Positions 1 through 64,000 of a stretch of DNA of 64,000 bases are shown here, piece after piece. Numbering within the stretch: position 1 is the stretch's first letter; each line of letters starts with the position of its first letter. The stretch comes from Chloroflexota bacterium (GTDB lineage Bacteria; Chloroflexota; Anaerolineae; Aggregatilineales; Phototrophicaceae), in NCBI GenBank assembly GCA_011523615.1, contig WTGJ01000020.1:129511-193510 (forward strand), read 5' to 3'. Made by a program: the position numbers and the translations under genes. Under the pieces are notes generated by a model. That model saw nothing but the letters and a program-made list of their open reading frames with translations. It ran no database searches and was not told the origin of the DNA.

Positions 1-866
1 CTCACCAGCACCATCGTTCCATAATGCAACCACGCCGGTCGCAAGCCGAGGGTTCGGGCCAGAGCCGGGTCAAAACTAGACAACTTCAGCTCCTTGTAAA
101 ACAGCAGAATGGCGCCCAGAGTCACCGCCGTGAGCAGACTAATGACCGATAACGAGCGCGGCCAATGCACCAGAACCGGCGCTTCTTCCAGCAATCCTGC
201 GCTCCAGGCCTCTGCGGGCGGAAGAACGCCACAATTCCCACAGACGGCAACGAATTCAGCACGAGGATCCCGTGGGTAGATTGCCAACTCCTGGCAGTTG
301 ATGCAACGTCGCTCAAAACGAGCAGCGGGATCATCTTCCCTGATCTCAACACTCACGCAATTCTCGATGCAATGGGCTCGGGTATTCGCTGCAGCCAGGC
401 CGATCTCACCGATCATTACGGAATCACTATCCAGGTGGACATCGTCCGCAAATCGGGCCAGCAAAATGATCGCGATGGCAAAGAGCAGTGGAAAAATGAT
501 GCCCAGGGCGGCGTCCTGCTTCAACACCCGCGAACGAGAGAGCAACTCGGTGAGCAATACGGTGAGGACGCCGGCAGCAGCGGCGCCCAAAATCAGCCAG
601 GGCGAATTGAGCGACGGTTCTGCTTGGGGCAACCAGGTCAACATCAGGAAGGCGACCACGATGCCGAATAAGACCGTATGGCTGATGGCATCGCTGGTTA
701 ACGATAAGCTGCGCAACATCAAGAAAGTGCCCAACGTCGCACCCGAAATCGCGATGAGCGCGCCCAACAGAATGGCCAGCGAGCGCGGATCGGTCAGGAA
801 AGCGTTCAAAGCAGACGCATCGAAGAAGACGAGCAGGAGATCGATCGTCAATCTTTCCCAGCTCAC
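1..866 (-). CDS. Metal ABC transporter permease (TroD-like), partial, with cysteine-rich loop
   Basis: Inner-membrane permease of the Mn/Zn/Fe ABC-3 family; 288 codons are visible and the gene runs off the left edge. I chose the GTG at 866 because it overlaps the stop of the preceding permease (GTGA at 863-866) and the frame stays open to the edge. Several hydrophobic helices and the family-type segments around residues 112-121 (RVLKQDAALG) and 257-270 support the family. Unusual: residues about 161-235, where relatives have a short loop, hold a hydrophilic insert with three cysteine pairs (C166/C170, C188/C191, C209/C212), which looks like a zinc-ribbon or metal-binding module. It is last in the importer operon, after binding protein, ATPase and first permease. 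The family is clear; the role of the insert is inferred. Confidence 0.9.
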   Translation of the reverse strand, partial: MSWERLTIDLLLVFFDASALNAFLTDPRSLAILLGALIAISGATLGTFLMLRSLSLTSDAISHTVLFGIVVAFLMLTWLPQAEPSLNSPWLILGAAAAGVLTVLLTELLSRSRVLKQDAALGIIFPLLFAIAIILLARFADDVHLDSDSVMIGEIGLAAANTRAHCIENCVSVEIREDDPAARFERRCINCQELAIYPRDPRAEFVAVCGNCGVLPPAEAWSAGLLEEAPVLVHWPRSLSVISLLTAVTLGAILLFYKELKLSSFDPALARTLGLRPAWLHYGTMVLV

Positions 867-2074
867 GCGCCCATCCTCCGCTGGAATGAACCACGTTCTG
901 CCTCGGCGAGGCCGGTTTGCGTCAAGCGCCAGGAATGCTCCTCTGGGGTTTGGCGCACTCTCTCCACCAGCCCGTCCTGTTTCAAAGATTGCAAACAAGT
1001 CCGGGTCGCGGCGCCATGGATCCCGACCAGGAAGGAATTTGGGGTTGCATGCGTGGAGCCGCCATGTCCCAGGGCGTAGCGCAGCATATCCCGCAACAGC
1101 TGTTGGCTGAGGACTGCCCGTCGGTCCTTTCTTTCGCGCAACCAGCGCCAAAGCAGGCCTCTTTCTGGCGCCAATGAGATGGAAATCAGCAACAAAAGAA
1201 AGGTGACGACGATGATGGTCGGTCCCGTGGGGATATCTGCATCCAGGGCGCTGATGCTGGCGCCCATCCCGCCGGAGAAGGCGCCAAAACCCGCGGCCAA
1301 TAGCGCCATCTGCGCCAGGGTGTAGGACCACTGTCGCGCAGCAACGCCGGGGGCAATCAGCAAACCCACCATCAAGATCACGCCGGCCAGTTGCAAACCC
1401 ATGACGATGGTGATCACGATCATCGTGGTGAGGACGAGGCGCAACAGCCGAACCGGCAAACCAATGGTGGCCGCAAACGGGGAATCAAACGTAACCGCCT
1501 TGAGCGGATGCCAAAGCAACAGGAGTACACATAACAAAACTGCCGACAGACTGAACATCAACCAGAGATCCTCTTCGATGATGGCCGCCGCCTGACCAAA
1601 GATGAAGGTATCCAATCCCGCCTGGCTGGCATCCGGCCGATTCTGCGCATAAGCGAGCAAAATGATCCCCGCCGCAAACCAGGCAGACAGCACAATACCC
1701 AATGCCACATCCTGTTTGAGCCGCGTCGTGCCCACCAGGGTCTGGATGAATTGCATGCCCACCCAACCACTCACCGCCGCGCCGATGAGCAGTGCACTCA
1801 ACTCACGCCCACTGAGCAGGAACCCCAATGCCACGCCAGGCAAGGCGGCATGTGCCAGGGCATCGCCCAACAAACTTTGCTGACGCAAAACGGCGAAAGA
1901 ACCCAACACAGCACTGAGCGAGCCGAGCAACGCACCGCCCAGTGCAACGGAGCGCAAGGTGTAATCCAACCTCAGCTGGAAACTGCTCTGCAACAACCAG
2001 AGAAAGACGGCGAAACCGAAACCCAAGATCGCCAGCACCAGGACGATTTGCCGCCAGACCTGCGCATTCGTCAT
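863..2074 (-). CDS. Metal ABC transporter permease (TroC-like) fused to a winged-helix domain
   Basis: 403 residues. Residues 1-305 form the multi-helix ABC-3 permease, with the family segment DALAHAALPG at 71-80. Residues about 315-403 are a soluble tail resembling a MarR/DtxR-type winged helix: a helix (LLRDMLRYAL, 327-336), a putative recognition helix around 355-370 and a wing ending in WRLTQTG. The ATG at 2074 overlaps the ATPase stop (ATGA, 2071-2074), so the longer upstream reading was dropped. A comparable fusion is known in Chlamydia trachomatis YtgCR, where the DtxR-like tail is released and represses the operon. Here the tail lacks an obvious DtxR metal-binding or dimerization domain. 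It could instead be a cytoplasmic sensor that never leaves the membrane. Confidence 0.92.
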   Translation of the reverse strand: MTNAQVWRQIVLVLAILGFGFAVFLWLLQSSFQLRLDYTLRSVALGGALLGSLSAVLGSFAVLRQQSLLGDALAHAALPGVALGFLLSGRELSALLIGAAVSGWVGMQFIQTLVGTTRLKQDVALGIVLSAWFAAGIILLAYAQNRPDASQAGLDTFIFGQAAAIIEEDLWLMFSLSAVLLCVLLLLWHPLKAVTFDSPFAATIGLPVRLLRLVLTTMIVITIVMGLQLAGVILMVGLLIAPGVAARQWSYTLAQMALLAAGFGAFSGGMGASISALDADIPTGPTIIVVTFLLLLISISLAPERGLLWRWLRERKDRRAVLSQQLLRDMLRYALGHGGSTHATPNSFLVGIHGAATRTCLQSLKQDGLVERVRQTPEEHSWRLTQTGLAEAERGSFQRRMGA

Positions 2075-2841
2075 GGAAACGGGGCACGCTCTACTCGACG
2101 AGAATCCTCCACCGTGGAGAGGTTGCCGCCATAGGTTTTTCGGAGGTTTTCTTCGGTGAAGACTGCTTCCGTCGGCCCACAAGCGACGACTTCGATGTTG
2201 AGGAGCAACAACCAATCGAAATAATGCCGCACTGCTTGCAAATCATGATGCACCACGATGACCGTTCGCCCCGCAGCCCGCAGTTCTTGCATGATTTGAA
2301 CGATGGCCCGCTCGGTGACCGCATCCACCGCAGCAAATGGCTCATCCATCAAATACAAGCGAGCATCCTGGACGAGCGCGCGAGCCAGGAAAGTACGTTG
2401 TTGTTGGCCGCCGGAGAGTTGATTGATCGGCCGATCGGCATATTCCTGCATGCCCACTTGCTCCAGAGCAGACCAAGCAGACTTCCTCTCTCGATCGCTC
2501 GGCCGGCGCCACCATCCGAGCCGTCCATACAGGCCCATCAAGACCACATCGATGACGGTCGTGGGGAAATCCCAATCCACGCTGCCCCGCTGCGGTACGT
2601 AAGCGATCTGCGAGAGGGCTTCTTCATAGGGACGGCCAAAAAACCGCACCGTGCCCGCTGCTTTGGGGATCAGTTGGATTGCGGCGCGCAATAACGTCGT
2701 TTTGCCGGCCCCGTTGGGCCCCACGACCCCCAGCAGGACACCCTCGGGGATATTGACATCCACATCCCAGATGGCGGGGACGCCACGATAGGCGACCGTT
2801 AAATCTTCAACGCAAAATGCATCGCTGGCGTTTCCCGTCAA
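2071..2841 (-). CDS. Metal ABC transporter ATP-binding protein (TroB-like)
   Basis: Cytoplasmic ATPase of the metal importer, 256 residues. Walker A is GPNGAGKT (41-48), the Q-loop glutamine is near 84, the signature is LSGGQQQR (142-149), Walker B is LYLMDEP (162-168), and the H-loop histidine lies in VVHHDL. I chose the TTG at 2841 because it overlaps the binding-protein stop (TTGA, 2838-2841) and no better start lies between; the reading frame upstream is open but antisense-like. Gene order binding protein, ATPase, permease, permease is that of troABCD. The 4-bp overlaps on both sides imply translational coupling. Confidence 0.92.
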   Translation of the reverse strand: MTGNASDAFCVEDLTVAYRGVPAIWDVDVNIPEGVLLGVVGPNGAGKTTLLRAAIQLIPKAAGTVRFFGRPYEEALSQIAYVPQRGSVDWDFPTTVIDVVLMGLYGRLGWWRRPSDRERKSAWSALEQVGMQEYADRPINQLSGGQQQRTFLARALVQDARLYLMDEPFAAVDAVTERAIVQIMQELRAAGRTVIVVHHDLQAVRHYFDWLLLLNIEVVACGPTEAVFTEENLRKTYGGNLSTVEDSRRVERAPFP

Positions 2842-3872
2842 TCGATCACCGCACAATCTGGCTGGGCGAGTTCGGCCGGCAATCCTTCCGCCAATTCCTC
2901 CGGTACAGGCGGAATCGTGAGATCGATACCCGCACAACGATATGACTCGAGGATGATGAGAATGTTGCTGATCAACATGCCGGGGTAGCGCCCGCCATAA
3001 TGCTCCGGCGCATCCATCGCGTCGGAATACAGGGTCTGGATGCCCAATCTCACCCGGCCACCATTGGCCCGTACCGCTTCTTGGACCGCTTCAATCGCAT
3101 CGGGCGGGACACTGCTTTCTACAAAGATGACCGGGATTTCCCGTTCCATGACGAATTCAACGAGCTGCTGTATGTCCGCTACGCCCGCCTCATCCTCGGT
3201 GCTGATTCCCTGCAACCCTCGCACCTGCCAACCGAAGGCCGCGCCGAAGTATTGGAACGCATCGTGAGAGGAGACGAGGACGCGCTGCTGCTCCGGCACG
3301 ACGGCCATGGCCTGCTCCGCCCAGGTGAAGAGAGTCGACAGCGTCGCTGCATATTCAATCGCGTTTTCTTCAATGGGGCCGCGATGATCCGGCAAGAGTT
3401 GGACCAGAGCGTCGGTCGCATAGGTGGCGCTCATTTGCCAATTGCGTGGGTCAAACCAAAAATGCGGGTCGGCCACATTTTGGTATCGTTCCGATAAGGT
3501 AAAACCACCGATGATGTAGCCAGCTCGCTCGACCGGTTCGGAAAGTGCATGAGTCGCGATGCCCCGGTTGCTCAAATTGGCAAACACTTCACCAAACTGC
3601 CCTTCCAAATGCAGTCCGCTGTAAAACACAGCGTCTGCTTCCTGGATCGCCCGGATATCTGCTTCGGTCGGTAAGTACAAATGCGGGTCCACTCCGCTGC
3701 CCATCAACGCGGTGAGCGCCAGAGTTCCTGGTGGCAGATCAGCAGTGAGCACACGGATCAGATCACTCGCCTGTGTCGTCGTCGCCACGATCCGGCTGGG
3801 TTCATCCTGGGCGAAGACAGGCGTGATGCAGGCCATAGATGCCAGCGTGAAGGCGCCAAGGTATCGAAGCAT
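2838..3872 (-). CDS. Metal ABC transporter substrate-binding protein (TroA/ZnuA family)
   Basis: 344-residue exported metal-binding protein that delivers Mn2+, Zn2+ or Fe2+ to the downstream permeases. A signal peptide ends near VFAQ (residue 21). There is no lipobox cysteine, so it would be free outside the membrane or held by another means. Likely ligands by family position are H64 (VDPHLYLP), H137 (ADPHFWF), H203 (SSHDAFQYF) and D284 (LYSDAMD), the three-histidine-plus-aspartate set of TroA. It lacks the long histidine-rich loop of many ZnuA proteins. First gene of the operon, with a clear promoter and an inverted repeat just upstream. The metal cannot be decided from sequence. Confidence 0.92.
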   Translation of the reverse strand: MLRYLGAFTLASMACITPVFAQDEPSRIVATTTQASDLIRVLTADLPPGTLALTALMGSGVDPHLYLPTEADIRAIQEADAVFYSGLHLEGQFGEVFANLSNRGIATHALSEPVERAGYIIGGFTLSERYQNVADPHFWFDPRNWQMSATYATDALVQLLPDHRGPIEENAIEYAATLSTLFTWAEQAMAVVPEQQRVLVSSHDAFQYFGAAFGWQVRGLQGISTEDEAGVADIQQLVEFVMEREIPVIFVESSVPPDAIEAVQEAVRANGGRVRLGIQTLYSDAMDAPEHYGGRYPGMLISNILIILESYRCAGIDLTIPPVPEELAEGLPAELAQPDCAVID

Positions 3873-3889
3873 TACGAAAATTTCTCCGT

Positions 3890-3915
3890 ATATTTTTAGG
3901 CTTGTCTAAAAATAT
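3890..3915. promoter_or_regulatory. Perfect inverted repeat over the -10 of the metal importer promoter (putative operator)
   Basis: ATATTTTTAG at 3890-3899 and CTAAAAATAT at 3906-3915 are exact reverse complements separated by six bases. The repeat covers the -10 and predicted start of the importer promoter, so a bound protein would block initiation. The inner TTTAG/CTAAA half-sites recall DtxR/MntR-type operators. The natural candidate regulator is the winged-helix tail of the permease encoded in the same operon; this link is inferred. Confidence 0.7.
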
Positions 3916-3937
3916 CGGGGTGCTCGCGTTATGTCAA
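3909..3937 (-). promoter_or_regulatory. Sigma70-type promoter of the metal importer operon
   Basis: Read on the minus strand: -35 TTGACA at 3937-3932 (perfect consensus), a 17-bp spacer, and -10 TATTTT at 3914-3909. Transcription would start near 3902, about 30 bases before the ATG at 3872. A GGAG lies between the predicted start site and the ATG. Confidence 0.75.
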
Positions 3938-3955
3938 GTCAACGCAGGGGAATTC

Positions 3956-4612
3956 TCATGAATCAGCCAATCCTGCGACGAAACGGCGCAAGCCCCCTGC
4001 GAATTCCGCCTTCCCGCCGTGAGCTGGGTGCCGGGTTGCCGCACAGGGGATGGCCAAATCGCGCAAGGATGTTTGTGCCTTCCGCCCGATGGCCAATACA
4101 TTCTCGATGGCAAACAGGTCGATGACTTGCGCAAGAATCGCGCTACCTTCTTGCAATTCGCTGTGGGTCGGGGTGCGATTGCTGAGTGGCCTGCACTCTC
4201 GGTGTGGGTGCCAGGGGAATGCATTCCAGATGAGAGGGTTGAAGCCCAGCTGACTCAGCTCACGCCAGACGATCGTGGCACTTTGTTCACCCTGGATCTG
4301 CGAGAATGATGGCTCATTGGGTTCACGGTAGCCACGCCTCAGCCCGAAGAGCGGCAGTCCTTTCACCCCGGCGGTGAGGATTTTCCGACTGCAGAGCGGG
4401 ATGCCGGTCAGCCGACAACCGCGATAGCCAGGCGCCTCACAGACCAAAAGGGCGGGTACTTTCTTCGCGGCGGCAAAGCCATTGAGATACAGGCGCAAAT
4501 TGTGCCGCCGGATCGCATGGTTGGGATCATCTCCGGCTCGATAAGGATTGGTTACGGTCGCTGAATCAGCCCGCTCGGCCAAGCGTTCAATCAGCCGATC
4601 CACCGCCTGCAT
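3956..4612 (-). CDS. Uracil-DNA glycosylase superfamily protein
   Basis: 218 residues from the ATG at 4612, which lies inside the 3' end of the upstream GNAT gene (26-bp overlap). Motifs fit the uracil-DNA glycosylase fold: CEAPGYRGCRLTG (58-70, equivalent of the GxDPG/GEAPG water-activating and uracil-binding loop), IWNAFPWHPH (128-137) and RHPAHGG (194-200, equivalent of the H-S/P DNA-intercalation loop). The presumed role is removal of uracil or related damaged bases. Specificity within the superfamily is uncertain, because this EAPGYRG subgroup is less studied than families 1, 4 and 5. Longer upstream starts are possible but would overlap the GNAT gene further. Confidence 0.75.
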   Translation of the reverse strand: MQAVDRLIERLAERADSATVTNPYRAGDDPNHAIRRHNLRLYLNGFAAAKKVPALLVCEAPGYRGCRLTGIPLCSRKILTAGVKGLPLFGLRRGYREPNEPSFSQIQGEQSATIVWRELSQLGFNPLIWNAFPWHPHRECRPLSNRTPTHSELQEGSAILAQVIDLFAIENVLAIGRKAQTSLRDLAIPCAATRHPAHGGKAEFAGGLRRFVAGLADS

Positions 4613-5432
4613 GCACCCCACCCTGTTCCAAAACGTACCAGCAGCGATCTTCATAATGGACAAAATCCTGCGCCCGATAGCCGGCCGCAAAAGCGCTGCG
4701 CATCGCTTCACGCAAGGCCAAACGCCAGGCCAAGGCACGATCCGGGTGCTCTTGTCTCATCCGGTCCACATCGCGCGGTATCTCGATGCGGCACTGTGCC
4801 GGGGCCTCGCTCAATACTCCCGCATCGGCCAGGGGTGCGCCATGCCCGTCTTTTTCCAGCAAAAAGGGCGCGGGCCGCTCGTGGCGCGGCACATACTGAC
4901 CCGCGGCCAAGGCCTGCACGCGTTCGTCCCGCAAATCCCATTGAACTTCCAGCCGGTCGGAAGGAAGACCGACGTTGATGGCATCCTGCATTTCTCCGTA
5001 ATGGTTGACGTGGTACACGTGGGCCGTCGCCGCCAACAAGCGCAGGTTGAAGTTGGCGTTGCCGCGCAAGAGCGGGTCATAGGTCCAGGCGATCTGCGTG
5101 AAACCCGCTGCCAACGCAAACTCACGCTGGGCCCACTTGATGCCCTGGCCGATGCCCCGGCCGCGGAAATCAGGATGCACACCCGCCATATGGGACCAGA
5201 GGCGGATGCGTCCCCCTTTCCTGCCCACGAAGGCGAGTGCGAGGGCGACCAGGCGATCTTCATGGTAACCGCCAATGACCAGGCCGCCGTTGTGAATGAA
5301 GGCAACCATCAGAGCCGAGGGTGCCGCATCGAGCGGCGGCAGCTGCCAGATATCCAGCTCCAACTGAACCAGCGCCTCGAGATCTCGCATCTCCTTCAAC
5401 AAACGGAATTGCACTTCTTCAGCCGCAGGCAT
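4587..5432 (-). CDS. GNAT acetyltransferase-like protein (COG3375 type)
   Basis: 281 residues. The start at 5432 has a strong Shine-Dalgarno (GGAGAGG) seven bases upstream, better than the in-frame codon 45 bases earlier. The acetyl-CoA-binding motif A is VHPDFRGRGIGQGIKWAQ (85-102). The following stretch with FDP-like and N-x-NFNL segments (about 117-130) and LPSDR is typical of COG3375, a GNAT group of about 280 residues of unsettled function, sometimes found near menaquinone genes. No such genes are nearby here. Its last 26 bases overlap the glycosylase gene, so the two are probably co-transcribed. Confidence 0.8.
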   Translation of the reverse strand: MPAAEEVQFRLLKEMRDLEALVQLELDIWQLPPLDAAPSALMVAFIHNGGLVIGGYHEDRLVALALAFVGRKGGRIRLWSHMAGVHPDFRGRGIGQGIKWAQREFALAAGFTQIAWTYDPLLRGNANFNLRLLAATAHVYHVNHYGEMQDAINVGLPSDRLEVQWDLRDERVQALAAGQYVPRHERPAPFLLEKDGHGAPLADAGVLSEAPAQCRIEIPRDVDRMRQEHPDRALAWRLALREAMRSAFAAGYRAQDFVHYEDRCWYVLEQGGVHAGGGSAD

Positions 5433-5461
5433 CGATCCTCTCCATTTTGCTTCGCGTATGA

Positions 5462-5490
5462 TTGTACGCTGTTTCACGCTATTGTATGGA
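5462..5490 (+). promoter_or_regulatory. Candidate promoter for the flippase-like gene
   Basis: TTGTAC at 5462-5467, a 17-bp spacer and TATGGA at 5485-5490. The predicted start is near 5497, which leaves room for the AAGGAA ribosome-binding site at 5529-5534. Confidence 0.4.
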
Positions 5491-5504
5491 AATCACCGTT
5501 CGCA

Positions 5505-6623
5505 TTGCAAACAGACTGCGGGGCAGGGAAGGAATACCGCATTCGTTATCTAGCGACCCATCCTCGCCTCATCACCCTGCTCAGCGTGTTGTTGAGTGTC
5601 GGCATATTGTGGTTGGCCCTCCGTGGCATTGAGCTCGAGCGCCTCTGGCAGGTGATCCACGATGCAGATTGGCGCTGGGTTCTGATTTCCGTGCTCCTGA
5701 ACCTTTGCGCCCTGACGGTTCGCGGCTTGCGCTGGCGCAGCTTGTTGGATGGCAAAATCACCACCTGGCGGGCCATTCATGCGATGAACATCACCAATAT
5801 GTTGAATCAACTTCCCCTGCGTGCGGGTGAGGTGGCGCGCAGTTTCCTGGCCCGTCAGGATGGCGTCCGGCTGCTCACCGCCGCTACCCTGGTCGCATTG
5901 GAGCGTTTGTTGGATCTGTTGTTGATCATCTTGGTCCTCTCCTGGGCGCTGAGCCGCTTGCCCACGCATCACTACTACATGCAAGATACGGCGACTTTGA
6001 TCGGCGGCGCGGTGCTGCTCTTTTTCGTTTTCGCCTGGTGGATCACGCGGCAACCCAACAAAACCAAGGAGGTACAACCGAGCTGGTTGCAGATCCGCCG
6101 ACTGAGCCGCATCCCCATGATGCACAGCCTGATGCGCTTCTTCTTTCGCATCCTAACGCCCATTTTCGAGGGCTTGCAAGCCATACAAAACCGACGCCTC
6201 GTGCTGATCACCAGTGGTTGGACGCTCTTGGGCTGGTTCTTCTCCTTCGCCACCTTCGCCGCACTCATGCCGGCGTTGCATTTGCAAGAAGAAAACATCA
6301 TCCTCGTCTGTGCGTTGACCTTGACCCTCTCTTCATTGGGAGTAGCCGCACCGTTGACGGTCGCTTCCGTCGGCCCTTATGAAGCCATGGTGGTTCTGGG
6401 GGGTACGCTGGCCGGCCTCAATGAAGAAGCAGCGCTGGTTTTCGCGCTCCTCGCCCACGGCACTTCGCTTGCGCTGTATGCCGTGCTGGGCAGCATCGGC
6501 GCGGCGGTGCTCGGCATATCCATCCGTGATGTGCTCCATTCTGCCCACACGAATGAAACTGCGAACTGGGATATTGCGCCCGTGGAAGCTAAAAGCGATC
6601 GCGACGGAAGCGTTGTTCCTTGA
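5505..6623 (+). CDS. Lysylphosphatidylglycerol synthase/flippase-like membrane protein (UPF0104 family)
   Basis: About 372 residues with seven or eight hydrophobic helices and the family's pattern: an N-terminal LLSVLLSVGILWLALRG helix, an RGLRWRSLL segment, LNQLPLRAGEVARSFL and a C-terminal VGPYEAMVVL stretch. Relatives are the integral-membrane half of MprF (aminoacyl-phosphatidylglycerol flippase) and orphan proteins often found with glycan genes; no synthase domain is present here. The start is unsettled. TTG at 5505 is the first standard start after the predicted promoter, but the only ribosome-binding site (AAGGAA, 5529-5534) fits an ATT codon at 5541, which would give a protein 12 residues shorter. 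The 3' end overlaps the convergent molybdoenzyme gene by 35 bp. Confidence 0.85.
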   Translation: MQTDCGAGKEYRIRYLATHPRLITLLSVLLSVGILWLALRGIELERLWQVIHDADWRWVLISVLLNLCALTVRGLRWRSLLDGKITTWRAIHAMNITNMLNQLPLRAGEVARSFLARQDGVRLLTAATLVALERLLDLLLIILVLSWALSRLPTHHYYMQDTATLIGGAVLLFFVFAWWITRQPNKTKEVQPSWLQIRRLSRIPMMHSLMRFFFRILTPIFEGLQAIQNRRLVLITSGWTLLGWFFSFATFAALMPALHLQEENIILVCALTLTLSSLGVAAPLTVASVGPYEAMVVLGGTLAGLNEEAALVFALLAHGTSLALYAVLGSIGAAVLGISIRDVLHSAHTNETANWDIAPVEAKSDRDGSVVP

Positions 6624-7206
6624 ATGGGTCGCCTTCGTTGTGGTAGCCGCCCTGTTCCCAAAAACCCGGCCGATCCACCTCGCTGAATTCCAGTTTCCGC
6701 AAATGTTTGGCGCTCTTCCAAAAATACCGTGAAGGGACCAGGGTGCGCAGCGGAGCGCCATGTTCCGCAGGCAAGGGCGCACCTTCATAGCGGTAAGCGA
6801 GCAAAACCTCATCTGCCAACATCACTTCCAGGGGCAGATTGGTAGTATAACCGCCATCGCAATGCGCGATGACGTATTGGGCGCTGGGTTTCAAATCGCA
6901 TAGAGCGACAAAATCTCGGAAGCGAACCCCTTCCCACTGGCTGTCCAAACGACTCCAATGCGTCACGCAGTGGATATCGACCGTGACCGAGACCGTCGGC
7001 AGAGCGCTGAATTCTTCCCAGTTCCAGCAACGGCTTTCGGCTACTTCACCAAATACGCACAAATCCCAGGTGCTCAAATCGATGCTGGGAAGCGGGCCAA
7101 AGGACATCACCGGCAATTTTCGGGTGATCGATTGACCCGGGGGCAATCGCCCGGCCTGCCGGCTTTCTCTCTCGATCTCACGCCGGTTTTTACCAAATAG
7201 TCGCAT
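6589..7206 (-). CDS. Sulfite oxidase-like molybdopterin oxidoreductase (YuiH/MsrP-like)
   Basis: 205 residues, about the size of single-domain members of the sulfite-oxidase molybdopterin family. Cys80 in DIHCVTHWSR matches the cysteine that ligates molybdenum, and the C-terminal G-APLR-LVPSRYFWKSAK segment (150-167) is the family's cofactor-contact region. No twin-arginine or Sec signal is present, so it should be cytoplasmic, unlike MsrP. The ATG at 7206 is preferred over GTG at 7209 because GGAGG then sits at a workable distance. No heme-binding or membrane partner is beside it. The substrate is unknown. Confidence 0.85.
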   Translation of the reverse strand: MRLFGKNRREIERESRQAGRLPPGQSITRKLPVMSFGPLPSIDLSTWDLCVFGEVAESRCWNWEEFSALPTVSVTVDIHCVTHWSRLDSQWEGVRFRDFVALCDLKPSAQYVIAHCDGGYTTNLPLEVMLADEVLLAYRYEGAPLPAEHGAPLRTLVPSRYFWKSAKHLRKLEFSEVDRPGFWEQGGYHNEGDPFKEQRFRRDRF

Positions 7207-7264
7207 CACCGCCCTCCACTCACGCTGCCGAGCGCTCTTGGTCGTGAATCACCTGAGCATCATC

Positions 7265-7293
7265 TTACAACATGACTCATCCCATTGTACGAT
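7265..7293 (+). promoter_or_regulatory. Candidate promoter for the exported protein gene
   Basis: TTACAA at 7265-7270, 17 bp, TACGAT at 7288-7293, 35 bases before the ATG at 7329. It lies in the 122-bp region between divergent genes. Confidence 0.4.
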
Positions 7294-7328
7294 GTGGGGA
7301 GAGGAAGTCAGCTACCCATGCGTGTTCG

Positions 7329-8939
7329 ATGAAATCTTTCGCGATTCTCTTTTGCCTATTCATCGTGTTCAGCCAAAGTCACGCCCAGGAGCCAGGGCTA
7401 TCTCTGGCACGGCATTTCCCCCAGGAGACGCAAATCTATGCCGAGAGCGAATTCCACTCCCTCGCTGCCATCGATGCGTTCAGCGAGCGTTTGTGGGCGC
7501 TCTTCTCGGCAGATGAAAGCCTTCCTTTCTCCTTGCACGAAGGCTGGTCCGCACTCCTTCCCGGCGAAGCATCACCCGCCACCTGGGCCGAACGACTGGG
7601 CGATCGCGTGGCCTTGGGCATCGCCGATTTCGCTATGGCCACCTCGACGCAATTGCTGGCGCTGGAAATCACCGACTTCGAAGCCACCCGACAATGGCTC
7701 GATGATTCACTCGCTGCTGAACTCAGCGAAGGTTCCATCCAGCGCCTGGTTTTGCCCGGTCGTGCCGTGCGTTATCAACCAGAGAGTGAACTGCTCGGGA
7801 TTGCCTACGAAATCCATGCTGACGTGCTGCTCATCGCCTCCGCCAGCAAAGCATTTCGTGCGGAGGATGAAGCGACGCTCTGGCAAAACGAGGCCTTGAT
7901 CCGCGCTTACGAAAATGGCACCGCCGATGGTGCGGCGGCCATCCTGCTCGTAGATGGCGAAGCATTGTTGCTCCGGGCGCTGGGGGAAGCGATGGCCCAA
8001 CCCGCGATCGCCGGCAGCTTGCCTCCGCTGGGGCAAAACTGGCCGGTACTCATCGATGCAATCGGCGACGCGGTGTTGACGTTCCGGCACATGGCGGAAT
8101 CCCAACTATACGAAATCATCCTGAACGTCACCACCAACCCAAAAGTGGAAGAATCCTTTCCTTCCGTGGAATTCTCTTGGCTACCTGAAGATGAGCTGCT
8201 ACTCCCAACCGACTGGTCCTTGCCACCTGGAACGGCGCTGGCGGTCAGCGGCAACGATCTGGGGAACGACCTCGATCAATGGATGGCGACGATCAGTGCC
8301 TGGGCAGGTTGGTTGGCGGATAGCGAGAGTCTGCCGCCGAATCTGGCCTGGCTGGCCACGCTCGAGACCTGGCTGCCCTGGCTCATCCGCAGCGAAACCG
8401 GCCTCGAATGGGAAAGCGATCTGCGGGCCTGGATGCGCGGCCCTTACCTCGCGCTGTGGGAAGATGAACCACCGCACTTTTCCCTGATCACCCGCAGCGT
8501 GGATTCCCGGGCCGCCGAAACTGCCTTCCAGCAACTGCGTGCGACGCTCGATTTTTACGATCCCGGCGAAGCGGTGTTCCGCCCACCGCTCAGCTTGCCA
8601 TCAGCCTGGGGCAGCTCTCCACTCGCAATTCATTTGCAATGGGATGGCCAGCAGGCTCATTTGCACACCACAACCGAGGGAAATCCTTCGACCGAAGAAT
8701 CAGGGCCGGATGCCGCAATCCACCGATTCCTCAATCATCGATTGCCTGCTGCACAACTCTGGTTGTACCTGAATGGAGCGCGTTTGGCCGACTGGGCCAG
8801 CGCCATCGATCCATCCCTGGGCATCATCCAAACGCTGGGCGACATGAGCTTTGCTCTGCGCTGGGATCGGCCGGTTTTCACCATTCAGTGGCTGTTCGAG
8901 AGCGAAACATTCGCCTCGCCCCCCGCCCCTTCGCTATGA
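7329..8939 (+). CDS. Exported hypothetical protein, DUF3352-like
   Basis: 536 residues with a clear N-terminal signal peptide (hydrophobic stretch AILFCLFIVF, cleavage likely after SHA near residue 19) and no further membrane helix. The body is acidic and tryptophan-rich, with repeated patterns such as LPPGTALAVSG and a mid-protein FSLITRSVDSRAAE that recall DUF3352 proteins of Chloroflexota and Cyanobacteria. I am not certain of the assignment. The start was moved from an upstream in-frame codon at 7272 because the signal peptide begins at the ATG at 7329. The next gene starts 26 bases downstream, so they may share a transcript. Function unknown; extracellular. Confidence 0.75.
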   Translation: MKSFAILFCLFIVFSQSHAQEPGLSLARHFPQETQIYAESEFHSLAAIDAFSERLWALFSADESLPFSLHEGWSALLPGEASPATWAERLGDRVALGIADFAMATSTQLLALEITDFEATRQWLDDSLAAELSEGSIQRLVLPGRAVRYQPESELLGIAYEIHADVLLIASASKAFRAEDEATLWQNEALIRAYENGTADGAAAILLVDGEALLLRALGEAMAQPAIAGSLPPLGQNWPVLIDAIGDAVLTFRHMAESQLYEIILNVTTNPKVEESFPSVEFSWLPEDELLLPTDWSLPPGTALAVSGNDLGNDLDQWMATISAWAGWLADSESLPPNLAWLATLETWLPWLIRSETGLEWESDLRAWMRGPYLALWEDEPPHFSLITRSVDSRAAETAFQQLRATLDFYDPGEAVFRPPLSLPSAWGSSPLAIHLQWDGQQAHLHTTTEGNPSTEESGPDAAIHRFLNHRLPAAQLWLYLNGARLADWASAIDPSLGIIQTLGDMSFALRWDRPVFTIQWLFESETFASPPAPSL

Positions 8940-8965
8940 TGCAGGAAACCACCCAAGGAGCACCC

Positions 8966-9808
8966 ATGGCATCTGCACTGATCAGTACACAGGAATTGCG
9001 CAAACGATCCTCAGAACCGCAGTTGAGGATCATCGACCTGCGCGGAGCGGTCCTGCCGCCAACGGAGCCACCGCCCCATTATGTCCATCATCGGGAGGCG
9101 TACCGGCAGGCCCATATTCCGGGCGCGCAGTTCCTCAGCTGGCATGATGAGCTCAACGAAGCCACCACGACTCGTTTGCGCCCCCCGCCTGAGTTCGAAA
9201 CGATGATGGGCCAGTTGGGCATCGCCAACGATAGTGTGGTCGTCGCCTATGACGATTCAGGCGGTCTGTTCGCCGCCCGGCTCTGGTGGAATTTGCGCTA
9301 TTACGGCCACGAGGAGGTGTTCGTTTTGAACGGCGGTTGGTCCAAATGGCTCGCCGAAGGTGGCCCGACGACAGACGAGATCCCTCAATTTGCTCATACC
9401 ACCTTCAAAGTGAAGCCTCAACCTGCCTGGCGCCGAAGCGCGGATGCGGTCCTGTCTGCACTCGGCGGCGACACCGTTCTCCTCGACACGCGCTCACCGC
9501 TGGAGTTTTCCGGGGAAACGGCGCGACGCGGCAGAACGGGACACATCCCTGGCGCGCTCAACTTGCCCCGCGCCGAGCTGATCGCGGAAGATGGCACCCT
9601 CAAATCACGAGAAGAGATTCGCCAATTGCTGGCGGAACGGGGCATCCAGCCGGAAGACGAGGTCATCACCTACTGCAACAGTGGCGTGTCCGCCAGCTAT
9701 GGGCTGCTCGCTTTGCATGAGGCAGGCTACCTGAACGCAGCGAACTATGATCTATCCTGGAACGAATGGGGCAGTGACTTGAGCAAACCCGTCGCAACCG
9801 GCAAATGA
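8966..9808 (+). CDS. Thiosulfate/3-mercaptopyruvate sulfurtransferase (two-domain rhodanese)
   Basis: 280 residues. The start at 8966 has AAGGAG six bases upstream. Two rhodanese domains: the N-terminal one (about 1-135) is inactive by motif, with aspartate in AYDDSGG (95-101) where a catalytic cysteine would be. The C-terminal one (about 150-275) carries the active loop YCNSGVSA with Cys237, whose GV-A ending is closer to mercaptopyruvate than to thiosulfate sulfurtransferases. It transfers sulfane sulfur to thiols or cyanide in the cytoplasm. Its TGA overlaps the ATG of the protease gene (ATGA, 9805-9808). Confidence 0.9.
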   Translation: MASALISTQELRKRSSEPQLRIIDLRGAVLPPTEPPPHYVHHREAYRQAHIPGAQFLSWHDELNEATTTRLRPPPEFETMMGQLGIANDSVVVAYDDSGGLFAARLWWNLRYYGHEEVFVLNGGWSKWLAEGGPTTDEIPQFAHTTFKVKPQPAWRRSADAVLSALGGDTVLLDTRSPLEFSGETARRGRTGHIPGALNLPRAELIAEDGTLKSREEIRQLLAERGIQPEDEVITYCNSGVSASYGLLALHEAGYLNAANYDLSWNEWGSDLSKPVATGK

Positions 9809-10584
9809 GTTTCTCTCCGCCCAAACGCCCACCTACCCTGTGGGAACGCTTGCTGGCGATGGAAGAGCCACCGCCCTGGGGCCAGTTCACCGCCATCAGT
9901 GTGTGCACGATCAGCATTTTCTGTTTCATCGTGGCCACCATCGTGACGTTGCCAGATGGCCTGCTGTTCGCCAGCGCAGAAGAACGTTGGTTGGCGCTCA
10001 ACCTGGGGGCAGCATTGAGCATCCTCCTGTTGCTCTTTCGCTTTCGCCAGCCGAAGCAATTCGCGGCTTTGCGCTTCTCCCTTCCTTCCCCGCTCCAGCG
10101 AGTGTTGTATTTCATCGGTTGGGGTTTGCTGCTCTCTTTCTCGTTGGACTTGATCGGTCAAATCCTGACCGGTCGCATTTTGCCCCCCCTCGAGCTGATC
10201 GATACGTTCACCCAACGCGTTGATCTGAGTCTGACCGCCTGGCTGCTGGCGGCGCTGTTCATGCTTGCCGGTCAACCCTTAGTGGAAGAGACGATGCTGC
10301 GCGGCATTTTGTACCCCGCCATGAGAGCAAGGTTGAAAGGCAACGCCGGGCTGTGGGTCGCCATCCTCTCCAATGCCCTCGCCCATACCATCTTGCACAA
10401 CGCCCTCTATGGTGGCCTGGGCAGGCAGGCGGATCTCGTTCAATACTGGCTGGTCATCATTGCCCCGTTCTTGGCGGGTTTTGCTTTTACCCTTGCCCGC
10501 GTGCTCAGCCAATCCACGCTCGGCGCCGTCCTGGTGCACGTCGGTGCGAGCGTCGGCGCTCTTTTGAAAGTCTTCTTGATCTGA
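9805..10584 (+). CDS. CPBP-family intramembrane glutamic endopeptidase
   Basis: 259 residues with about six to seven membrane helices. The CPBP/Rce1 signature is intact: EETMLRG (E161, E162, R166) followed by H194 and H198 in NALAHTILH, and a late HVGAS near 245. Such enzymes cleave peptides within or near the membrane; bacterial roles include bacteriocin self-protection and signalling, but most are unassigned. It overlaps the rhodanese gene by 4 bp, so translation is coupled, though no functional link between them is known to me. The next gene starts 14 bases after its stop. Confidence 0.88.
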   Translation: MSFSPPKRPPTLWERLLAMEEPPPWGQFTAISVCTISIFCFIVATIVTLPDGLLFASAEERWLALNLGAALSILLLLFRFRQPKQFAALRFSLPSPLQRVLYFIGWGLLLSFSLDLIGQILTGRILPPLELIDTFTQRVDLSLTAWLLAALFMLAGQPLVEETMLRGILYPAMRARLKGNAGLWVAILSNALAHTILHNALYGGLGRQADLVQYWLVIIAPFLAGFAFTLARVLSQSTLGAVLVHVGASVGALLKVFLI

Positions 10585-10598
10585 TCCAGCCAAACCGA

Positions 10599-12497
10599 AT
10601 GGATGCTCAAGCCCCGAAGCGGCTCTTGTTGGTCCAATATGCCGATATCGGTGACCTCATCCTCACCCTTCCCGCCGTGAGTGCATTGCGCGAAAGCCTG
10701 CCTGACGCCCACCTTACTTTGCTCACCAGCGCGCATGCCGCTCCGCTCGTGCCGCAATCGCTCGTCGATGAAATCATCACCCTCGAAAAAAAGGGGCAGA
10801 ATGCAACGCGAGCCTTCTTCCGACGAAGCAATTGGCGCCGCTTGTGGCGCATCTATCGAACGACTCGCTTTGACGCCATCCTTTACTTTCATCATTTCAG
10901 TTTGCGCGCCGGAACCCTAAAATTTGCTCTGCTGGCTCGGCTCGCGGGTGCTGGCAGACGCTATGGCCTGCAAAATGGCAAAGCGCATTTCCTGACCGAT
11001 TCTCTGCCCGACGACGGTTTCGGCGCCCGCCACCAAGCGCAATACTGGCTGGATCTGGTCGGTTTGCTGGGCGCATCGAGCCAAGCCAGACCCGCACCAG
11101 TCCACATCGGCTCATCCCCATTGCCCAGGAGCGACCGCCTCCGCATCGTGATCCATCCCGGTAGCGGTAGCGATAGCCTGGCCCGCCGCTGGTCCTTGCC
11201 TCGCTTTGGGGCGCTGGCCCACCAATTGCGCGGAGAATTCAACGCCGAAATCGTTTGCGTGGGGAGCGCAGCCGATCTGCCGCAGCCAACGGCTGGTCCC
11301 GCGAATGACCGGGAAACCGCCATCCCCGCGGCGAAGCAGGGTGATCCGAACGCGCTGAGTCTGTTCCAGGAATCAGTCGATCACGATTTGACGGGCCGGA
11401 CCGATCTGCCTCAGTTGGCGGCTGTCCTGCGCGAGGCAGCCTTGGTCATCGGCGCAGACAGCGGGGTGATGCACCTCGCCGCTGCTGTCCAGACTCCCCA
11501 GATCGCCCTCTTTGGCCCCTCAAATCATGAGGCCTGGGCACCCTGGGCGCCGCAGGCAGAAATCGCCCCCGTGATCTTGCGCAGCGGCGTTGCCTGCAGT
11601 CCGTGCAGCTACGTGGGCCAGAGAATCGGCCAACGCGAAGGCTGTCCCGCTCGTACCTGCATGCACCTGATTTCCACGGCTGAAGTCATCCAGGCAGCGC
11701 GAAGCCTACTCAAAGGAGAGCGCGTCGTCGCCCAGCCTGCCCGGACCTCCCCTCATACAGCCCAGCGAGACGGGCAACGACTCACCATTTTGGGCTTGCC
11801 CCTGGATGGCATCACATACGATGAATGGTTGACCCAAATCGAACGTTGGGTGAAGGATCGAAGCGGACTGCATCATGTCTGCACCCTGAATCCGGAATTT
11901 GCGGTCATCGCCCAACACGACGACAATTTCCGCCACATCCTGCAGCGCGCCGCGCTCTGCGTACCCGATGGCGTGGGCATGCTCTGGGCGGCGCGGCGCA
12001 AGGGTCAGGACTTGCCGGCCCGCGTCACGGGTGCTGACGGCTTATCCCAAATCGCCCAACGCGCCGCGGAAACCGGTTGGCGCATCTTTTTCCTGGGCGC
12101 CGCACCGGGGGTGGCGGCCCGGGCCGCCGATGCCCTACAGGCAAGTTACCCGGGCTTGCAGATCGCCGGTACCCTGAGCGGGAGCCCCGCGCCGGCAGAA
12201 GAAGATGAGCTCGTCCAACAGATCAACGCCAGCGGTGCGGATCTGCTCTTCGTCGCCTTCGGTGCGCCCATCCAGGATCAATGGATTGCCCGCAATTCCA
12301 CCCGACTCGATGTAGCGATGGCGATGGGTGTGGGCGGCGCTTTCGACTTCCTGGCGGGAGAAGTACCCCGGGCGCCATATGGAATGAGGCGCCTGGGTTT
12401 GGAGTGGCTGTTCCGTTTGCTGCGGCAACCCTGGCGCTGGCGCCGCATGTTACGCCTGCCTCGTTTCGTCCTGGCAGTGCTCCGTGAAGGAAACTAG
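10599..12497 (+). CDS. Fused glycosyltransferase: GT9 (heptosyltransferase-like) + GT26 (WecG/TagA/CpsF)
   Basis: 632 residues combining two enzymes usually encoded apart. Residues 1-about 360 are a GT9 protein: LVQYADIGDLILTLP near the start, IVIHPGSGS in the middle and VIGADSGVMHLAAAV in the donor-binding half. From about 394 (LTILGLPLDGITYDEW) to the end is a complete GT26 domain: LNPEFAV, DGVGMLWAARRKG, RVTGADGL, VAFGAPIQDQWI, and GVGGAFDFLAGEVPRAP near the C-terminus. GT26 enzymes add N-acetylmannosamine(-uronate) to undecaprenyl-PP-GlcNAc, which fits the WecA/TagO-like gene at 20135. A polybasic end (WRWRRM) may hold it at the membrane, as in TagA. Its stop overlaps the convergent LutC gene. 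Confidence 0.9.
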   Translation: MDAQAPKRLLLVQYADIGDLILTLPAVSALRESLPDAHLTLLTSAHAAPLVPQSLVDEIITLEKKGQNATRAFFRRSNWRRLWRIYRTTRFDAILYFHHFSLRAGTLKFALLARLAGAGRRYGLQNGKAHFLTDSLPDDGFGARHQAQYWLDLVGLLGASSQARPAPVHIGSSPLPRSDRLRIVIHPGSGSDSLARRWSLPRFGALAHQLRGEFNAEIVCVGSAADLPQPTAGPANDRETAIPAAKQGDPNALSLFQESVDHDLTGRTDLPQLAAVLREAALVIGADSGVMHLAAAVQTPQIALFGPSNHEAWAPWAPQAEIAPVILRSGVACSPCSYVGQRIGQREGCPARTCMHLISTAEVIQAARSLLKGERVVAQPARTSPHTAQRDGQRLTILGLPLDGITYDEWLTQIERWVKDRSGLHHVCTLNPEFAVIAQHDDNFRHILQRAALCVPDGVGMLWAARRKGQDLPARVTGADGLSQIAQRAAETGWRIFFLGAAPGVAARAADALQASYPGLQIAGTLSGSPAPAEEDELVQQINASGADLLFVAFGAPIQDQWIARNSTRLDVAMAMGVGGAFDFLAGEVPRAPYGMRRLGLEWLFRLLRQPWRWRRMLRLPRFVLAVLREGN

Positions 12498-13168
12498 CGC
12501 ATGAGGATGACGTGCACTTCGCCCGGTCCGTGCACGCCATGAACCAAGATCATCTCGATATCGCCAGTCTTGCTCGGCCCCGTGATGAAGCAGATATTGC
12601 CTCGATCGCCGAGCGACGGGCCTGTTTTTTCCACCCACGCTTCGATGTTGGGCAACAGTTGATCGACATGGGCCAAAACCACGTACACCGGTGCCAACAC
12701 CGTGGGGATGCGGCCGCGGCCGGCACCGCTGCGCACCACCACCGTTCCCGTCGCCGCCAACAAGGCTTCCGCGCCACTGATACCGACGACTGCCTCCGAA
12801 AAACGCTGCGCATCCCCCAGCGGCCGATGGTATTCGACCCCGGCAGAAGCCAGGACAGCCGGCAAATTCGAAAGCGGCAACTCGCTCTCCGCCCAACCAA
12901 TCACGGCATCCGCTTCATGGCGCCGCAACACATCCATCAATGCTGAGACGGCTTCCTCTTCATCATCCACGACATGGGCATGAGCCCGCAATTGCTCCAG
13001 CGCCTGGGAAAATTGCAACAGCAAGGATGCTGGCTCGTTTTCGACCGTTCGCACCGCTTCATACTCTGCCGGTGTGGGTGGTGCTTCGAACCCCAGCTGC
13101 GCTCCGGCTGACTGAGCCTTTCGCAAGCGGTTCAGAATCGCCTCGCGCGAAGGGTTGGATGATGCCAT
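12494..13168 (-). CDS. LutC/YkgG-family LUD-domain protein
   Basis: 224 residues. The C-terminal half has the LUD/LutC pattern: SGAEALLAATGTVVV (130-150 region), GRGRIPTVLAPVYVVL, and the ending GPSKTGDIEMILVHGVHGP. LutC is part of the LutABC iron-sulfur L-lactate oxidation complex, but neither LutA nor LutB is encoded within this window, so its partners must lie elsewhere or it has another role. It is transcribed away from the M20D gene across a 106-bp region containing a 15-bp palindrome. It ends convergently with the GT9-GT26 fusion, sharing 4 bp. Confidence 0.85.
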   Translation of the reverse strand: MASSNPSREAILNRLRKAQSAGAQLGFEAPPTPAEYEAVRTVENEPASLLLQFSQALEQLRAHAHVVDDEEEAVSALMDVLRRHEADAVIGWAESELPLSNLPAVLASAGVEYHRPLGDAQRFSEAVVGISGAEALLAATGTVVVRSGAGRGRIPTVLAPVYVVLAHVDQLLPNIEAWVEKTGPSLGDRGNICFITGPSKTGDIEMILVHGVHGPGEVHVILMR

Positions 13169-13187
13169 GGTTTGCCATCTCCTGCCG

Positions 13188-13202
13188 ATCCTCTCAGAGG
13201 AT
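13188..13202. promoter_or_regulatory. 15-bp palindrome between divergent LutC and M20D genes
   Basis: ATCCTCT at 13188-13194 and AGAGGAT at 13196-13202 are exact reverse complements around one central base. It lies 20 bases before the LutC ATG and 17 bases before the -35 of the M20D promoter, so one regulator could act on both. Confidence 0.4.
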
Positions 13203-13218
13203 AGCAGATCCAGCTTGG

Positions 13219-13247
13219 TTGCCGCCGCCTGTCAAACGCGCCATAAT
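13219..13247 (+). promoter_or_regulatory. Promoter of the M20D amidohydrolase gene
   Basis: TTGCCG at 13219-13224, a 17-bp spacer and CATAAT at 13242-13247, 27 bases before the ATG at 13275, which has GGAGGTGGAG in front of it. Confidence 0.5.
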
Positions 13248-13274
13248 CTGCGAGTCCTTGCAACGGAGGTGGAG

Positions 13275-14456
13275 ATGCGCGAGTTGGATCAAGCCCAGGA
13301 GCTGCAACCTCTGCTCAGCGCCTGGCGGCGGGAGATTCATCAATACCCTGAAATTGGCTTCACGGAAGAGCGCACCCCAGCCTTCGTCTGCGAGCGGTTG
13401 AAAGAATTCGGCATCCCACATGAGCGGCCGGTCGGCAGGAACGGCGTGGTCGGCACCATCGGCCAGGGTTCCCCTGTCGTCGGCATTCGTGCCGATATGG
13501 ATGCGCTGCCCATCCAGGAAGCCAATGACGTGGAATACGCTTCACAACGGCCGGGCATCATGCACGCCTGCGGCCACGATGCCCATACGGCCATCTTGCT
13601 GGGGGCAGCACACATCTTGCAGCAACACCCAGATCGACCACCCGGCGAAATCCGCTTGCTCTTCCAACCCTGTGAAGAAGGTTCGGTCTGTCGTGACGAT
13701 GAAGGTTACACCGGTGCCGGTCGGATGATGCAAGATGGAGCTTTGCGGCAAATGGATGCCGTCATCGCGCTGCATGTTTCCAGCGATGTTCCCGTGGGCA
13801 TCGTCAAAATCGATGACGGTCCGATTCACGCCTCTTCCGATACCTTCCGCGGTCGCATCCTGGGCGAAGGTTGCCACGGGGCACACCCGGATACGGGAGT
13901 CGATCCCATTTACCTGCTCGCTCATGTGATCCACGCCATCCAGGCGATCCGTTCGCGCAGGTTGGCACCGACGGCCGCTTCGGTCGTATCGATCGGCAGC
14001 GTCCAGGCGGGCAACGCAGCCAACGTAATCCCGGATTCGGTAGTGCTCAGCGGCACGATTCGCAGTTATGATGAAGCGGTGCGCGCCCAACTGCATGAGG
14101 AATTGGCGCGGGCCTTCGCCGTCACTCGCGCTTACGGCGGTGATTACGAGCTGGACATCATCCACGGCAACCCCGTCGGCATCAATGATGCGCAGGTGGC
14201 CAGCACCCTCCGCCGCGTGGCTCGGGACGTCGTGGGCGAAAGTGGCATCCAAACCGCCGGCCCCACGATGGGGGCAGAGGATTTTTCCCTGATGACGAGG
14301 GACATTCCCGGTGCAATGTTTCGCCTGGGTGCCAAGTTGGATGAAGTGCATCGACCGCACCACAGCCCGATCTTCGATATCAACGAGGATTCCTTCCCCC
14401 TGGGGGCGGCGATACTGGCCGGGGCAGCGCAAGAACTATTGCGAGATTTCGCTTGA
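13275..14456 (+). CDS. M20D-family amidohydrolase/carboxypeptidase
   Basis: 393 residues. The start at 13275 is preceded by GGAGGTGGAG. Family residues are all present: IHQYPEIGFTE (21-31), GIRADMDALP (70-79), HACGHDAH (97-104, with the metal-binding Cys99, His101 and nearby His104), the general-base pair E134-E135 in FQPCEEG, a dimerization-domain segment with GAHPDTGVDP, and a late HHSPIFDINE. Such dinuclear metalloenzymes hydrolyse N-acyl amino acids, aminoacyl conjugates (IAA-amino acid type) or p-aminobenzoyl-glutamate. Substrate unknown. It is the first of three hydrolase genes in a row on this strand. Confidence 0.92.
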   Translation: MRELDQAQELQPLLSAWRREIHQYPEIGFTEERTPAFVCERLKEFGIPHERPVGRNGVVGTIGQGSPVVGIRADMDALPIQEANDVEYASQRPGIMHACGHDAHTAILLGAAHILQQHPDRPPGEIRLLFQPCEEGSVCRDDEGYTGAGRMMQDGALRQMDAVIALHVSSDVPVGIVKIDDGPIHASSDTFRGRILGEGCHGAHPDTGVDPIYLLAHVIHAIQAIRSRRLAPTAASVVSIGSVQAGNAANVIPDSVVLSGTIRSYDEAVRAQLHEELARAFAVTRAYGGDYELDIIHGNPVGINDAQVASTLRRVARDVVGESGIQTAGPTMGAEDFSLMTRDIPGAMFRLGAKLDEVHRPHHSPIFDINEDSFPLGAAILAGAAQELLRDFA

Positions 14457-14530
14457 TGGTTCGGCGCTTCTTAACAAGATGTGGGTAAAAAGGGCCGTGA
14501 TCTGGTGAATCAGCGAATTGAGGAGACATC

Positions 14531-16519
14531 ATGAGCAACGAATCTGGCAAGCGCAGGATGGAAGCGGATGATTTGTTTCGTCTGCGATTTTTGCAGGCCG
14601 CCCGACTTTCTCCGGATGGCCGTCGAGTCGTCTATGGCATCGGCCATGTCGATGCGGAAGAAGAGAAGGAATATCACACCCTTTGGCTGTTGGATGTGGC
14701 GAGCGGCGAAACTCGTCAGCTGACCCATGGTGCTGCCAACGACGCGAGTCCGAGCTGGTCGCCCGATTGCCGGACGATCGCCTTTCAATCTGACCGCAAT
14801 GGCACCTCTCAGATCTACCTCATCGATGCGCAGGGCGGCGAAGCGCGGCAGCTGACCGATTTGCCCCAGGGCGCCAGCGGCCCGATTTGGTCACCCGACG
14901 GCCAATACATCGCCTTCAGCAGCGGCCCTGACGTCGCAGAACCGTTTGACCCGAATCAACCCTTTCGCGTCACGCGGAATGTCTATCGCTTCGATGAGCT
15001 CGGTTACATCGACTCTGCCGTGAAGGATCTATACATCATCCGTGCTTCGGGCGGTGAACCCAGGCAGGTCACCGAAAATATGTGCTTGAACGCCAACCCA
15101 CAATGGTCGCCCGATGGCCGCCAATTGCTATACAGCGCCGCTTTTCAGCCCGATCGACACGATGTCTTCGTGCCGCGCATCCTGATCGCCGACTTGATCG
15201 ATGGCCGCCATCAGGACCTCCTGAGTGATTGGGGCTGGGCGCAGGGAGCCCGCTGGCATCCAGACGGCGAGACCATCGTCTTTTTGGGGCAACCCAATGG
15301 CCAACTGATCGGCAGCAAGAACGACCTATACACCGTCCCGGTCAACGGCGGCATACCGGAAAATCGCACGGCAAATTTGGAATGGCATGTGGGCGGCGCC
15401 TGTTATGGCGATATGCCCTGTCAATCCCTGACCCTGACGCCTCTCCTGGTCGATGACGGAGGTGATTGCGCTTGGGTCCAGGTGCAAGAAGGAGGACATA
15501 CCGATATCTATCGCGTCGCCTTGCAGGGTGAGGAAGCTCATGCGGCACTGCACCAGAACGGTTCGGTGCTTTACACCCAGGATGCTCAAGCAGGGAAACT
15601 ACTCTATGCGGAGAACCACTACAACCAGCCGCCGGAACTGTGGATCAGCGAAGCAGATGGCAGCCAGGCACGACAGCTCACCCACATCAACGAGGATTTC
15701 CTCCGTGGCATCGCGCTACCTGAGCTGCAAAACTTGCGGTTTCAGGGTGAGGACGGCACGGATGTCGAAGGCTGGGTGATCGTCCCGGCCGGAACGGAAG
15801 GGCCCCAGCCGGGCATCCTATACATTCACGGCGGGCCCAACGCCGCCTATGGCAACTGTTTTGGCTTCGATTTTCAAATGTTGGCCGGCGCGGGTTATGC
15901 GGTGATGTATTTCAACCACCGCGCTTCCACGGGCTACGGCCATCGTTTTGCCACGATGATCAAAAGCGATTGGGGCAACCACGATTACCTCGACCTGATG
16001 GCTGGCGTGGATTGTGCCATCGAAGAGGGCTGGGTCGACCCGGCGCGCATGGGGGTTTGCGGCACTTCCGGCGGCGGCAACCTCACCGCTTGCATCATCG
16101 GCAAAACGGATCGCTTCAAGGCGGCCATCCCCTGCAATCCCGTGACCAGCTGGTGGAGTTTCTATGGCACCAGCGATATCGGCGTTTGGTTCGCCCTGGA
16201 GCAATTGGGCGGTCACCCCTGGGAGATCCCGGAAATCTACGCCCGCTGTTCGCCGATCACGCTCGCACATCAATGCACGACCCCGACGCTCTGCGTACAA
16301 GCGGAACACGACTGGCGCTGCCCGGCCGAACAAAGCGAGCAGCTCTACGCAGTGTTGAAAGCGGTGGGTTGCCCGGTAGAAATGCTGCGTCAACCCAAAG
16401 GCGCACATGGGGCTTCCACGCGGGGCGAACCGATCATGCGTCGCATCCACAACGAGGCGATGTTGGATTGGTTCCACCATTACCTGCTCGGTCACGAACG
16501 ACGCAACGACATCATCTGA
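14531..16519 (+). CDS. S9 family peptidase (acylaminoacyl-peptidase/prolyl oligopeptidase type)
   Basis: 662 residues, no signal peptide, so cytoplasmic. The N-terminal ~400 residues are a beta-propeller with WD40-like repeats (SPDGRRVVYG, SWSPDCRTIAF, IWSPDGQYIAF, QWSPDGRQLLY). The C-terminal alpha/beta-hydrolase domain has Ser513 in GTSGGGN, Asp594 in AEHDWRCP and His626 in GAHGAS as the triad, and YIHGGP for the oxyanion loop. It releases N-acylated or short peptides. GAGGAG lies just before the ATG at 14531. It is 74 bp after the M20D gene and 19 bp before the MlrC gene, so it is probably in one transcript with both. Confidence 0.93.
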   Translation: MSNESGKRRMEADDLFRLRFLQAARLSPDGRRVVYGIGHVDAEEEKEYHTLWLLDVASGETRQLTHGAANDASPSWSPDCRTIAFQSDRNGTSQIYLIDAQGGEARQLTDLPQGASGPIWSPDGQYIAFSSGPDVAEPFDPNQPFRVTRNVYRFDELGYIDSAVKDLYIIRASGGEPRQVTENMCLNANPQWSPDGRQLLYSAAFQPDRHDVFVPRILIADLIDGRHQDLLSDWGWAQGARWHPDGETIVFLGQPNGQLIGSKNDLYTVPVNGGIPENRTANLEWHVGGACYGDMPCQSLTLTPLLVDDGGDCAWVQVQEGGHTDIYRVALQGEEAHAALHQNGSVLYTQDAQAGKLLYAENHYNQPPELWISEADGSQARQLTHINEDFLRGIALPELQNLRFQGEDGTDVEGWVIVPAGTEGPQPGILYIHGGPNAAYGNCFGFDFQMLAGAGYAVMYFNHRASTGYGHRFATMIKSDWGNHDYLDLMAGVDCAIEEGWVDPARMGVCGTSGGGNLTACIIGKTDRFKAAIPCNPVTSWWSFYGTSDIGVWFALEQLGGHPWEIPEIYARCSPITLAHQCTTPTLCVQAEHDWRCPAEQSEQLYAVLKAVGCPVEMLRQPKGAHGASTRGEPIMRRIHNEAMLDWFHHYLLGHERRNDII

Positions 16520-16538
16520 CACAACACAGGAGGCACTC

Positions 16539-18017
16539 ATGGTACGAGTTTTTTGCGCATCGCTGGCCACAGAAACCAATACTTTCTCGCCGATGCCCAC
16601 CGGCATGGATGATTACGACATCATCCGCGCGCACGAACGAATGGATGAAGACGATGAAAGCATTCTCAACCGCGAGACGGTGTTCCGCCGGCTGTCTGAA
16701 GAACGGGGCTGGGAATTTGTGATGTCGCTTTCCGCTTTCGCCCAACCGGCCGGGAAAACCGTCCGGTACGTCTACGAAAGTTTGCGCGACGAAATCCTGG
16801 CTGACTTACGGGCGGCGCTGCCGGTGGATATCGTTTTCTTGCCTTTGCACGGTTCGATGATTGCCGATGGATACGACGATTGCGAAACGGACATGATCCA
16901 CCGAGTCCGCGAAATCGTCGGCCCGAATGCCAAAATCGGCGTGCACCTGGACCCCCACTGTGATGTGACTGAGCAGATGTGCGAAGAAGCGGATGCCATC
17001 ATCTTGATGAAAGAATACCCTCATTCCGATGGCGTCCCGAGGGCGGAAGAGTTGTTCGCCATCATCGCGGATGCCCATCAGGGGAAAGTACAACCCGTGA
17101 TGCGGATGCATGACTGTCGGATGATCGGCCTGTTCATGACGCCGGTCCAGCCGATGCGCGGTTTCGTGGATCGGATGCACGAACGTGAGGGAGAATCGGG
17201 CGTGCTCTCCTGCTCGCTCGTGCATTGCTTCCCCTGGGCGGATGTAGCCACGACGGGAACGCGAACCCTAGTGATCGCAGACCGGGACGCGGCCCTGGCC
17301 GAGCGTGTCGCCGAGGAATTGGCCGCTGAGCTCTTCCAGATTCGACATCATGTGGCAGCCACCTCGCGACCGATGGCGGAGACCTTCCGCCGTGCGCTGG
17401 CCATTGACCGCGGCGGGAAGCCAGTCGTCATCGCCGATCAAGCCGATAATCCCGGTGGCGGCGCCCCTTCCGATTCCACTTTCGTCACGCGCTACCTGAT
17501 CGAACAAGGAATTGGGGATACCTGCATCGGGTTGTTTTGGGATCCGATCGCGGTGAGAATCGCTTTTGCCGCGGGCGAAGGGGCCGAGTTGGAGATGCGC
17601 ATCGGCGGCAAGATGGGGCCCAGCAGCGGCGATCCGCTCGATCTACGAGTCAAAGTGATGGGACTGCAGCGCGATATGGAGCAAATCATCGACTGGGGTG
17701 AAAACGAACATCGCATTCCGCTGGGCGATGCCTGTGCCCTGCGAACCGCACAAGAGATCGACCTGGTGCTGATCAGCAAGCGCACTCAGTTGCTCACTCC
17801 GCAGGTCTTCCGCCATTTCGGGCTGGAACCGGAAAAACGCTCGCTCCTCATCGTCAAATCCACGCAACATTTTTACGGTTCATTTGCGCCCATCGCCGCC
17901 GAAGTGCTGTATATGTCCGCGCCCGGGGCGATTCCTCCGCAGTTCACCGAAATCCCCTACCAAAACGTGGACCTGCACAAATTCCCCTGGCTGGATGACC
18001 CCTTCGCGGCAGGTTGA
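16539..18017 (+). CDS. MlrC-family metallohydrolase (M81 / DUF1485)
   Basis: 492 residues. The start at 16539 has CAGGAGG in front, rather than the longer reading into the S9 gene. Typical M81 features are ETNTFSP near the N-terminus, PLHGSM (with the D-E-CETD segment after it), HLDPHCDVT and EYPHSDGVPR, which supply the zinc ligands, and QADNPGGGAPSD before the C-terminal MlrC domain. MlrC cleaves linearised microcystin in sphingomonads, but most relatives sit in general peptide or amide catabolism loci and their substrates are unknown. The neighbours here, two other peptidase-like genes, suggest breakdown of an acylated or modified peptide. Confidence 0.92.
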   Translation: MVRVFCASLATETNTFSPMPTGMDDYDIIRAHERMDEDDESILNRETVFRRLSEERGWEFVMSLSAFAQPAGKTVRYVYESLRDEILADLRAALPVDIVFLPLHGSMIADGYDDCETDMIHRVREIVGPNAKIGVHLDPHCDVTEQMCEEADAIILMKEYPHSDGVPRAEELFAIIADAHQGKVQPVMRMHDCRMIGLFMTPVQPMRGFVDRMHEREGESGVLSCSLVHCFPWADVATTGTRTLVIADRDAALAERVAEELAAELFQIRHHVAATSRPMAETFRRALAIDRGGKPVVIADQADNPGGGAPSDSTFVTRYLIEQGIGDTCIGLFWDPIAVRIAFAAGEGAELEMRIGGKMGPSSGDPLDLRVKVMGLQRDMEQIIDWGENEHRIPLGDACALRTAQEIDLVLISKRTQLLTPQVFRHFGLEPEKRSLLIVKSTQHFYGSFAPIAAEVLYMSAPGAIPPQFTEIPYQNVDLHKFPWLDDPFAAG

Positions 18018-18037
18018 TGCAGGGAGAGTGAGAGTAG

Positions 18038-19735
18038 CTAAAGCATTACGGCATGACGCTTGCGCAGGATCTTCCGTGTGCGTGCCAGCTCCCATTCGAT
18101 GCGAGGCGAATCCCAACCAAGCGCTTCAGCGGTGATTTGCGCAATTTCAACGAGCAATTCACGGCTCAATGAACCCCGCATCGCGATGAGCGTGCGCCGC
18201 AGCAACAAGTCATCCAGATGGCAGACTTGCTCCTGCTGGACCAGCTCGCAGATTTCGCCACGGGCATAATCCTCCAGGTGCTCCAGCGATTTCGCTTCTT
18301 CTGGGGGGATCTTGTGCGCCAGCAGCTTGCAATGGGTGCCATAACGGCTCAACCAGCGCGTCAACCAGCGCGGTTCATGGCCCGTTTCCTGCGCTAATTC
18401 CTCGATCCATCGCGTTTGCTCCGCTTCACTGAGCGGATAATCTCGCCCGCCGCCGATGGCAAGCGGTTCGCTGCTGCTGCGAAATTCGAGTCGCAACTGT
18501 TGCAACACCCAGCGCGCCGCACTTTCACTGAAGGCACGAAAATTGGTCCATTTGCCGCCAATCAGCGAAGCAATGGGAAACGGTCGTTCCGCTGTCGGTG
18601 GCAAAACTTGCAGATCATGATCGCGGCTGATCTCTCCTTCCCGGCCCGCCGACGAAGGTAAGGGGCGCACCCCGCAGGTGCGAAAGACGATATCTTCCAC
18701 CCGGACCTTCAATCGAGGGAACAGCCAGCGCAGCGCATCCAGCAAGTATTCCACCTCTTCCTCAGTGCAAATTGCTTGATCCGGGTGACGGATGCGGATG
18801 TCGGTCGTGCCAACCAGGACCTGATCGTAAAAGGGATAGCAGAGCAGAATCCGCCCATCGCGATGTTCGAAATAAATCATGTCGCCCTGCAGCGCGTCAT
18901 GGATTTCCTCATTCCGTAGGACGAGGTGCGAACCTTTGGTGCCGCCGATGAAGCTCGTATTTTCACCCAGGCGCTCATTGGCGGAATCAATCCAAGCGCC
19001 ACCCGCGTTCACCACGACGCAAGGCCGAAGGGAGAACTCTTCGCCGGAAAGGCAGTCTCTCAAGCAAACTTCTGCACCAGAGGATTGCTGGACGGAAACG
19101 TAATTCAGGGCCAACGCATCCGCCTGCATCGAACGGGCATCCCGCAGCAGATCCAGCGCGATGCGTTCCGGCTGCGGCATCCAAGCATCGTAATATACGG
19201 CCGTAGCGCGAATCTCGGGGTTCAGCTCGGGCCTCTGTTGGAGCGCTTGTTCACGGTTCAAGAAACGATGTGGTGGCAATTGGCGTCGTTTCCGCGTGTA
19301 AAAATCGTAAAACGATAAGCCGATTTTCACCAGCAAGGAACCGCGGCCCGTGGCTGGCCCGCCCCAACCCACAAAGCGCAACGGCGCAGACCAGAACCCC
19401 GCCCAGCGGGAGAGGATGGGGATGTGGATCGCCAGGGGTCGCGTCGCATGGGGTGCTTGGGTGAGGAGGAGATCCCGTTCACGGAGCGCTTCCTGCACCA
19501 GGCGAAATTCACCCTGCTCCAAATAGCGCAAACCGCCATGGAGCAAACGTGAGGAGGCGCCACTGGCGCCCGAGCAGTAGTCGTTGCCTTCCACCAAGAT
19601 CACTGGGATGCCGCGCAGGGCCAATTCCCGAAAAGTCCCGATGCCCACGATGCCACCGCCTACGATCAAGACCGGGCACGAATGGCGATTCTTCAGCGCC
19701 CGCAGGTCTTTTTCTCGTGTCGGTCTATCGTTCAT
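18038..19735 (-). CDS. glpD: FAD-dependent glycerol-3-phosphate dehydrogenase (GlpD family)
   Basis: 565 residues from the ATG at 19735; the longer frame upstream passes through the promoter. The FAD-binding Rossmann motif is VLIVGGGIVGIG (22-33), followed by the GlpD hallmark SSRLLHGGLRYLE (61-73) and a C-terminal alpha-glycerophosphate oxidase domain with GGRDYPL. It oxidises glycerol-3-phosphate to dihydroxyacetone phosphate at the membrane and passes electrons to quinone. No glycerol kinase or facilitator lies beside it. It faces the MlrC gene convergently with a 20-bp gap. Confidence 0.9.
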   Translation of the reverse strand: MNDRPTREKDLRALKNRHSCPVLIVGGGIVGIGTFRELALRGIPVILVEGNDYCSGASGASSRLLHGGLRYLEQGEFRLVQEALRERDLLLTQAPHATRPLAIHIPILSRWAGFWSAPLRFVGWGGPATGRGSLLVKIGLSFYDFYTRKRRQLPPHRFLNREQALQQRPELNPEIRATAVYYDAWMPQPERIALDLLRDARSMQADALALNYVSVQQSSGAEVCLRDCLSGEEFSLRPCVVVNAGGAWIDSANERLGENTSFIGGTKGSHLVLRNEEIHDALQGDMIYFEHRDGRILLCYPFYDQVLVGTTDIRIRHPDQAICTEEEVEYLLDALRWLFPRLKVRVEDIVFRTCGVRPLPSSAGREGEISRDHDLQVLPPTAERPFPIASLIGGKWTNFRAFSESAARWVLQQLRLEFRSSSEPLAIGGGRDYPLSEAEQTRWIEELAQETGHEPRWLTRWLSRYGTHCKLLAHKIPPEEAKSLEHLEDYARGEICELVQQEQVCHLDDLLLRRTLIAMRGSLSRELLVEIAQITAEALGWDSPRIEWELARTRKILRKRHAVML

Positions 19736-19774
19736 GCGCCGCGTTCTGCCACTTGCTCGCTCGGTCCTGGCGCC

Positions 19775-19803
19775 ATGGTAAAATCGCGTGCCCGATTCGG
19801 CAA
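19775..19803 (-). promoter_or_regulatory. Candidate promoter of glpD
   Basis: Minus strand: TTGCCG at 19803-19798, 17 bp, TACCAT at 19780-19775, about 40 bases before the glpD ATG. Confidence 0.35.
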
Positions 19804-19884
19804 GCAGTCCCTCATCGCACACTCTGCGGAATGCGGGCTGTTTTCGGGTTTGCGCCTGTAGGTCTGCCGCTCATCGACCGGTGC

Positions 19885-20043
19885 TCATTTCAGTCTCAAG
19901 TTCGCCAAAACCAACACCAGCCCACCGGAAGCCAACGCCAGCGTCAAGCCAACCACCAAATTTCCCAGCACCATTCCCGTGACCAAGCCCAGGAACACCG
20001 CCAGCATCACCCAGGAGAGCAGCCCCAGGTTCCTCGCGCCCAC
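19885..20043 (-). CDS. Small two-helix membrane protein
   Basis: 52 residues starting at GTG 20043, with an AAGGGAG ribosome-binding site a few bases upstream, ending TGA at 19885. The protein is almost entirely two hydrophobic helices: about 8-30 (LLSWVMLAVFLGLVTGMVL) and 30-47 (VVGLTLALASGGLVLVLA), with small-residue spacing (G and A every three to four positions), then a short basic tail NLRLK. I recognise no family. It fills most of the otherwise empty 399-bp space between glpD and the WecA-like gene and could share the glpD transcript. The evidence is hydrophobic periodicity plus ribosome-binding site only, so the call is moderate. Confidence 0.5.
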   Translation of the reverse strand: MGARNLGLLSWVMLAVFLGLVTGMVLGNLVVGLTLALASGGLVLVLANLRLK

Positions 20044-20134
20044 TCGCACTCCCTTGCATCCATGACGGGGTAATCAATCGCCCGCTGGGATGAGCGTAGG
20101 CCAGATGAAGGCGCTGCGCTAGATTCACAGCATC

Positions 20135-21157
20135 ATGCTCGCTTTCCCCATCCTGCCGATGCTGGTTTTCGGCTTCATCACCACGGTGATCCTCACGCCG
20201 ATTTCACGTATCCTGGCGTTTCGGGTCGGAATCGTAAAGGAACCGGGGCGCAGCCGAGATCTGCACCAGCAGACCATGCCTTTGCTCGGTGGGGTGGCCA
20301 TTTTCATCGCGATCGCCCTGGCCCTCTTGTTATTCAGCCCTGATGGCTGGCAAGCAGAATTCCTGGCCATCCTGTTTGGGACGGCCCTCGTCGCCTTCAT
20401 CGGTTTATTGGATGACCGTTTTTCCTTGCCCTGGGGCTTGCGTTTGGTCGTCATGACGCTGGCCGCCGTCGTCCTCGTCTTGAACGACATCCAGATCCAC
20501 CTCACCTACCACGTCGGGGTGGATATCCTGCTCACGATCCTGTGGGTGTTGACGCTGGTGAATGCGTTGAATTTCATGGACAACATGGATGGCTTATCCG
20601 CGGGAACGGCGGCGATCTGCGCCGGAACGCTCACGATCATCGCCTACACACAGGGTCAGTATCTGGTGAGCGCCATGGCTGCCTCTTTGACGGGGAGCGC
20701 ACTGGGTTTTCTCGTCTTCAACTTTTATCCCAGCAGCAGTTTCATGGGCGATATGGGCGCCTATGTCCTGGGGTACATCCTGGCCGTCAGCGGCATCAAA
20801 TTGACCTTCAGCGCTCAGCCTTTGAGCGTCACCTGGATGGTGCCGATTTTCGCCCTGGGCCTGCCCCTGTTCGATATTTCGCTCGTCGTGTTCACCCGTT
20901 TGGTCGAAGGCCGCTCACCCTGGCAAGGCGGTCGTGATCACAGCTCGCATCGCCTGTTGGCAGCGGGATTGGGGCAACGACAAACGCTGGCCTTGCTCTA
21001 CAGCCTGGCGGCCCTCCTGGGCGCAATGGCCCTCTACATCAGTTTGGCGCCCGCGGAAACCGCCTGGCGGGTCGGGATTCTGGGCTTCCTCCTGATGGGC
21101 ATCTTGTTCTGGGTCATGCAGGGCTTGCGCGCCCGTTTCGGCGAAGGGGGAGGATGA
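20135..21157 (+). CDS. WecA/TagO-like undecaprenyl-phosphate sugar-1-phosphate transferase
   Basis: 340 residues, about ten membrane helices. Family motifs: LLDDR (about 90-94), NALNFMDNMDGLSAG (143-157, the Mg2+/substrate aspartates), SFMGDMGAYVLG and the cytoplasmic HSSHRL loop (the HIHH-like motif of WecA rather than the MraY sequence). It moves a GlcNAc-1-phosphate-type sugar from UDP to undecaprenyl phosphate, starting a surface glycan. It starts a five-gene run with 4-bp or shorter spacing. No ribosome-binding site precedes the ATG, and a TAGATT lies nine bases upstream, so the mRNA may be nearly leaderless. Confidence 0.92.
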   Translation: MLAFPILPMLVFGFITTVILTPISRILAFRVGIVKEPGRSRDLHQQTMPLLGGVAIFIAIALALLLFSPDGWQAEFLAILFGTALVAFIGLLDDRFSLPWGLRLVVMTLAAVVLVLNDIQIHLTYHVGVDILLTILWVLTLVNALNFMDNMDGLSAGTAAICAGTLTIIAYTQGQYLVSAMAASLTGSALGFLVFNFYPSSSFMGDMGAYVLGYILAVSGIKLTFSAQPLSVTWMVPIFALGLPLFDISLVVFTRLVEGRSPWQGGRDHSSHRLLAAGLGQRQTLALLYSLAALLGAMALYISLAPAETAWRVGILGFLLMGILFWVMQGLRARFGEGGG

Positions 21158-22143
21158 CGGCACACGGCAAAGCGGCGGTCGCCCTCGTCACGGGTGGAGC
21201 TGGTTTCATCGGCTCGCACCTCGTCGAGCGCTTGTTGAAAGACGGCTATCGGGTGCGCGTGCTGGATAATTTTTCGACGGGCAAACGGGAAAACTTGGCC
21301 GAATTGCAAGGCGCGCTGGATGTCCAGGAAGGCAGCATCCTGGATGCAGCAGTTTTGGGCCGTGTTTGCCAGGGAGCCGAATTTATCTTTCACCTGGCCG
21401 CCTTACCCAGCGTGGCACGTAGCTTGAAGCAGCCTGAACTCACCCATGAGCAACTGGTCACCGGCACCTTGCGCGTCTTGCTGGCAGCGCGGGAAGCCGG
21501 CGTCCGCCGGGTGGTGTATGGCGCATCTTCTTCCGCCTATGGGGATATCGAGAGCGACCAGAAACAAGAAAGCCTCCCTCCCCAACCCATCTCTCCTTAC
21601 GCCGCGGCGAAACTGGCCGGCGAGTTCTACCATCAAGTATTCGCACAAGTGTACGGGCTGGAGACCGTATCCTTGCGCTTTTTCAACGTTTTTGGGCCAA
21701 AACAGGACCCGGATTCGGAGTATGCCGCTGTCATCCCGCGCTTCGTGAAACTCATGCTGGCCGACGAACGGCCCACCATCTTTGGTGATGGTTTGCAATC
21801 GCGCGATTTCACCTTTGTAGCCAACGTCGTGGATGGCATGTTGCTGGCCGCCCATGCACCGGCCATCCGCGGTCAAACCATCAACATCGCGACGGGTGAG
21901 CGCATCCGCGTCGTCGACCTGGTGCAGCAGATCAATGCCATCTTGGGCAAGCAGATTGATGCCATCCATGACGCACCCCGAACGGGGGATATCCGCCACT
22001 CTCTCGCCAATATCACCATGGCGAAGCGGCTGTTGGGCTATCAACCCAGAGTCAGTTTCAGCGAGGGCTTGCAACAGACCGTGGCCTGGTTCGCTGAACG
22101 TAGCAAATCTGAACGCAGCTTCGCTGAACGCAACCGACAGTAA
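21154..22143 (+). CDS. NAD-dependent UDP-sugar epimerase/dehydratase (GalE-like SDR)
   Basis: 329 residues of the extended short-chain dehydrogenase family. The NAD-binding motif is VTGGAGFIGSHLVERLL near the N-terminus, the serine is in YGASSSAYGD, and the catalytic pair is in SPYAAAKLAGE (Y-x3-K). The later RFFNVFGPKQDPDSEYA and FVANVVDGM segments are typical of UDP-glucose/GlcNAc 4-epimerases and UDP-glucuronate epimerases. It likely supplies a UDP sugar for the glycan made by its neighbours. The ATG overlaps the stop of the WecA-like gene (ATGA, 21154-21157). The exact sugar is not decidable from motifs. Confidence 0.9.
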   Translation: MTAHGKAAVALVTGGAGFIGSHLVERLLKDGYRVRVLDNFSTGKRENLAELQGALDVQEGSILDAAVLGRVCQGAEFIFHLAALPSVARSLKQPELTHEQLVTGTLRVLLAAREAGVRRVVYGASSSAYGDIESDQKQESLPPQPISPYAAAKLAGEFYHQVFAQVYGLETVSLRFFNVFGPKQDPDSEYAAVIPRFVKLMLADERPTIFGDGLQSRDFTFVANVVDGMLLAAHAPAIRGQTINIATGERIRVVDLVQQINAILGKQIDAIHDAPRTGDIRHSLANITMAKRLLGYQPRVSFSEGLQQTVAWFAERSKSERSFAERNRQ

Positions 22144-22148
22144 GCCTC

Positions 22149-23258
22149 ATGCGCATCCTGCACATCCTGAAAATCACGCGCATGGCTGGCGTAGAACGGC
22201 ATTTGCTGACCCTGTGCCCCGGTTTGCGGCAGCGTGGAGTCGACGCTCGTCTCTTGCTGTTGGTCGAACGCGACCGGCCGATGCCCGAATATCTGCGCGA
22301 ATGTGAGCAGCGCGGGATCCCCTGCCAGAGCCTGCTGATCCGGCACGATTTCGATCCCAGCCTGCCCTTCCGACTGGCGCGTGCCATCCGACAAATTGCG
22401 CCGGATATCGTACACCTGCACTTGATCCACGCCGAAATCTACGGCAATTGGGCAGCACGAAGAGCCGGGGTTCGCCAGATCATCGTCAGTCGTCACAACC
22501 AGGATGCCTTTCGTGAGCAACGATGGTTGCGTTTCGTACTGCGGCAACTGTGGAAAAAAGTCACGGCCGCCATTGTGATTGCCGACCATTTACGATGGCA
22601 AGTTGAAGCTACAGAACGAGTGCCAGCGGCCAAAATCCACCGCATCCATTATGGTTTGGCAGCAGCCGATCATCCGCGTCATTTTGCCTTGCGGAATGAA
22701 CTGGGCATCGCCGAGGAGGCGATTTTGCTGGGCTGTGTGTGCCGGTTGATGCTGCAAAAGGGGCTGAGCGACGGCTTGTTGGCCTTCGACCGCGGCGCAC
22801 CCAGCCATGCGCGGCTCGTCATCATCGGCGATGGCCCGCTACGCAACTCGCTCGAACAACAGGCAGCAACACTGCGCTCTCGGGATCGGATTCATTTCCT
22901 CGGTTGGCGCCAGGATGCAACCCGGTGCCTGGCAGACATCGATATCTTGCTGATGCCCAGCCTATGGGAAGGCTTCGGCCTCGTGTTATTGGAAGCATTT
23001 TCCACCGGTACCGCCATCATCGCCTCCAATGTAGGAGGCATCGCAGAGGTGGTGGAATCGGGGAAGAGTGGCTTGCTTTGCCCCCCGGGGGATATCGAAG
23101 CGTTTGCGGAGCAGATCGATATCCTTTGCGCCGATGGCGCCCTGCGCTCTCGCCTCGCCAGTGAGGGTCGGCACCGTTTCGAGCAGCATTTCACAGCCGC
23201 TAAAATGGTGACAGCCACATCAGCATTGTATCGTGAGCTTTTGGAGGCTCGTGGATGA
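22149..23258 (+). CDS. Glycosyltransferase family 4 (GT-B)
   Basis: 369 residues. The N-terminal domain begins RILHILKITRMAGVERHLL, the acceptor side of GT-B enzymes. The C-terminal Rossmann domain has CVCRLMLQKGLSDGLLAF, VIIGDGPLRNSLE and the donor-binding MPSLWEGFGLVLLEAF (E-x7-E type motif), ending in a helix that returns to the N-domain. A retaining transferase that adds a sugar to a lipid-linked glycan on the cytoplasmic face is the likely role. It begins five bases after the epimerase stop and overlaps the next small gene by 4 bp (ATGA, 23255-23258). Confidence 0.9.
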   Translation: MRILHILKITRMAGVERHLLTLCPGLRQRGVDARLLLLVERDRPMPEYLRECEQRGIPCQSLLIRHDFDPSLPFRLARAIRQIAPDIVHLHLIHAEIYGNWAARRAGVRQIIVSRHNQDAFREQRWLRFVLRQLWKKVTAAIVIADHLRWQVEATERVPAAKIHRIHYGLAAADHPRHFALRNELGIAEEAILLGCVCRLMLQKGLSDGLLAFDRGAPSHARLVIIGDGPLRNSLEQQAATLRSRDRIHFLGWRQDATRCLADIDILLMPSLWEGFGLVLLEAFSTGTAIIASNVGGIAEVVESGKSGLLCPPGDIEAFAEQIDILCADGALRSRLASEGRHRFEQHFTAAKMVTATSALYRELLEARG

Positions 23259-23452
23259 CGGTAGAGATTCGGATCGTAACCTTCGCCCTATCGGATCAGA
23301 AATCTCGCTCAGCGGCGGAAGAAGAACTGGCAGAATTGCTCAATGAGCGCTGGGTCATGATCAGCCAGGGGGCAAACGACGGCCAAGCGTTTTTCGTCTT
23401 GCAGAAAGGGGAAGCCGCACACTCGCGCTCTTTCCCCTTCACCAGCTCGTGA
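23255..23452 (+). CDS. Small DUF4177-like protein
   Basis: 65 residues, ATG overlapping the stop of the preceding glycosyltransferase. The sequence alternates a beta-strand (VEIRIVTFAL), a helix rich in Glu/Ala (AAEEELAELLNE) and two strands (RWVMISQG, AFFVLQKG). This is the alpha/beta layout of DUF4177 and related small proteins, in which LN-x-x-GW-x-xS is typical; here it reads LNERWVMIS. No function is known to me. The strict translational coupling and position between two glycosyltransferases argue that it is real and used with them, perhaps as a regulatory or scaffolding subunit. Confidence 0.6.
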   Translation: MTVEIRIVTFALSDQKSRSAAEEELAELLNERWVMISQGANDGQAFFVLQKGEAAHSRSFPFTSS

Positions 23453-23466
23453 TGAAACGGTCCTAG

Positions 23467-24609
23467 ATGCCGCGTCTGCTCTATCTGGTCAACATCCCGC
23501 GCTTTTTTGTGACGCATCGCCTCCCTCTGGCCCATGCCGTTCGCGAGGCTGGCTTTGAGGTTCACGTCGCTGCCGCGGGGAATGATGCCACCCACGCGCA
23601 ACGCATCCGAGAAGAGGGGTTTCCCTTCCATCCTTTGCCCATTCAGCAACACGGGATCAACCCGTTGCAGGAGCTGTCTTCCCTCTTGGCCAGCGCGCAA
23701 GTCATTCGCCAGCTGCGGCCGGATATTGTGCATACCTTCACGATCAAGCCGCTTTTGTATGTGGGATTGGCCGCCCATTTTCTCCGGAAGCCGGGCTTGA
23801 TCTTCTCGCTCACGGGCTTGGGATACCTATTCAGCGACCGCAGCAGGAAAGCAGCCCTGTTGCAGCAATTCATTCGGCTGCCGCTCCAGCTTGCCTTGCA
23901 GCATTCACGGTCGCGGCTCACCTTCCAGAATCCCGATGACCGGCAACGATTCATCCAGCTGGGCCTGGTGGCAGTGCAGCGCACGCACCTCATCCGCGGT
24001 TCCGGTGTCGACGTGCATCGTTTTCAACCTCGGCCGGAGAAGGACGGAACGCCCGTCATCCTCTTTGCCGGCCGCCTCCTACTGGCCAAAGGCATCCGCG
24101 ATTTCGTCGCGGTGGCCAGGAAGATGCGAGAAGCGGGCATCGATGCTCGTTTCCAGATCGCTGGTTACCCCGAGGCAGGAAATCCTGATTCGGTGGCTGA
24201 AGCTCAGTTGACTTCCTGGCGAAACGAGAACATCGTCGAGTTGCTCGGGACGGTCGAAGACATGCCATCGTTGATCGCCAATTCGCACGTCGTCTGTTTG
24301 CCCAGCCAATATGGCGAAGGGATCCCCAGCATTCTGTTGGAAGCGGCGGCCAGCGGGCGGGCCATCGTCACCACCGACATTGCGGGTTGTCGAGAGATCG
24401 CCCGCGATGGCGTCAATGCCTTGCTCATCGCACCCGGCCAGCGCGAAGCCCTGTACGATGCCTTGCTCCAGCTGATCCAACGACCGAATTGGCGCAGAGC
24501 GCTGGGCGCTCAAGGACGCGAAATCGCAACGCAAGAGTTCGCGCAAGAGCGGGTTTTCGGCGAAACGATCCAACTCTACCAGGAAGTGCTGTCCACTCTG
24601 CCAAGGTGA
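23467..24609 (+). CDS. Glycosyltransferase family 4 (PglA/WbnH-like)
   Basis: 380 residues. The opening RLLYLVNIPRFFVTHRLPLA and HVAAAGNDA match the GT4 subgroup that includes PglA and N-acetylgalactosaminyl transferases, in which -FF--HR-P-A is frequent. Later segments are PDIVHTFTIKPLLYVGLAA, GLGYLF, the donor domain ILFAGRLLLAKGIRDFV and the E-x7-E region SQYGEGIPSILLEAAASG. It likely extends the undecaprenyl-linked oligosaccharide started by the WecA-like enzyme. Last gene of the cluster; an imperfect hairpin with T-run follows at 24629-24653. Confidence 0.9.
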   Translation: MPRLLYLVNIPRFFVTHRLPLAHAVREAGFEVHVAAAGNDATHAQRIREEGFPFHPLPIQQHGINPLQELSSLLASAQVIRQLRPDIVHTFTIKPLLYVGLAAHFLRKPGLIFSLTGLGYLFSDRSRKAALLQQFIRLPLQLALQHSRSRLTFQNPDDRQRFIQLGLVAVQRTHLIRGSGVDVHRFQPRPEKDGTPVILFAGRLLLAKGIRDFVAVARKMREAGIDARFQIAGYPEAGNPDSVAEAQLTSWRNENIVELLGTVEDMPSLIANSHVVCLPSQYGEGIPSILLEAAASGRAIVTTDIAGCREIARDGVNALLIAPGQREALYDALLQLIQRPNWRRALGAQGREIATQEFAQERVFGETIQLYQEVLSTLPR

Positions 24610-24628
24610 AGATTTCTTCTTCCATTGG

Positions 24629-24653
24629 AAAAGGGCTGGCAACCTGGCCTTTT
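24629..24653 (+). terminator. Imperfect hairpin with T-run after the glycan cluster
   Basis: AAAAGG at 24629-24634 pairs with CCTTTT at 24648-24653. The inner part pairs only partly, through GG/CC at 24638-24639 and 24643-24644 with two mismatches. It ends in four T residues and also offers A/T runs on both strands. A weak rho-independent terminator, upstream of the next promoter. Confidence 0.4.
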
Positions 24654-24680
24654 GATGATTGCAATGATTTTTGTTAAGAT
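24652..24680 (+). promoter_or_regulatory. Promoter of the carbohydrate ABC operon
   Basis: TTGATG at 24652-24657, a 17-bp spacer and TAAGAT at 24675-24680. The same -10 (TAAGAT) occurs in the glnA promoter at the other end of the window. Confidence 0.5.
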
Positions 24681-24739
24681 GGCGCCGTATAACTTCTGGG
24701 TAAGCGAATCGAGTTGCAGCGCAGAGTGATGGTGGTTGG

Positions 24740-26494
24740 ATGGTCCGTGCACTGAAGAAACACCAACCCCCGGTCATATTCCCTCGTTTTCAAGGGGTCA
24801 AGATGCGCGTCGTGCGGGAGCACATCGCCGCTTATCTGTTCTTGTTCCCGGCGGCGGCCCTGCTCTTCGTCTTCAACGTTTTCCCGGTGCTGTTTTCCTT
24901 ATTCGTCAGCCTCCATGAATGGAGCATTTTCCCGGAAATTTACAACGGGCTGGAGAATTACGAGAAAGCCCTGGGCGATTTCGCTTTCGTGTTGTTCTTT
25001 TGGCTCGCGTTCGGCCTGTTTTGGCTCAGCTATCGCATTTTTCGCAATTTCCTGCGATCGGCGCAATCCTGGCCGGATCGCTTCCACAGTTTACTGCCCG
25101 CATCTCTGTTCAGCCTAGCGACCACCAGTCTCTGTTACTGGTTCTTGCTCTCTTTGCCCCTGGTCGTGGATTCGCCGCGGCGCTTGCCCCCCGGGCGCCA
25201 TAGCGCTGCGGTCTTCATCCACGAATTCTTGCACAGTTTTCGTTTCCCTGAAGTGGTGCGAGCCGGTAACATCGCTCTGATCCTGACCTTCATCGCCATC
25301 GCTGCCAACCTCTATTGGTGGCGCAAGAGATACCGCCAAGTTTCCCGCCATTTTGGCCAGGCTGTATTGTTCCTCTGGACCTTCGCGGCTGCCCTTTGGT
25401 TAATCTGGATGACCTATCATGAACTGGTCGCCGCCGTCGGGAGAGCGACGAGCCGCCTGCCCATCTGGGGCGCTTTACTCACCATGGCCCAAACCTTTGC
25501 CGAATTGCGCTTGCCTTTGCCGGCGACCCCACCCATTTATGAATTGCCCATTTGGTCCCAGTTGATCTTCATCAGCGCAGGAGCGATGCTCGTGTTTGCC
25601 GCCTATCGCCTGTGGCAACGCGCCCATCGCAGCCTGGATGATCGCGCGTTTTATGGGCAGATCCTGGCGGCGATTTTGTTCTTATTGGGCGGCTACCTGT
25701 TGATCGTCAGAATGCCGGTCGCCTTGCAAGAAGCGGACGATGACTTGCTGAGAGGCTTTGGCATCACGGCGATGTTCTCACTCGGTACTGTGCCCGTGCA
25801 ACTCAGTGTGGGTTTGGTGCTGGCCTACCTGCTGTTCCAAAACATCCGCGGCAAAGAATTCTTTCGCCTGGTGTATTTTTTGCCTTACATCATGCCCTTC
25901 GCGGCGACGGCCGTGGTGTTCAAAGTGCTCTTCGGCCAGGCGCAGAATTCCACGCTGAACAACCTCATGAAATTCCTGGGGTTGGGCGCGCAAAAATGGT
26001 TGCAGGAACCCACTGGAATCTTCCAGCTGCTCTTCGGTTCGGGGGTCCCTGAAATCCTGGCCGGGCCCAGTTTGGCTCTCGTCGTCATCATGATCTACAC
26101 GAGTTGGACCTACATCGGTTTCGATACGGTGGTCTTCCTGGCGGGCCTGGGCAACATCCCATCTGAGCTCTACGAAGCGGCCCGCATCGACGGCGCCTCC
26201 GGCTGGCGCATTTTCCGTCACATCACCCTGCCCTTGCTTTCGCCGACGACCTTTTTCCTCTCCCTCATCGCCATCATCGGCACGTTCCAAGCCTTTACCC
26301 AACTCTGGATCATGCGCACCCCGGCCAGTTCCCGGGCGGTGGATACGGCCAGCATCTATATGTTCGAGACGATCCGCAATACGCGGCCACAATATGGCTA
26401 CGGGGCGGCGATGGCCTTCGTCCTGTTCATCATCATCCTCCTGCTCACGCTGGCCCAGAACCAGCTCGCGGGGCGGCGCGTATTCTATGGCTGA
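24740..26494 (+). CDS. Carbohydrate ABC transporter permease (MalF-like) with large membrane insertion
   Basis: 584 residues, nearly twice the usual ~300. After the first helix (32-56, YLFLFPAAALLFVFNVFPVL) comes an insertion of roughly 240 residues (82-320) with about six extra predicted helices. The normal core starts at about 340, with the EAA loop SELYEAARIDGASGWR (475-490) that contacts the ATPase. MalF of E. coli also has an insertion, but periplasmic and with few helices; this one is mostly membrane. Two starts are possible: 24740 (used), or the ATG at 24803, which has AAGGGG five bases upstream and gives a more typical N-terminus. No ATPase gene is adjacent, so a shared MsmK-type ATPase is likely. 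Confidence 0.88.
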   Translation: MVRALKKHQPPVIFPRFQGVKMRVVREHIAAYLFLFPAAALLFVFNVFPVLFSLFVSLHEWSIFPEIYNGLENYEKALGDFAFVLFFWLAFGLFWLSYRIFRNFLRSAQSWPDRFHSLLPASLFSLATTSLCYWFLLSLPLVVDSPRRLPPGRHSAAVFIHEFLHSFRFPEVVRAGNIALILTFIAIAANLYWWRKRYRQVSRHFGQAVLFLWTFAAALWLIWMTYHELVAAVGRATSRLPIWGALLTMAQTFAELRLPLPATPPIYELPIWSQLIFISAGAMLVFAAYRLWQRAHRSLDDRAFYGQILAAILFLLGGYLLIVRMPVALQEADDDLLRGFGITAMFSLGTVPVQLSVGLVLAYLLFQNIRGKEFFRLVYFLPYIMPFAATAVVFKVLFGQAQNSTLNNLMKFLGLGAQKWLQEPTGIFQLLFGSGVPEILAGPSLALVVIMIYTSWTYIGFDTVVFLAGLGNIPSELYEAARIDGASGWRIFRHITLPLLSPTTFFLSLIAIIGTFQAFTQLWIMRTPASSRAVDTASIYMFETIRNTRPQYGYGAAMAFVLFIIILLLTLAQNQLAGRRVFYG

Positions 26495-26503
26495 GGACGC
26501 AAG

Positions 26504-27556
26504 ATGAGCGCGGCAACCAAGCGGCTGGAAGCGATCACCCCTGCCATCCCCCAGGTTGTCCGGGAGCAGCGGCCGCGGACCCCCTTGCCCGTCGGGCGTA
26601 TATTGATTTATCTGGTGCTGACTTTCGGCACGTTGCTATCGGTCGGTCCTTTCCTCTGGATGTTGAGCACTTCTTTCATGACGCAGAGCGAAGCGTCACT
26701 GGGTCGATTGCTGCCGCAGGAGATGCAGTGGCAAAACTATCCGGATGCCCTGGCCAACGGCAATTTCATCGGCGGCCCGCAATACGCCATCGAATTTCAT
26801 CCCCTGGCTGATGAGCTGAATGTACACCTGCAGGATATGGCTCAGGAGCCAGTTTTTCGCGGTTCCCGCTGGCTCAGCGGTTTTGATTTTCGCGGTTATG
26901 TTTGGAATAGCATCCGCATCACCGGCATCAGTGTGATCGGTACCCTGCTGTTTTGCATCCCCGCCGCGTATGCTTTCGCGCGCATGAATTTTCTCGGCAG
27001 AAACGTCCTGTTCGGCGTCATGCTCTCCACCATGATGATCCCTGGCATCGTCACGCTCGTACCCAATCTGCTGACCGTGACCTGGTTGAGTCGGCTTGGG
27101 GAAGCGGTTTGTGGCGATGTTTGCCGCTGGACGAACAACTGGCCGGCGCTCACTGTGCCTTTCTTCGCCACCGCCTTCACCATTTTTCTATTGCGGCAAT
27201 TCTTTGCCCAAATTCCCACGGAGTTGTGGGATGCGGCGCAGATCGATGGCTCGGGCCATCTGCGCTTTATGCTGCGGGTGGTGATCCCGCTTTCGCGTGC
27301 GCCCATCATGACGGTCATCTTGCTCTCTTTCATCGGCTCCTGGAATGCCTTGCAATGGCCGCTGTTGGTGACGCAGGATGCCCGCTGGCGCCCGGTCGCT
27401 CTGGGGTTAACCACCTTTGTCGATAGTGGCGCACCCGGAGATTTCCACTTGCAAATGGCCGCTTCAGTGATGATGATTGTCCCGATCCTCGTGATGTATT
27501 TCATCGCCCAGAAACAATTCACGGAGGGAATCGCTCAAACCGGTCTGAAGGGTTAG
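26504..27556 (+). CDS. Carbohydrate ABC transporter permease (MalG-like)
   Basis: 350 residues, somewhat longer than the usual 270-300 because of a ~90-residue loop after the first helix (about 55-140). Six predicted helices follow the MalG layout, with the EAA motif ELWDAAQIDGSGHLRF in the last third. It pairs with the MalF-like permease, whose stop is nine bases upstream. The ATG at 26504 has GAGGACG before it. The loop contains QYAIEFHPLADELNVHL, which I do not recognise. Forms the membrane channel of a sugar importer. Confidence 0.9.
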   Translation: MSAATKRLEAITPAIPQVVREQRPRTPLPVGRILIYLVLTFGTLLSVGPFLWMLSTSFMTQSEASLGRLLPQEMQWQNYPDALANGNFIGGPQYAIEFHPLADELNVHLQDMAQEPVFRGSRWLSGFDFRGYVWNSIRITGISVIGTLLFCIPAAYAFARMNFLGRNVLFGVMLSTMMIPGIVTLVPNLLTVTWLSRLGEAVCGDVCRWTNNWPALTVPFFATAFTIFLLRQFFAQIPTELWDAAQIDGSGHLRFMLRVVIPLSRAPIMTVILLSFIGSWNALQWPLLVTQDARWRPVALGLTTFVDSGAPGDFHLQMAASVMMIVPILVMYFIAQKQFTEGIAQTGLKG

Positions 27557-27664
27557 CTCCCCTTGGGATTCGTGCCCCACGCGCACGAGAATCACCATTC
27601 GATCGTTAAGCTTCGTGAGAAACGTCAGCGGAACGTCGCTGGCTATGGAAAGGAGAAAACGAAG

Positions 27665-29020
27665 ATGTTACAGAAAACTTGGCTCGTTTTGACACTGTCG
27701 GCGCTGGTGCTGTTGATTGCCGCGGGAGCGATCAGCGCGCAGGACTTGAGCGGTGTTGACCCCAGTGGGGTGACCATTACGTATTGGCATCAATACAGCG
27801 GTGGTCCCACGCAGGAGATCATGGGCCAATTGGTGGAAGAGTTCAACGCGACCAACGAATGGGGCATCACCGTGGAAGCCAATTTCCAGGGCAATTATGG
27901 CGAAATTGAGCAGGCCATGTCGGGTGCGATCCTGAACCGTGAGTTGCCGAATCTTGTCGCTGCTTACGCGAACGCCGCCGCCAACTGGAACAACGAAGGC
28001 GTCGTCGTGAATATCAATCAATACTATGATGACGCGGCCTGGGGCTTCAGTGAAGATGACGCCGCCAGTTTGAATCAGGGCATCCTGAATGTCGGTATCG
28101 CGGCGGGCACGCGGGTGGTCTGGCCCAATCAGATTTCGGCGCAGTTGCTCTTCTTCAATCTCACGATGGCGGAAGAGCTGGGTTTTGCTGGAGCGCCCAG
28201 CACGTTGGCAGAATTCCGCGAAATCGCCTGCGCGGCGGCCGCTCACACCGGACCCAATGGCGAAGATATCCAGGGTTTCCCCTTCGCCGGCGGCTCTTCG
28301 GAAATGGAGAGCTTCATCATCGCCCATGGTGGCGACATCTACGATCATGAAACAGGGCTCTACACTTTCAACACGCCGGAAGTCGTCGCTGCCTTGAGTT
28401 TCGTGAAGGCCTTGTATGAGGATGGTTGCGGTTACTTTTATGACCAGCGCTACCAAAATACCGGGGACTTCGCCCTGTACTTGAATCCGATGGCCTTGAG
28501 CAGCACGGCCGGCGCTCCCTTCGTCATCAATGACATCAGAACCAGCGTCGAGAACGGCGGCGTCGATCTGGATTGGGTGATCACGACGATGCCTCCGGTG
28601 GAAGCGGGCGGCGAACGGGCAGCCCAGGTCTTCGTGCCGAGCATCTCGATCCTGGTATCCACACCCGAAGAACAGCTGGCATCCTGGCTCTTCCTCAAGT
28701 TCCTGGCGCAGGCGGAATCGCAAGTGATCTGGGCCAGCAACACCGGTTACTTCCCGACGCAGACGGGGTTGAGCGATTCGCTGACCATCGATACGTTCCG
28801 CAATGAGGCACTCTTCCCCTTCTTCCAGCAGGCCAACGCCATCCTTTCCGATTCGGCCGTGCGCATCTACAGCGGGCCACCCGTGGCTTCTTTCAGCCCG
28901 GTGCGTGGTTTGCTCGGTGAGGCGTATTCTGATGTGACCCTCAACGGTCGCGATCCGGCGGAAGTGGCGGAAGAGTTGGAACTCGCCGCCAACGAACTGG
29001 TGGACGAATTGGACAACTGA
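27665..29020 (+). CDS. Carbohydrate ABC transporter substrate-binding protein
   Basis: 451 residues from the ATG at 27665, which has GGAAAGGAG nine bases before it; an in-frame codon at 27563 would put 34 residues ahead of the signal peptide. The signal peptide is LVLTLSALVLLIAAGAISAQ, with no lipobox. The mature protein starts with VTITYWHQYSGGPTQEIM and continues in the pattern of the MalE/UgpB family (SBP_bac_1). Aromatic residues for sugar stacking are plentiful. Together with the two permeases it forms an importer; the substrate cannot be named. A strong terminator follows its stop. Confidence 0.92.
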   Translation: MLQKTWLVLTLSALVLLIAAGAISAQDLSGVDPSGVTITYWHQYSGGPTQEIMGQLVEEFNATNEWGITVEANFQGNYGEIEQAMSGAILNRELPNLVAAYANAAANWNNEGVVVNINQYYDDAAWGFSEDDAASLNQGILNVGIAAGTRVVWPNQISAQLLFFNLTMAEELGFAGAPSTLAEFREIACAAAAHTGPNGEDIQGFPFAGGSSEMESFIIAHGGDIYDHETGLYTFNTPEVVAALSFVKALYEDGCGYFYDQRYQNTGDFALYLNPMALSSTAGAPFVINDIRTSVENGGVDLDWVITTMPPVEAGGERAAQVFVPSISILVSTPEEQLASWLFLKFLAQAESQVIWASNTGYFPTQTGLSDSLTIDTFRNEALFPFFQQANAILSDSAVRIYSGPPVASFSPVRGLLGEAYSDVTLNGRDPAEVAEELELAANELVDELDN

Positions 29021-29042
29021 GCCAAAGGTTCAACCATCATCG

Positions 29043-29077
29043 GGGGTATGCCGGGTGATTCCGGCATACCCCTTTTT
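29043..29077 (+). terminator. Rho-independent terminator after the carbohydrate ABC operon
   Basis: GGGGTATGCCGG (29043-29054) and CCGGCATACCCC (29061-29072) form a perfect 12-bp stem with a six-base loop, followed by TTTTT (29073-29077). Confidence 0.92.
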
Positions 29078-29097
29078 CGTCAGGCGCTGCGCCCCAC

Positions 29098-29103
29098 TAT
29101 AAT
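29098..29103 (+). promoter_or_regulatory. Consensus -10 placed for a leaderless transcript
   Basis: TATAAT at 29098-29103 is a perfect -10, with seven bases between it and the ATG at 29111, so the transcript would begin at or one base before the start codon. No clear -35 is seen (TTTCGT at 29075-29080). Confidence 0.5.
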
Positions 29104-29110
29104 CTTAGGG

Positions 29111-30271
29111 ATGAAATTCTTGTTTGCTTCGGCTTACAGCGGCCTGGGTGGTGGTGAGAGCATCCAGCTCAATCTGGCCGAAGAATTAACCCGCCGTGGC
29201 TTGGAAGCCCAATTGCTCGTCCGAGAGGAGGGTGAGTTTGCGCAACGCTGGCGAGAATTGGGGCAAACCGTGCACCTCTTGCCTTTCCGCCCTTCTTCGG
29301 TGTATTTCCTACCTGCGCGATCGGCGTCTTCGGCTGTCGTCCAGCAAATGGCGGCCATCTTGCGCTCCGAAAAGATCCAACTGGGCCATGCCGATTACCA
29401 CAGCCTGCCTTACTTTTCCCCGGCGGCCGGCAGCCTGGGCATCCCACGTTTGTGGATTTGCATGGGCAACTGGTTCCATCCCAAGCCCTGGCAATATGGT
29501 TTTTTTTGCAACATCGAAGGGCGCTTTGCCTTAACACAGGAGATTCGAGAGCAATTCCAAAAGAAGCGGGGTTTCTTTTCCCAGCCGATCGAACTGAAAC
29601 CATTGCATCCCGGTGTGGATACCAAAAAATTCCAACCCGCACCTTCCCGCAGCGCAAGAGAAGCACTCGAAAAAAAGTTCAACTTCGAACCCGACAGCCA
29701 GATCATCTTGCATGTGGGCCGATTTCAGGACGTCAAAGGACACGATACCTTCCAGGAAATTGCGCGCCTCGTCTCGCAGGAGAATCCAAAAGCACGCTTC
29801 CTGGTGGTCGGCGAAAACCTGCAGCGCGCCGCGGATGCCAATTACCAACAACGCATCCTTTCTCGCGCCCAGGCGGACCCCATCCTGAAAGAGCGCATGG
29901 TGTATGCAGGCTTCGTGGATGAGATCGCCGAGTTCTATGCAGCCGCGGATGTTTTCGTTTGCCCTTCACGCTGCGAGAGTTATGGCATGGCCAACCTGGA
30001 AGCCATGGCCTGCGCCGTACCGGTCGTGAGCACGAATTGCGGTGGCCCCAGTGAAACCATCATCGACGGCGTCTGCGGATTTCTCGTCCCACCGCGCGAT
30101 GCAAAAACATATGCCGAACGGATCCTGCGCTTGCTCGCTGATCCTGACTTGCGACTGCGCATGGGGGCAGCGGGCAGACGGCACGTCGAAGAGAATTTTA
30201 ACCTCCGAGACAGCACCGATCGCTTCCTGGAACATTGTGCACGATTGCTGCGGGCATTCCCACCTCAGTGA
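29111..30271 (+). CDS. Glycosyltransferase family 4
   Basis: 386 residues from the ATG at 29111; the earlier in-frame codon at 29048 lies inside the terminator. GT-B fold: N-terminal FLFASAYSGLGGGESIQLNLA, then ILHVGRFQDVKGHDTFQEIA, FLVVGENLQRAA and the donor motif CPSRCESYGMANLEAMACAVPVV in the C-terminal half. The sugar and acceptor are unknown. It is separate from the glycan cluster and has its own promoter-like TATAAT. The absence of a ribosome-binding site at a usable distance supports leaderless translation. Confidence 0.9.
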   Translation: MKFLFASAYSGLGGGESIQLNLAEELTRRGLEAQLLVREEGEFAQRWRELGQTVHLLPFRPSSVYFLPARSASSAVVQQMAAILRSEKIQLGHADYHSLPYFSPAAGSLGIPRLWICMGNWFHPKPWQYGFFCNIEGRFALTQEIREQFQKKRGFFSQPIELKPLHPGVDTKKFQPAPSRSAREALEKKFNFEPDSQIILHVGRFQDVKGHDTFQEIARLVSQENPKARFLVVGENLQRAADANYQQRILSRAQADPILKERMVYAGFVDEIAEFYAAADVFVCPSRCESYGMANLEAMACAVPVVSTNCGGPSETIIDGVCGFLVPPRDAKTYAERILRLLADPDLRLRMGAAGRRHVEENFNLRDSTDRFLEHCARLLRAFPPQ

Positions 30272-30280
30272 ATGCTTCGC

Positions 30281-30310
30281 TTGCAAGGGGATGACTCGCC
30301 CGTTTAGAAT
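30281..30310 (+). promoter_or_regulatory. Promoter of the kinase-like gene
   Basis: TTGCAA at 30281-30286, an 18-bp spacer and TAGAAT at 30305-30310, 27 bases before the TTG start. Confidence 0.5.
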
Positions 30311-30337
30311 TACTGATAGAGATGGGAATCGCTTCGT

Positions 30338-33300
30338 TTGACGTACCTGTTTGAAGATCGCTATCGTTGTGAGCGCATGTTCCCTCGTGGCAGCTCCGGC
30401 GAGGTGATCGAGGCGTTCGACTTGGCGGAGAATGATCGCCCCGTCATCATCAAGCGGCCGGTCCCGCGCGATGCCCCTCCCATCCGCGCTCGGCAAGAAG
30501 CCAACTTGATGATCGAGCGAAAGACGCTGCAACACTTGGCCGGGCACCCTGCGGTGAATGTGCTGTTGCGCAGCGATTATTTCGCCGTGAGCGGCCAACG
30601 TCACCTGTATCTGGTTTTGGAACATGCCGCAGGATTGCCCCTTTCCGATCTCATCCTGCAACGCAGCTCATCGGGGCAAATGCAAGGTCGGTTGGAATTA
30701 TTGCGCATTGCGGAACAATTGGCGGATCTGCTTGCCTTCGCTCATGGCAAAGGAGTGGTCTACAACGACATCGCGGCCCGACACCTGTATTGGCACCGTC
30801 CATCCCGTCGTTTGACCGTCATCGATTGGGGCAATGCGGTGTTTTACACGGAGAAAACAACCAACCCGCATCAAATTGGCATCCGGGAAGATGTGAAACA
30901 ATTCGGTGAATGGCTCTATTTCATGCGATCCAACGGCCGCGAACCTATGATTCCCCGGGAAGCGGATGAAACCTTCACATTGGATTTTGGCGTCGAGAGC
31001 GACGATTGGGATGAAGAATTGGCCGCCATCATCACCAAAGCGTGCCATCCCAATCGCAATGTGCAGTATTCCACGATGAGTGAACTCGCCAAAGATTTGA
31101 ATCACCATCAAGGACCCATCAGCCAGCAGCATCAAGCGCAGTTGGTGGAACTGGCGCAAGAATCTCCGCAGAACATGTCCAGCCAGCAACTGGCTGCCTA
31201 CCGCAAGCGATGGCAACCGCTCTGGCAGCTGGATCCTTCCGATCCGCAGGCGATGGCGATCCAAAGGCAAATCGAAAAGCAGGAAGCGGAGCTGAGCTTT
31301 TCTCAAACATTGCAAGAGGTCCTGGGCCTGATTTCGGCGAATGATTGGCCCCAAGCCGAAACCCTCCTGGATGCTGTTGCGGGGAACGAAGACGTGGCCA
31401 AGGCAGCGGTGGTCAGGGGGTTGCACGAAAGCGTCCGCTTCCTCAAACAGCAGGAATCATTGCTCCCCCCTTTGCCGGCACCGATCATGATCGCCTGCGA
31501 GTCGATCCAGGCGGGTGAAGCGGCCAATGCGATGGAAACCCTGCTGGCCAGTGATGAGCATTCGGACCTGGGTCAGACGTGCTGGTTGTTGGCGGAGCAT
31601 CTGCAGGCACACGCACTCCATGATGGTGCTTACCTGCGCCCGCCTCTGTTTCGCTTGCGTCGTGAATTGAAGGGGGAGCCGCTCACCCTCCTGGGCAAAC
31701 ACATCATCGACCTGGAAAACGCGCTCAACAAAGCACAGCCTTCTCTCAGCGAGCTGGCCGCTGCCTATGAAACCCTGGCCGTTTCCCTCACCACGATGGC
31801 GGAGAGAACCGACCTGGAGGAAAGCTGGCAAGCCGCTTTGCAGCGAGCGAGCCAGGCGGCAGGAACGCTCTCGAACGGCTTGCAGGAATTAGCCACCGCC
31901 GCCAGTGCTTCCCCGAGCGCTGCCCAAGCAGAGCTGGCAACTTGCCGTGCGATCGATCCCCATGCCCAGGCATGGAGCGTGATCGAACAGCAACTCATGG
32001 AACTCGCCCGTTCCCATGAAAAAGCCGAACCATTCGTGCCCCAGGAAGCGGGGCGTGATCTGGGCCGGTGGCTCAAGGATCAAGCGGATGATCTAGCCAG
32101 CATCTTCATCCTCGCAGGGGATGCGCGCTTCGCAGCCATGAAAACCGTCGTCGAAGAAGCGATGGCGATGTGGCAGGAAATCAGCCGCGCGCTGCTGCGA
32201 GGGGAGCGGCGGATCATCGACGAACGGCTCCCACAGATGCGTTCTACCACGCGCGCTTACTACCCCAACCTGGCCCGCTGGTTGGAATCGTGGCATGAGA
32301 TCCTCAATCGCGAAACGCACTTGCAACGCCATGCCTGGAACGAGGCGCTGGGGAATGCCCTGTCCGATGGCTGGTTGGCTTATGACAGTGGCAATCTGAA
32401 AGAGGCGGAAAGCCTGGCGGAGAAGGCGCTTCAACTGGCGCAAGAAGAACCTGAAGAAACGGCGGCAATGCGCCTGTCTCACGTGCTGGAACTGGCGCGT
32501 GAAATCCAATCGGATGCCGTGAAACGAGATGTGGCCACCTTATATCCCTTACTGAAGCAGATCAATGAACGCTTTCTCCCAGAAGAGAAAAAACTGTTGG
32601 ATGATTTTGAAGACCTGATCCCTCAATTGGCGACTTACATCCGCGCGATGGCGGTCGGCATCGTGGCACCGCTGCGGAATCTCAGTCCGGCCGCCCCCCG
32701 CCTGTTGCACTTGCGCTGTTTGCTCCTAGGCATCCTCAGCATCCAGCAAAACGACGCGAAGATGGCAGAAGAATGGCGCATGGCTGCCCAATTATGTGGT
32801 TTGCCCACCAATCACCCCACCAACGAATGCTTGATCGAATTGCAAACGCTGCGTGAAACGCTATGGGAAGTGGCCACGCGGATCAATCAGCTGAACGGTG
32901 AGCACGGTATCGCCCAGCTGGGAGACAGCTACGATTACTTGACCGAACATCCGGAAGCCGAAACCCTCAGCCACGCCGCCGTCAGTTTGGATGCCGTTCG
33001 CAAAGCGCTGGAATCCTGGGGGCGTGCGGATTTCGTCGCCGCCGGGGAAACTTTGTTGCGCGCGGATGAGGCGGCGGAGACCGCAGAGCATTCCTGCCAA
33101 TTTTCCTTGAGTCCGTTTCGTTCCTGGTTGAAAAGCTTATACCGGGTCAGTCAATCCTTGCATGAACTTATGGGAAAGATACGGGGTAGCTCCCGCCTTG
33201 AGGAAACGAATCGTGAAATGATCCGGCAAGATACCCGGCAACTCCGCGACCGTTCTGTGAGTTGGGTGGGTGAAACCTATTCGCATACGGTCAACGCCTG

Positions 33301-34366
33301 GTACGAAGCCAGCGAGGCATTTGACGCTGCATTAACCAGCAATGGTCGCAGGAGCCTCGTATTGTCTCAGCTCGAAGAAGTGTTTCGCCGGCCGTATATG
33401 GGACAACACCCAGCCTTGCCCTGGTTCCAACACCGTTTCGAACTGATCGACCGTTCGCCAGAATTCCCGGAAACAGAAGATTTCTCCAACACCACCGTAG
33501 AAAATGAACCCGTTTCGGAGACATCCAGCCATACCAACGCGGCGCCAGCGACGCCCTACCCTTTCAGCCAACCCCCTCGCGCAGAAGATCTTGAGCTCCT
33601 GGATGAAGCCGAAGAGGAAACCATCGCCGCTCTCGCAACCGAAGCGGAAAATCCGCAAAGAAACCTTCAGCAGCGCTGGTTGTTCTTTGTGTTCTTCGGC
33701 GCGATCGTTACTACGCTGCTCACGATCTTGTTTGCGATGTTTTTCCGCGGCGGTAGTGAAAATCCGAACGAAGCGCAATTCCTCGCCCAACAAAACGAAG
33801 CGCTCGACTCAGCAGAAGGGTTGGGAATCGCCGAAATCGATGTGCTGGCCTGGCTGCAAAATCACAATCCGGCCGCACTCCTGCCCCACATTCCAGCCGA
33901 AGAGAACGAGGGCTGGGAGTTCACCACAGCAGACGCGGCCCGTTCGAATGAGGTGATGCTGGCTGAAGCGGATCTGGATGCCATCAGCGAAACCGGGTTT
34001 CGTGCGGTGGCGGCCGAGTTTTTGTATGAAACGGAGCCAGCCGAGGAAGGCTTTGGTGTGCACTTGCGGCGGAGCGATCAGATCGAGCCCGTTTTCAGCA
34101 TCCTCGCTCAACCGGCCAGTGGCGGGATCCTAAAACTCACCTTGCACCAAAATGGTCAGTTCGTTTTGCGAGAAATCCATACCCTCTCCGTCCCGATTGC
34201 ACGCATCTCGCTGCGCAAGGATCTGGCAACGGGAGAGGTTCAGGCGCTCATCAACGAAGTACCCATCGGCGATGCGTTGACCGTGGATGGTGATGAATTG
34301 CCGGCGCTCTTTGTGAACGCTGGCGCGAGCGTGCGAGTCTTGAGTTGGAAGATCACTCCCGCTTGA
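30338..34366 (+). CDS. Serine/threonine kinase-like membrane protein with long helical region
   Basis: 1342 residues. Residues 1-about 270 are a protein-kinase-like domain: glycine loop PRGSSGEV (16-23), lysine K39 in VIIKR, catalytic-loop YNDIAARH (142-149) with D144, and DWG at 163-165 in place of DFG. The residue five after D144, normally a metal-binding Asn, is His149. About 270-1080 is a long, mostly alpha-helical region, possibly TPR-like repeats or coiled coil, without a family I can name. One helix at about 1114-1136 (WLFFVFFGAIVTTLLTILFAMF) crosses the membrane. The last ~200 residues should be outside and look beta-rich. The start is TTG with only a weak GGGA upstream. Likely a sensor or scaffold; whether it is an active kinase is open. 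Confidence 0.75.
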   Translation: MTYLFEDRYRCERMFPRGSSGEVIEAFDLAENDRPVIIKRPVPRDAPPIRARQEANLMIERKTLQHLAGHPAVNVLLRSDYFAVSGQRHLYLVLEHAAGLPLSDLILQRSSSGQMQGRLELLRIAEQLADLLAFAHGKGVVYNDIAARHLYWHRPSRRLTVIDWGNAVFYTEKTTNPHQIGIREDVKQFGEWLYFMRSNGREPMIPREADETFTLDFGVESDDWDEELAAIITKACHPNRNVQYSTMSELAKDLNHHQGPISQQHQAQLVELAQESPQNMSSQQLAAYRKRWQPLWQLDPSDPQAMAIQRQIEKQEAELSFSQTLQEVLGLISANDWPQAETLLDAVAGNEDVAKAAVVRGLHESVRFLKQQESLLPPLPAPIMIACESIQAGEAANAMETLLASDEHSDLGQTCWLLAEHLQAHALHDGAYLRPPLFRLRRELKGEPLTLLGKHIIDLENALNKAQPSLSELAAAYETLAVSLTTMAERTDLEESWQAALQRASQAAGTLSNGLQELATAASASPSAAQAELATCRAIDPHAQAWSVIEQQLMELARSHEKAEPFVPQEAGRDLGRWLKDQADDLASIFILAGDARFAAMKTVVEEAMAMWQEISRALLRGERRIIDERLPQMRSTTRAYYPNLARWLESWHEILNRETHLQRHAWNEALGNALSDGWLAYDSGNLKEAESLAEKALQLAQEEPEETAAMRLSHVLELAREIQSDAVKRDVATLYPLLKQINERFLPEEKKLLDDFEDLIPQLATYIRAMAVGIVAPLRNLSPAAPRLLHLRCLLLGILSIQQNDAKMAEEWRMAAQLCGLPTNHPTNECLIELQTLRETLWEVATRINQLNGEHGIAQLGDSYDYLTEHPEAETLSHAAVSLDAVRKALESWGRADFVAAGETLLRADEAAETAEHSCQFSLSPFRSWLKSLYRVSQSLHELMGKIRGSSRLEETNREMIRQDTRQLRDRSVSWVGETYSHTVNAWYEASEAFDAALTSNGRRSLVLSQLEEVFRRPYMGQHPALPWFQHRFELIDRSPEFPETEDFSNTTVENEPVSETSSHTNAAPATPYPFSQPPRAEDLELLDEAEEETIAALATEAENPQRNLQQRWLFFVFFGAIVTTLLTILFAMFFRGGSENPNEAQFLAQQNEALDSAEGLGIAEIDVLAWLQNHNPAALLPHIPAEENEGWEFTTADAARSNEVMLAEADLDAISETGFRAVAAEFLYETEPAEEGFGVHLRRSDQIEPVFSILAQPASGGILKLTLHQNGQFVLREIHTLSVPIARISLRKDLATGEVQALINEVPIGDALTVDGDELPALFVNAGASVRVLSWKITPA

Positions 34367-34712
34367 TCCAGACCGGCTCTGGTTGGATGGTCGGGAGCGG
34401 TTCGGGCCCCGGGTCATCCAGACCACTTTCGGAAAAGCGCAATAAGGTTCGCAGCTCCATATCTGCCTCACAACTGATCTGACAGCTCAGGCGCAAACCC
34501 AGGTCTTCTTGCTTATCGGTCAAGCGTTGCAGCTCCGCTTCCGTGCGCATGGTCGGCTCACCACGGAGGAAGGAAACGCGGCAGGTGGTGCACTTGGCGT
34601 TGCCACCACATCGGTGCAGCATATCCACCCCGTTTTCCAACAAGGCGCTCAATAAGCGTTTGCCCGGTGTTACTTCAAAACTGCCCATTCCTTCTACGGT
34701 CACTTTAGGCAT
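34353..34712 (-). CDS. 2Fe-2S ferredoxin
   Basis: 119 residues from the ATG at 34712, with GGGGAGG seven bases upstream; the longer frame runs through the promoter. Plant/adrenodoxin-type cluster: CGGNAKCTTC supplies three cysteines (C-x5-C-x2-C) and LSCQI the fourth. The N-terminal MPKVTVEGMGSFEV is a ubiquitin-like strand pair. A Pro-rich tail of about 20 residues follows (DDPGPEPLPTIQPEP). It carries electrons for an unknown oxygenase or reductase; no partner is adjacent. The 3' end overlaps the kinase-like gene by 14 bp, convergently. Confidence 0.9.
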   Translation of the reverse strand: MPKVTVEGMGSFEVTPGKRLLSALLENGVDMLHRCGGNAKCTTCRVSFLRGEPTMRTEAELQRLTDKQEDLGLRLSCQISCEADMELRTLLRFSESGLDDPGPEPLPTIQPEPVWIKRE

Positions 34713-34748
34713 ACAGAGCCTCCCCTTCGCCGTTGCCATCTCATACGG

Positions 34749-34777
34749 ATGATAAACTTGGCAACCCAGGCTGTCAA
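34749..34777 (-). promoter_or_regulatory. Promoter of the ferredoxin gene
   Basis: Minus strand: TTGACA at 34777-34772 (consensus), 17 bp, TATCAT at 34754-34749, about 37 bases before the ATG. Confidence 0.65.
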
Positions 34778-34815
34778 ACCACGTGCAAAGCCTGCGCTCT
34801 CCCCCAGCAAACTTC

Positions 34816-34834
34816 GCAGGATATGTTATCCTGC
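34816..34834. promoter_or_regulatory. 19-bp palindrome just upstream of the penicillin-binding protein gene
   Basis: GCAGGATA (34816-34823) and TATCCTGC (34827-34834) are exact reverse complements around TGT. It ends 8 bases before the first candidate ATG, so it may be an operator or an mRNA stem at the ribosome-binding site. Confidence 0.45.
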
Positions 34835-34842
34835 AAAGAGCC

Positions 34843-37800
34843 ATGTTCATGCCAGGCGACACCAACTTCACAGCCAACCCCACCCGGAAAGCAATTCCAC
34901 ACACACCAGGAAAAAACCGCCCTGCCCAACGCCCGATCCGCCCTGCGCAGGAGGAATCTCGCGGCCCCACCCGGCAACCCGCTCCAGCGCAAACGAATCA
35001 GCCACCCCCGCCCAGGATCGGCCGTCACCGCGGTTGCCTGTGGTCATTCGCCGTGTTTTTGCTCCTGGGCTGTGGTCTACTGACGGTATCGGTGGCCGCC
35101 GTCGGTGGTCTGGCGTATGCTCGTCTGGACCAGCTGGTGGATGCTCGATTGGAAGAATTTGCTGAATACCGCGGCTTCGAAAGCACTTTCATCTACGCCC
35201 GCAATCACAGCGATGGCGTGACGAGCGATGCTGGCTGCGCCCGAAAGCCACCCGGCCGGGATGAACCGCATTTACTGTATGAGTTATTTGGCGAAGGGCG
35301 CCGGCAGCATGTCCCCCTGGAACAGATGCCCGTAGCGCTGCTGCAGGCGATCATCGCCACGGAAGACGGAGCTTTCTATCGCCACCTCGGGATCGACATC
35401 CCGGCTACCTTGCAAGCCGCCTGGCGCTTTTTGACCGGCAACCGACTCGCCCCCGGTGGCAGTACCATCCACCAACAGTTGGTGCGCAATGTGCTCTTCG
35501 CCCCAGAATATCGCGCGGAACGAAGCATCCGGCGCAAAGCAGAGGAAATCATCCTGGCTTTGGCGCTGGACCAGCGGTATGCCAAAGACGAAGTGCTGGA
35601 GATGTACCTCAATGAAGTCTATTACGGCAACCTCGCCTATGGCGCTCAGGCGGCTGCGCAAACCTTCTTCTGCAAAGAGGTGAGCGACTTATCGGTCGGG
35701 GAGGCGGCCCTGCTGGCCGGTTTGCCCCAGGCGCCCGCCAGTCTGGATCCGCTATCCAGCGACCCAGCCACCCAGGCAGCGGTGCTCGAACGCTGGTTGA
35801 TCGTGTTGGATGCTATGGTGGACAATGGCTTTCTGACCGAAGCGGAAAAGGAACGCATCCATGCGACCGGGTTGGTCTTGCAGCAAGATGCCATCCGCCT
35901 GGAAGCTCCTCATTTCACCATTCACCTGCTGGGGGAGTTGGAAGAGAAGTTGCGCAGTTTGGGTTACCAACCCGATCTCGTCACCCCGGATGGTGTGCCG
36001 ATTTTTGGCGGCTTTCGCGTGTACAGCACCCTGGATACGCGACTGAACGAACTCAGCCGTGATGTCATCACCCAACAGCTGTGTCAAAGCAAAGAGCAGC
36101 GCATCGGCAATGGCGCAGCGGTCGTCCTGAAACCCAGCACCGGGGAAGTGCTCGCCATGATGGGCAGCGCCAATTACCACAGTCACGACCTGGCGCCCGG
36201 CAACCCACTGATCGCTTACGAGTATGACGATGAAGGCCGCTGCACCGCCGTGCATGTGGTGGATGGGCAGGTCAATGTAACGACGCGCAGGCGTCAACCC
36301 GGCAGCGCCATCAAACCGATCACCTACGCCGCCGCCCTGGAACGGCAAGTGCTGAATCCAGGCACCGTGCTCTGGGACACCGAGACGAGCATCACCATAG
36401 CCGGTCAACCGGATTATGAGCCACGGAACTATGACGGTCGCTACCATGGCCCGATGACGTTGCGAACGGCTCTCGCCAACAGTTACAACATCCCCGCCGT
36501 TCAGACCTTGCGCGCTCTGGGGGTGGAGAATCTCTTGGAAACCATGAACCGTTTCGGACTGCAGTCTTTGGCGGATGATCCCAGCCAATACGGCCTATCC
36601 CTGACCCTGGGGGGTGGTGAAATCACGTTGCTCGAGCTGACGCGCGCCTATACCATCTTCGTGAATCAGGGCCGCCTCTTGCCCAGCCGGAGCATTCGTT
36701 GCATTTTGGACATGAATGATGCCATCATCTATGAATTCGCTGCGGGTTGCCCCAGGGGAGAAATCGTCACCGCTGCGATGTTGGCCAATTGTGAAGCGCA
36801 GCCCAGCGAAGCGCAAGCGGCATATTGTTCGCTGCCCGCTCCCAGCCAGCAGGAAACCGTGGGCGGAAAGGCCGTGCTCGATGCCCGCATCGCCTACCTC
36901 ATTCAGGACATCCTGAGCGACAACGTGGCCCGATCGCCTGCGATGGGCGCCAACAGCGCCTTGCATATCCCCAATTTACCGGCTGCCGTTAAAACGGGAA
37001 CGACTGACGATTTCAAAGACAATTGGACCGTCGGCACCACAGCGAATGTTGCGGTCGGTGTGTGGGTCGGCAACACGCGGGGGGAGCCGATGCGCAACAC
37101 CACGGGCCTCAGCGGCGCGGCGCCGATATGGAATGCCATCCTGCGCGGAATTTACGAAGAGTCAAAACACCTGCTCCCATTTGCCGAAGCGGATGGCAGC
37201 CTAAGGAGCGAGGTCATCCCGGTACCCGCGGCCATGACGCTGCAAGAAATTTGCGATGTGCGGCAGCTGCGAGAACCGGCAACGCACTGTTCCTCAACCA
37301 CGACGGAATGGTTCCTGGATTCTCCGCCCGCTCGACCGGATGCACAAGGCCAGCTGCAGATTCCCCCATCGCCGGTCCGAGAGCCCGAACTGCTGAGTGA
37401 TGTGGATCGGGTTGAAGTTTCGCCGAGCGTGTATGCCCTGCGCGCGCAACCCCTCCCCGCCAACATCAGTGAGGCGATCGATTTCGGCCTTCCACGAGCA
37501 GAAGCGCCACCGCCGCCCCTGTATTGCCAGATTCCGCAACATTTGGCGCCGAGCGCGCCCGGGGCACAAACTCGGCTGTTCCTGGCACCGCCACCCGATG
37601 CGCAAGACGCCATCGCTGCCGAACGATTCGCGCGGGAAAATGGCTATGCCTTCTTGCCCACCATCGTCTGTACGCCGGAGCTGCTCGCCCTCGCCCGCAG
37701 TCAAATTGCCCAGGTCGTCACCGCATTCATCAGCCGGCCCTATGCCGATGAGCTCGTTACGGGGGGGATGGCGATTCAGGGCAGCGTCCAATTTGCGCCG

Positions 37801-38013
37801 GAGCAGGCCCAATTCTACAAGCTGGAATTGCGCGGTGGGCCTTACTTTGATTGGATCACGCTGGGTGACATCCACCAGCAACCGGTCGCAGACGGGCCGC
37901 TGGAATGGTTGCCTGTCTTACCTCGTGGAGACTATCAGTTGCGATTGGTGGTGGTGGGGTGGGATGGCAATTTCGTGCAGCCGCCCTACCAGCTATCGTT
38001 CCGCGTTCCCTGA
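34843..38013 (+). CDS. Class A penicillin-binding protein (PBP1A-like)
   Basis: 1056 residues. A Pro-rich cytoplasmic tail (~64 residues) precedes one membrane anchor (65-92). The glycosyltransferase domain has its catalytic glutamate E174 in ATEDGAFYRH, plus GGSTIHQQL. The transpeptidase has Ser488 in GSAIKP, SYN in ANSYNIPAVQ and K717 in VKTGTTDD. About 250 extra C-terminal residues are Pro-rich, ending in a domain (QFYKLELRGG to YQLSFRVP) that may be beta-sandwich. It polymerises and cross-links peptidoglycan outside the membrane. ATG at 34849 is an equally good start (AAGAG eight bases before). The 3' end overlaps the next gene by 21 bp. Confidence 0.93.
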   Translation: MFMPGDTNFTANPTRKAIPHTPGKNRPAQRPIRPAQEESRGPTRQPAPAQTNQPPPPRIGRHRGCLWSFAVFLLLGCGLLTVSVAAVGGLAYARLDQLVDARLEEFAEYRGFESTFIYARNHSDGVTSDAGCARKPPGRDEPHLLYELFGEGRRQHVPLEQMPVALLQAIIATEDGAFYRHLGIDIPATLQAAWRFLTGNRLAPGGSTIHQQLVRNVLFAPEYRAERSIRRKAEEIILALALDQRYAKDEVLEMYLNEVYYGNLAYGAQAAAQTFFCKEVSDLSVGEAALLAGLPQAPASLDPLSSDPATQAAVLERWLIVLDAMVDNGFLTEAEKERIHATGLVLQQDAIRLEAPHFTIHLLGELEEKLRSLGYQPDLVTPDGVPIFGGFRVYSTLDTRLNELSRDVITQQLCQSKEQRIGNGAAVVLKPSTGEVLAMMGSANYHSHDLAPGNPLIAYEYDDEGRCTAVHVVDGQVNVTTRRRQPGSAIKPITYAAALERQVLNPGTVLWDTETSITIAGQPDYEPRNYDGRYHGPMTLRTALANSYNIPAVQTLRALGVENLLETMNRFGLQSLADDPSQYGLSLTLGGGEITLLELTRAYTIFVNQGRLLPSRSIRCILDMNDAIIYEFAAGCPRGEIVTAAMLANCEAQPSEAQAAYCSLPAPSQQETVGGKAVLDARIAYLIQDILSDNVARSPAMGANSALHIPNLPAAVKTGTTDDFKDNWTVGTTANVAVGVWVGNTRGEPMRNTTGLSGAAPIWNAILRGIYEESKHLLPFAEADGSLRSEVIPVPAAMTLQEICDVRQLREPATHCSSTTTEWFLDSPPARPDAQGQLQIPPSPVREPELLSDVDRVEVSPSVYALRAQPLPANISEAIDFGLPRAEAPPPPLYCQIPQHLAPSAPGAQTRLFLAPPPDAQDAIAAERFARENGYAFLPTIVCTPELLALARSQIAQVVTAFISRPYADELVTGGMAIQGSVQFAPEQAQFYKLELRGGPYFDWITLGDIHQQPVADGPLEWLPVLPRGDYQLRLVVVGWDGNFVQPPYQLSFRVP

Positions 38014-38271
38014 TTCGGCGGTTTCCTCACCCGCTTCATCGCCGTCTTCCCAGGTGATGATCCAGATGCACAGGCCGGCGACCAAAAATGTGGCAACGAC
38101 CAGCGCCAGCCACTGCCCCATCAAGAGGCCGACATCGCGCCCTTCGTAGGCCAACAAGAGCACCATGCCGATGGCCAGGATCAGCCAGGCCAGGATGCGT
38201 GGGTGTTCGTTGGACCAACGGCCGAAGCCGGTTTCCAGAAAACGATTCAAGAGATTATCTAAAATGGACAT
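37993..38271 (-). CDS. Small two-helix membrane protein, unknown
   Basis: 92 residues from the ATG at 38271, with GGAGAAG upstream. An amphipathic N-terminus (SILDNLLNRFLETGFGRW) is followed by two helices (about 28-44, LAWLILAIGMVLLLAY, and 52-72, MGQWLALVVATFLVAGLCIWI) and an acidic tail (EDGDEAGEETAE). I do not recognise the family. Similar small proteins accompany coaE in no pattern known to me. It lies 27 bases after coaE on the same strand and so is probably co-transcribed; it overlaps the PBP 3' end convergently. Confidence 0.65.
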   Translation of the reverse strand: MSILDNLLNRFLETGFGRWSNEHPRILAWLILAIGMVLLLAYEGRDVGLLMGQWLALVVATFLVAGLCIWIITWEDGDEAGEETAESGNAER

Positions 38272-38298
38272 GTAGTTCTTCTCCATCTGTGCTGGGGA

Positions 38299-38985
38299 TC
38301 ATACCGTATTCATTCCGTTGGCTGTGCCTGCGCTTTCTCCCGCTGGGTCAGGAAGACGTTCCAACACGAGCGCCAGAGCCGCCTCCACCTGCCTCTTCGT
38401 ATCCTCCCAGTTGCCGCCATTTTCGATGACCACGTCCGCCTGTGCCAGTTTATCACGTTGTGGCGCTTGCGCTGCGATGCGTTGCCGGGCCACTTCCGCC
38501 GACATTTTCCGTTGGGTCCGCAAGCGTTCCTGCCGGACGTCTTCAGCAGCATCGACCACCCAGATGAAATCCAACTCCGGTCGCAGACTGCTCTCCAGCA
38601 ACTTGATCGCTTCCAGCACGATGATCGGCTCGCTGCTGGCGCTGATTCGAGCTTCCAGGATGCGCCGGATCGGCGGATGAGTGATCGCTTCCAGTTCACG
38701 AAGCAAACGCTCATCCTGGAACACGAGGCGGGCCAACCGGCCCCGATCGATGGCCGGGCGGGCGCCGCCGCTTTCTTGTAGGATCCCGCGACCAAAATGA
38801 TCCAGCACTGGTTGATGACATTCCCCATCTGGCTGCAAGACCTCATGGGCGATGAGATCGGCATCCAGGGCCTTCACCAGTGGGTGACGGGCGAGCCATT
38901 GCGCTACGGAACTCTTCCCAGAAGCGATATTGCCGGTCAAGCCGATGAGGCATTGATTCGACCATCTTTTACGTCGGGCACCCAT
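38299..38985 (-). CDS. coaE: Dephospho-CoA kinase
   Basis: 228 residues. Final step of coenzyme A synthesis: phosphorylates dephospho-CoA at the ribose 3'-hydroxyl, in the cytoplasm. The P-loop is GNIASGKS (18-25), followed by DADLIAHE for substrate binding, THPPIRRIL, and the lid segment RQERLRTQRKMS. Start at the ATG at 38985; no ribosome-binding site precedes it, and an extended -10 (TGCTATATT) ends seven bases upstream, so the message may be leaderless. The small membrane protein downstream is likely co-transcribed. Confidence 0.92.
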   Translation of the reverse strand: MGARRKRWSNQCLIGLTGNIASGKSSVAQWLARHPLVKALDADLIAHEVLQPDGECHQPVLDHFGRGILQESGGARPAIDRGRLARLVFQDERLLRELEAITHPPIRRILEARISASSEPIIVLEAIKLLESSLRPELDFIWVVDAAEDVRQERLRTQRKMSAEVARQRIAAQAPQRDKLAQADVVIENGGNWEDTKRQVEAALALVLERLPDPAGESAGTANGMNTV

Positions 38986-38992
38986 GCTGGGA

Positions 38993-39001
38993 AATATAGC
39001 A
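38993..39001 (-). promoter_or_regulatory. Extended -10 of coaE
   Basis: Minus strand TGCTATATT (TGn plus TATATT) with seven bases to the coaE ATG; no convincing -35. Places transcription start at the start codon. Confidence 0.45.
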
Positions 39002-39088
39002 CAAAGCACGGACAGGCGACGCTCGAGATGCAGGACCGCAGGACCGCGGTGCTGTCTGCGGAGAGGCTAGCCGACGGGGCCGGCCTGC

Positions 39089-39097
39089 TGCTATACT
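39089..39097 (+). promoter_or_regulatory. Extended -10 upstream of tRNA-Ala
   Basis: TGCTATACT at 39089-39097, ten bases before the first base of the tRNA. No matching -35. Confidence 0.5.
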
Positions 39098-39107
39098 CGC
39101 GCGCGGC

Positions 39108-39180
<73 letters not shown>

Positions 39181-39328
39181 TCTCTTTCTCTCCTGTTCGA
39201 AACTGTTGCACCCTTAACCTGCCGCGGCCGAAGAGGGAAAGTTCGCGCTTCATTTTGGTGGATGGGATGCTTTGCGTTACCATGGATCGTGTTGAAATCG
39301 GAGCAACGAGCAAACCCTTTCGCAGGCA
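39181..39328 (+). other. Intergenic leader between tRNA-Ala and the ABC importer
   Basis: 148 bases. I see no ORF, no clear sigma70 promoter and no strong hairpin. With the coaE promoter region and the tRNA it makes up the 343-bp protein-free gap 38986-39328. Confidence 0.5.
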
Positions 39329-40117
39329 ATGAAACCAGACCCGATCATCAAGATAGAGCTGAACGCCGTCCATAAGACCTTCCATACCGCTCAGGGAAGC
39401 GTAGCCGCCCTGGATGAGACGAGCCTCAAAATCAACACCAATGAAATCGTTTGCATCGTCGGCCCTTCCGGTTGCGGCAAATCCACCCTATTGAACCTCG
39501 TGGCCGGATTCATCGCCCCGAGCGCAGGATCGGTGCGGGTGGATGGCGTGCCTGTTCGTGGGCCCGGCGCCGATCGTGCGGTGGTCTTCCAACAAGATTC
39601 CATTTTCCCCTGGTTGACAGTACAACAGAATCTAGCCTATGGGCCTCGTGCCCGTGGTTTGCCGAATCATGAAATCCAACCCATTGTGGATCGCCTGCTG
39701 GCCCTGGTGGGTTTAACGGAATACGCCGAATTGTTCCCGCTGCAACTCTCCGGCGGGATGAAAAAACGCGTGGATCTCGCCCGCGCATACGCCAACAAAC
39801 CAGCAGTATTGCTGATGGATGAACCTTTCGGCGCGTTGGATGTACTCACCAAAGAGAAGATGCAACTGGAGTTGCTGCGCCTCTGGCAGGAAGAAGCGCT
39901 GACCATCCTGTTCGTCACGCATGATATTGAAGAAGCGTTGTTCATCGGTGATCGGGTCGTGGTGATGACGCCGCGCCCGGCCCGCGTGGCGGAAGACATC
40001 GCTGTCCCCTTCACCAGAGAACTCGACCCGCGCCGCAAAACGACCGCCGCCTTTCAACAACTGCGGCAAGGCTTGATGGATACCTTGAGCCAGAGTGAAG
40101 CGGAACCGGCCGCATGA
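39329..40117 (+). CDS. ABC transporter ATP-binding protein (nitrate/sulfonate/taurine type)
   Basis: 262 residues. Walker A GPSGCGKST (45-53), Q-loop VVFQQDSIFPWLTV (the FPW motif is typical of SsuB/TauB/NrtD), signature LSGGMKKRVDLARA, Walker B VLLMDEPFGALD and the H-loop FVTHDIEEA. It energises the permease that follows; the two genes are 10 bases apart. Binding protein third. Typical substrates of this class are taurine, alkanesulfonates, nitrate, cyanate or thiamine precursors. Confidence 0.93.
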   Translation: MKPDPIIKIELNAVHKTFHTAQGSVAALDETSLKINTNEIVCIVGPSGCGKSTLLNLVAGFIAPSAGSVRVDGVPVRGPGADRAVVFQQDSIFPWLTVQQNLAYGPRARGLPNHEIQPIVDRLLALVGLTEYAELFPLQLSGGMKKRVDLARAYANKPAVLLMDEPFGALDVLTKEKMQLELLRLWQEEALTILFVTHDIEEALFIGDRVVVMTPRPARVAEDIAVPFTRELDPRRKTTAAFQQLRQGLMDTLSQSEAEPAA

Positions 40118-40127
40118 TGCTCGCCTG

Positions 40128-40928
40128 ATGCTGCAAGAGGAAAGTACACGGCAACGCGCCCGTCGCATGCGCATGATCAGCATCCTCTCCATCATTGGGA
40201 TATTGTTGCTCTGGTTTGTCGTTACCATGGAATGGCAAGGGGCCGACCCCATCGTACGCTCGCTCAAATTGCCCAGTCCCGCGCGCGTTCTGGAAACCCT
40301 GATCCAGGTACGCGAGACAATTTTGCGGCAGGCTCTGGTCACCCTTTACCGGGTCAGCCTTAGCTTTCTGGCCGGCTCGGCCCTGGGGGTTCTGGTCGGT
40401 CTGGTCATGAGCCGCTTCCGCATCGTCTTCGCCTTTCTCGTGCCGCACATCGAAGCTTTGCGTCCGGTGCCGCCCGTCGCCCTCATCCCCTTCTTCATCC
40501 TCTGGTTTGGCATCAGCCTGTTCGGGCAAGTGTTGCTGGCCGGCCTGGGCTGTTTCATGGTGATGGTCGTCTGCACCATCGAAGCGGTGCGCAACGTGCC
40601 GCGCATTTACATCCAGGCCGCCCGTTCTCTTGGCGCGGAGCAGGATTACATCTATCGCACCGTCATCTTGCCGGCCATCGTGCCGGAGCTGATCGCCGGT
40701 TGGCGGGTGGCCCTCGCCCTGGCCTTTGGCCTCATGGCAGCAGCGGAGATGATGGGCGCACAAGAGGGCATCGGTTTTATGATCATGGTCGCTCGCCGCA
40801 GCCTGAATACACCGACCATCATGCTGGGTATCATCATCATCGGCATCGAAGCAGCTTTGGCCGATCGTGTGCTGTATTATTTCACCCGTCGCCTGACCCG
40901 TTGGACAGAAAGAGACGTGGAACGATGA
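40128..40928 (+). CDS. ABC transporter permease (SsuC/TauC type)
   Basis: 266 residues with six predicted helices. The start at 40128 (ATG) is preferred to a GTG at 40095 that would lie within the ATPase gene. The N-terminal half has the family segment LPSPARVLETL; the EAA-type loop is YIQAARSLGAEQDYIYRTVILPA. It forms the channel with the ATPase upstream and the binding protein downstream, 64 bp away. Confidence 0.92.
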   Translation: MLQEESTRQRARRMRMISILSIIGILLLWFVVTMEWQGADPIVRSLKLPSPARVLETLIQVRETILRQALVTLYRVSLSFLAGSALGVLVGLVMSRFRIVFAFLVPHIEALRPVPPVALIPFFILWFGISLFGQVLLAGLGCFMVMVVCTIEAVRNVPRIYIQAARSLGAEQDYIYRTVILPAIVPELIAGWRVALALAFGLMAAAEMMGAQEGIGFMIMVARRSLNTPTIMLGIIIIGIEAALADRVLYYFTRRLTRWTERDVER

Positions 40929-40992
40929 ATTCAATTCTTCTCGTGTGGAGTGTGTTCGCTGGCGATGCGCCAGAAAAAGTAAGGAGGTTGTA

Positions 40993-42111
40993 ATGAGTGG
41001 TATTGCAGTTCGTAGGGTCCTGCTCACGCTGTTGGTGGCGCTTTTGGCCATCGCCGGCGTACAGGCGCAGGACGAAATGGTCAGCGTCCGTTATGGCGTT
41101 TCTCCCTTTCAGGATACCCTGCTGCCCATCCTGGGGCAGGAGTTCGGCTGGTATGCGGAAGAGGGCCTGGATGTCGAATTCGTCATTCTCGGATGGCAGG
41201 CAGTGCAGGAAGCCCTGGCAGCAGGAGAAGTCGATGTCGCAATCAACAATATCACTTCGGTCATTGCCACCTATGACGCGTTCGAATTCGTTTATGTTTA
41301 TGGTTTTAACATCTTCGATGCCGGTACGGCGCTCATGGCCAAACCGGAATTCAAGTCGGTTGAAGAATTTGAAGCCGAGGGGATGGAACGGGAGGATGCC
41401 GTCAACGCCGCTTTGCGGCAAATGGAAGGGCGAACCGTCGTGACCACTGGCAATACCGACATGGGTCAGGCGGTAATTGGTTCGGCGGAAAAGGTTGGAC
41501 TGGATCCAGATTCGGACTTTACCATTATCGACCTTAACCCCGACGAAGGTCTGGCTGCTTTCCTTGCCGGTACCGGCGATTTCTACCTCGGTGGCATCCC
41601 GCAGCGCGTGAGAGCGACGGCCGAGGGTTACAAGCCAATTGTTGTCGGCGCAGATTTGGCGATACCACCGTTAAACGGCATCATTACTACGCCGGATTAT
41701 GCAGCTGAGAACCAAGAAACGTTGCTGAAATTGCTGCATGTCTGGTTCCGCATCGTGAATTTCGTCGAAGAGAATACTGACGAAGGCGCGATGATCATCC
41801 TCGATACCTTGAATAGTCAAACCGGTTCAAATATGACGGTCGAAGGATTCAAGGAGTACTGGCAGGGTTATGAACACTATCCGCTGAACCCCAGCGAAAT
41901 CGAGCGCGATATCCTCTCTGAAGATGGCTACAGTTACTGGAAAGCGCGCTGGGATTACACCAACAATTTCTTCGTCAACGTCAGCGGTGTCATCAGCGAA
42001 CCTGTCCCCACCGAAGGGGTCTTCTTGATGGAAGAGATCCATGCGGCTTATGTGGAAGCCTACGGCGATATGTACGATGACATGAGCGACGATGCAGGAT
42101 CGGACGAGTGA
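40993..42111 (+). CDS. ABC transporter substrate-binding protein (NMT1/THI5-like, TauA/SsuA class)
   Basis: 372 residues from the ATG at 40993, preceded by AAGGAGG. The signal peptide (VLLTLLVALLAIAGVQAQ) lacks a lipobox. The mature part has the pattern of NMT1/TauA proteins: SVRYGVSPFQDTLLPILGQEFGWYAEEGLDVEFVILG, with VQEALAAGEVDVAINN in the ligand cleft. The C-terminus is strikingly acidic (DDMSDDAGSDE). The downstream amidohydrolase and sugar kinase hint that the ligand is not a sulfonate but an organic acid or amide; that is inference. A good terminator follows. Confidence 0.9.
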   Translation: MSGIAVRRVLLTLLVALLAIAGVQAQDEMVSVRYGVSPFQDTLLPILGQEFGWYAEEGLDVEFVILGWQAVQEALAAGEVDVAINNITSVIATYDAFEFVYVYGFNIFDAGTALMAKPEFKSVEEFEAEGMEREDAVNAALRQMEGRTVVTTGNTDMGQAVIGSAEKVGLDPDSDFTIIDLNPDEGLAAFLAGTGDFYLGGIPQRVRATAEGYKPIVVGADLAIPPLNGIITTPDYAAENQETLLKLLHVWFRIVNFVEENTDEGAMIILDTLNSQTGSNMTVEGFKEYWQGYEHYPLNPSEIERDILSEDGYSYWKARWDYTNNFFVNVSGVISEPVPTEGVFLMEEIHAAYVEAYGDMYDDMSDDAGSDE

Positions 42112-42129
42112 CCTAAGCGCTAGAGTTTG

Positions 42130-42156
42130 GGGTCGCTCCGGCGGCCCTTATTTTCT
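42130..42156 (+). terminator. Rho-independent terminator after the ABC importer
   Basis: GGGTCGC (42130-42136) pairs with GCGGCCC (42141-42147) around TCCG, with one G-T pair, followed by TTATTTTCT. The amidohydrolase gene beyond would then depend on read-through or its own promoter. Confidence 0.75.
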
Positions 42157-42177
42157 TAAGCAGTAAAGAAAACCACC

Positions 42178-42969
42178 ATGATCATCGACGCCCATATGCA
42201 CTATGGCACAGACCCGGCCATCGCGGAGCACCTCATCGTCCCCTACGTGCAATACGATCAACCGGCCAGCATCATCCGCATGCTGGATGAATACGGTATG
42301 GAGCGTGGCGTCCTCTTGCCGCCGGATCGGATCTTGAACCCGCCCACGGATTTCAACTACCAGGCAGCCAATGAAGCGGTCGCGCGAGCGGTGGCCGCCT
42401 ATCCCGAACGGCTCATCGGGGCCATCCGCCTGAATCCACTATTTGGCGAAGAGTTCGTCTGGCAAACCGTGCAGCACTTCGTGGAAGAACGGGGGTTGCG
42501 GGGCATCAAAATGGTGGCGCGGGCCGATTTTTACAATCCCTCCAGCTTGAAGGTCGTCGGGCCGGTGTTTGAGGCAGCGCAACAATACGACATCCCCATC
42601 CTCTACCATTCGGGCCACCCCAGCCGCGATTTGCCCTCGCTCCAGGGCCATGCCGCCAGACAGTATCCGCAGGTGAAAGTGATCATCGCGCACATCGGGT
42701 TGCACGATTTTCTGACGGAGACGATCCTGGTCTGCAAAGAAACGCCCAACGTCTTTGCCGATATGAGCCAGGCCTGGCCCTACGATATCAAGGCCTTCGT
42801 TCGTGCCGTCGGCGCGGAGCGGTTGATGTATGGCAGCGATGCGCCGTTCCAATCCCCCCTGGTCGAGCGCATCAAAGTGGAAGAGTGTCGCTTCAGCGAT
42901 GCGGAACAGGAAATGATCTTCCATAAAAACGCCGAACGCATCTGGGGTTTTGCCACGAAAGATTCATGA
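42178..42969 (+). CDS. Amidohydrolase family 2 protein (TIM-barrel, PF04909-like)
   Basis: 263 residues. The HxH pair (DAHMHYG, His6 and His8) begins strand one, a mid-protein YHSGHPS and AHIGLHD supply further metal-binding histidines, and MYGSDAPF carries the catalytic aspartate. The family includes lactonases, decarboxylases and hydrolases of cyclic substrates. It overlaps the PfkB kinase gene by 4 bp (ATGA at 42966-42969), so the two enzymes probably act together. No strong ribosome-binding site is seen ahead of the ATG. Confidence 0.88.
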   Translation: MIIDAHMHYGTDPAIAEHLIVPYVQYDQPASIIRMLDEYGMERGVLLPPDRILNPPTDFNYQAANEAVARAVAAYPERLIGAIRLNPLFGEEFVWQTVQHFVEERGLRGIKMVARADFYNPSSLKVVGPVFEAAQQYDIPILYHSGHPSRDLPSLQGHAARQYPQVKVIIAHIGLHDFLTETILVCKETPNVFADMSQAWPYDIKAFVRAVGAERLMYGSDAPFQSPLVERIKVEECRFSDAEQEMIFHKNAERIWGFATKDS

Positions 42970-43901
42970 TCCACTCTTTGCGCGAATCGGATGTGGTGGC
43001 CGTCGGTTCCTGGACCAATTTCGATCACCTGCTCGAGGTCACCAACCTACCAGCCCCTGGCGATACCGTGCAGATCCTCAGTCACATCGACGAAGTGGAG
43101 CGCGTCCATTTTGGCGGTTGCGCGCCCAATGTGGCGGTTGCGGCCGCGCGCCTGGGGATGCAATCCGCTTTGGTGAGCATCGTCGGCGATGATTTCGTCT
43201 CCCGTGGCTATTCCGCGCATCTCGATCAGTTGGGCGTGAACCGGCGGGGCGTGCAGATCATCCAGGGCGAACGCTGTGGGCATAGTTTCTTGTTTCGGGA
43301 TGACCGTGGGAATTCGGTCTGCATCTCGCACATTGGCGTCGCGGCAAGCCAGGAGAATTACCTGCCCGATGCCGATATCTTATCGGCCGCTGCCGTTGTG
43401 GTGATCACCTATCGGTTCGACCGCTTCACGCTGCGCGCGGCGGAATTGGCGCGCAACCACGGCGCACAGGTCATCATCAGCGGCGCCTTGTCGACGGCGC
43501 CGGAGTTGATCGCCGCCTTCGTCACGACGGCCGATGCCCTGGTCTGCACCGACCACGAGCTGGAGCAGGCACTCGCTTTGCTGGGCTGCCGTGAAATCGA
43601 AGAATTGATGGATATTGGCGTTTCGGCCATCATTCGTACCCGAGGACAAGCCGGCGCCCGCTGGCAGACCAAGATCCGCAGCGGAAGTTGCCCTGCCTAC
43701 CCGGCGAATCAAGTGATCGACCCGACCGGTGCAGGCGATGGCTTTGTCGCCGGTTTGGCGGCTGGTTTGGCGCAAGGGCAAGACCTCCCCGAAGCCATCC
43801 AACTGGGCAGCAGCGTCGCCAGTTTCGTGGTGGAAGCGGTGGGCTGCCAGACAGGGCTGCCGACCATGAAAGAAGCGTTGTTGCGCCTGTCGAATCAGTG
43901 A
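42966..43901 (+). CDS. PfkB-family carbohydrate kinase
   Basis: 311 residues. Early glycine pair in VHFGGCAPNVAVAAARLG (the substrate GG motif), and the C-terminal signature DPTGAGDGFVAGL with D252 and catalytic base D258. It phosphorylates a sugar or sugar-like alcohol with ATP; family members include ribokinase, fructokinase and 2-keto-3-deoxygluconate kinase. Position after an amidohydrolase that could be a lactonase makes a sugar-acid route plausible. It ends 21 bases from the convergent nitrilase gene. Confidence 0.9.
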   Translation: MIHSLRESDVVAVGSWTNFDHLLEVTNLPAPGDTVQILSHIDEVERVHFGGCAPNVAVAAARLGMQSALVSIVGDDFVSRGYSAHLDQLGVNRRGVQIIQGERCGHSFLFRDDRGNSVCISHIGVAASQENYLPDADILSAAAVVVITYRFDRFTLRAAELARNHGAQVIISGALSTAPELIAAFVTTADALVCTDHELEQALALLGCREIEELMDIGVSAIIRTRGQAGARWQTKIRSGSCPAYPANQVIDPTGAGDGFVAGLAAGLAQGQDLPEAIQLGSSVASFVVEAVGCQTGLPTMKEALLRLSNQ

Positions 43902-43922
43902 AACGTAGGTATTCCTACGAGA

Positions 43923-44825
43923 TCAAGTCAATACCGCTTGATCTTCCAACACGTCGCGCAATGCTTCGCGGATCAGATCTGGGCGACGGTCTTCTATAAT
44001 TAGACGGTTGAAATCTTTGATGAGGCCTTGCCCCATGCTGTCATCCAGGCATTCCACAAGGAACGGTTTTTCCAGGTCCACGCAGCGAGAAACAGCGCCC
44101 TGATCATGACCTGCGTCGGCCAGGATGATGCCATCGCGCCCGATGATGCAACTGCGGCCGAAGAGCATACCCGGTTTCCAGGGAATGCCATCGCGAACGC
44201 CAAAACTGGAGCTGACGAGAAAGATGCCCTGGTCCAGGGCGCGGGCACGCATCTGGATCTCGAAATAGATTTCACTGGGGCCGCTTTGCCAGCGCGGGTA
44301 AAACAGCACTTCCACACCTTTCATGGCGTAGATCATGGCGACTTCGGGAAAGTTGCAGTCATAACAGGTCATGATGCCGATGCGGCCGAAATCCAAGTCA
44401 AACACGGGGAAATCTTCGCCGGCCTGGATGTTGGGATAGATCAACTTTTCTGGCTGCGAGATGTGAGTTTTGTCATAACGGCCGATCTCTCGCCCCTGTC
44501 GATCCAAAAGAATTGCGCTGTTGTACAGACCGTCCTCACGTAATTCACCCACCGGCAGGATCAAATGCATGCCGTGCCGCGCTGCCAACTCGGCAAAGCG
44601 ATCCGTCAGTTCCGCCACGGCTGCGGTGGAAGCAGTATCCTCCAATGACAAAGAATGTCCTTCGACCTCAAAGATGTTGATCAATTCCGGCAATAGGACG
44701 ATATCCGGCCCTTCTCTGCCCTGTGCATCCGTGAGCTGCAGCGCGATTTCGATCATCTCCTCGTTGCGTAGGACTGCGTCCGGGCATGGCGGTTGGACGG
44801 TCGCCAATTTCACTTCTCGGGCCAC
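43923..44825 (-). CDS. Carbon-nitrogen hydrolase (nitrilase superfamily amidase)
   Basis: 300 residues from GTG at 44825 with AGGAGG six bases before it. The catalytic triad is Glu47 (LLPELI), Lys119 (YDKTHI) and Cys154 (MTCYDCNF). Members hydrolyse amides such as omega-amides, N-carbamoyl compounds or beta-ureidopropionate; motif SEIYFEIQMRARA matches the general group only. It is last in a minus-strand run after a peptide-type importer, so it may release ammonia from the imported amide. A hairpin separates it from the binding-protein gene. Confidence 0.9.
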   Translation of the reverse strand: MAREVKLATVQPPCPDAVLRNEEMIEIALQLTDAQGREGPDIVLLPELINIFEVEGHSLSLEDTASTAAVAELTDRFAELAARHGMHLILPVGELREDGLYNSAILLDRQGREIGRYDKTHISQPEKLIYPNIQAGEDFPVFDLDFGRIGIMTCYDCNFPEVAMIYAMKGVEVLFYPRWQSGPSEIYFEIQMRARALDQGIFLVSSSFGVRDGIPWKPGMLFGRSCIIGRDGIILADAGHDQGAVSRCVDLEKPFLVECLDDSMGQGLIKDFNRLIIEDRRPDLIREALRDVLEDQAVLT

Positions 44826-44859
44826 GGCTACCTCCTGAATATGGAAATGTATGGGTGAA

Positions 44860-44898
44860 ACACCGGGGCAACCTGAACCAGCCAGGCGCCCCGGGTGT
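44860..44898 (-). other. Hairpin between binding-protein and nitrilase genes
   Basis: GCCCCGGGTGT (44888-44898) and ACACCGGGGC (44860-44869) pair on either strand with one bulge, and CCTG/CAGG pair inside. It follows the binding-protein stop at 44915 and lacks a long T-run, so it may slow decay of upstream mRNA and lower nitrilase expression rather than end transcription. Confidence 0.5.
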
Positions 44899-44914
44899 GA
44901 ACGATTCCCCGAAA

Positions 44915-46486
44915 TTACATGGAGAGCCAGACGTCTTCGAGCTGACGATGGGCTTTATCCGGGAAGGGGACAAAGCCGTTGACTTCGTTGCGTGCGGCAA
45001 CCACGTGGTTCCGAGCATAGACCCAGGTAGCGGTCGGTTGGAATTCGGCGACAAGGATTTGGATATCACGCCAAATGGCCTTCCGCTCTTCTGGATCCGT
45101 GATCGCGGCGGCCGCTTGTACCATCGCGTCGAGCTCCTCCGAGCATGGTCCATAGTAAGTATGAGCCAGCGGTGAACTGCAGGCCAACAAGTTAAGAATG
45201 GATTCTGGCGTCGGCCCACCGATTTCCAGATTGGTCGTGAAGTGGAAATCTTCGTTCGTCAGGGCATCGACCCAGGCCGCACCACCTTCGTAGCCCACCA
45301 CTTCGCAATCGATACCGATGTCAATCATGTATTGTTGGAACAGCAGCGCGCCGTTCTTCATGATCGGCAAGGAATCGATGTAGACGGCGGTCATCGCGAA
45401 ACCATCCGGATGGCCGGCTTCTGCCAACAGGGAACGTGCCAGATCCGGGTCATATTGATAGTAGGGCAACTCGGAGGCGGGCACATGTAGATCTGCGAAA
45501 GCGGGTGTGATGACGCCAGAAACGGTGCCCAAACCAGCGCCCACCAGCTCCAACACTTCTTCACGGTTGATCGCAGATGAGATGGCACGACGTACCAGCA
45601 CATCATCCATCGGCGGCTTGTCACCATTGTAGCACCAGAAAATGCCACCATTGGCCGGCACTTCTAGCAACTGCAGATCCGGGTTGTCTACCAGCAGGGC
45701 ATAGTTGGTTGGGTCTTCCAGGGTGACGAAATGCGCATCACCAGCTCGCAAGGCGGCCAGCGCTGAGCTTTCCTCAGGGAAGTCTTGGGAAACGATGCCA
45801 TCGAGGTACGGTTTGCCTTCCTGCCAGTAGTTGTCGTTGCGGCTGAGGACCATTTCGATCTGCGGCCGCCAGTCTTCCAGCTTGAAGGGGCCGGTGCCGT
45901 TCACATTTCGGAGCAACCAGTCATCCCCCATATCGGCGCTGGAGGTGGGCAAGATGAAAGCCCAATCCTGCATCTGCGGGAAGATGGCGTTGGGTGCGGG
46001 GAGGTGGAAGCGGATCGTGTAATCGTCCACGATCTCAATGGAATCAATCTGCCCGATGCGGTTGATCCCCGGATGAGCCGTGTCCGGGTCCAGGATGATG
46101 CCGTAGCTATATTCCACATCGGCAGCGGTGAAATCCTCGCCATTGTGGAATTTGACACCCTGGCGCAGGTTGAATTCCCAGGTGGTGTCATCGACCTGAG
46201 ACCAGGAAGTCGCCAGTTTGGGAACGGCATTGAGCGTCGGCCCGGTCGTTACCAAGGGCTCGTAAAAACGAGGGAGCGTGATCTGCCCGGCTTCCAGGTT
46301 CAAAGAAGTCTTCGGGTCCAGATCTTCCACCGAGTACGTGCGTGCCTCGATCAAGACACCGCCGTGCTGCGGATCCTGAGCGAAAACCTGCCAGGCTGGG
46401 AGGGGCAGCGTACTCGCCGCGCCGGTGATGCCCGCCAGTTTCAAGAACTGCCGACGCGATAGCCCTCCCCGATTCAATTTGTTCAT
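44915..46486 (-). CDS. Peptide/nickel-type ABC transporter substrate-binding protein (SBP_bac_5)
   Basis: 523 residues. The N-terminus has a twin-arginine motif (SRRQFLK) and hydrophobic stretch ending before AQDPQHGG, so it may be exported folded. Family signature segments: ARTYSVEDLDPKTS, TWEFNLRQGVKFHNGEDFTAADVEYSY (broadly conserved in DppA/OppA) and DPELARSLL-like RSLLAEAGHPDG. Binds a peptide, opine or similar amide-containing ligand outside the cell. It follows its two permeases by 78 bp. ATPases for this importer are not in the window. Confidence 0.92.
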   Translation of the reverse strand: MNKLNRGGLSRRQFLKLAGITGAASTLPLPAWQVFAQDPQHGGVLIEARTYSVEDLDPKTSLNLEAGQITLPRFYEPLVTTGPTLNAVPKLATSWSQVDDTTWEFNLRQGVKFHNGEDFTAADVEYSYGIILDPDTAHPGINRIGQIDSIEIVDDYTIRFHLPAPNAIFPQMQDWAFILPTSSADMGDDWLLRNVNGTGPFKLEDWRPQIEMVLSRNDNYWQEGKPYLDGIVSQDFPEESSALAALRAGDAHFVTLEDPTNYALLVDNPDLQLLEVPANGGIFWCYNGDKPPMDDVLVRRAISSAINREEVLELVGAGLGTVSGVITPAFADLHVPASELPYYQYDPDLARSLLAEAGHPDGFAMTAVYIDSLPIMKNGALLFQQYMIDIGIDCEVVGYEGGAAWVDALTNEDFHFTTNLEIGGPTPESILNLLACSSPLAHTYYGPCSEELDAMVQAAAAITDPEERKAIWRDIQILVAEFQPTATWVYARNHVVAARNEVNGFVPFPDKAHRQLEDVWLSM

Positions 46487-46564
46487 GATTTGGCCTCACT
46501 TCCACTATTCGAACGATGGTACCGCTGAAGTTCTTCGAAATGTAACGCATCACACCAATAATTG

Positions 46565-47455
46565 CTAATCTCTGCCGCGAATCGTCGGATCCAGGGCATC
46601 TCTCATGCCATCACCCGCCAGGTTGAAGGCGAGCACCATGATCATGATGGCCAACCCAGGGAAGAAAGAGAACCATGGCGCGAGTTCCAGGACTTCGCGT
46701 CCTTCGCTTAACATTCTTCCGAGTGAAGGCTCTGGCGGTTGGACGCCTAAACCGACAAAGCCAAGGGCGGCTTCGATCAAGATCGCGTAAGAAATGCTCA
46801 ACGTCGATTGCACCAGGGCGATCGGGATCACGTTGGGGGCGATTTCCCGAAACAATATCCGTGGATGGTGCGCGCCGAGCGCAACACTGGCCTCGACATA
46901 GGGTTTTGCCCGCTCGACCAGCGTCGGCGCCCGCGTCAACCGCGCGAAAAAGGGGACATTGACGATGCCAATCGCCAGAATTGGGTTGATCAAACCCGCC
47001 CCCAAAACGCCGGAAAGTGCAATCGCCAATAACAACGTTGGGATGCCGAACAGCATATCCAACAAGCGGGACAAAGCCATGTCTACGCGGCCTCCTAGAT
47101 AACCCGAAATCAGTCCCAACACCACCCCCATAGCACCTCCCCAGCTCACCGAAACGATGCTGACCCACAGTGAGATGCGGATGCCAAAGAGCAGGCGGCT
47201 GAAGGTATCACGACCCAGGTTATCTGCGCCAAAGGGATGGGCCGCGCTGGGTGAGGCGAAACGCGAACGGATGTTCACCTCATCCGCCGCATAGGGCGCA
47301 ATCTGCTCCGCAAAAACAGCCAACAGAACGAAAATGAATACCAGGAATAGACCGATCACCACCAGACGATTGCGCAGGATTTCCCGCAGGAAATCGGCCA
47401 GCCAGTTACGGGCAACCCAACCGCTGCCCAACTCTCCCTCGTGGGCTGAGCTCAT
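46565..47455 (-). CDS. Dipeptide-type ABC transporter permease (DppC-like)
   Basis: 296 residues. N-terminal helix after a cytoplasmic tail, then the OppC/DppC segments HPFGADNLGRDTFSRLL, a central DMLFGIPTLLLAIAL and the EAA loop YVEASVALGAHHPRILFREIAPN. The ATG at 47455 overlaps the DppB-like stop (ATGA, 47452-47455). It pairs with DppB to form the channel for the binding protein encoded next. Confidence 0.93.
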   Translation of the reverse strand: MSSAHEGELGSGWVARNWLADFLREILRNRLVVIGLFLVFIFVLLAVFAEQIAPYAADEVNIRSRFASPSAAHPFGADNLGRDTFSRLLFGIRISLWVSIVSVSWGGAMGVVLGLISGYLGGRVDMALSRLLDMLFGIPTLLLAIALSGVLGAGLINPILAIGIVNVPFFARLTRAPTLVERAKPYVEASVALGAHHPRILFREIAPNVIPIALVQSTLSISYAILIEAALGFVGLGVQPPEPSLGRMLSEGREVLELAPWFSFFPGLAIMIMVLAFNLAGDGMRDALDPTIRGRD

Positions 47456-48411
47456 GCCTCACCCCCATAGCGGATGCGCGGGTTCAGGTAGGCATATAGC
47501 AAGTCGATCAGAAAATTGAGGCAGATGAATACCGTACTCGTCAGCAAGAGGGTGGCTTGAATGGTTGGGAAATCACGCGTTTGGATGGAACTCAGGATCA
47601 ATCGCCCCAGGCCAGGTAGGGTGAAAACCGCTTCTACAGGAACCGCGCCACCGATCAAGTACCCAGTCATCAAGCCAATGATCGTCACGATGCTGATGAG
47701 CGAATTGCGCAGCACGTGCCTGGCAATGACGGATCTTTCCTGAAGCCCCTTGGAACGGGCGGTACGCACATAATCGCGATGCAGCTCCTCCAGCACGCTG
47801 GAGCGAGTCAAGCGCATCACATTGGCGATATTTATCGTGCCCAGGGCGATGGCGGGCAGGATGAACGTCGCCAGGTTCTGGATGGGATCTTTCCATGGCG
47901 GCACAAAGCGGATGGGTGGGAACCAGTTGAACACGGTCAGGGCGATCAGGATCATCATCGCCCCTTGCCAGAAATCCGGCAAACCCAGCGCCGTGAAGGA
48001 GAGGACGCGACCGATATTATCGAACCAGCTGTTGCGCTTGATGGCCGAGATAGCCCCGAGGGGAACACCGATCACCACGGTGATGAGCATCGCCAGGGCA
48101 GTCAGTTCGATGGTGACCGGCAGGCTCTCAGCAATGAGCTCGCGGACCGGCACATTGTTGCGCCAGGAAGTACCCAGATTTCCCTGCAGGATTGAGGAAA
48201 GCCAGTTAAGGTACTGCACCGGAACCGGTTGATCCAAGCCATAGCGCTCTTCCATCTCGGCGATGAGCGCCGGGCTGCGATTGGCGAAGATCGATAATTT
48301 GGTATCGATGATGTCGCCGGGCAATACGTGAACGAGCAAGAACACCAGGATCGAAACGCCGATCAGCGTCAGCAGCGTGATCAACGAACGGCGCGCGATG
48401 TACCCTGTCAT
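47452..48411 (-). CDS. Dipeptide-type ABC transporter permease (DppB-like)
   Basis: 319 residues beginning MTGYIARRSLITLLTLIGVS, the standard DppB/OppB start, with six helices and the EAA loop YVRTARSKGLQERSVIARHVLRN. The upstream M20 gene ends 97 bp before it; this spacer holds a hairpin (TTCAGG at 48430-48435 and CCTGAA at 48447-48452) and no clear promoter, so one transcript from the dehydrogenase through to the nitrilase is plausible. Confidence 0.93.
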   Translation of the reverse strand: MTGYIARRSLITLLTLIGVSILVFLLVHVLPGDIIDTKLSIFANRSPALIAEMEERYGLDQPVPVQYLNWLSSILQGNLGTSWRNNVPVRELIAESLPVTIELTALAMLITVVIGVPLGAISAIKRNSWFDNIGRVLSFTALGLPDFWQGAMMILIALTVFNWFPPIRFVPPWKDPIQNLATFILPAIALGTINIANVMRLTRSSVLEELHRDYVRTARSKGLQERSVIARHVLRNSLISIVTIIGLMTGYLIGGAVPVEAVFTLPGLGRLILSSIQTRDFPTIQATLLLTSTVFICLNFLIDLLYAYLNPRIRYGGEA

Positions 48412-48508
48412 GCAACTCCGATCCGGCTTTTCAGGAATCCGATACCCCTGAAGTTAACCAGCCTGCCGGCGAATCCGCAAATTCATTGGCGCAGGGCAAA
48501 CATCGCTT

Positions 48509-49753
48509 TCAACGCGCCAAGTAATCGGCAATCAAGAGCGCATAGATTTGCGCCGCCTCAACCAGGGCCTCGATCGCTACATATTCATTCGGTCGGTGGC
48601 AATTGGGCAGGCGACCCGGGCCAAACGCCGGTATGGTGGGAATATCCGCGTAGCCCTGCCACCAGATCGCATCCGTGCCGCCGGGGAAATAACCCAGTGG
48701 TGGAGCTTCTGTCAGGATGGCCGCAGCCGCCCGCGCCGTCGCCAGAACCAGAGGATGGTCGGCGGCGATGGCCGTCGGCGGCGTCCAGGCGACGGGACCG
48801 TCTTCATAATGCCAGGATACCGCTGCCTCGGGGTAGATTGCGCGGAATTCGGCCAGCGCACGTTCGATGTCCGCGGACATTTGTTCCTGCGTCATGCCCG
48901 GCAAGGTGCGGATATCGCTGCTGATGGTGGCCTCGCCGGCGATTTTCGCCAGTCCCGCCCCGCCGCGGAATTGCGTGCCCAGGTTCACGGTGGGCCCCAC
49001 CGGACACAATTCGTTCGCGGGATAATTCAGCTGCAAGCGCTCCTGCAGAAACACCAGCAGTTGGCTGGCCGCCAGATTCGCGTTGACCACCGGGATGCGG
49101 TCGCTGATGCTGCTGTGCGTCTGGGTGCCTTGGATCTGAAAATGAAAGCAGGTCACACCGCGTGAAATGAGCGGCAACATCTCCCAGTTCTGCGTGATGC
49201 CACATGGCTCGGCGATGAGGCAAGCATCGGCGCGCAAACCCAGATCCTGGACCAGGTAGCGCGGCCCATGGAGGGCGCCGGCTTCTTCATCGGCGGTGAG
49301 CGCCAGCAACACTTTGCCGCAGATTCGATCGCCCAAACAATGCAGAGCCGCCGCCAAGCCATAGACCAAAGCAGCATCGGGCCCCTTCATATCGGCAGCA
49401 CCCAAACCATACAGCTTGCCTTCACGGATTTCGCCGACGTAGGGATCGCTCTCCCAATCGGACAGGGGATCCGGCGGTTTGGTATCCAGGTGCCCATTCA
49501 AGAGCAGAGTCGGACCATCCAGGCCGGTATCGTAGGTGCAGACCAGGTTGGCCCGCTGGTCGGTGGGCTCATGGATTTCGATCGCCTGCAGACCGAGCTG
49601 GCGCAGCGCTTCCGCCGCGATTTCCGCCGCCGCCCGTTCCAAACCAGGGGGGTTGGGGGTAGGTGTGGCGATCAATTGCTGGGCCAGGGCAATCATTTCC
49701 CCCTGCCGCTGCAGGATGAAATCGCGAACCCGTCCGACCGCTGCTTCATTCAT
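48509..49753 (-). CDS. M20 family deacylase/dipeptidase (ArgE/DapE/ACY1-like)
   Basis: 414 residues from the ATG at 49753 (AGGAGG upstream), not the longer frame, which lies inside the dehydrogenase gene. Metal ligands and base: H88 and D90 in LNGHLDTKPP, D121 in GAADMKGP, the E156-E157 pair in ADEEAG, then AEP. The late FPGGTDAIWWQ and CHRPNEYV carry the last histidine. It removes an acyl group from an N-acyl amino acid or splits a dipeptide in the cytoplasm. Overlaps the dehydrogenase stop by 4 bp. Confidence 0.92.
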   Translation of the reverse strand: MNEAAVGRVRDFILQRQGEMIALAQQLIATPTPNPPGLERAAAEIAAEALRQLGLQAIEIHEPTDQRANLVCTYDTGLDGPTLLLNGHLDTKPPDPLSDWESDPYVGEIREGKLYGLGAADMKGPDAALVYGLAAALHCLGDRICGKVLLALTADEEAGALHGPRYLVQDLGLRADACLIAEPCGITQNWEMLPLISRGVTCFHFQIQGTQTHSSISDRIPVVNANLAASQLLVFLQERLQLNYPANELCPVGPTVNLGTQFRGGAGLAKIAGEATISSDIRTLPGMTQEQMSADIERALAEFRAIYPEAAVSWHYEDGPVAWTPPTAIAADHPLVLATARAAAAILTEAPPLGYFPGGTDAIWWQGYADIPTIPAFGPGRLPNCHRPNEYVAIEALVEAAQIYALLIADYLAR

Positions 49754-50757
49754 TCGATCTCCTCCTCTAGTCGGATGGGCCGTCCCTCTTCCGCGCTGCG
49801 GATCAAGGCACGGGCGACCTGCAAACCACGGTAGGCGTCTTCCGGATCCAGCACCGTCAATGGTCGGCCTTCGCTGACGCATTGGACAAAGTACATGATT
49901 TCATCACGCAGGGCGCCCGTCACCGTCCCATGCACCACCGGCCAATAGCTGGTATCCGGCACTTCGACCCGTTCGCTCCAAACCTGGTAACTGTTGCCGG
50001 GTACTTCGGCCAAAGCCGTTCCCTCGGTACCCACCACCTCCAGCAAGCAATGACCGCGCCAGGGCGTCGCATCCGGCAGGTTCCAATTCGATTCGATGAC
50101 GCCCAAGGAGCCATCCTCCATCGTGATGATGCCCCAAAACACGTCGTCCCCCTGGCCGGAAACGCTCAGGGATTTCAGATATACCTCTACCGGGCGCAAG
50201 CCTTCATAGAACCAGAGGATTAAGTCGATGTCATGCACGCTGGTGGTGTACAGGCGGTTGGCAAAACGGTAGATGGGTATCTGCGAACGGACCACATTGC
50301 GCCGGCCATAGATGCTAAAAACCCGCCCCAGCTGCCCGCTCGCAATGCGCGCTTTGACATCCGCGCTGGCGGCATCGAATCGCAGCAGGTGTCCCACTTG
50401 CAATCGGCGACCCAGTCGTTCCGCCTCATCGATCAAGGTGCGCGCATCGGCGACATCGGGGCAGAGCGGTTTCTCGACGAAGATGTCGACGCCACGCTGG
50501 ATCGCAGCCATGGCGGGTTCGAAGTGATGGACATCCGGCGTCACAATGTGCAAAGCATCCAGCTTTACCTCAGCCAACATTTCTCGCCAGTCAATGAAGA
50601 CATGCCGAACGCCGTAATGAGAAGCCAGGTTTCGGGCACGTTCCTCATCAATGTCACATATGGCGACCAGATCCACGGATGCGGCATGGGCGAGCACATC
50701 CAGGTGGCGCGCACCAAAATCACCGACACCGATCAACGCGCTACGAATTTGACTCAT
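49750..50757 (-). CDS. Gfo/Idh/MocA-family oxidoreductase
   Basis: 335 residues. The N-terminal Rossmann domain begins SALIGVGDFGARHLDVL, the EKPLCP motif (lysine for catalysis) is near residue 95, and the C-terminal beta-sheet domain includes the VHDIDLILWFYEG histidine-aspartate segment. NAD(P)-dependent oxidation or reduction of a sugar, inositol or related compound. First gene of the minus-strand run that continues with the M20 enzyme and importer. It is transcribed divergently from amt across 119 bp. Confidence 0.92.
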   Translation of the reverse strand: MSQIRSALIGVGDFGARHLDVLAHAASVDLVAICDIDEERARNLASHYGVRHVFIDWREMLAEVKLDALHIVTPDVHHFEPAMAAIQRGVDIFVEKPLCPDVADARTLIDEAERLGRRLQVGHLLRFDAASADVKARIASGQLGRVFSIYGRRNVVRSQIPIYRFANRLYTTSVHDIDLILWFYEGLRPVEVYLKSLSVSGQGDDVFWGIITMEDGSLGVIESNWNLPDATPWRGHCLLEVVGTEGTALAEVPGNSYQVWSERVEVPDTSYWPVVHGTVTGALRDEIMYFVQCVSEGRPLTVLDPEDAYRGLQVARALIRSAEEGRPIRLEEEIE

Positions 50758-50807
50758 GGCTGGCTCTCCTCATCAGCGAAATGTCGGCAGGCTCGAACCC
50801 GCCTCAA

Positions 50808-50845
50808 TTGCAGATTGCGGCATATTCGTTATTCTAACTTATGAT
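50808..50845 (+). promoter_or_regulatory. Candidate promoter region of amt
   Basis: Two overlapping choices: TTGCAG (50808-50813) with TATTCT (50830-50835) at 16 bp, or a TATGAT (50840-50845) with TTGCGG (50815-50820) at 19 bp. I cannot decide between them. Confidence 0.4.
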
Positions 50846-50876
50846 CCAATGAGTTGCAGATAGCAGAGGGGGGAAT

Positions 50877-52286
50877 ATGCATCGCAAACGAACCGGATTC
50901 ACCTTGCTCATTTTGTTCATCCTCGCCTACCTGCTGGGTAGCCTGGTCGTGGGCGTGGCTGTGGGCAATCCCGGTGCGGAATGGCTTGCACAAAGCGATG
51001 ATGAAGCAGAAGAAGTGGCCGCAGACGATGGCGAAGAGGCCGCTGTGGCCAGCAATCTCGATACCGTGTGGATCCTCATCGCTGGCTTTTTGGTGTTCTT
51101 CATGCAGGCGGGTTTCGCGCTCGTGGAAGCCGGCTTCGTTCGCGCCAGAAATGTCGTGAACATCTTCATGAAGAATTTGTTTGATCTATCGGTGGGCGCG
51201 ATCGCCTACTGGTTGATCGGTTTCGGCATCATGTTCGGGGCCGGCAACCAATTCTTTGGCACCGAGTGGTTCATGTTGAACGGTCTGCCGGAGATTTACC
51301 CCGATCTGACCATCCCCAGTTATGCCTTTTTCTTCTTCCAGTTTGCCTTCGCAGCAACCGCAGCGACCATCGCCGCCGGCGCTATGGCCGGCAGGACCGA
51401 TTTCGGTGGCTACCTGCTGTGCAGCATCATCGTTACGGTGATCGTCTATCCGGTGGTCGGGCACTGGGTCTGGGGCGGCGGCTGGTTGGCGGAGATGGGC
51501 TTCGCGGATTTCGCCGGTTCCACCGTCGTGCATTCCACCGGTGCCTGGGTTGGCCTGATGGGTGCGTTGGCCATCGGGCCGCGGCAGAATCGCTTCGGCG
51601 CCCACGGTTCCCCCATCCCCGGCCACAGCATGACCCTCGTCGGGCTCGGCACCTTCATCCTCTGGCTGGGTTGGTTTGGCTTCAACCCGGGCAGCCAGCT
51701 GGATGCCGACGCCGCCAGCATCGCGCACATTACCGTGACCACCAATTTGGCCGCCGCTGCTGGCGCGCTCTCTGCCCTGTTCCTCGGTTGGTACCTGGTC
51801 GGCAAACCGCAATTGCCCTGGGGTTTGAATGGTGCGCTGGCCGGCCTGGTTTCCATCACCGCCGGCACTAATGCCGTCACCCCTTTGGAAGCGGTGATCA
51901 TCGGCGCAATCGGCGGCATTGTGATGTTTTACGGGGTGAATTACCTGGAAAGCCGCGAAGTCGATGACGTGGTCGGCGCCATCTCCGTGCACGGTTTCTG
52001 CGGGGTATGGGGGACACTGGCGGTCGGCATCTTTGCCGCGGAGTCGGGTCTGCTTCATGGCGGTGGGCTAGATCAATTGGTCACCCAAATCATCGGCGTG
52101 GCAGCCGTCGCTGTTTTCGTCCTGGCCGCATCCTGGGTGATGTTCAGGATCATCCAAGCTACGGTGGGCATCCGCGCGCCGGCTGATGCTGAAATCTTCG
52201 GCCTCGACATTTACGAACATGGTCTGGTCGCTTACCCCGAATTCACCAATTCGCCCAGCGAACCGACGCCACCACCACCCCAGTAA
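50877..52286 (+). CDS. amt: Ammonium transporter
   Basis: 469 residues. An N-terminal helix (LLILFILAYLLGSLVVGVAV) followed by an acidic stretch (DDEAEEVAADDGEE) looks like a cleavable or extra segment before the eleven-helix Amt core that starts at LDTVWILIAGFLVFFMQAG. The twin channel histidines are H219 (VVHSTGAWVG) and H372 (VHGFCGVWGT). It conducts ammonium inward across the membrane. GGGGGG before the ATG serves as ribosome-binding site. Its stop is 29 bp before glnK, the usual partner, which normally plugs the channel when nitrogen is plentiful. Confidence 0.95.
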   Translation: MHRKRTGFTLLILFILAYLLGSLVVGVAVGNPGAEWLAQSDDEAEEVAADDGEEAAVASNLDTVWILIAGFLVFFMQAGFALVEAGFVRARNVVNIFMKNLFDLSVGAIAYWLIGFGIMFGAGNQFFGTEWFMLNGLPEIYPDLTIPSYAFFFFQFAFAATAATIAAGAMAGRTDFGGYLLCSIIVTVIVYPVVGHWVWGGGWLAEMGFADFAGSTVVHSTGAWVGLMGALAIGPRQNRFGAHGSPIPGHSMTLVGLGTFILWLGWFGFNPGSQLDADAASIAHITVTTNLAAAAGALSALFLGWYLVGKPQLPWGLNGALAGLVSITAGTNAVTPLEAVIIGAIGGIVMFYGVNYLESREVDDVVGAISVHGFCGVWGTLAVGIFAAESGLLHGGGLDQLVTQIIGVAAVAVFVLAASWVMFRIIQATVGIRAPADAEIFGLDIYEHGLVAYPEFTNSPSEPTPPPPQ

Positions 52287-52315
52287 GATTCATTGGACGG
52301 AAGGAGAAACACCTG

Positions 52316-52687
52316 ATGATCAAGAAAATTGAGGCGGCGATTCGGCCGGATAAGATGAATCAAGTCATGCAGGCGTTGATCGACGAAGGGGCGATCGGCG
52401 TCACCGCCATCGAGGTGAAAGGGCGAGGGCGCGAAGGCGGCATGGAGCTGCAATGGCGGACGGGCACCTACTTGGTGCACCTCTTGCCACGCATCCTCAT
52501 CAGCATCGTCTGCAATGAAGATGATGTCGAGCGCAATGTAGAAGCGATCCGCAAGGCTGCTTTCACCGGGCAAAAGGGCGACGGCATCATCTTCGTATCG
52601 CCCGTGGAAAGCGTCATCCGCATCAGTACCGGCGAGGAAGACACCGACGCGCTCAGTTATGCCAGTGAAAATGGTGTCGCCGGCTAG
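52316..52687 (+). CDS. glnK: PII nitrogen-regulatory protein with altered nucleotide-binding residues
   Basis: 123 residues, PII fold throughout. Paired with amt, it should sense nitrogen status and block the channel. The T-loop keeps the modifiable tyrosine (Y52, E. coli Y51 position). Several residues normally contacting ATP differ: Q39 is Glu40, K90 is Ile91 (GDGIIF instead of GDGKIF), and R103 is Ser104 (VIRIST instead of VIRIRT); R101 is kept. K58 is Arg59. So ATP/ADP or 2-oxoglutarate sensing may be weak or different. The ATG has AAGGAG nine bases upstream. Ends convergently with the DUF3830 gene. Confidence 0.92.
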   Translation: MIKKIEAAIRPDKMNQVMQALIDEGAIGVTAIEVKGRGREGGMELQWRTGTYLVHLLPRILISIVCNEDDVERNVEAIRKAAFTGQKGDGIIFVSPVESVIRISTGEEDTDALSYASENGVAG

Positions 52688-52725
52688 CTGGACTGGCCCA
52701 GACGGATACGAACCCGGGTCATTCC

Positions 52726-53175
52726 TCAATCGCTGCGCCGCAGGTGGATGGGTCGCCGTCCTTCCCAACGGATGACCCCCGCCAGGCGGCGCAGTTCTTC
52801 TTGCCCGCTGATGAAATGGGCGAACAAGTTCACCGCAACCAGGCCGTCGACCATCCTGGGGCCCGTATTGCGATCATAAAAAAACATGATTTCACTGAAA
52901 TCCTGATCGACATCGATGAAGTCTTGCGCGCGCAAGGATGCAAAACCCAACTCCCAGGGCAGGCAGGTGGTCGTGGCGTTTTCGCGCTCGATGGGCTGAT
53001 ATTGCGGCAAAATGAGCGCCAGCTCCGGCCCGGAATAGGCGGCATGATGCAGCTGAAGCGATAAAGGGAGCAGATCCCAGACCAGGGCGCAGGTTTTGGG
53101 CGCCCGGTCATCCCAGAGAGCGGCACGGGCCACAAAGCCTTCCGCTTCGGAGTAAAACTCAATGGTGCGTTGCAT
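52726..53175 (-). CDS. DUF3830 family protein (cyclophilin-like)
   Basis: 149 residues from the ATG at 53175; the longer frame overlaps the amidohydrolase. Segments ARAALWDDRAPKTCALVWDLLPL and HHAAYSGPEL match DUF3830, a family of about 150 residues whose known structures resemble cyclophilins. Function is not established; members often sit beside amidohydrolases and hydantoinase- or creatininase-type genes, as here. Last in a four-gene minus-strand operon. Confidence 0.8.
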   Translation of the reverse strand: MQRTIEFYSEAEGFVARAALWDDRAPKTCALVWDLLPLSLQLHHAAYSGPELALILPQYQPIERENATTTCLPWELGFASLRAQDFIDVDQDFSEIMFFYDRNTGPRMVDGLVAVNLFAHFISGQEELRRLAGVIRWEGRRPIHLRRSD

Positions 53176-53186
53176 GATGCTGCTCC

Positions 53187-54032
53187 TCAATCCATCCGAT
53201 AAAGGCGTCGGGCATTCTCGCCCAGGATCAGCCCCTGCTCCGCAGCGCTGAGCGAAGCCAAAGTCGTTTCCAGTGCGGTCACGTGGCGGGTGTACGAACC
53301 AGCCAATGTGGCCACCGGCCAATCCGTGCCGACGAGCAAGCGCCGCGGGCCCAGCCGCTCCAACAGCCGGTCAACGAAGGGTTGCAATTCCGCAACGGAC
53401 CACTGCGACCACCGATCATCAGGAAACAGCGCCATGATGCCACTCAGTTTAACGTGAACCTGGGGCATGGCGGCAATTTCGCTGAGCAATCGCCGATCCC
53501 ATTCTTCCAGTGTGGACGCTGTGGGCTTGCCGAAATGGTTGATAACCAACGGCAAATCGGGGATGTCCTTCGCCAGAGAGACCACCAGCGCCCAGTGCTC
53601 TTGGCTGACCAGGAGTTCGAACAACCAACCGCATTCCGCCAGGGCGCGCAAACCGGAGCGGATCCCGGGTGAATGGAGCCAGTCTGCGTCTTTGCCTTCC
53701 AGTGGATCGCGGATGCCGCGCATCAGGGGATGGTGGCTGAGTTGTTGCAGGCGCTGCGAGAGCGCTGCGGATGCCAGATCCACCCAGCCCACCACCGCAC
53801 CGATGCATTCCTCTCGCGCAGCGATGGCCAGCAACTCGTCATTGTGCGCATCCGTTTGCGCCAATTGGATGAGCACTGCGCGGTCGATGCCCGCCTCTGT
53901 TAAATTCGCCTGCAATTCTTGTACGCTGAAATCACGCAACAAGGGTTGCAGTTCAGGCGGTCGGTCGTAACTTTCATACACCGCCTGATACTGGGAGCGC
54001 TGCCAGAGGTGGATGTGGGCGTCGATGTACAT
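53187..54032 (-). CDS. Amidohydrolase family 2 protein (lactonase-like)
   Basis: 281 residues starting MYIDAHIHLW, the HxH-containing N-terminus of the PF04909 group that includes L-fuconolactonase and L-rhamnonolactonase. Further markers are VINHFGKP (metal histidine), HVKLSGIM and LLVGTDWPVATL (catalytic aspartate), ending with NARRLYRMD, the usual C-terminal NA-R-Y. A lactonase role in sugar-acid breakdown fits the dehydratase and aldolase encoded divergently. Twelve bases separate it from DUF3830, and 18 from the creatininase-like gene. Confidence 0.9.
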   Translation of the reverse strand: MYIDAHIHLWQRSQYQAVYESYDRPPELQPLLRDFSVQELQANLTEAGIDRAVLIQLAQTDAHNDELLAIAAREECIGAVVGWVDLASAALSQRLQQLSHHPLMRGIRDPLEGKDADWLHSPGIRSGLRALAECGWLFELLVSQEHWALVVSLAKDIPDLPLVINHFGKPTASTLEEWDRRLLSEIAAMPQVHVKLSGIMALFPDDRWSQWSVAELQPFVDRLLERLGPRRLLVGTDWPVATLAGSYTRHVTALETTLASLSAAEQGLILGENARRLYRMD

Positions 54033-54050
54033 GGATTCCGCCTGCCGGGC

Positions 54051-54971
54051 TCAGGGCTGGCCGCTGCGGTAGGCATCGGGGCGATAGCGGCCGACCCAGG
54101 CCGCTTTGGCCTGCATCTCACGCAATACAGCAGCGAATTTTTCCGACCAGATCTCGATCAGCGTTTCCGTTTGATCCGCAGAGATTGCTTCCCAATTCGG
54201 GGCGTCGGCCGCGGCCTGGAAACGATTATGGCGCAGGATGGTGCCTACGCCATAACGTGGATCGGCCAGGAAGGGATAGGGCGGTACCAATGCTCGAGAC
54301 AGGGGTTCCGGGGGTTGCGCTGCGACGAGGTCCGACCGCAGGGCATGCAACAAAGCCCAGCGCACGGGCATCGGCAAATCGCCTTCGCCACTGGCTTCCC
54401 ACCAGGGTAAATCGGCAATTTCGGCTACGTTGCGAAAGAAACTGGCGATGGAAACGAAGAGGAATTCGACATCCGGGCCATTCTCGACAAAATGCGCCGC
54501 GGCGTCGTAAGCAAAACCGAATGCTGTCTGGTAGCTGAATCCCTCACCCGCCATCCGCGGCCCGCCTTCCTCTTCCGTTGGCTTTGCCCGAGCTGGGATG
54601 CTCCCCGTTTTGCCCTGGGCATTGACGAAGACAAAGCGGCGGAAACCCTGACGGTACAAGTCTTGCAAAAGGCTGACCGTGAAATCCAGCAACACATCCC
54701 AGGGCAAGTGCATCGCTTCTGGCAAGAGGCTGGGTTCCGCTGGTGTGCTGAATTCCAGGGCAGGCAAGACCAGCGCACCGACTTCTTCGGCAATCCGAGC
54801 CGCTCCACGCTGTACCAGGCCTTCGACGATGAAGGCATCACAACCCACTGGCAGCGAGCCCGGCCAGGGCGCCAGGGAAGCCAGCGGGAGCACCACGATG
54901 TCACAACGCCGCACACGCTCTTCAATATCCGGCCAGGGCAATTCTTCAAACTGATGGAGCGCGCCGCTCAT
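54051..54971 (-). CDS. Creatininase-family protein lacking metal ligands
   Basis: 306 residues from the ATG at 54971 (AAGGAG upstream). Clearly related to the next protein (start FEELPWPDIEERV, then CDIVVLPLASLAPWPGSLPVGCD). The metal-binding motif E-x-H-G-x-H-L-P-x-x-T-D has become A-x-W-P-x-S-L-P-x-x-C-D, and NGHGGN has become NAQGKTG, so the metal-ligand Glu and both of these His are gone (one Asp remains). The HAGE-ET motif is also absent. Probably not a hydrolase; more likely a structural or regulatory subunit of the intact neighbour. Codon use looks normal and the frame is intact over 300 codons, so it is not a pseudogene. Confidence 0.85.
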   Translation of the reverse strand: MSGALHQFEELPWPDIEERVRRCDIVVLPLASLAPWPGSLPVGCDAFIVEGLVQRGAARIAEEVGALVLPALEFSTPAEPSLLPEAMHLPWDVLLDFTVSLLQDLYRQGFRRFVFVNAQGKTGSIPARAKPTEEEGGPRMAGEGFSYQTAFGFAYDAAAHFVENGPDVEFLFVSIASFFRNVAEIADLPWWEASGEGDLPMPVRWALLHALRSDLVAAQPPEPLSRALVPPYPFLADPRYGVGTILRHNRFQAAADAPNWEAISADQTETLIEIWSEKFAAVLREMQAKAAWVGRYRPDAYRSGQP

Positions 54972-54972
54972 T

Positions 54973-55767
54973 TTACTCTCCTTCAACGTTGCGTGGGGTA
55001 TGTTGCAGCTGCTCCAACAACTCTGCCATGCGAAGGACCCACTCATCCACCAACTCATGCCCATACTCTGGATTGCCGCGGTAGGGCCGGCCGCGCGCGC
55101 CGATACTCATCGTCTGCCAGCGATTCTGCAAGGCGCCGACCCCGTAATCATCATCCATGACAAAAGCATATTTGCTCAAGAATTCACCAAACATCTCGCC
55201 ATCGGTGGCGCGCCCCATATCCACCAGATCAGGACGCAGGGCGAGCATCAATGAGGTTTCGATCTCCCCGGCATGGCCGACCATGACATTGTTGGGGTCT
55301 GCGCTGACCCGCTCCCACAAGCCCAGCCCAAACGTCCCGGTGAAGAAGATTTCGGCATCCTCGTATGTTTGGCAAAACGCACTGCCGACCTGCCGGGGAT
55401 AGCTGTTGCCGCCATGGCCGTTGGCGATGATGAAGCGGCGGAAACCGCCCCGATACGAGGCTTCCATATGGGCCAGCAGAAAGCGGATGAGGATGGGCGG
55501 CGAAACGTTCACCGTCCCCGGAAAGCAGCGCGTGCTCGTGGTACTGCCATAGCGCAAACAAGGCATGACCACCGCCCCGACCGAATCGGCCACTCGTTCC
55601 GCGGCAAGGCGACACATCGCTTCGATCTGATAATTATCGGTCCCCACGGGAAGGTGAAAACCGTGTTCTTCCATCGCGCCGATGGGAAAGATGGCGATGT
55701 CGCATTCGCAAACACGCCCCTGAATTTCCACCCAGCTCATTTCTTTGTAGATCACCCGCCGTGGCAT
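54973..55767 (-). CDS. Creatininase-family amidohydrolase (intact)
   Basis: 264 residues from the ATG at 55767, the start that follows GGGGA and begins the conserved MSWVEIQGRV region. All family metal ligands are visible: E33 and H35 in MEEHGFHLPVGTD with D44, H118 in NGHGGN, and E168 in GHAGEIETS. Members include creatinine amidohydrolase, the mycofactocin maturation peptidase MftE and N-formyl enzymes; the substrate here is unknown. First gene of the operon; its stop is one base from the degenerate paralog's ATG. Confidence 0.92.
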   Translation of the reverse strand: MPRRVIYKEMSWVEIQGRVCECDIAIFPIGAMEEHGFHLPVGTDNYQIEAMCRLAAERVADSVGAVVMPCLRYGSTTSTRCFPGTVNVSPPILIRFLLAHMEASYRGGFRRFIIANGHGGNSYPRQVGSAFCQTYEDAEIFFTGTFGLGLWERVSADPNNVMVGHAGEIETSLMLALRPDLVDMGRATDGEMFGEFLSKYAFVMDDDYGVGALQNRWQTMSIGARGRPYRGNPEYGHELVDEWVLRMAELLEQLQHTPRNVEGE

Positions 55768-55884
55768 GAAGAGTCCCCGCGTTTTCTTAATGAAGGCTCG
55801 TACTGACCGAATGCCTCCAGATGCAGTATATTCCAGAATGAGATTGCCGCAGGGCAAAGCATCAGAGCACAAGGAAGCAAGCGA

Positions 55885-56808
55885 ATGGCTCAACTGGCAC
55901 CGCGAATCGAGGGTATCTTCCCCGCCATGTTGACGATGTTCACCGCCAGTGGCGAACTGGATCTGGCCGCTTCGGCCGAGCACGCGGATTGGCTCGTGAA
56001 GGCCGGCGTCCAGGGCCTGGTGCTTTCCGGGACCTCGGGTGAATTCATCGCCATGTCGATGGCAGAACGACGCGCGCTCTTCGCCGCGGTCATCGAAAGG
56101 GTGGCCGGCCGGGTGCCGGTATACGCCTGCACCAGCGCTTATGGCGACCGAGCGACGATCGAATTGACGGAAGCCGTGGAGGAGCTCGGCGCGGCGGGCG
56201 CGGTGCTGCTGCCCCCGATTTATCAGAAGCCGCCCAAACCCGCCATCATCGAACACTTTCGTGCCATCCGTCGCCACACCTCACTGCCACTCATGTATTA
56301 CGACAACCCCGCCTATGCAGGAACCGTCGAGCTGAACGCCTGGGAAGTGACGGAGCTGGTGAAAGAAGGGGTCTTCCAGAGCATCAAGCATACCTTCGCC
56401 AGCAATGCCGGCATCCACGACCTGCGTTACCTCTGTCCGGCGGAGTTCCGCGTCTTCCATGGTGGCTTTCGCACGGCGCTGGAGGGCTTGGCGGGCGGCG
56501 CACATGGTTGGATCAGCGGTTTTCTCAACGCATTTCCCGAACGTTGTGTCGCGCTGCATCAAACCGTGTGTGTGGAAAATGACCTGCGGCGCGGCCAGGC
56601 CATCTGGCAGCGAATCATCCCCTATACCCATTTATTTTATGCACCCGATGGCCTGGGGAATGCCGCAAACGACCTGGCCATCTGGCGTCATGTCCTGGAA
56701 CTGCGGGGGAGACATGGCGGCGATTCACGCCCACCCTTCTACCCACTGACGGATGCACAAAAAGAAACGGTCCGCGCTACATTTTCGCAGATCGAAAACG
56801 ACGGATAG
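55885..56808 (+). CDS. DapA/NanA-family lyase (2-keto-3-deoxy-acid aldolase-like)
   Basis: 307 residues. TIM-barrel Schiff-base lyase: SGTSGEF (48-54, the GTTGE-like carboxylate-binding motif), tyrosine near 138 in MYYDNP and lysine K168 in SIKHT. It could be dihydrodipicolinate synthase, N-acetylneuraminate lyase or a keto-deoxy-sugar-acid aldolase; position beside an enolase-superfamily dehydratase favours the last. Divergent from the creatininase operon across 117 bp. Next gene starts eight bases after its stop. Confidence 0.9.
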   Translation: MAQLAPRIEGIFPAMLTMFTASGELDLAASAEHADWLVKAGVQGLVLSGTSGEFIAMSMAERRALFAAVIERVAGRVPVYACTSAYGDRATIELTEAVEELGAAGAVLLPPIYQKPPKPAIIEHFRAIRRHTSLPLMYYDNPAYAGTVELNAWEVTELVKEGVFQSIKHTFASNAGIHDLRYLCPAEFRVFHGGFRTALEGLAGGAHGWISGFLNAFPERCVALHQTVCVENDLRRGQAIWQRIIPYTHLFYAPDGLGNAANDLAIWRHVLELRGRHGGDSRPPFYPLTDAQKETVRATFSQIENDG

Positions 56809-56816
56809 CCCCGGCG

Positions 56817-57995
56817 ATGCGCATCACTGCCCTCCGCAGCCACATCATCTCGCTCGGTTTCCGCAATGGGATCTTCACGGAAATCGAGACGGATACTGGC
56901 ATCGTCGGTTTCTCAGAGACGGTGTTGAAACGCTTTTCGCGCACCGTCGCCACCGGCATCCACGAGCTCGGACAAACGCTCATCGGCAAAGACCCACGCC
57001 GCATCGAAGCACACTACGAAAAATTGTATCGGGATTCCTTTTGGGTCGGCGGCCCTTTGCATTCCACGATCATCAGCGCTCTAGAGATTGCCCTCTGGGA
57101 CATTGTCGGAAAGGAGTTGGGTTGCCCGTTGTATCGGCTCTTTGGCGGCCCCACGCGTGAACGGGTCTTGTTGTACGCGCATTGTCAGAGCGGCGATTCA
57201 CCGGCGCAGTTCGCCGCGAATGTGCGCGCTCGACAGCGGGCCGGCTACCGTGCCATCAAGACGACTCTGCCTCTCTTTTACGGTGCTGGCCCACAAGGTG
57301 GCGAAACGTATTCTGGCACCCGCGGCAGCATCGACCCCGGCTGGAAAGAGACGGAATATCTTTCACCGGCGGTGATCGAAGGCATCGCCCAATATTTCGC
57401 CGCCGCGCGGGATGCAGCCGGTGCGGAAATGGGCCTGGCATTGGATGGTCACGGAAGGCTGAGCCCGGCCAACGCGCTTCGTTTGGCGGAAGCATTGGCT
57501 CCTCACCAATTGATCTTCTTCGAAGAGCCGGTGCCGCCCGAAAACATCGCCGCGCTCAGTTGGCTCACCGCGCGCAGCCCCATCCCCATCGCCTCGGGGG
57601 AACGTACAGTAACGATATACGATGCCGCCCAAATCATGGAACAACGGGCGGTGAATCTCTACCAGCCGGATGTGGTGAACTGTGGCGGCCTCTCTCAGGC
57701 GCGCAAAATGGCGGCCATCGCCGAGGCCCATTACGTCGGCATCGCGCCGCACAACCCCAACGGCGCCATGTGCAGCGCAGCCAGCCTGCACCTCGCGGCC
57801 AGCATCCCGAATTTCTACATGATGGAAACGATCGGCTCCGAGGAAGATGCTTCCCTGTTCGGTGAGATCGTCGATCGACCGCTCATCATGGAAGACGGAC
57901 ACTGGCTCTTGCCAGAAGCGCCCGGGCTCGGCATGAACCTGCGCCGCTCCGCCGTGGGAAAATTCCCGGGCGAAACCTTCCAGGGCTATCGCTGA
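56817..57995 (+). CDS. Mandelate racemase/muconate-lactonizing enzyme family (galactonate-dehydratase-like)
   Basis: 392 residues of the enolase superfamily. Metal ligands D210 (LALDGHGR), E236 (FFEEP) and E262 (ASGERT); H212 and H312 (APHNPNG) match the two histidines of the D-galactonate/mannonate dehydratase subgroups. It would remove water from a sugar acid to give a 2-keto-3-deoxy acid, which the DapA-like enzyme upstream could cleave. Enzymes in this group vary in substrate, so the sugar is not assigned. Confidence 0.9.
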   Translation: MRITALRSHIISLGFRNGIFTEIETDTGIVGFSETVLKRFSRTVATGIHELGQTLIGKDPRRIEAHYEKLYRDSFWVGGPLHSTIISALEIALWDIVGKELGCPLYRLFGGPTRERVLLYAHCQSGDSPAQFAANVRARQRAGYRAIKTTLPLFYGAGPQGGETYSGTRGSIDPGWKETEYLSPAVIEGIAQYFAAARDAAGAEMGLALDGHGRLSPANALRLAEALAPHQLIFFEEPVPPENIAALSWLTARSPIPIASGERTVTIYDAAQIMEQRAVNLYQPDVVNCGGLSQARKMAAIAEAHYVGIAPHNPNGAMCSAASLHLAASIPNFYMMETIGSEEDASLFGEIVDRPLIMEDGHWLLPEAPGLGMNLRRSAVGKFPGETFQGYR

Positions 57996-58018
57996 ACTGG
58001 CTATCGCTGAACGCCGAA

Positions 58019-58291
58019 TCAATCCAGAAAGAGCTCGTAACCGGAGCGCTCCATCCAGTGGGCGCCCAGTAAGAAATCTTCTTCGTTCATCGCCAGCGCT
58101 TGCATCGTTTCCGTCTCGGTGAGCATCACGCCGCCGGATTCTTCATACCAGCTGATCAGGAAATCGAGGATGGCGCCACCAAAGAGAGCGGCTTCCGCAT
58201 CCCGCAGGTTGGTCACGTCATGTATGGTCAGGAACATCACCGCATCCACCGCCGCGTCCGCTGGTAAGCCCGATTGTATAACCAAGCACAA
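58019..58291 (-). CDS. Small unknown protein
   Basis: 90 residues, TTG start at 58291 (the only reasonable start after the upstream in-frame stop), 18 bases after the dehydrogenase stop. Mixed alpha/beta character: VDAVMFLTIHDV, AALFGGAILDFLISWYEE and an acidic C-terminus with NEEDFLLGAHWME. I recognise no family. Operon position makes it likely real. Confidence 0.55.
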   Translation of the reverse strand: MCLVIQSGLPADAAVDAVMFLTIHDVTNLRDAEAALFGGAILDFLISWYEESGGVMLTETETMQALAMNEEDFLLGAHWMERSGYELFLD

Positions 58292-58309
58292 GCCTTTGGC
58301 AAGCCATAC

Positions 58310-59287
58310 TCAGCCAGCATCTTTGGCCAGCACCTCTGGATTGCACACATTTTGCCACGAACCTTGTTGAAGGGCCTGGAGTAAAGTATCTGCCGCTGCT
58401 CGGGCCAATGCTTCCTGAACTTCTTTTGCGTTGGCCGCCAGGTGCGGCGTGTGAATCACACCGGGTGCAGCCAGTAAAGGGTGATCGGCGGGCGGAGGTT
58501 CTGGCTCAAAAACATCCAACGCTGCGCCCGCAACGGTTCCGCGTTGCAACGCCGCCGCCAAGGCTGAGGTATCGATGAGGGCGCCGCGGGCAGCGTTGAT
58601 GATGCGCACTCCTGGTTTCATCCGCGCGATGCTCGCTTCATTGACGATGCCTCGCGTGTGTTCGTTCACCTCGGCATGCAAAGAGAGGAAATCCGCTTCC
58701 GCCCAAAGGGTTTCCAACTCAACGGCTTCCACCCCTTTGTCCGCCATCGCAGCGGCAGGGACAAACGGATCATGCGCCAAAAACCGCATGCCAAAGACCT
58801 GTGCTCGCTCCGCTACCGCCTGGCCGATGCGACCGAAACCATAGATTCCCAAGACTTTGCCATAGAGGGTGACGCCCATGAAAGCTTGCTGATTCCACTC
58901 CCCTTCCCGCAAGCTCATATGCGCCTGAGGGATGTACCGGGCGAGGGCCAGCAGCAAACCGATGGTATATTCGGCCACAGCCAGAGCGTTCACGCCCGGG
59001 GTGTTCATCACGATGATGCCGCGCTCCGTCGCGCAGGGCAAATCCACGTTATCCACGCCCGCGCCGGCGCGCACGACAAAGCGCAACTGCCGTGCAGCTG
59101 CCAGCAACGCCGCATCGACTTGTGTCGCGCTGCGAACGATCAGGGCGGTTGAATGGGCGACGGCAGACAGGGTTTCCGCGCGGCTCATCTGACCCGGTGC
59201 GATGACCGCCAATCCTGCTTCCCGCAACTGATCGGCAGCGATGGGATGCACTCGATCCGGGATCAGTACGGTGGTTTTTTCAGCCAA
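58310..59287 (-). CDS. D-isomer-specific 2-hydroxyacid dehydrogenase (SerA-like)
   Basis: 325 residues. NAD-binding GIYGFGRIG (148-156) and the catalytic set R234 (NAARGALID), E261/E263 (DVFEPEP) and H282 (HTPHLAAN). It resembles the catalytic part of D-3-phosphoglycerate dehydrogenase but lacks the C-terminal regulatory domains. It could act in serine synthesis or reduce a 2-keto acid from the pathways nearby. The start is TTG at 59287 with a weak ribosome-binding site. The 151 bp upstream to the divergent hydrolase gene hold a hairpin at 59388-59411 and no clear promoter. Confidence 0.9.
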   Translation of the reverse strand: MAEKTTVLIPDRVHPIAADQLREAGLAVIAPGQMSRAETLSAVAHSTALIVRSATQVDAALLAAARQLRFVVRAGAGVDNVDLPCATERGIIVMNTPGVNALAVAEYTIGLLLALARYIPQAHMSLREGEWNQQAFMGVTLYGKVLGIYGFGRIGQAVAERAQVFGMRFLAHDPFVPAAAMADKGVEAVELETLWAEADFLSLHAEVNEHTRGIVNEASIARMKPGVRIINAARGALIDTSALAAALQRGTVAGAALDVFEPEPPPADHPLLAAPGVIHTPHLAANAKEVQEALARAAADTLLQALQQGSWQNVCNPEVLAKDAG

Positions 59288-59387
59288 TCTTCAAGAACCC
59301 CAGCAGGTAGCGAGCGGAGAGCCATGGTAGCAGAAGGCCAGGGACGAAGGAAGCGATGATGCGGTGGTTGCCCCTATACCGTGCCCG

Positions 59388-59411
59388 CTCCCCTGGCTAA
59401 ACTGAGGGGAG
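59388..59411. repeat. Inverted repeat upstream of the alpha/beta-hydrolase-fold gene
   Basis: CTCCCCT (59388-59394) and AGGGGAG (59405-59411) with a ten-base loop, 27 bases before the ATG at 59439. Could form a stem in the 5' leader; no T-run. Confidence 0.4.
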
Positions 59412-59438
59412 GGGTTGCTCCGCCACATTGAGGGAAAG

Positions 59439-60266
59439 ATGATGACAGAGAACGAGCACAACGCGGGTGAGTTGGCGCTGAACGGAGCTTCCATTCACTA
59501 CGAAACGGCGGGCCAAGGAGAGCCGCTCTTATTCATTCATGCAGACCTGGCCGATCGTCGCATGTGGGAAAACCAGTTCGAAGCCTTTCGCGATTCCCAC
59601 CAGGTCATCCGCTATGACTTGCGGGGTTCCGGGCAGAGTTCGCCACAGGAAGGAGATTTTGCGCATCGCGAAGATCTCATCGCCCTGCTCGATCACCTGC
59701 AACTCGAACAGGTGCACGGCATTGGCAATGGGGAAGGCGCTCGTGTATTGCTCGAACTGGCTGCCCTCCAAGCGCAGCGGCTTTCCAGTCTGACTCTCAT
59801 CGCGCCGGTCATAGAAGGCTACCCCTGGCGCGAACGCCATCTGCTGCCTTATGAGACGGAAATCGAAAACTTTCTCGCGATCGCCGAATACGAGCAGGCC
59901 AGCGAACTGGTCGCCAAACGCTGGCTGGGCAGTGATTTCCGCAAGCGCAATACCGCCCCGCCGATCATCCACAAACAATTGCAAGAAATGATCGTCATTT
60001 CCTTGCGCAACCGAAATCGCTATGAGGCCGAAGAGAAAAACCTGCTGCCTTCGTTGAACGATCGCCTGGATGAGATTGCGGTCAATTCCTTATTGGTGAT
60101 CGGTGATCTGGACTTGCAGCTGTACCATGAAATGACCGATCGCTTGCAACAGAAACTGCGGCGCTCCCGCCGCGTCAGCATGACGAATACCGCGCATTTG
60201 CCCAGTCTGGAACGGCCCGAAGAATTCAATTGGCGGCTGAAACATTTTCTCCGCCGCGGACGATAA
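59439..60266 (+). CDS. Alpha/beta-hydrolase-fold protein lacking the nucleophile
   Basis: 275 residues from the ATG at 59439, which has GAGGG upstream. Fold motifs are present: LFIHADLADRRMW (oxyanion region), YDLRGSGQS, a late VIGDLD (acid) and NTAHLPSLERPEEF (histidine). The nucleophile elbow, normally GxSxG, reads G-N-G-E-G (96-100), with glycine at 98 where Ser, Cys or Asp should be. A non-hydrolytic or cofactor-free role, or loss of activity, is likely; the DNA is unambiguous there. Stop is followed by a hairpin shared with the convergent LysM gene. Confidence 0.85.
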   Translation: MMTENEHNAGELALNGASIHYETAGQGEPLLFIHADLADRRMWENQFEAFRDSHQVIRYDLRGSGQSSPQEGDFAHREDLIALLDHLQLEQVHGIGNGEGARVLLELAALQAQRLSSLTLIAPVIEGYPWRERHLLPYETEIENFLAIAEYEQASELVAKRWLGSDFRKRNTAPPIIHKQLQEMIVISLRNRNRYEAEEKNLLPSLNDRLDEIAVNSLLVIGDLDLQLYHEMTDRLQQKLRRSRRVSMTNTAHLPSLERPEEFNWRLKHFLRRGR

Positions 60267-60272
60267 AGCAAA

Positions 60273-60299
60273 AGGTGGTTGAGCTGCAACCAACCACCT
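60273..60299 (-). terminator. Terminator between convergent genes
   Basis: AGGTGGTTG (60273-60281) and CAACCACCT (60291-60299) form a perfect 9-bp stem with a nine-base loop. Read on the minus strand it is followed by TTTGCTTTA, which fits termination of the LysM gene; on the plus strand it has no T-run but may still limit read-through from the hydrolase gene. Confidence 0.7.
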
Positions 60300-60325
60300 C
60301 AAGAGCCGTTACGGGCAGCCACCGA

Positions 60326-61738
60326 TCATTGCATCGCCGCCGCTAAGGCACCGCAGGCCGGGCAACCACCGCCCGGTCGGATGATGGCATAACCGGCTTG
60401 TGGGTCGCTGTCATAACGCTGGGCATCGATGTTCCATACGATGAACAAGCGTACATAGCCACTCGCGCGGCCCAGCCGCACTGCCGTTGCCAACCAATCC
60501 GCCTGCTCCGCGACGGAGGTATTCGCCCCCCAGGCGAAGCCACTGGAAATCGGGCCATAGCCTTCGGGTGAGACATAGCCAAATTCCGTAAAGCACAGCT
60601 GTTTGGTGGGAAAAACCGAGCGGTACAGTTCGACCATGGTCGGGTAATACCAGGTGTAATGCCCAGAACTGCCCACCGGTGCGCCACTGCGGGCCGTCGG
60701 GGGTACGGAGCCGGAATTGTAATGGATGCCGAGGCAGTCCATGTAGTTGGCGGCACCGGCTGCGGCCATCTGGCGGATGAAGACATCATCGTTGCAACCA
60801 CCCGCCTGACACCCCCCCTGGTAATAACCCGTGGGCGATGGTGCGCCGCTAATCACGAGCGTATTCGGGTTGGCTGCCTTGATGGCCGCATAGGCTGCTC
60901 GCAACATATCCGTGTAATTGCTGCCGCTGATGAAGCCATTCGGCCATTCGCGCTCGATATTCTGTTCATTCCAAACTTCAATTCCATCCGCGCCATGGGA
61001 AGCCAACGAGCCGAGGAAGGCTGCGTAATCGCGGTAGAATTGGGCGGGGTTGTTGCGCAATTGATGATGGTCGCCGATGACGCTGTAGAGGATGCGCAAA
61101 CCCGCATTGTGCGCTTGTTGGATCTGCCCGGCTTGCCCGGAGGCATCCGTGCCGCCACCATAACGAAGCTGGAACTTGATCCACGTCATGCCTGCGCTGC
61201 GCATCGTGCCGGTATGGCCAAAGCCAAACGCCTGCCCCCCCAATTCGAAACCGCCGCCGGCAGCCGGTGGCGGGAGGTTGGCGATCGGGATGTTCCCCCC
61301 GCCTGTGTCGGCAACCGGCGGCGGTGCGTTGGGTACCCGGAGAACCTGGCCGACAAAGATCTGGTCTGGATTCGCGATGCCGTTGATTTCCGCAATCAAG
61401 AAGTAATTGGTGTTGAAACGGGCAGCAATCGTACCCAATGTATCGCCCCGCACGACCGTGTACGTGCCGTATTCAGCGCTGGGTGCGGCGCCCTCGGGGC
61501 TGCTGACCGGCGTTTGACCGGGTCGGACGAGGGTCATACCGGAGTGGATGAGCTCCGGGTTGGTGATGTTGTTGGCGGCGATGAGTTCATCCACGGTGAC
61601 GCCCATCGCCCGCGCGATGGACCACAGGGTATCGCCGGGTTGGGTCACATAGCTGCCCTGTGCGGATGCTGCTGATGTGAGGATCAACAGCGGAATCAAA
61701 CAGAGCAACGAAAAGATCGCAGTAGTGCGTTTCATCAT
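60326..61738 (-). CDS. Secreted LysM protein with glycoside-hydrolase-like domain
   Basis: 470 residues. Signal peptide (IFSLLCLIPLLILTSAASAQ), LysM domains at about 29-72 and 92-135 (both with the GDTL core), a Pro/Gly linker (137-165) and a C-terminal TIM-barrel-like domain. In that domain, E258 (EVWNEQN) and E385 (CFTEFGYV) match the acid/base and nucleophile of clan GH-A glycosidases such as families 5 and 39. LysM binds peptidoglycan or chitin, so it probably stays on the cell wall and cuts a glycan there. The substrate is unknown. A C-terminal C-x2-C (GGCPACG) is present. Confidence 0.9.
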   Translation of the reverse strand: MMKRTTAIFSLLCLIPLLILTSAASAQGSYVTQPGDTLWSIARAMGVTVDELIAANNITNPELIHSGMTLVRPGQTPVSSPEGAAPSAEYGTYTVVRGDTLGTIAARFNTNYFLIAEINGIANPDQIFVGQVLRVPNAPPPVADTGGGNIPIANLPPPAAGGGFELGGQAFGFGHTGTMRSAGMTWIKFQLRYGGGTDASGQAGQIQQAHNAGLRILYSVIGDHHQLRNNPAQFYRDYAAFLGSLASHGADGIEVWNEQNIEREWPNGFISGSNYTDMLRAAYAAIKAANPNTLVISGAPSPTGYYQGGCQAGGCNDDVFIRQMAAAGAANYMDCLGIHYNSGSVPPTARSGAPVGSSGHYTWYYPTMVELYRSVFPTKQLCFTEFGYVSPEGYGPISSGFAWGANTSVAEQADWLATAVRLGRASGYVRLFIVWNIDAQRYDSDPQAGYAIIRPGGGCPACGALAAAMQ

Positions 61739-61774
61739 CGAGCCTGACCTTTGCTAGCATTGAGAGATGAATTC

Positions 61775-61802
61775 ATTCTATTCAGCATGGGTGAGCACGC
61801 AA
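61775..61802 (-). promoter_or_regulatory. Candidate promoter of the LysM gene
   Basis: Minus strand: TTGCGT at 61802-61797, 16 bp, TAGAAT at 61780-61775, 36 bases before the ATG. Confidence 0.45.
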
Positions 61803-61821
61803 ACGCAGCAGGCATCTCCAC

Positions 61822-61850
61822 TTGTGAAATCCTGTCGAACTCAGTAAGAT
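61822..61850 (+). promoter_or_regulatory. Promoter of glnA
   Basis: TTGTGA at 61822-61827, 17 bp, TAAGAT at 61845-61850, 40 bases before the ATG. No NtrC- or GlnR-like site is obvious to me in the 152-bp divergent region. Confidence 0.55.
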
Positions 61851-61890
61851 TGCCGTTGATGAGTTGGTTTCATTTTCATAAGGGGGAAAA

Positions 61891-63318
61891 ATGAGCTATG
61901 TAGCGCCGGAGCGCGCCAAGTCATCCGTTGCTGCGCTGTTGGCTTGGGCAAGCGAAGAAGGGGCAGAAGCCTTGGATATCCGTTTCTCCGATATCCGCGG
62001 CCATACCCAGCACTTCACGGTACCCATCGTCACGGTGGATGAAGGGGACTTCGCCGAAGGTTTTGGTTTCGATGGATCGAGTGTGCGTGGCTTCCAGAGC
62101 ATCGAGCAATCGGACTTGATCCTCATCCCGGATATCGCGACCGCCTACGTCGACCCTTTCTTCGACCGAACTACAGTGGCAGTCTTTGCCGATATCTACG
62201 ATCCGATCACGCGGGAACCCTACGGCAGAGACCCTCGCGGCGTCACCAAACGGGCGGAATCTTACCTGCAACAAACTGGCTTAGCGGATACATCTTACTT
62301 TGGGCCGGAAGCAGAATTCTTCATGTTCAGCAACGTGCAATATGAAGTCAATCAGTATCTGAGTTATTACGAAGTGGATTCAAACGAAGGATTCTGGAAT
62401 ACGGCATCGGATGACCCATTGCACAGTTACCTGAACCGCATCAAAGAAGGCTATTTCCCCTTACCACCGATGGACAAAACGCACAACGTGCGCGCTGACA
62501 TGACGGCTGTCATGCTCGAATGCGGGATCCCGGTCGAGCTGCACCATCACGAAGTCGGCGGCGCCGGGCAGGCAGAGATTGACATTCGTTTCGATACTTT
62601 GCTGCGCATGTGCGACAACATGCAGATCTACAAGCACATCGTTCGCAACGTCGCTTTGCAGCATGGTCTCATCGCCACGTTCATGCCCAAACCCCTGTTC
62701 GAAGAAAATGGCTCCGGTATGCACGTCCACATGAGCCTCTGGAACCAGGGGGAGACGCTGTTTTACGACGCCGCTGGCTACGCGAACTTGAGTCAAATGG
62801 CGCTCTGGTACATCGGTGGCATCCTCAAGCATGCACCCGCGCTGCTCGCCTTCACCAATCCCACGACCAATAGTTTCCGTCGCCTGGTGCCAGGATACGA
62901 AGCGCCGGTCAATCTGGTCTATTCCAATCGCAATCGCTCCGCTGCCGTGCGCATCCCGGTCTACAGCAGCAGCCCGAAAGCGACCCGCATCGAAGCGCGC
63001 TTTCCCGACCCAGCCTGCAACCCCTACTATGCCCTGCCCGCTCTGCTGATGGCTGGCCTGGATGGCATCCAGAATCAGATCGACCCCGGTGAACCGGCCG
63101 ATTACGATCTGTACGAGAACCCCGGCGATACGCCGACGGTTCCGGGCACCCTGGGTGATGTGCTCCAGGCGCTGCAAGCAGATAAAGATTTCTTATTGGC
63201 CGGTGGCGTATTCACCGAAGACATCATCGCCAGTTTCTGTGAACACAAGCAGCTGGAAGCGGATGCCGTATCCATGCGCACCCATCCCTATGAGTTCTTG
63301 CTGTATTTGGATACCTAA
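61891..63318 (+). CDS. glnA: Glutamine synthetase type I
   Basis: 475 residues, full length for GSI. Landmarks: FGFDGSSVRGFQSIEQSD (beta-grasp), GPEAEFFMF with the metal-binding glutamate, EVGGAGQAEIDIRF, the histidine loop GSGMHVHMSL, NRNRSAAVRIP and the DLYENP segment containing the tyrosine at the position adenylylated in E. coli (NLYDL). It joins ammonium and glutamate to make glutamine, completing the pathway served by Amt and regulated by PII. AAGGGGGAA precedes the ATG. Confidence 0.96.
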   Translation: MSYVAPERAKSSVAALLAWASEEGAEALDIRFSDIRGHTQHFTVPIVTVDEGDFAEGFGFDGSSVRGFQSIEQSDLILIPDIATAYVDPFFDRTTVAVFADIYDPITREPYGRDPRGVTKRAESYLQQTGLADTSYFGPEAEFFMFSNVQYEVNQYLSYYEVDSNEGFWNTASDDPLHSYLNRIKEGYFPLPPMDKTHNVRADMTAVMLECGIPVELHHHEVGGAGQAEIDIRFDTLLRMCDNMQIYKHIVRNVALQHGLIATFMPKPLFEENGSGMHVHMSLWNQGETLFYDAAGYANLSQMALWYIGGILKHAPALLAFTNPTTNSFRRLVPGYEAPVNLVYSNRNRSAAVRIPVYSSSPKATRIEARFPDPACNPYYALPALLMAGLDGIQNQIDPGEPADYDLYENPGDTPTVPGTLGDVLQALQADKDFLLAGGVFTEDIIASFCEHKQLEADAVSMRTHPYEFLLYLDT

Positions 63319-63356
63319 GCGCAAATTTTGCTGAGCCGAATCTCAGAATCACAATC

Positions 63357-63391
63357 GGAGAGTCGCCCTTCAGCGGCTCTCCTGCTTTTCC
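63357..63391 (+). terminator. Rho-independent terminator after glnA
   Basis: GGAGAGTCGC (63357-63366) and GCGGCTCTCC (63373-63382) form a 10-bp stem (one G-T) with loop CCTTCA, followed by TGCTTTTCC. Confidence 0.8.
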
Positions 63392-63392
63392 A

Positions 63393-64000
63393 TCAGGAAT
63401 TTCCGGCTGGGATTTCCGGCCTGGGTACGTCCCGCCGCTGGGCCAGTTGGTGAGCTTCCGACAGTACAAAATCAACGGTCGCAGCGATGGAAGGCTCCGG
63501 TTGGATGTGCTCGGGAAGGGGATGGGTTTCCTGTTCTACGATCGCTGCAGAATGAGCCTGCAAACGCAGCTGCACCCGACCGACCGCAGCCGCAGGCACT
63601 TCAGCCAGACGCAAGAAACCCGCATCCAGGACGGTTTGTTGGGCTGCGTTCAATTGGATGCCGAGCGCTTCTCCGGCCGCCAACTTTGCCCCGTGGGCAA
63701 CTGTACAACGGATCGACCCGGGGCCGCGCTCATCCAGACAATCGCAATCCGGTGAGAGGATCGCCAGCCGAAACCCGGCCCGAATGGCCGGCGTGATTTC
63801 TGTGTCGATGGTCCCTTCAGCGTTGATGGCGTGATAACCCATCGCATCCAGGATGAACAAAGTAGAGCGACCCGCCGTGAGGCGATGATGCCAGCTTTGA
63901 GGATCACTGGCATCGCCCAAATCGAGCCATAACGATCTCATCTCGCTCGCAAATTGACTGCGCAATACCTGCAACCAACGGCCGAGGTGCGCCGCCAGGA
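63393..64000 (-). CDS. Unknown protein, partial at right edge
   Basis: The stop is at 63393 and the frame is open to the window edge (about 202 codons visible, continuing to the right through LAAHLGRWLQVLRSQF). Visible parts: STLFILDAMGYHAINAEG, TPAIRAGFRLAILSPDCDC with a Cys-rich turn, AHGAKLAAGEALG and a strand-rich GRVQLRLQAHSA. I do not recognise a family. Coding character (no stops, varied residue use) supports a real gene. Confidence 0.65.
   Translation of the reverse strand, partial: LAAHLGRWLQVLRSQFASEMRSLWLDLGDASDPQSWHHRLTAGRSTLFILDAMGYHAINAEGTIDTEITPAIRAGFRLAILSPDCDCLDERGPGSIRCTVAHGAKLAAGEALGIQLNAAQQTVLDAGFLRLAEVPAAAVGRVQLRLQAHSAAIVEQETHPLPEHIQPEPSIAATVDFVLSEAHQLAQRRDVPRPEIPAGNS

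Follow-up and report, generated by a model that had tools for sequence, protein, structure and literature searches.

Two creatininase-family genes lie one base apart in the window (the whole stretch of 64,000 nucleotides analysed here); the product of one carries every metal-site residue of the family and that of the other has lost nearly all of them. There is, in our judgement, about an even chance that they are a tandem-duplicated pair with divided labour, a two-metal catalytic subunit and a hydrolytically dead, rebuilt partner that co-assembles with it. The course of events envisaged is that a creatininase-family hydrolase gene duplicated in tandem, with the first gene coming to specify a catalytic subunit with a two-metal site, and the second a hydrolytically dead paralog of the same fold in which a long conserved insert replaces the active-site loop and the C-terminus is extended. 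The two proteins would then co-assemble, the pocket of the catalytic subunit may be shaped or gated by the dead one's insert and tail, and the pair may work with a divergently encoded dehydratase and aldolase in breaking down a sugar acid or lactone, the presumed type of substrate. Creatininases of the PF02633 family form homo-oligomers, which in the best-studied case are hexamers, and we know of no described member that does otherwise.

Arrangement of the gene pair

The original prediction that two creatininase-family genes are separated by one base, the degenerate copy being full length and coupled to the intact one, is borne out: a single base (54972) lies between the stop codon of the intact gene and the ATG of its paralog, and the 306-codon frame of the latter is uninterrupted by frameshift (Table 1). 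Since the AAGGAG in the final codons of the intact gene is well placed to serve the degenerate gene, both proteins are very likely made from a single mRNA. Their products are 24% identical.

Table 1. Features of the creatininase pair and of the genes beside it (window coordinates)
Feature	Coordinates	Strand	Remarks
Intact creatininase-family gene	54973..55767	-	264 aa; E33/H35/D44, NGHGGN (H118) and HAGEIET (H165/E170) all kept
Degenerate paralog	54051..54971	-	306 aa; A34, W36 and Q119, D45 kept, L/R for H165/E170; conserved insert and C-terminal tail
Shine-Dalgarno-like AAGGAG	54978..54983	-	Within last codons of intact gene, just upstream of ATG of degenerate gene; sequence ...GTTGAAGGAGAGTAAAATGAGC...
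Remodelled loop of the former active site, with insert and conserved stretch, PRMAGEGFSYQTAFGFAYDAAAHFVENGPDVEF	54465..54614	-	Codons for residues 120-169 of degenerate protein
C-terminal tail, GRYRPDAYRSGQP (GRYRPDAY.SGQP)	54054..54092	-	No counterpart in intact paralogs; conserved in the other genome
Divergent DHDPS/KDG-aldolase-family gene	55885..56808	+	63% identical to counterpart beside the pair in JAHBVK010000038.1
Sugar-acid dehydratase gene, enolase superfamily (ManD/galactonate-dehydratase type)	56817..57995	+	67% identical to counterpart in JAHBVK010000038.1
Amidohydrolase_2 (lactonase-like) gene	53187..54032	-	After the pair; one near the pair in JAHBVK010000038.1 too, 27% identical

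Family membership and loss of metal-site residues

Both proteins exceed the cut-off of 31.3 bits for the Pfam Creatininase model (PF02633), the intact one with 179.5 bits over its whole length and the degenerate one with 66.3 bits over residues 9-121 only. Both fall far below the equivalog cut-offs of TIGR04448 (creatininase sensu stricto), TIGR03964 (MftE) and NF041098 (IolN). In an alignment of 89 creatininase-family sequences from the same phylum, all 87 outside the degenerate type (24.5 effective sequences) share E33, H35, D44, G108, H118, H165 and E170, in the numbering of the intact protein. The intact protein keeps the whole set, that is E..H..D, the His of NGHG, and the His and Glu of HAGxxET. 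At the same seven positions the degenerate copy of the window has A, W, D, G, Q, L and R; it keeps D44 and G108, and of the six invariant Glu, His and Asp residues five are gone, so that it lacks the metal-site residues of the family. The changes first noticed, E-E-H-G-F-H to A-P-W-P-G-S and NGHGGN to NAQGKT, are present as described; to these are now added the absence of the third invariant motif, HAGxxET, and the persistence of the Asp of the first (D44, which is D45 in the degenerate protein), neither of which had been remarked on.

In Pseudomonas creatininase one metal is held by E34, D45 and H120 and the other by H36, D45 and E122, with His178 being catalytic; the positions in the window correspond to these by alignment. 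As the bridging Asp is the sole ligand left, two-metal hydrolysis of the ordinary type by the window copy is very unlikely. By its sequence, then, the degenerate gene belongs to the creatininase family by descent, without the standing of a catalytic member.

Predicted structures agree with membership of the fold. In AlphaFold2 models built from four sequences only, the intact protein (mean pLDDT 71.6) matches solved creatininases at Z 19.6-22.0. The degenerate protein (mean pLDDT 60.5) matches them at Z 14.1-16.5, with an rmsd of 3.8-5.3 over 206-217 residues, the next unrelated structure scoring 7.6, and it is accordingly modelled as having retained the creatininase fold. Confidence in the insert (residues 120-149) is under 50, too weak to place its direction.

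A second carrier, and distribution of the pair

The same pair, in the same gene order, is present in JAHBVK010000038.1, from a metagenome-assembled Anaerolineae bacterium (G099) of another family in the same order. Identity between the two genomes is 62-63% for the intact proteins and 51-52% for the degenerate ones. In the second carrier 35 bases separate the paired genes, so not every carrier has them tightly coupled. The degenerate protein of this second carrier retains E33, D44 and H118, with Q for H35 and L/K for H165/E170. The description 'stripped of its metal site' is therefore apt for the window copy, with D45 alone of the six Glu, His and Asp residues, and does not extend to its counterpart, which keeps the Glu, Asp and His of one site.

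The degenerate gene is found in two of 154 genomes of the order (that of the window and one of the 153 others), and a close ortholog of the intact gene in the same two only, at 578 and 564 bits with the next genome at 102. PF02633 matches as such occur in 118 of the 154, and among the matches listed no other neighbouring pair was seen in the order. A GTDB-wide scan of contigs with two short peptide patterns, which distant relatives may escape, yielded no additional carrier, the one matching locus being that of the genome already known. Samples of 400 genomes of the phylum and 396 of the class provided no ortholog beyond the window; the one other phylum match (G352) was set aside as an intact creatininase of the ordinary kind, of which the N-terminus alone had matched. 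No ortholog was found in viral contigs, and a search of plasmids gave short matches only, of about 30% identity. Recurrence in an independent genome excludes a sequencing or assembly artefact.

The outcome that was to have told against a maintained paralog, its being missing or frameshifted in most relatives, was not what was found: neither carrier has a frameshift or stop in the degenerate gene, and no lone copy of either paired gene occurs in the 154 genomes of the order. Conserved pairing thus extends to a second, distant genome, though with two carriers this amounts to one independent comparison.

Insert, loop and tail of the degenerate protein

Following the NxxG loop, about 25 extra residues are inserted in the degenerate protein, along with a second, shorter insertion of 6; GEGDLP, a small insertion, takes the place of part of the HAGxxET region. 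The best-conserved 33-residue stretch of the two degenerate proteins is identical at 29 positions, as against 50% for the alignment in full (permutation p 0.0005). It overlaps the insert and continues just past it, where the active-site loop used to be, and has many polar and aromatic residues. Together with the conserved tail, this indicates a copy that has been rebuilt as well as degraded. Because the two degenerate proteins differ in their ligands but not in the insert, the role for which the copy is selected is probably not metal-dependent catalysis.

Variation of ligands around a constant insert fits a dead partner and a stand-alone protein alike. The second of these, the main rival and in our view the less likely, is that the degenerate copy has been neofunctionalised: working by itself at a different step of that sugar-acid pathway, it would be a ligand-binding protein or an enzyme using one metal or none, its site built from the insert. 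The position and composition of the 29/33 stretch would suit it, as would the retention in the second carrier of one complete set of Glu, Asp and His, and the degenerate gene travels with genes for two pathway enzymes. However, the window copy is also without the Glu and His of that remaining site, which makes a common one-metal chemistry unlikely, and co-assembly accounts more readily for the two paralogs being neighbours in both genomes.

Origin and maintenance

In a tree of 39 representatives of the family, the two degenerate proteins form one clade (support 100/100) and the two intact proteins another (99/92). The two clades are joined at 94/61, under a strict threshold of support, and are probably sisters. 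The simplest reading of this grouping of all four is a single tandem duplication before the two lineages split. The branch common to the degenerate copies is long, 1.04 changes per column, and older than the split of the two families.

Differences between the degenerate genes of the two genomes, by codon position, are 0.354, 0.266 and 0.649, and this pattern, with 51% identity of the products, shows purifying selection. Both the codon pattern and its retention beside the intact gene in a distant genome speak for the degenerate copy being maintained. The greater number of Glu, Asp and His residues kept in the second carrier implies stepwise loss: the ancestor of the degenerate copies was probably already without H35, H165 and E170, and the window lineage would have lost two more ligands later. 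The window copy has also evolved faster than its ortholog, with 25 lineage-specific changes against 6 (chi-square 11.6); for the intact proteins the figures are 16 and 6.

Faster change and piecemeal loss of ligands are features that a dispensable copy, in slow decay since the tandem duplication, might also display. Such decay is nevertheless improbable: the long common branch predates the split of the families, the frames are open in both genomes with a codon pattern of purifying selection, and the insert and tail are conserved.

Proposed co-assembly and its relation to known systems

Speaking for co-assembly of the two proteins are the one-base gap, the Shine-Dalgarno sequence inside the first gene, the sharing of the pair across families and the lack of lone copies. 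Against it are that there are two carriers only and that the node of the duplication is at 94/61. The 25 changes against 6 in the window copy fit partial relaxation, and the best-conserved part occupies the former active site, which might point to a new site instead of contact with a partner. A stricter form of the proposal, held only tentatively, is that the hydrolase functions solely as a hetero-oligomer, the loop and tail of the dead paralog completing or gating the pocket of its partner.

The solved creatininases (PF02633; Pseudomonas creatininase 1j2t/1q3k, and 3lub and 3no4) have the fold and sequence family of both window genes; the degenerate gene differs from them in being without five of the six invariant residues and in having the insert and tail. 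Pairs of active and dead paralogs occur in several enzyme families. In the heterodimeric metalloprotease TldD/TldE it is TldD alone that carries the metal ligands; TldE has neither metal nor ligands, and activity requires both proteins (PMC5810440). The likeness lies in co-retained paralogs, one with a metal site and the other, in the window, lacking metal ligands save one Asp. The co-retention that a TldD/E-like arrangement calls for is seen in two carriers and a clade at 94/61, the copy of the second carrier keeping three ligands. The fold and reaction are unrelated, however, and the complex is proven for TldD/TldE and proposed for the creatininase pair. Having been retained and rebuilt over a long period, the degenerate copy is probably a helper subunit of the intact enzyme.

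The 3-dehydro-scyllo-inosose hydrolase IolN (NF041098), of a carbohydrate pathway, is for both genes one of the best curated relatives, and its model is about the length of the degenerate one; the window genes score 40 and 86.5 bits, however, against a cut-off of 245. Adjacent or overlapping creatininase genes also occur in tandem in nine genomes of one genus of another family in the same phylum (L076, L079-L081, L083, L084, L089, L090 and L093). All metal motifs are present in both members of those pairs, which were rejected as support for a pseudoenzyme.

Text searches of open-access papers for hetero-oligomeric or pseudoenzyme creatininases returned nothing relevant. An obligate hetero-oligomer, if true, would be the first pair of active and pseudoenzyme subunits in the creatininase family. 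The two-stage loss, which has left the ligands of one metal site in the JAHBVK010000038.1 copy and a single residue in the window copy, would provide a natural series for the evolution of a hetero-oligomer from a homo-oligomer.

Neighbouring genes

The pair and the divergent aldolase gene occur jointly or not at all among the 154 genomes of the order; at E <= 1e-60 the aldolase has only the same two carriers, in both of which the dehydratase gene adjoins it. This four-gene module is absent from near relatives of the carriers. The all-or-none occurrence suggests that the module spread by horizontal transfer or was lost repeatedly. The module's pathway is probably one of sugar-acid or lactone catabolism, and the pair would then mark an uncharacterised pathway of this kind in the order. 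Such a patchy distribution would also be expected if the four genes merely moved as a unit and the degenerate copy had a role with no bearing on the intact one, such as regulating the divergent operon, which is improbable in that no DNA-binding domain was found in the degenerate protein, the creatininase fold runs along its length, and patchy distribution leaves the loss of motifs unexplained.

Neither gene of the pair nor the aldolase had a match in a genome of the same genus as the second carrier (G549), which points to transfer or loss within a genus.

The amidohydrolase, given its low identity to that near the other pair, is not clearly its ortholog, nor are the Gfo/Idh-type dehydrogenases near both pairs (32% identical). 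Just downstream of the amidohydrolase gene is a DUF3830 gene (52729-53139, - strand; 78 bits), and beyond this, at 43923-50757, are genes for a Gfo/Idh dehydrogenase, an M20 deacylase, a peptide-type ABC transporter and a nitrilase-family protein. An ammonium-transporter-like gene and one for a PII-like regulator (50877-52687, + strand), so named from the appearance of their sequences, separate the creatininase cluster from the Gfo/Idh and M20-deacylase genes. On the other side of the pair, at 60326-61738 on the - strand, is a gene whose product, judged likewise, is probably secreted and has two LysM-like repeats together with a domain resembling those of glycoside hydrolases.
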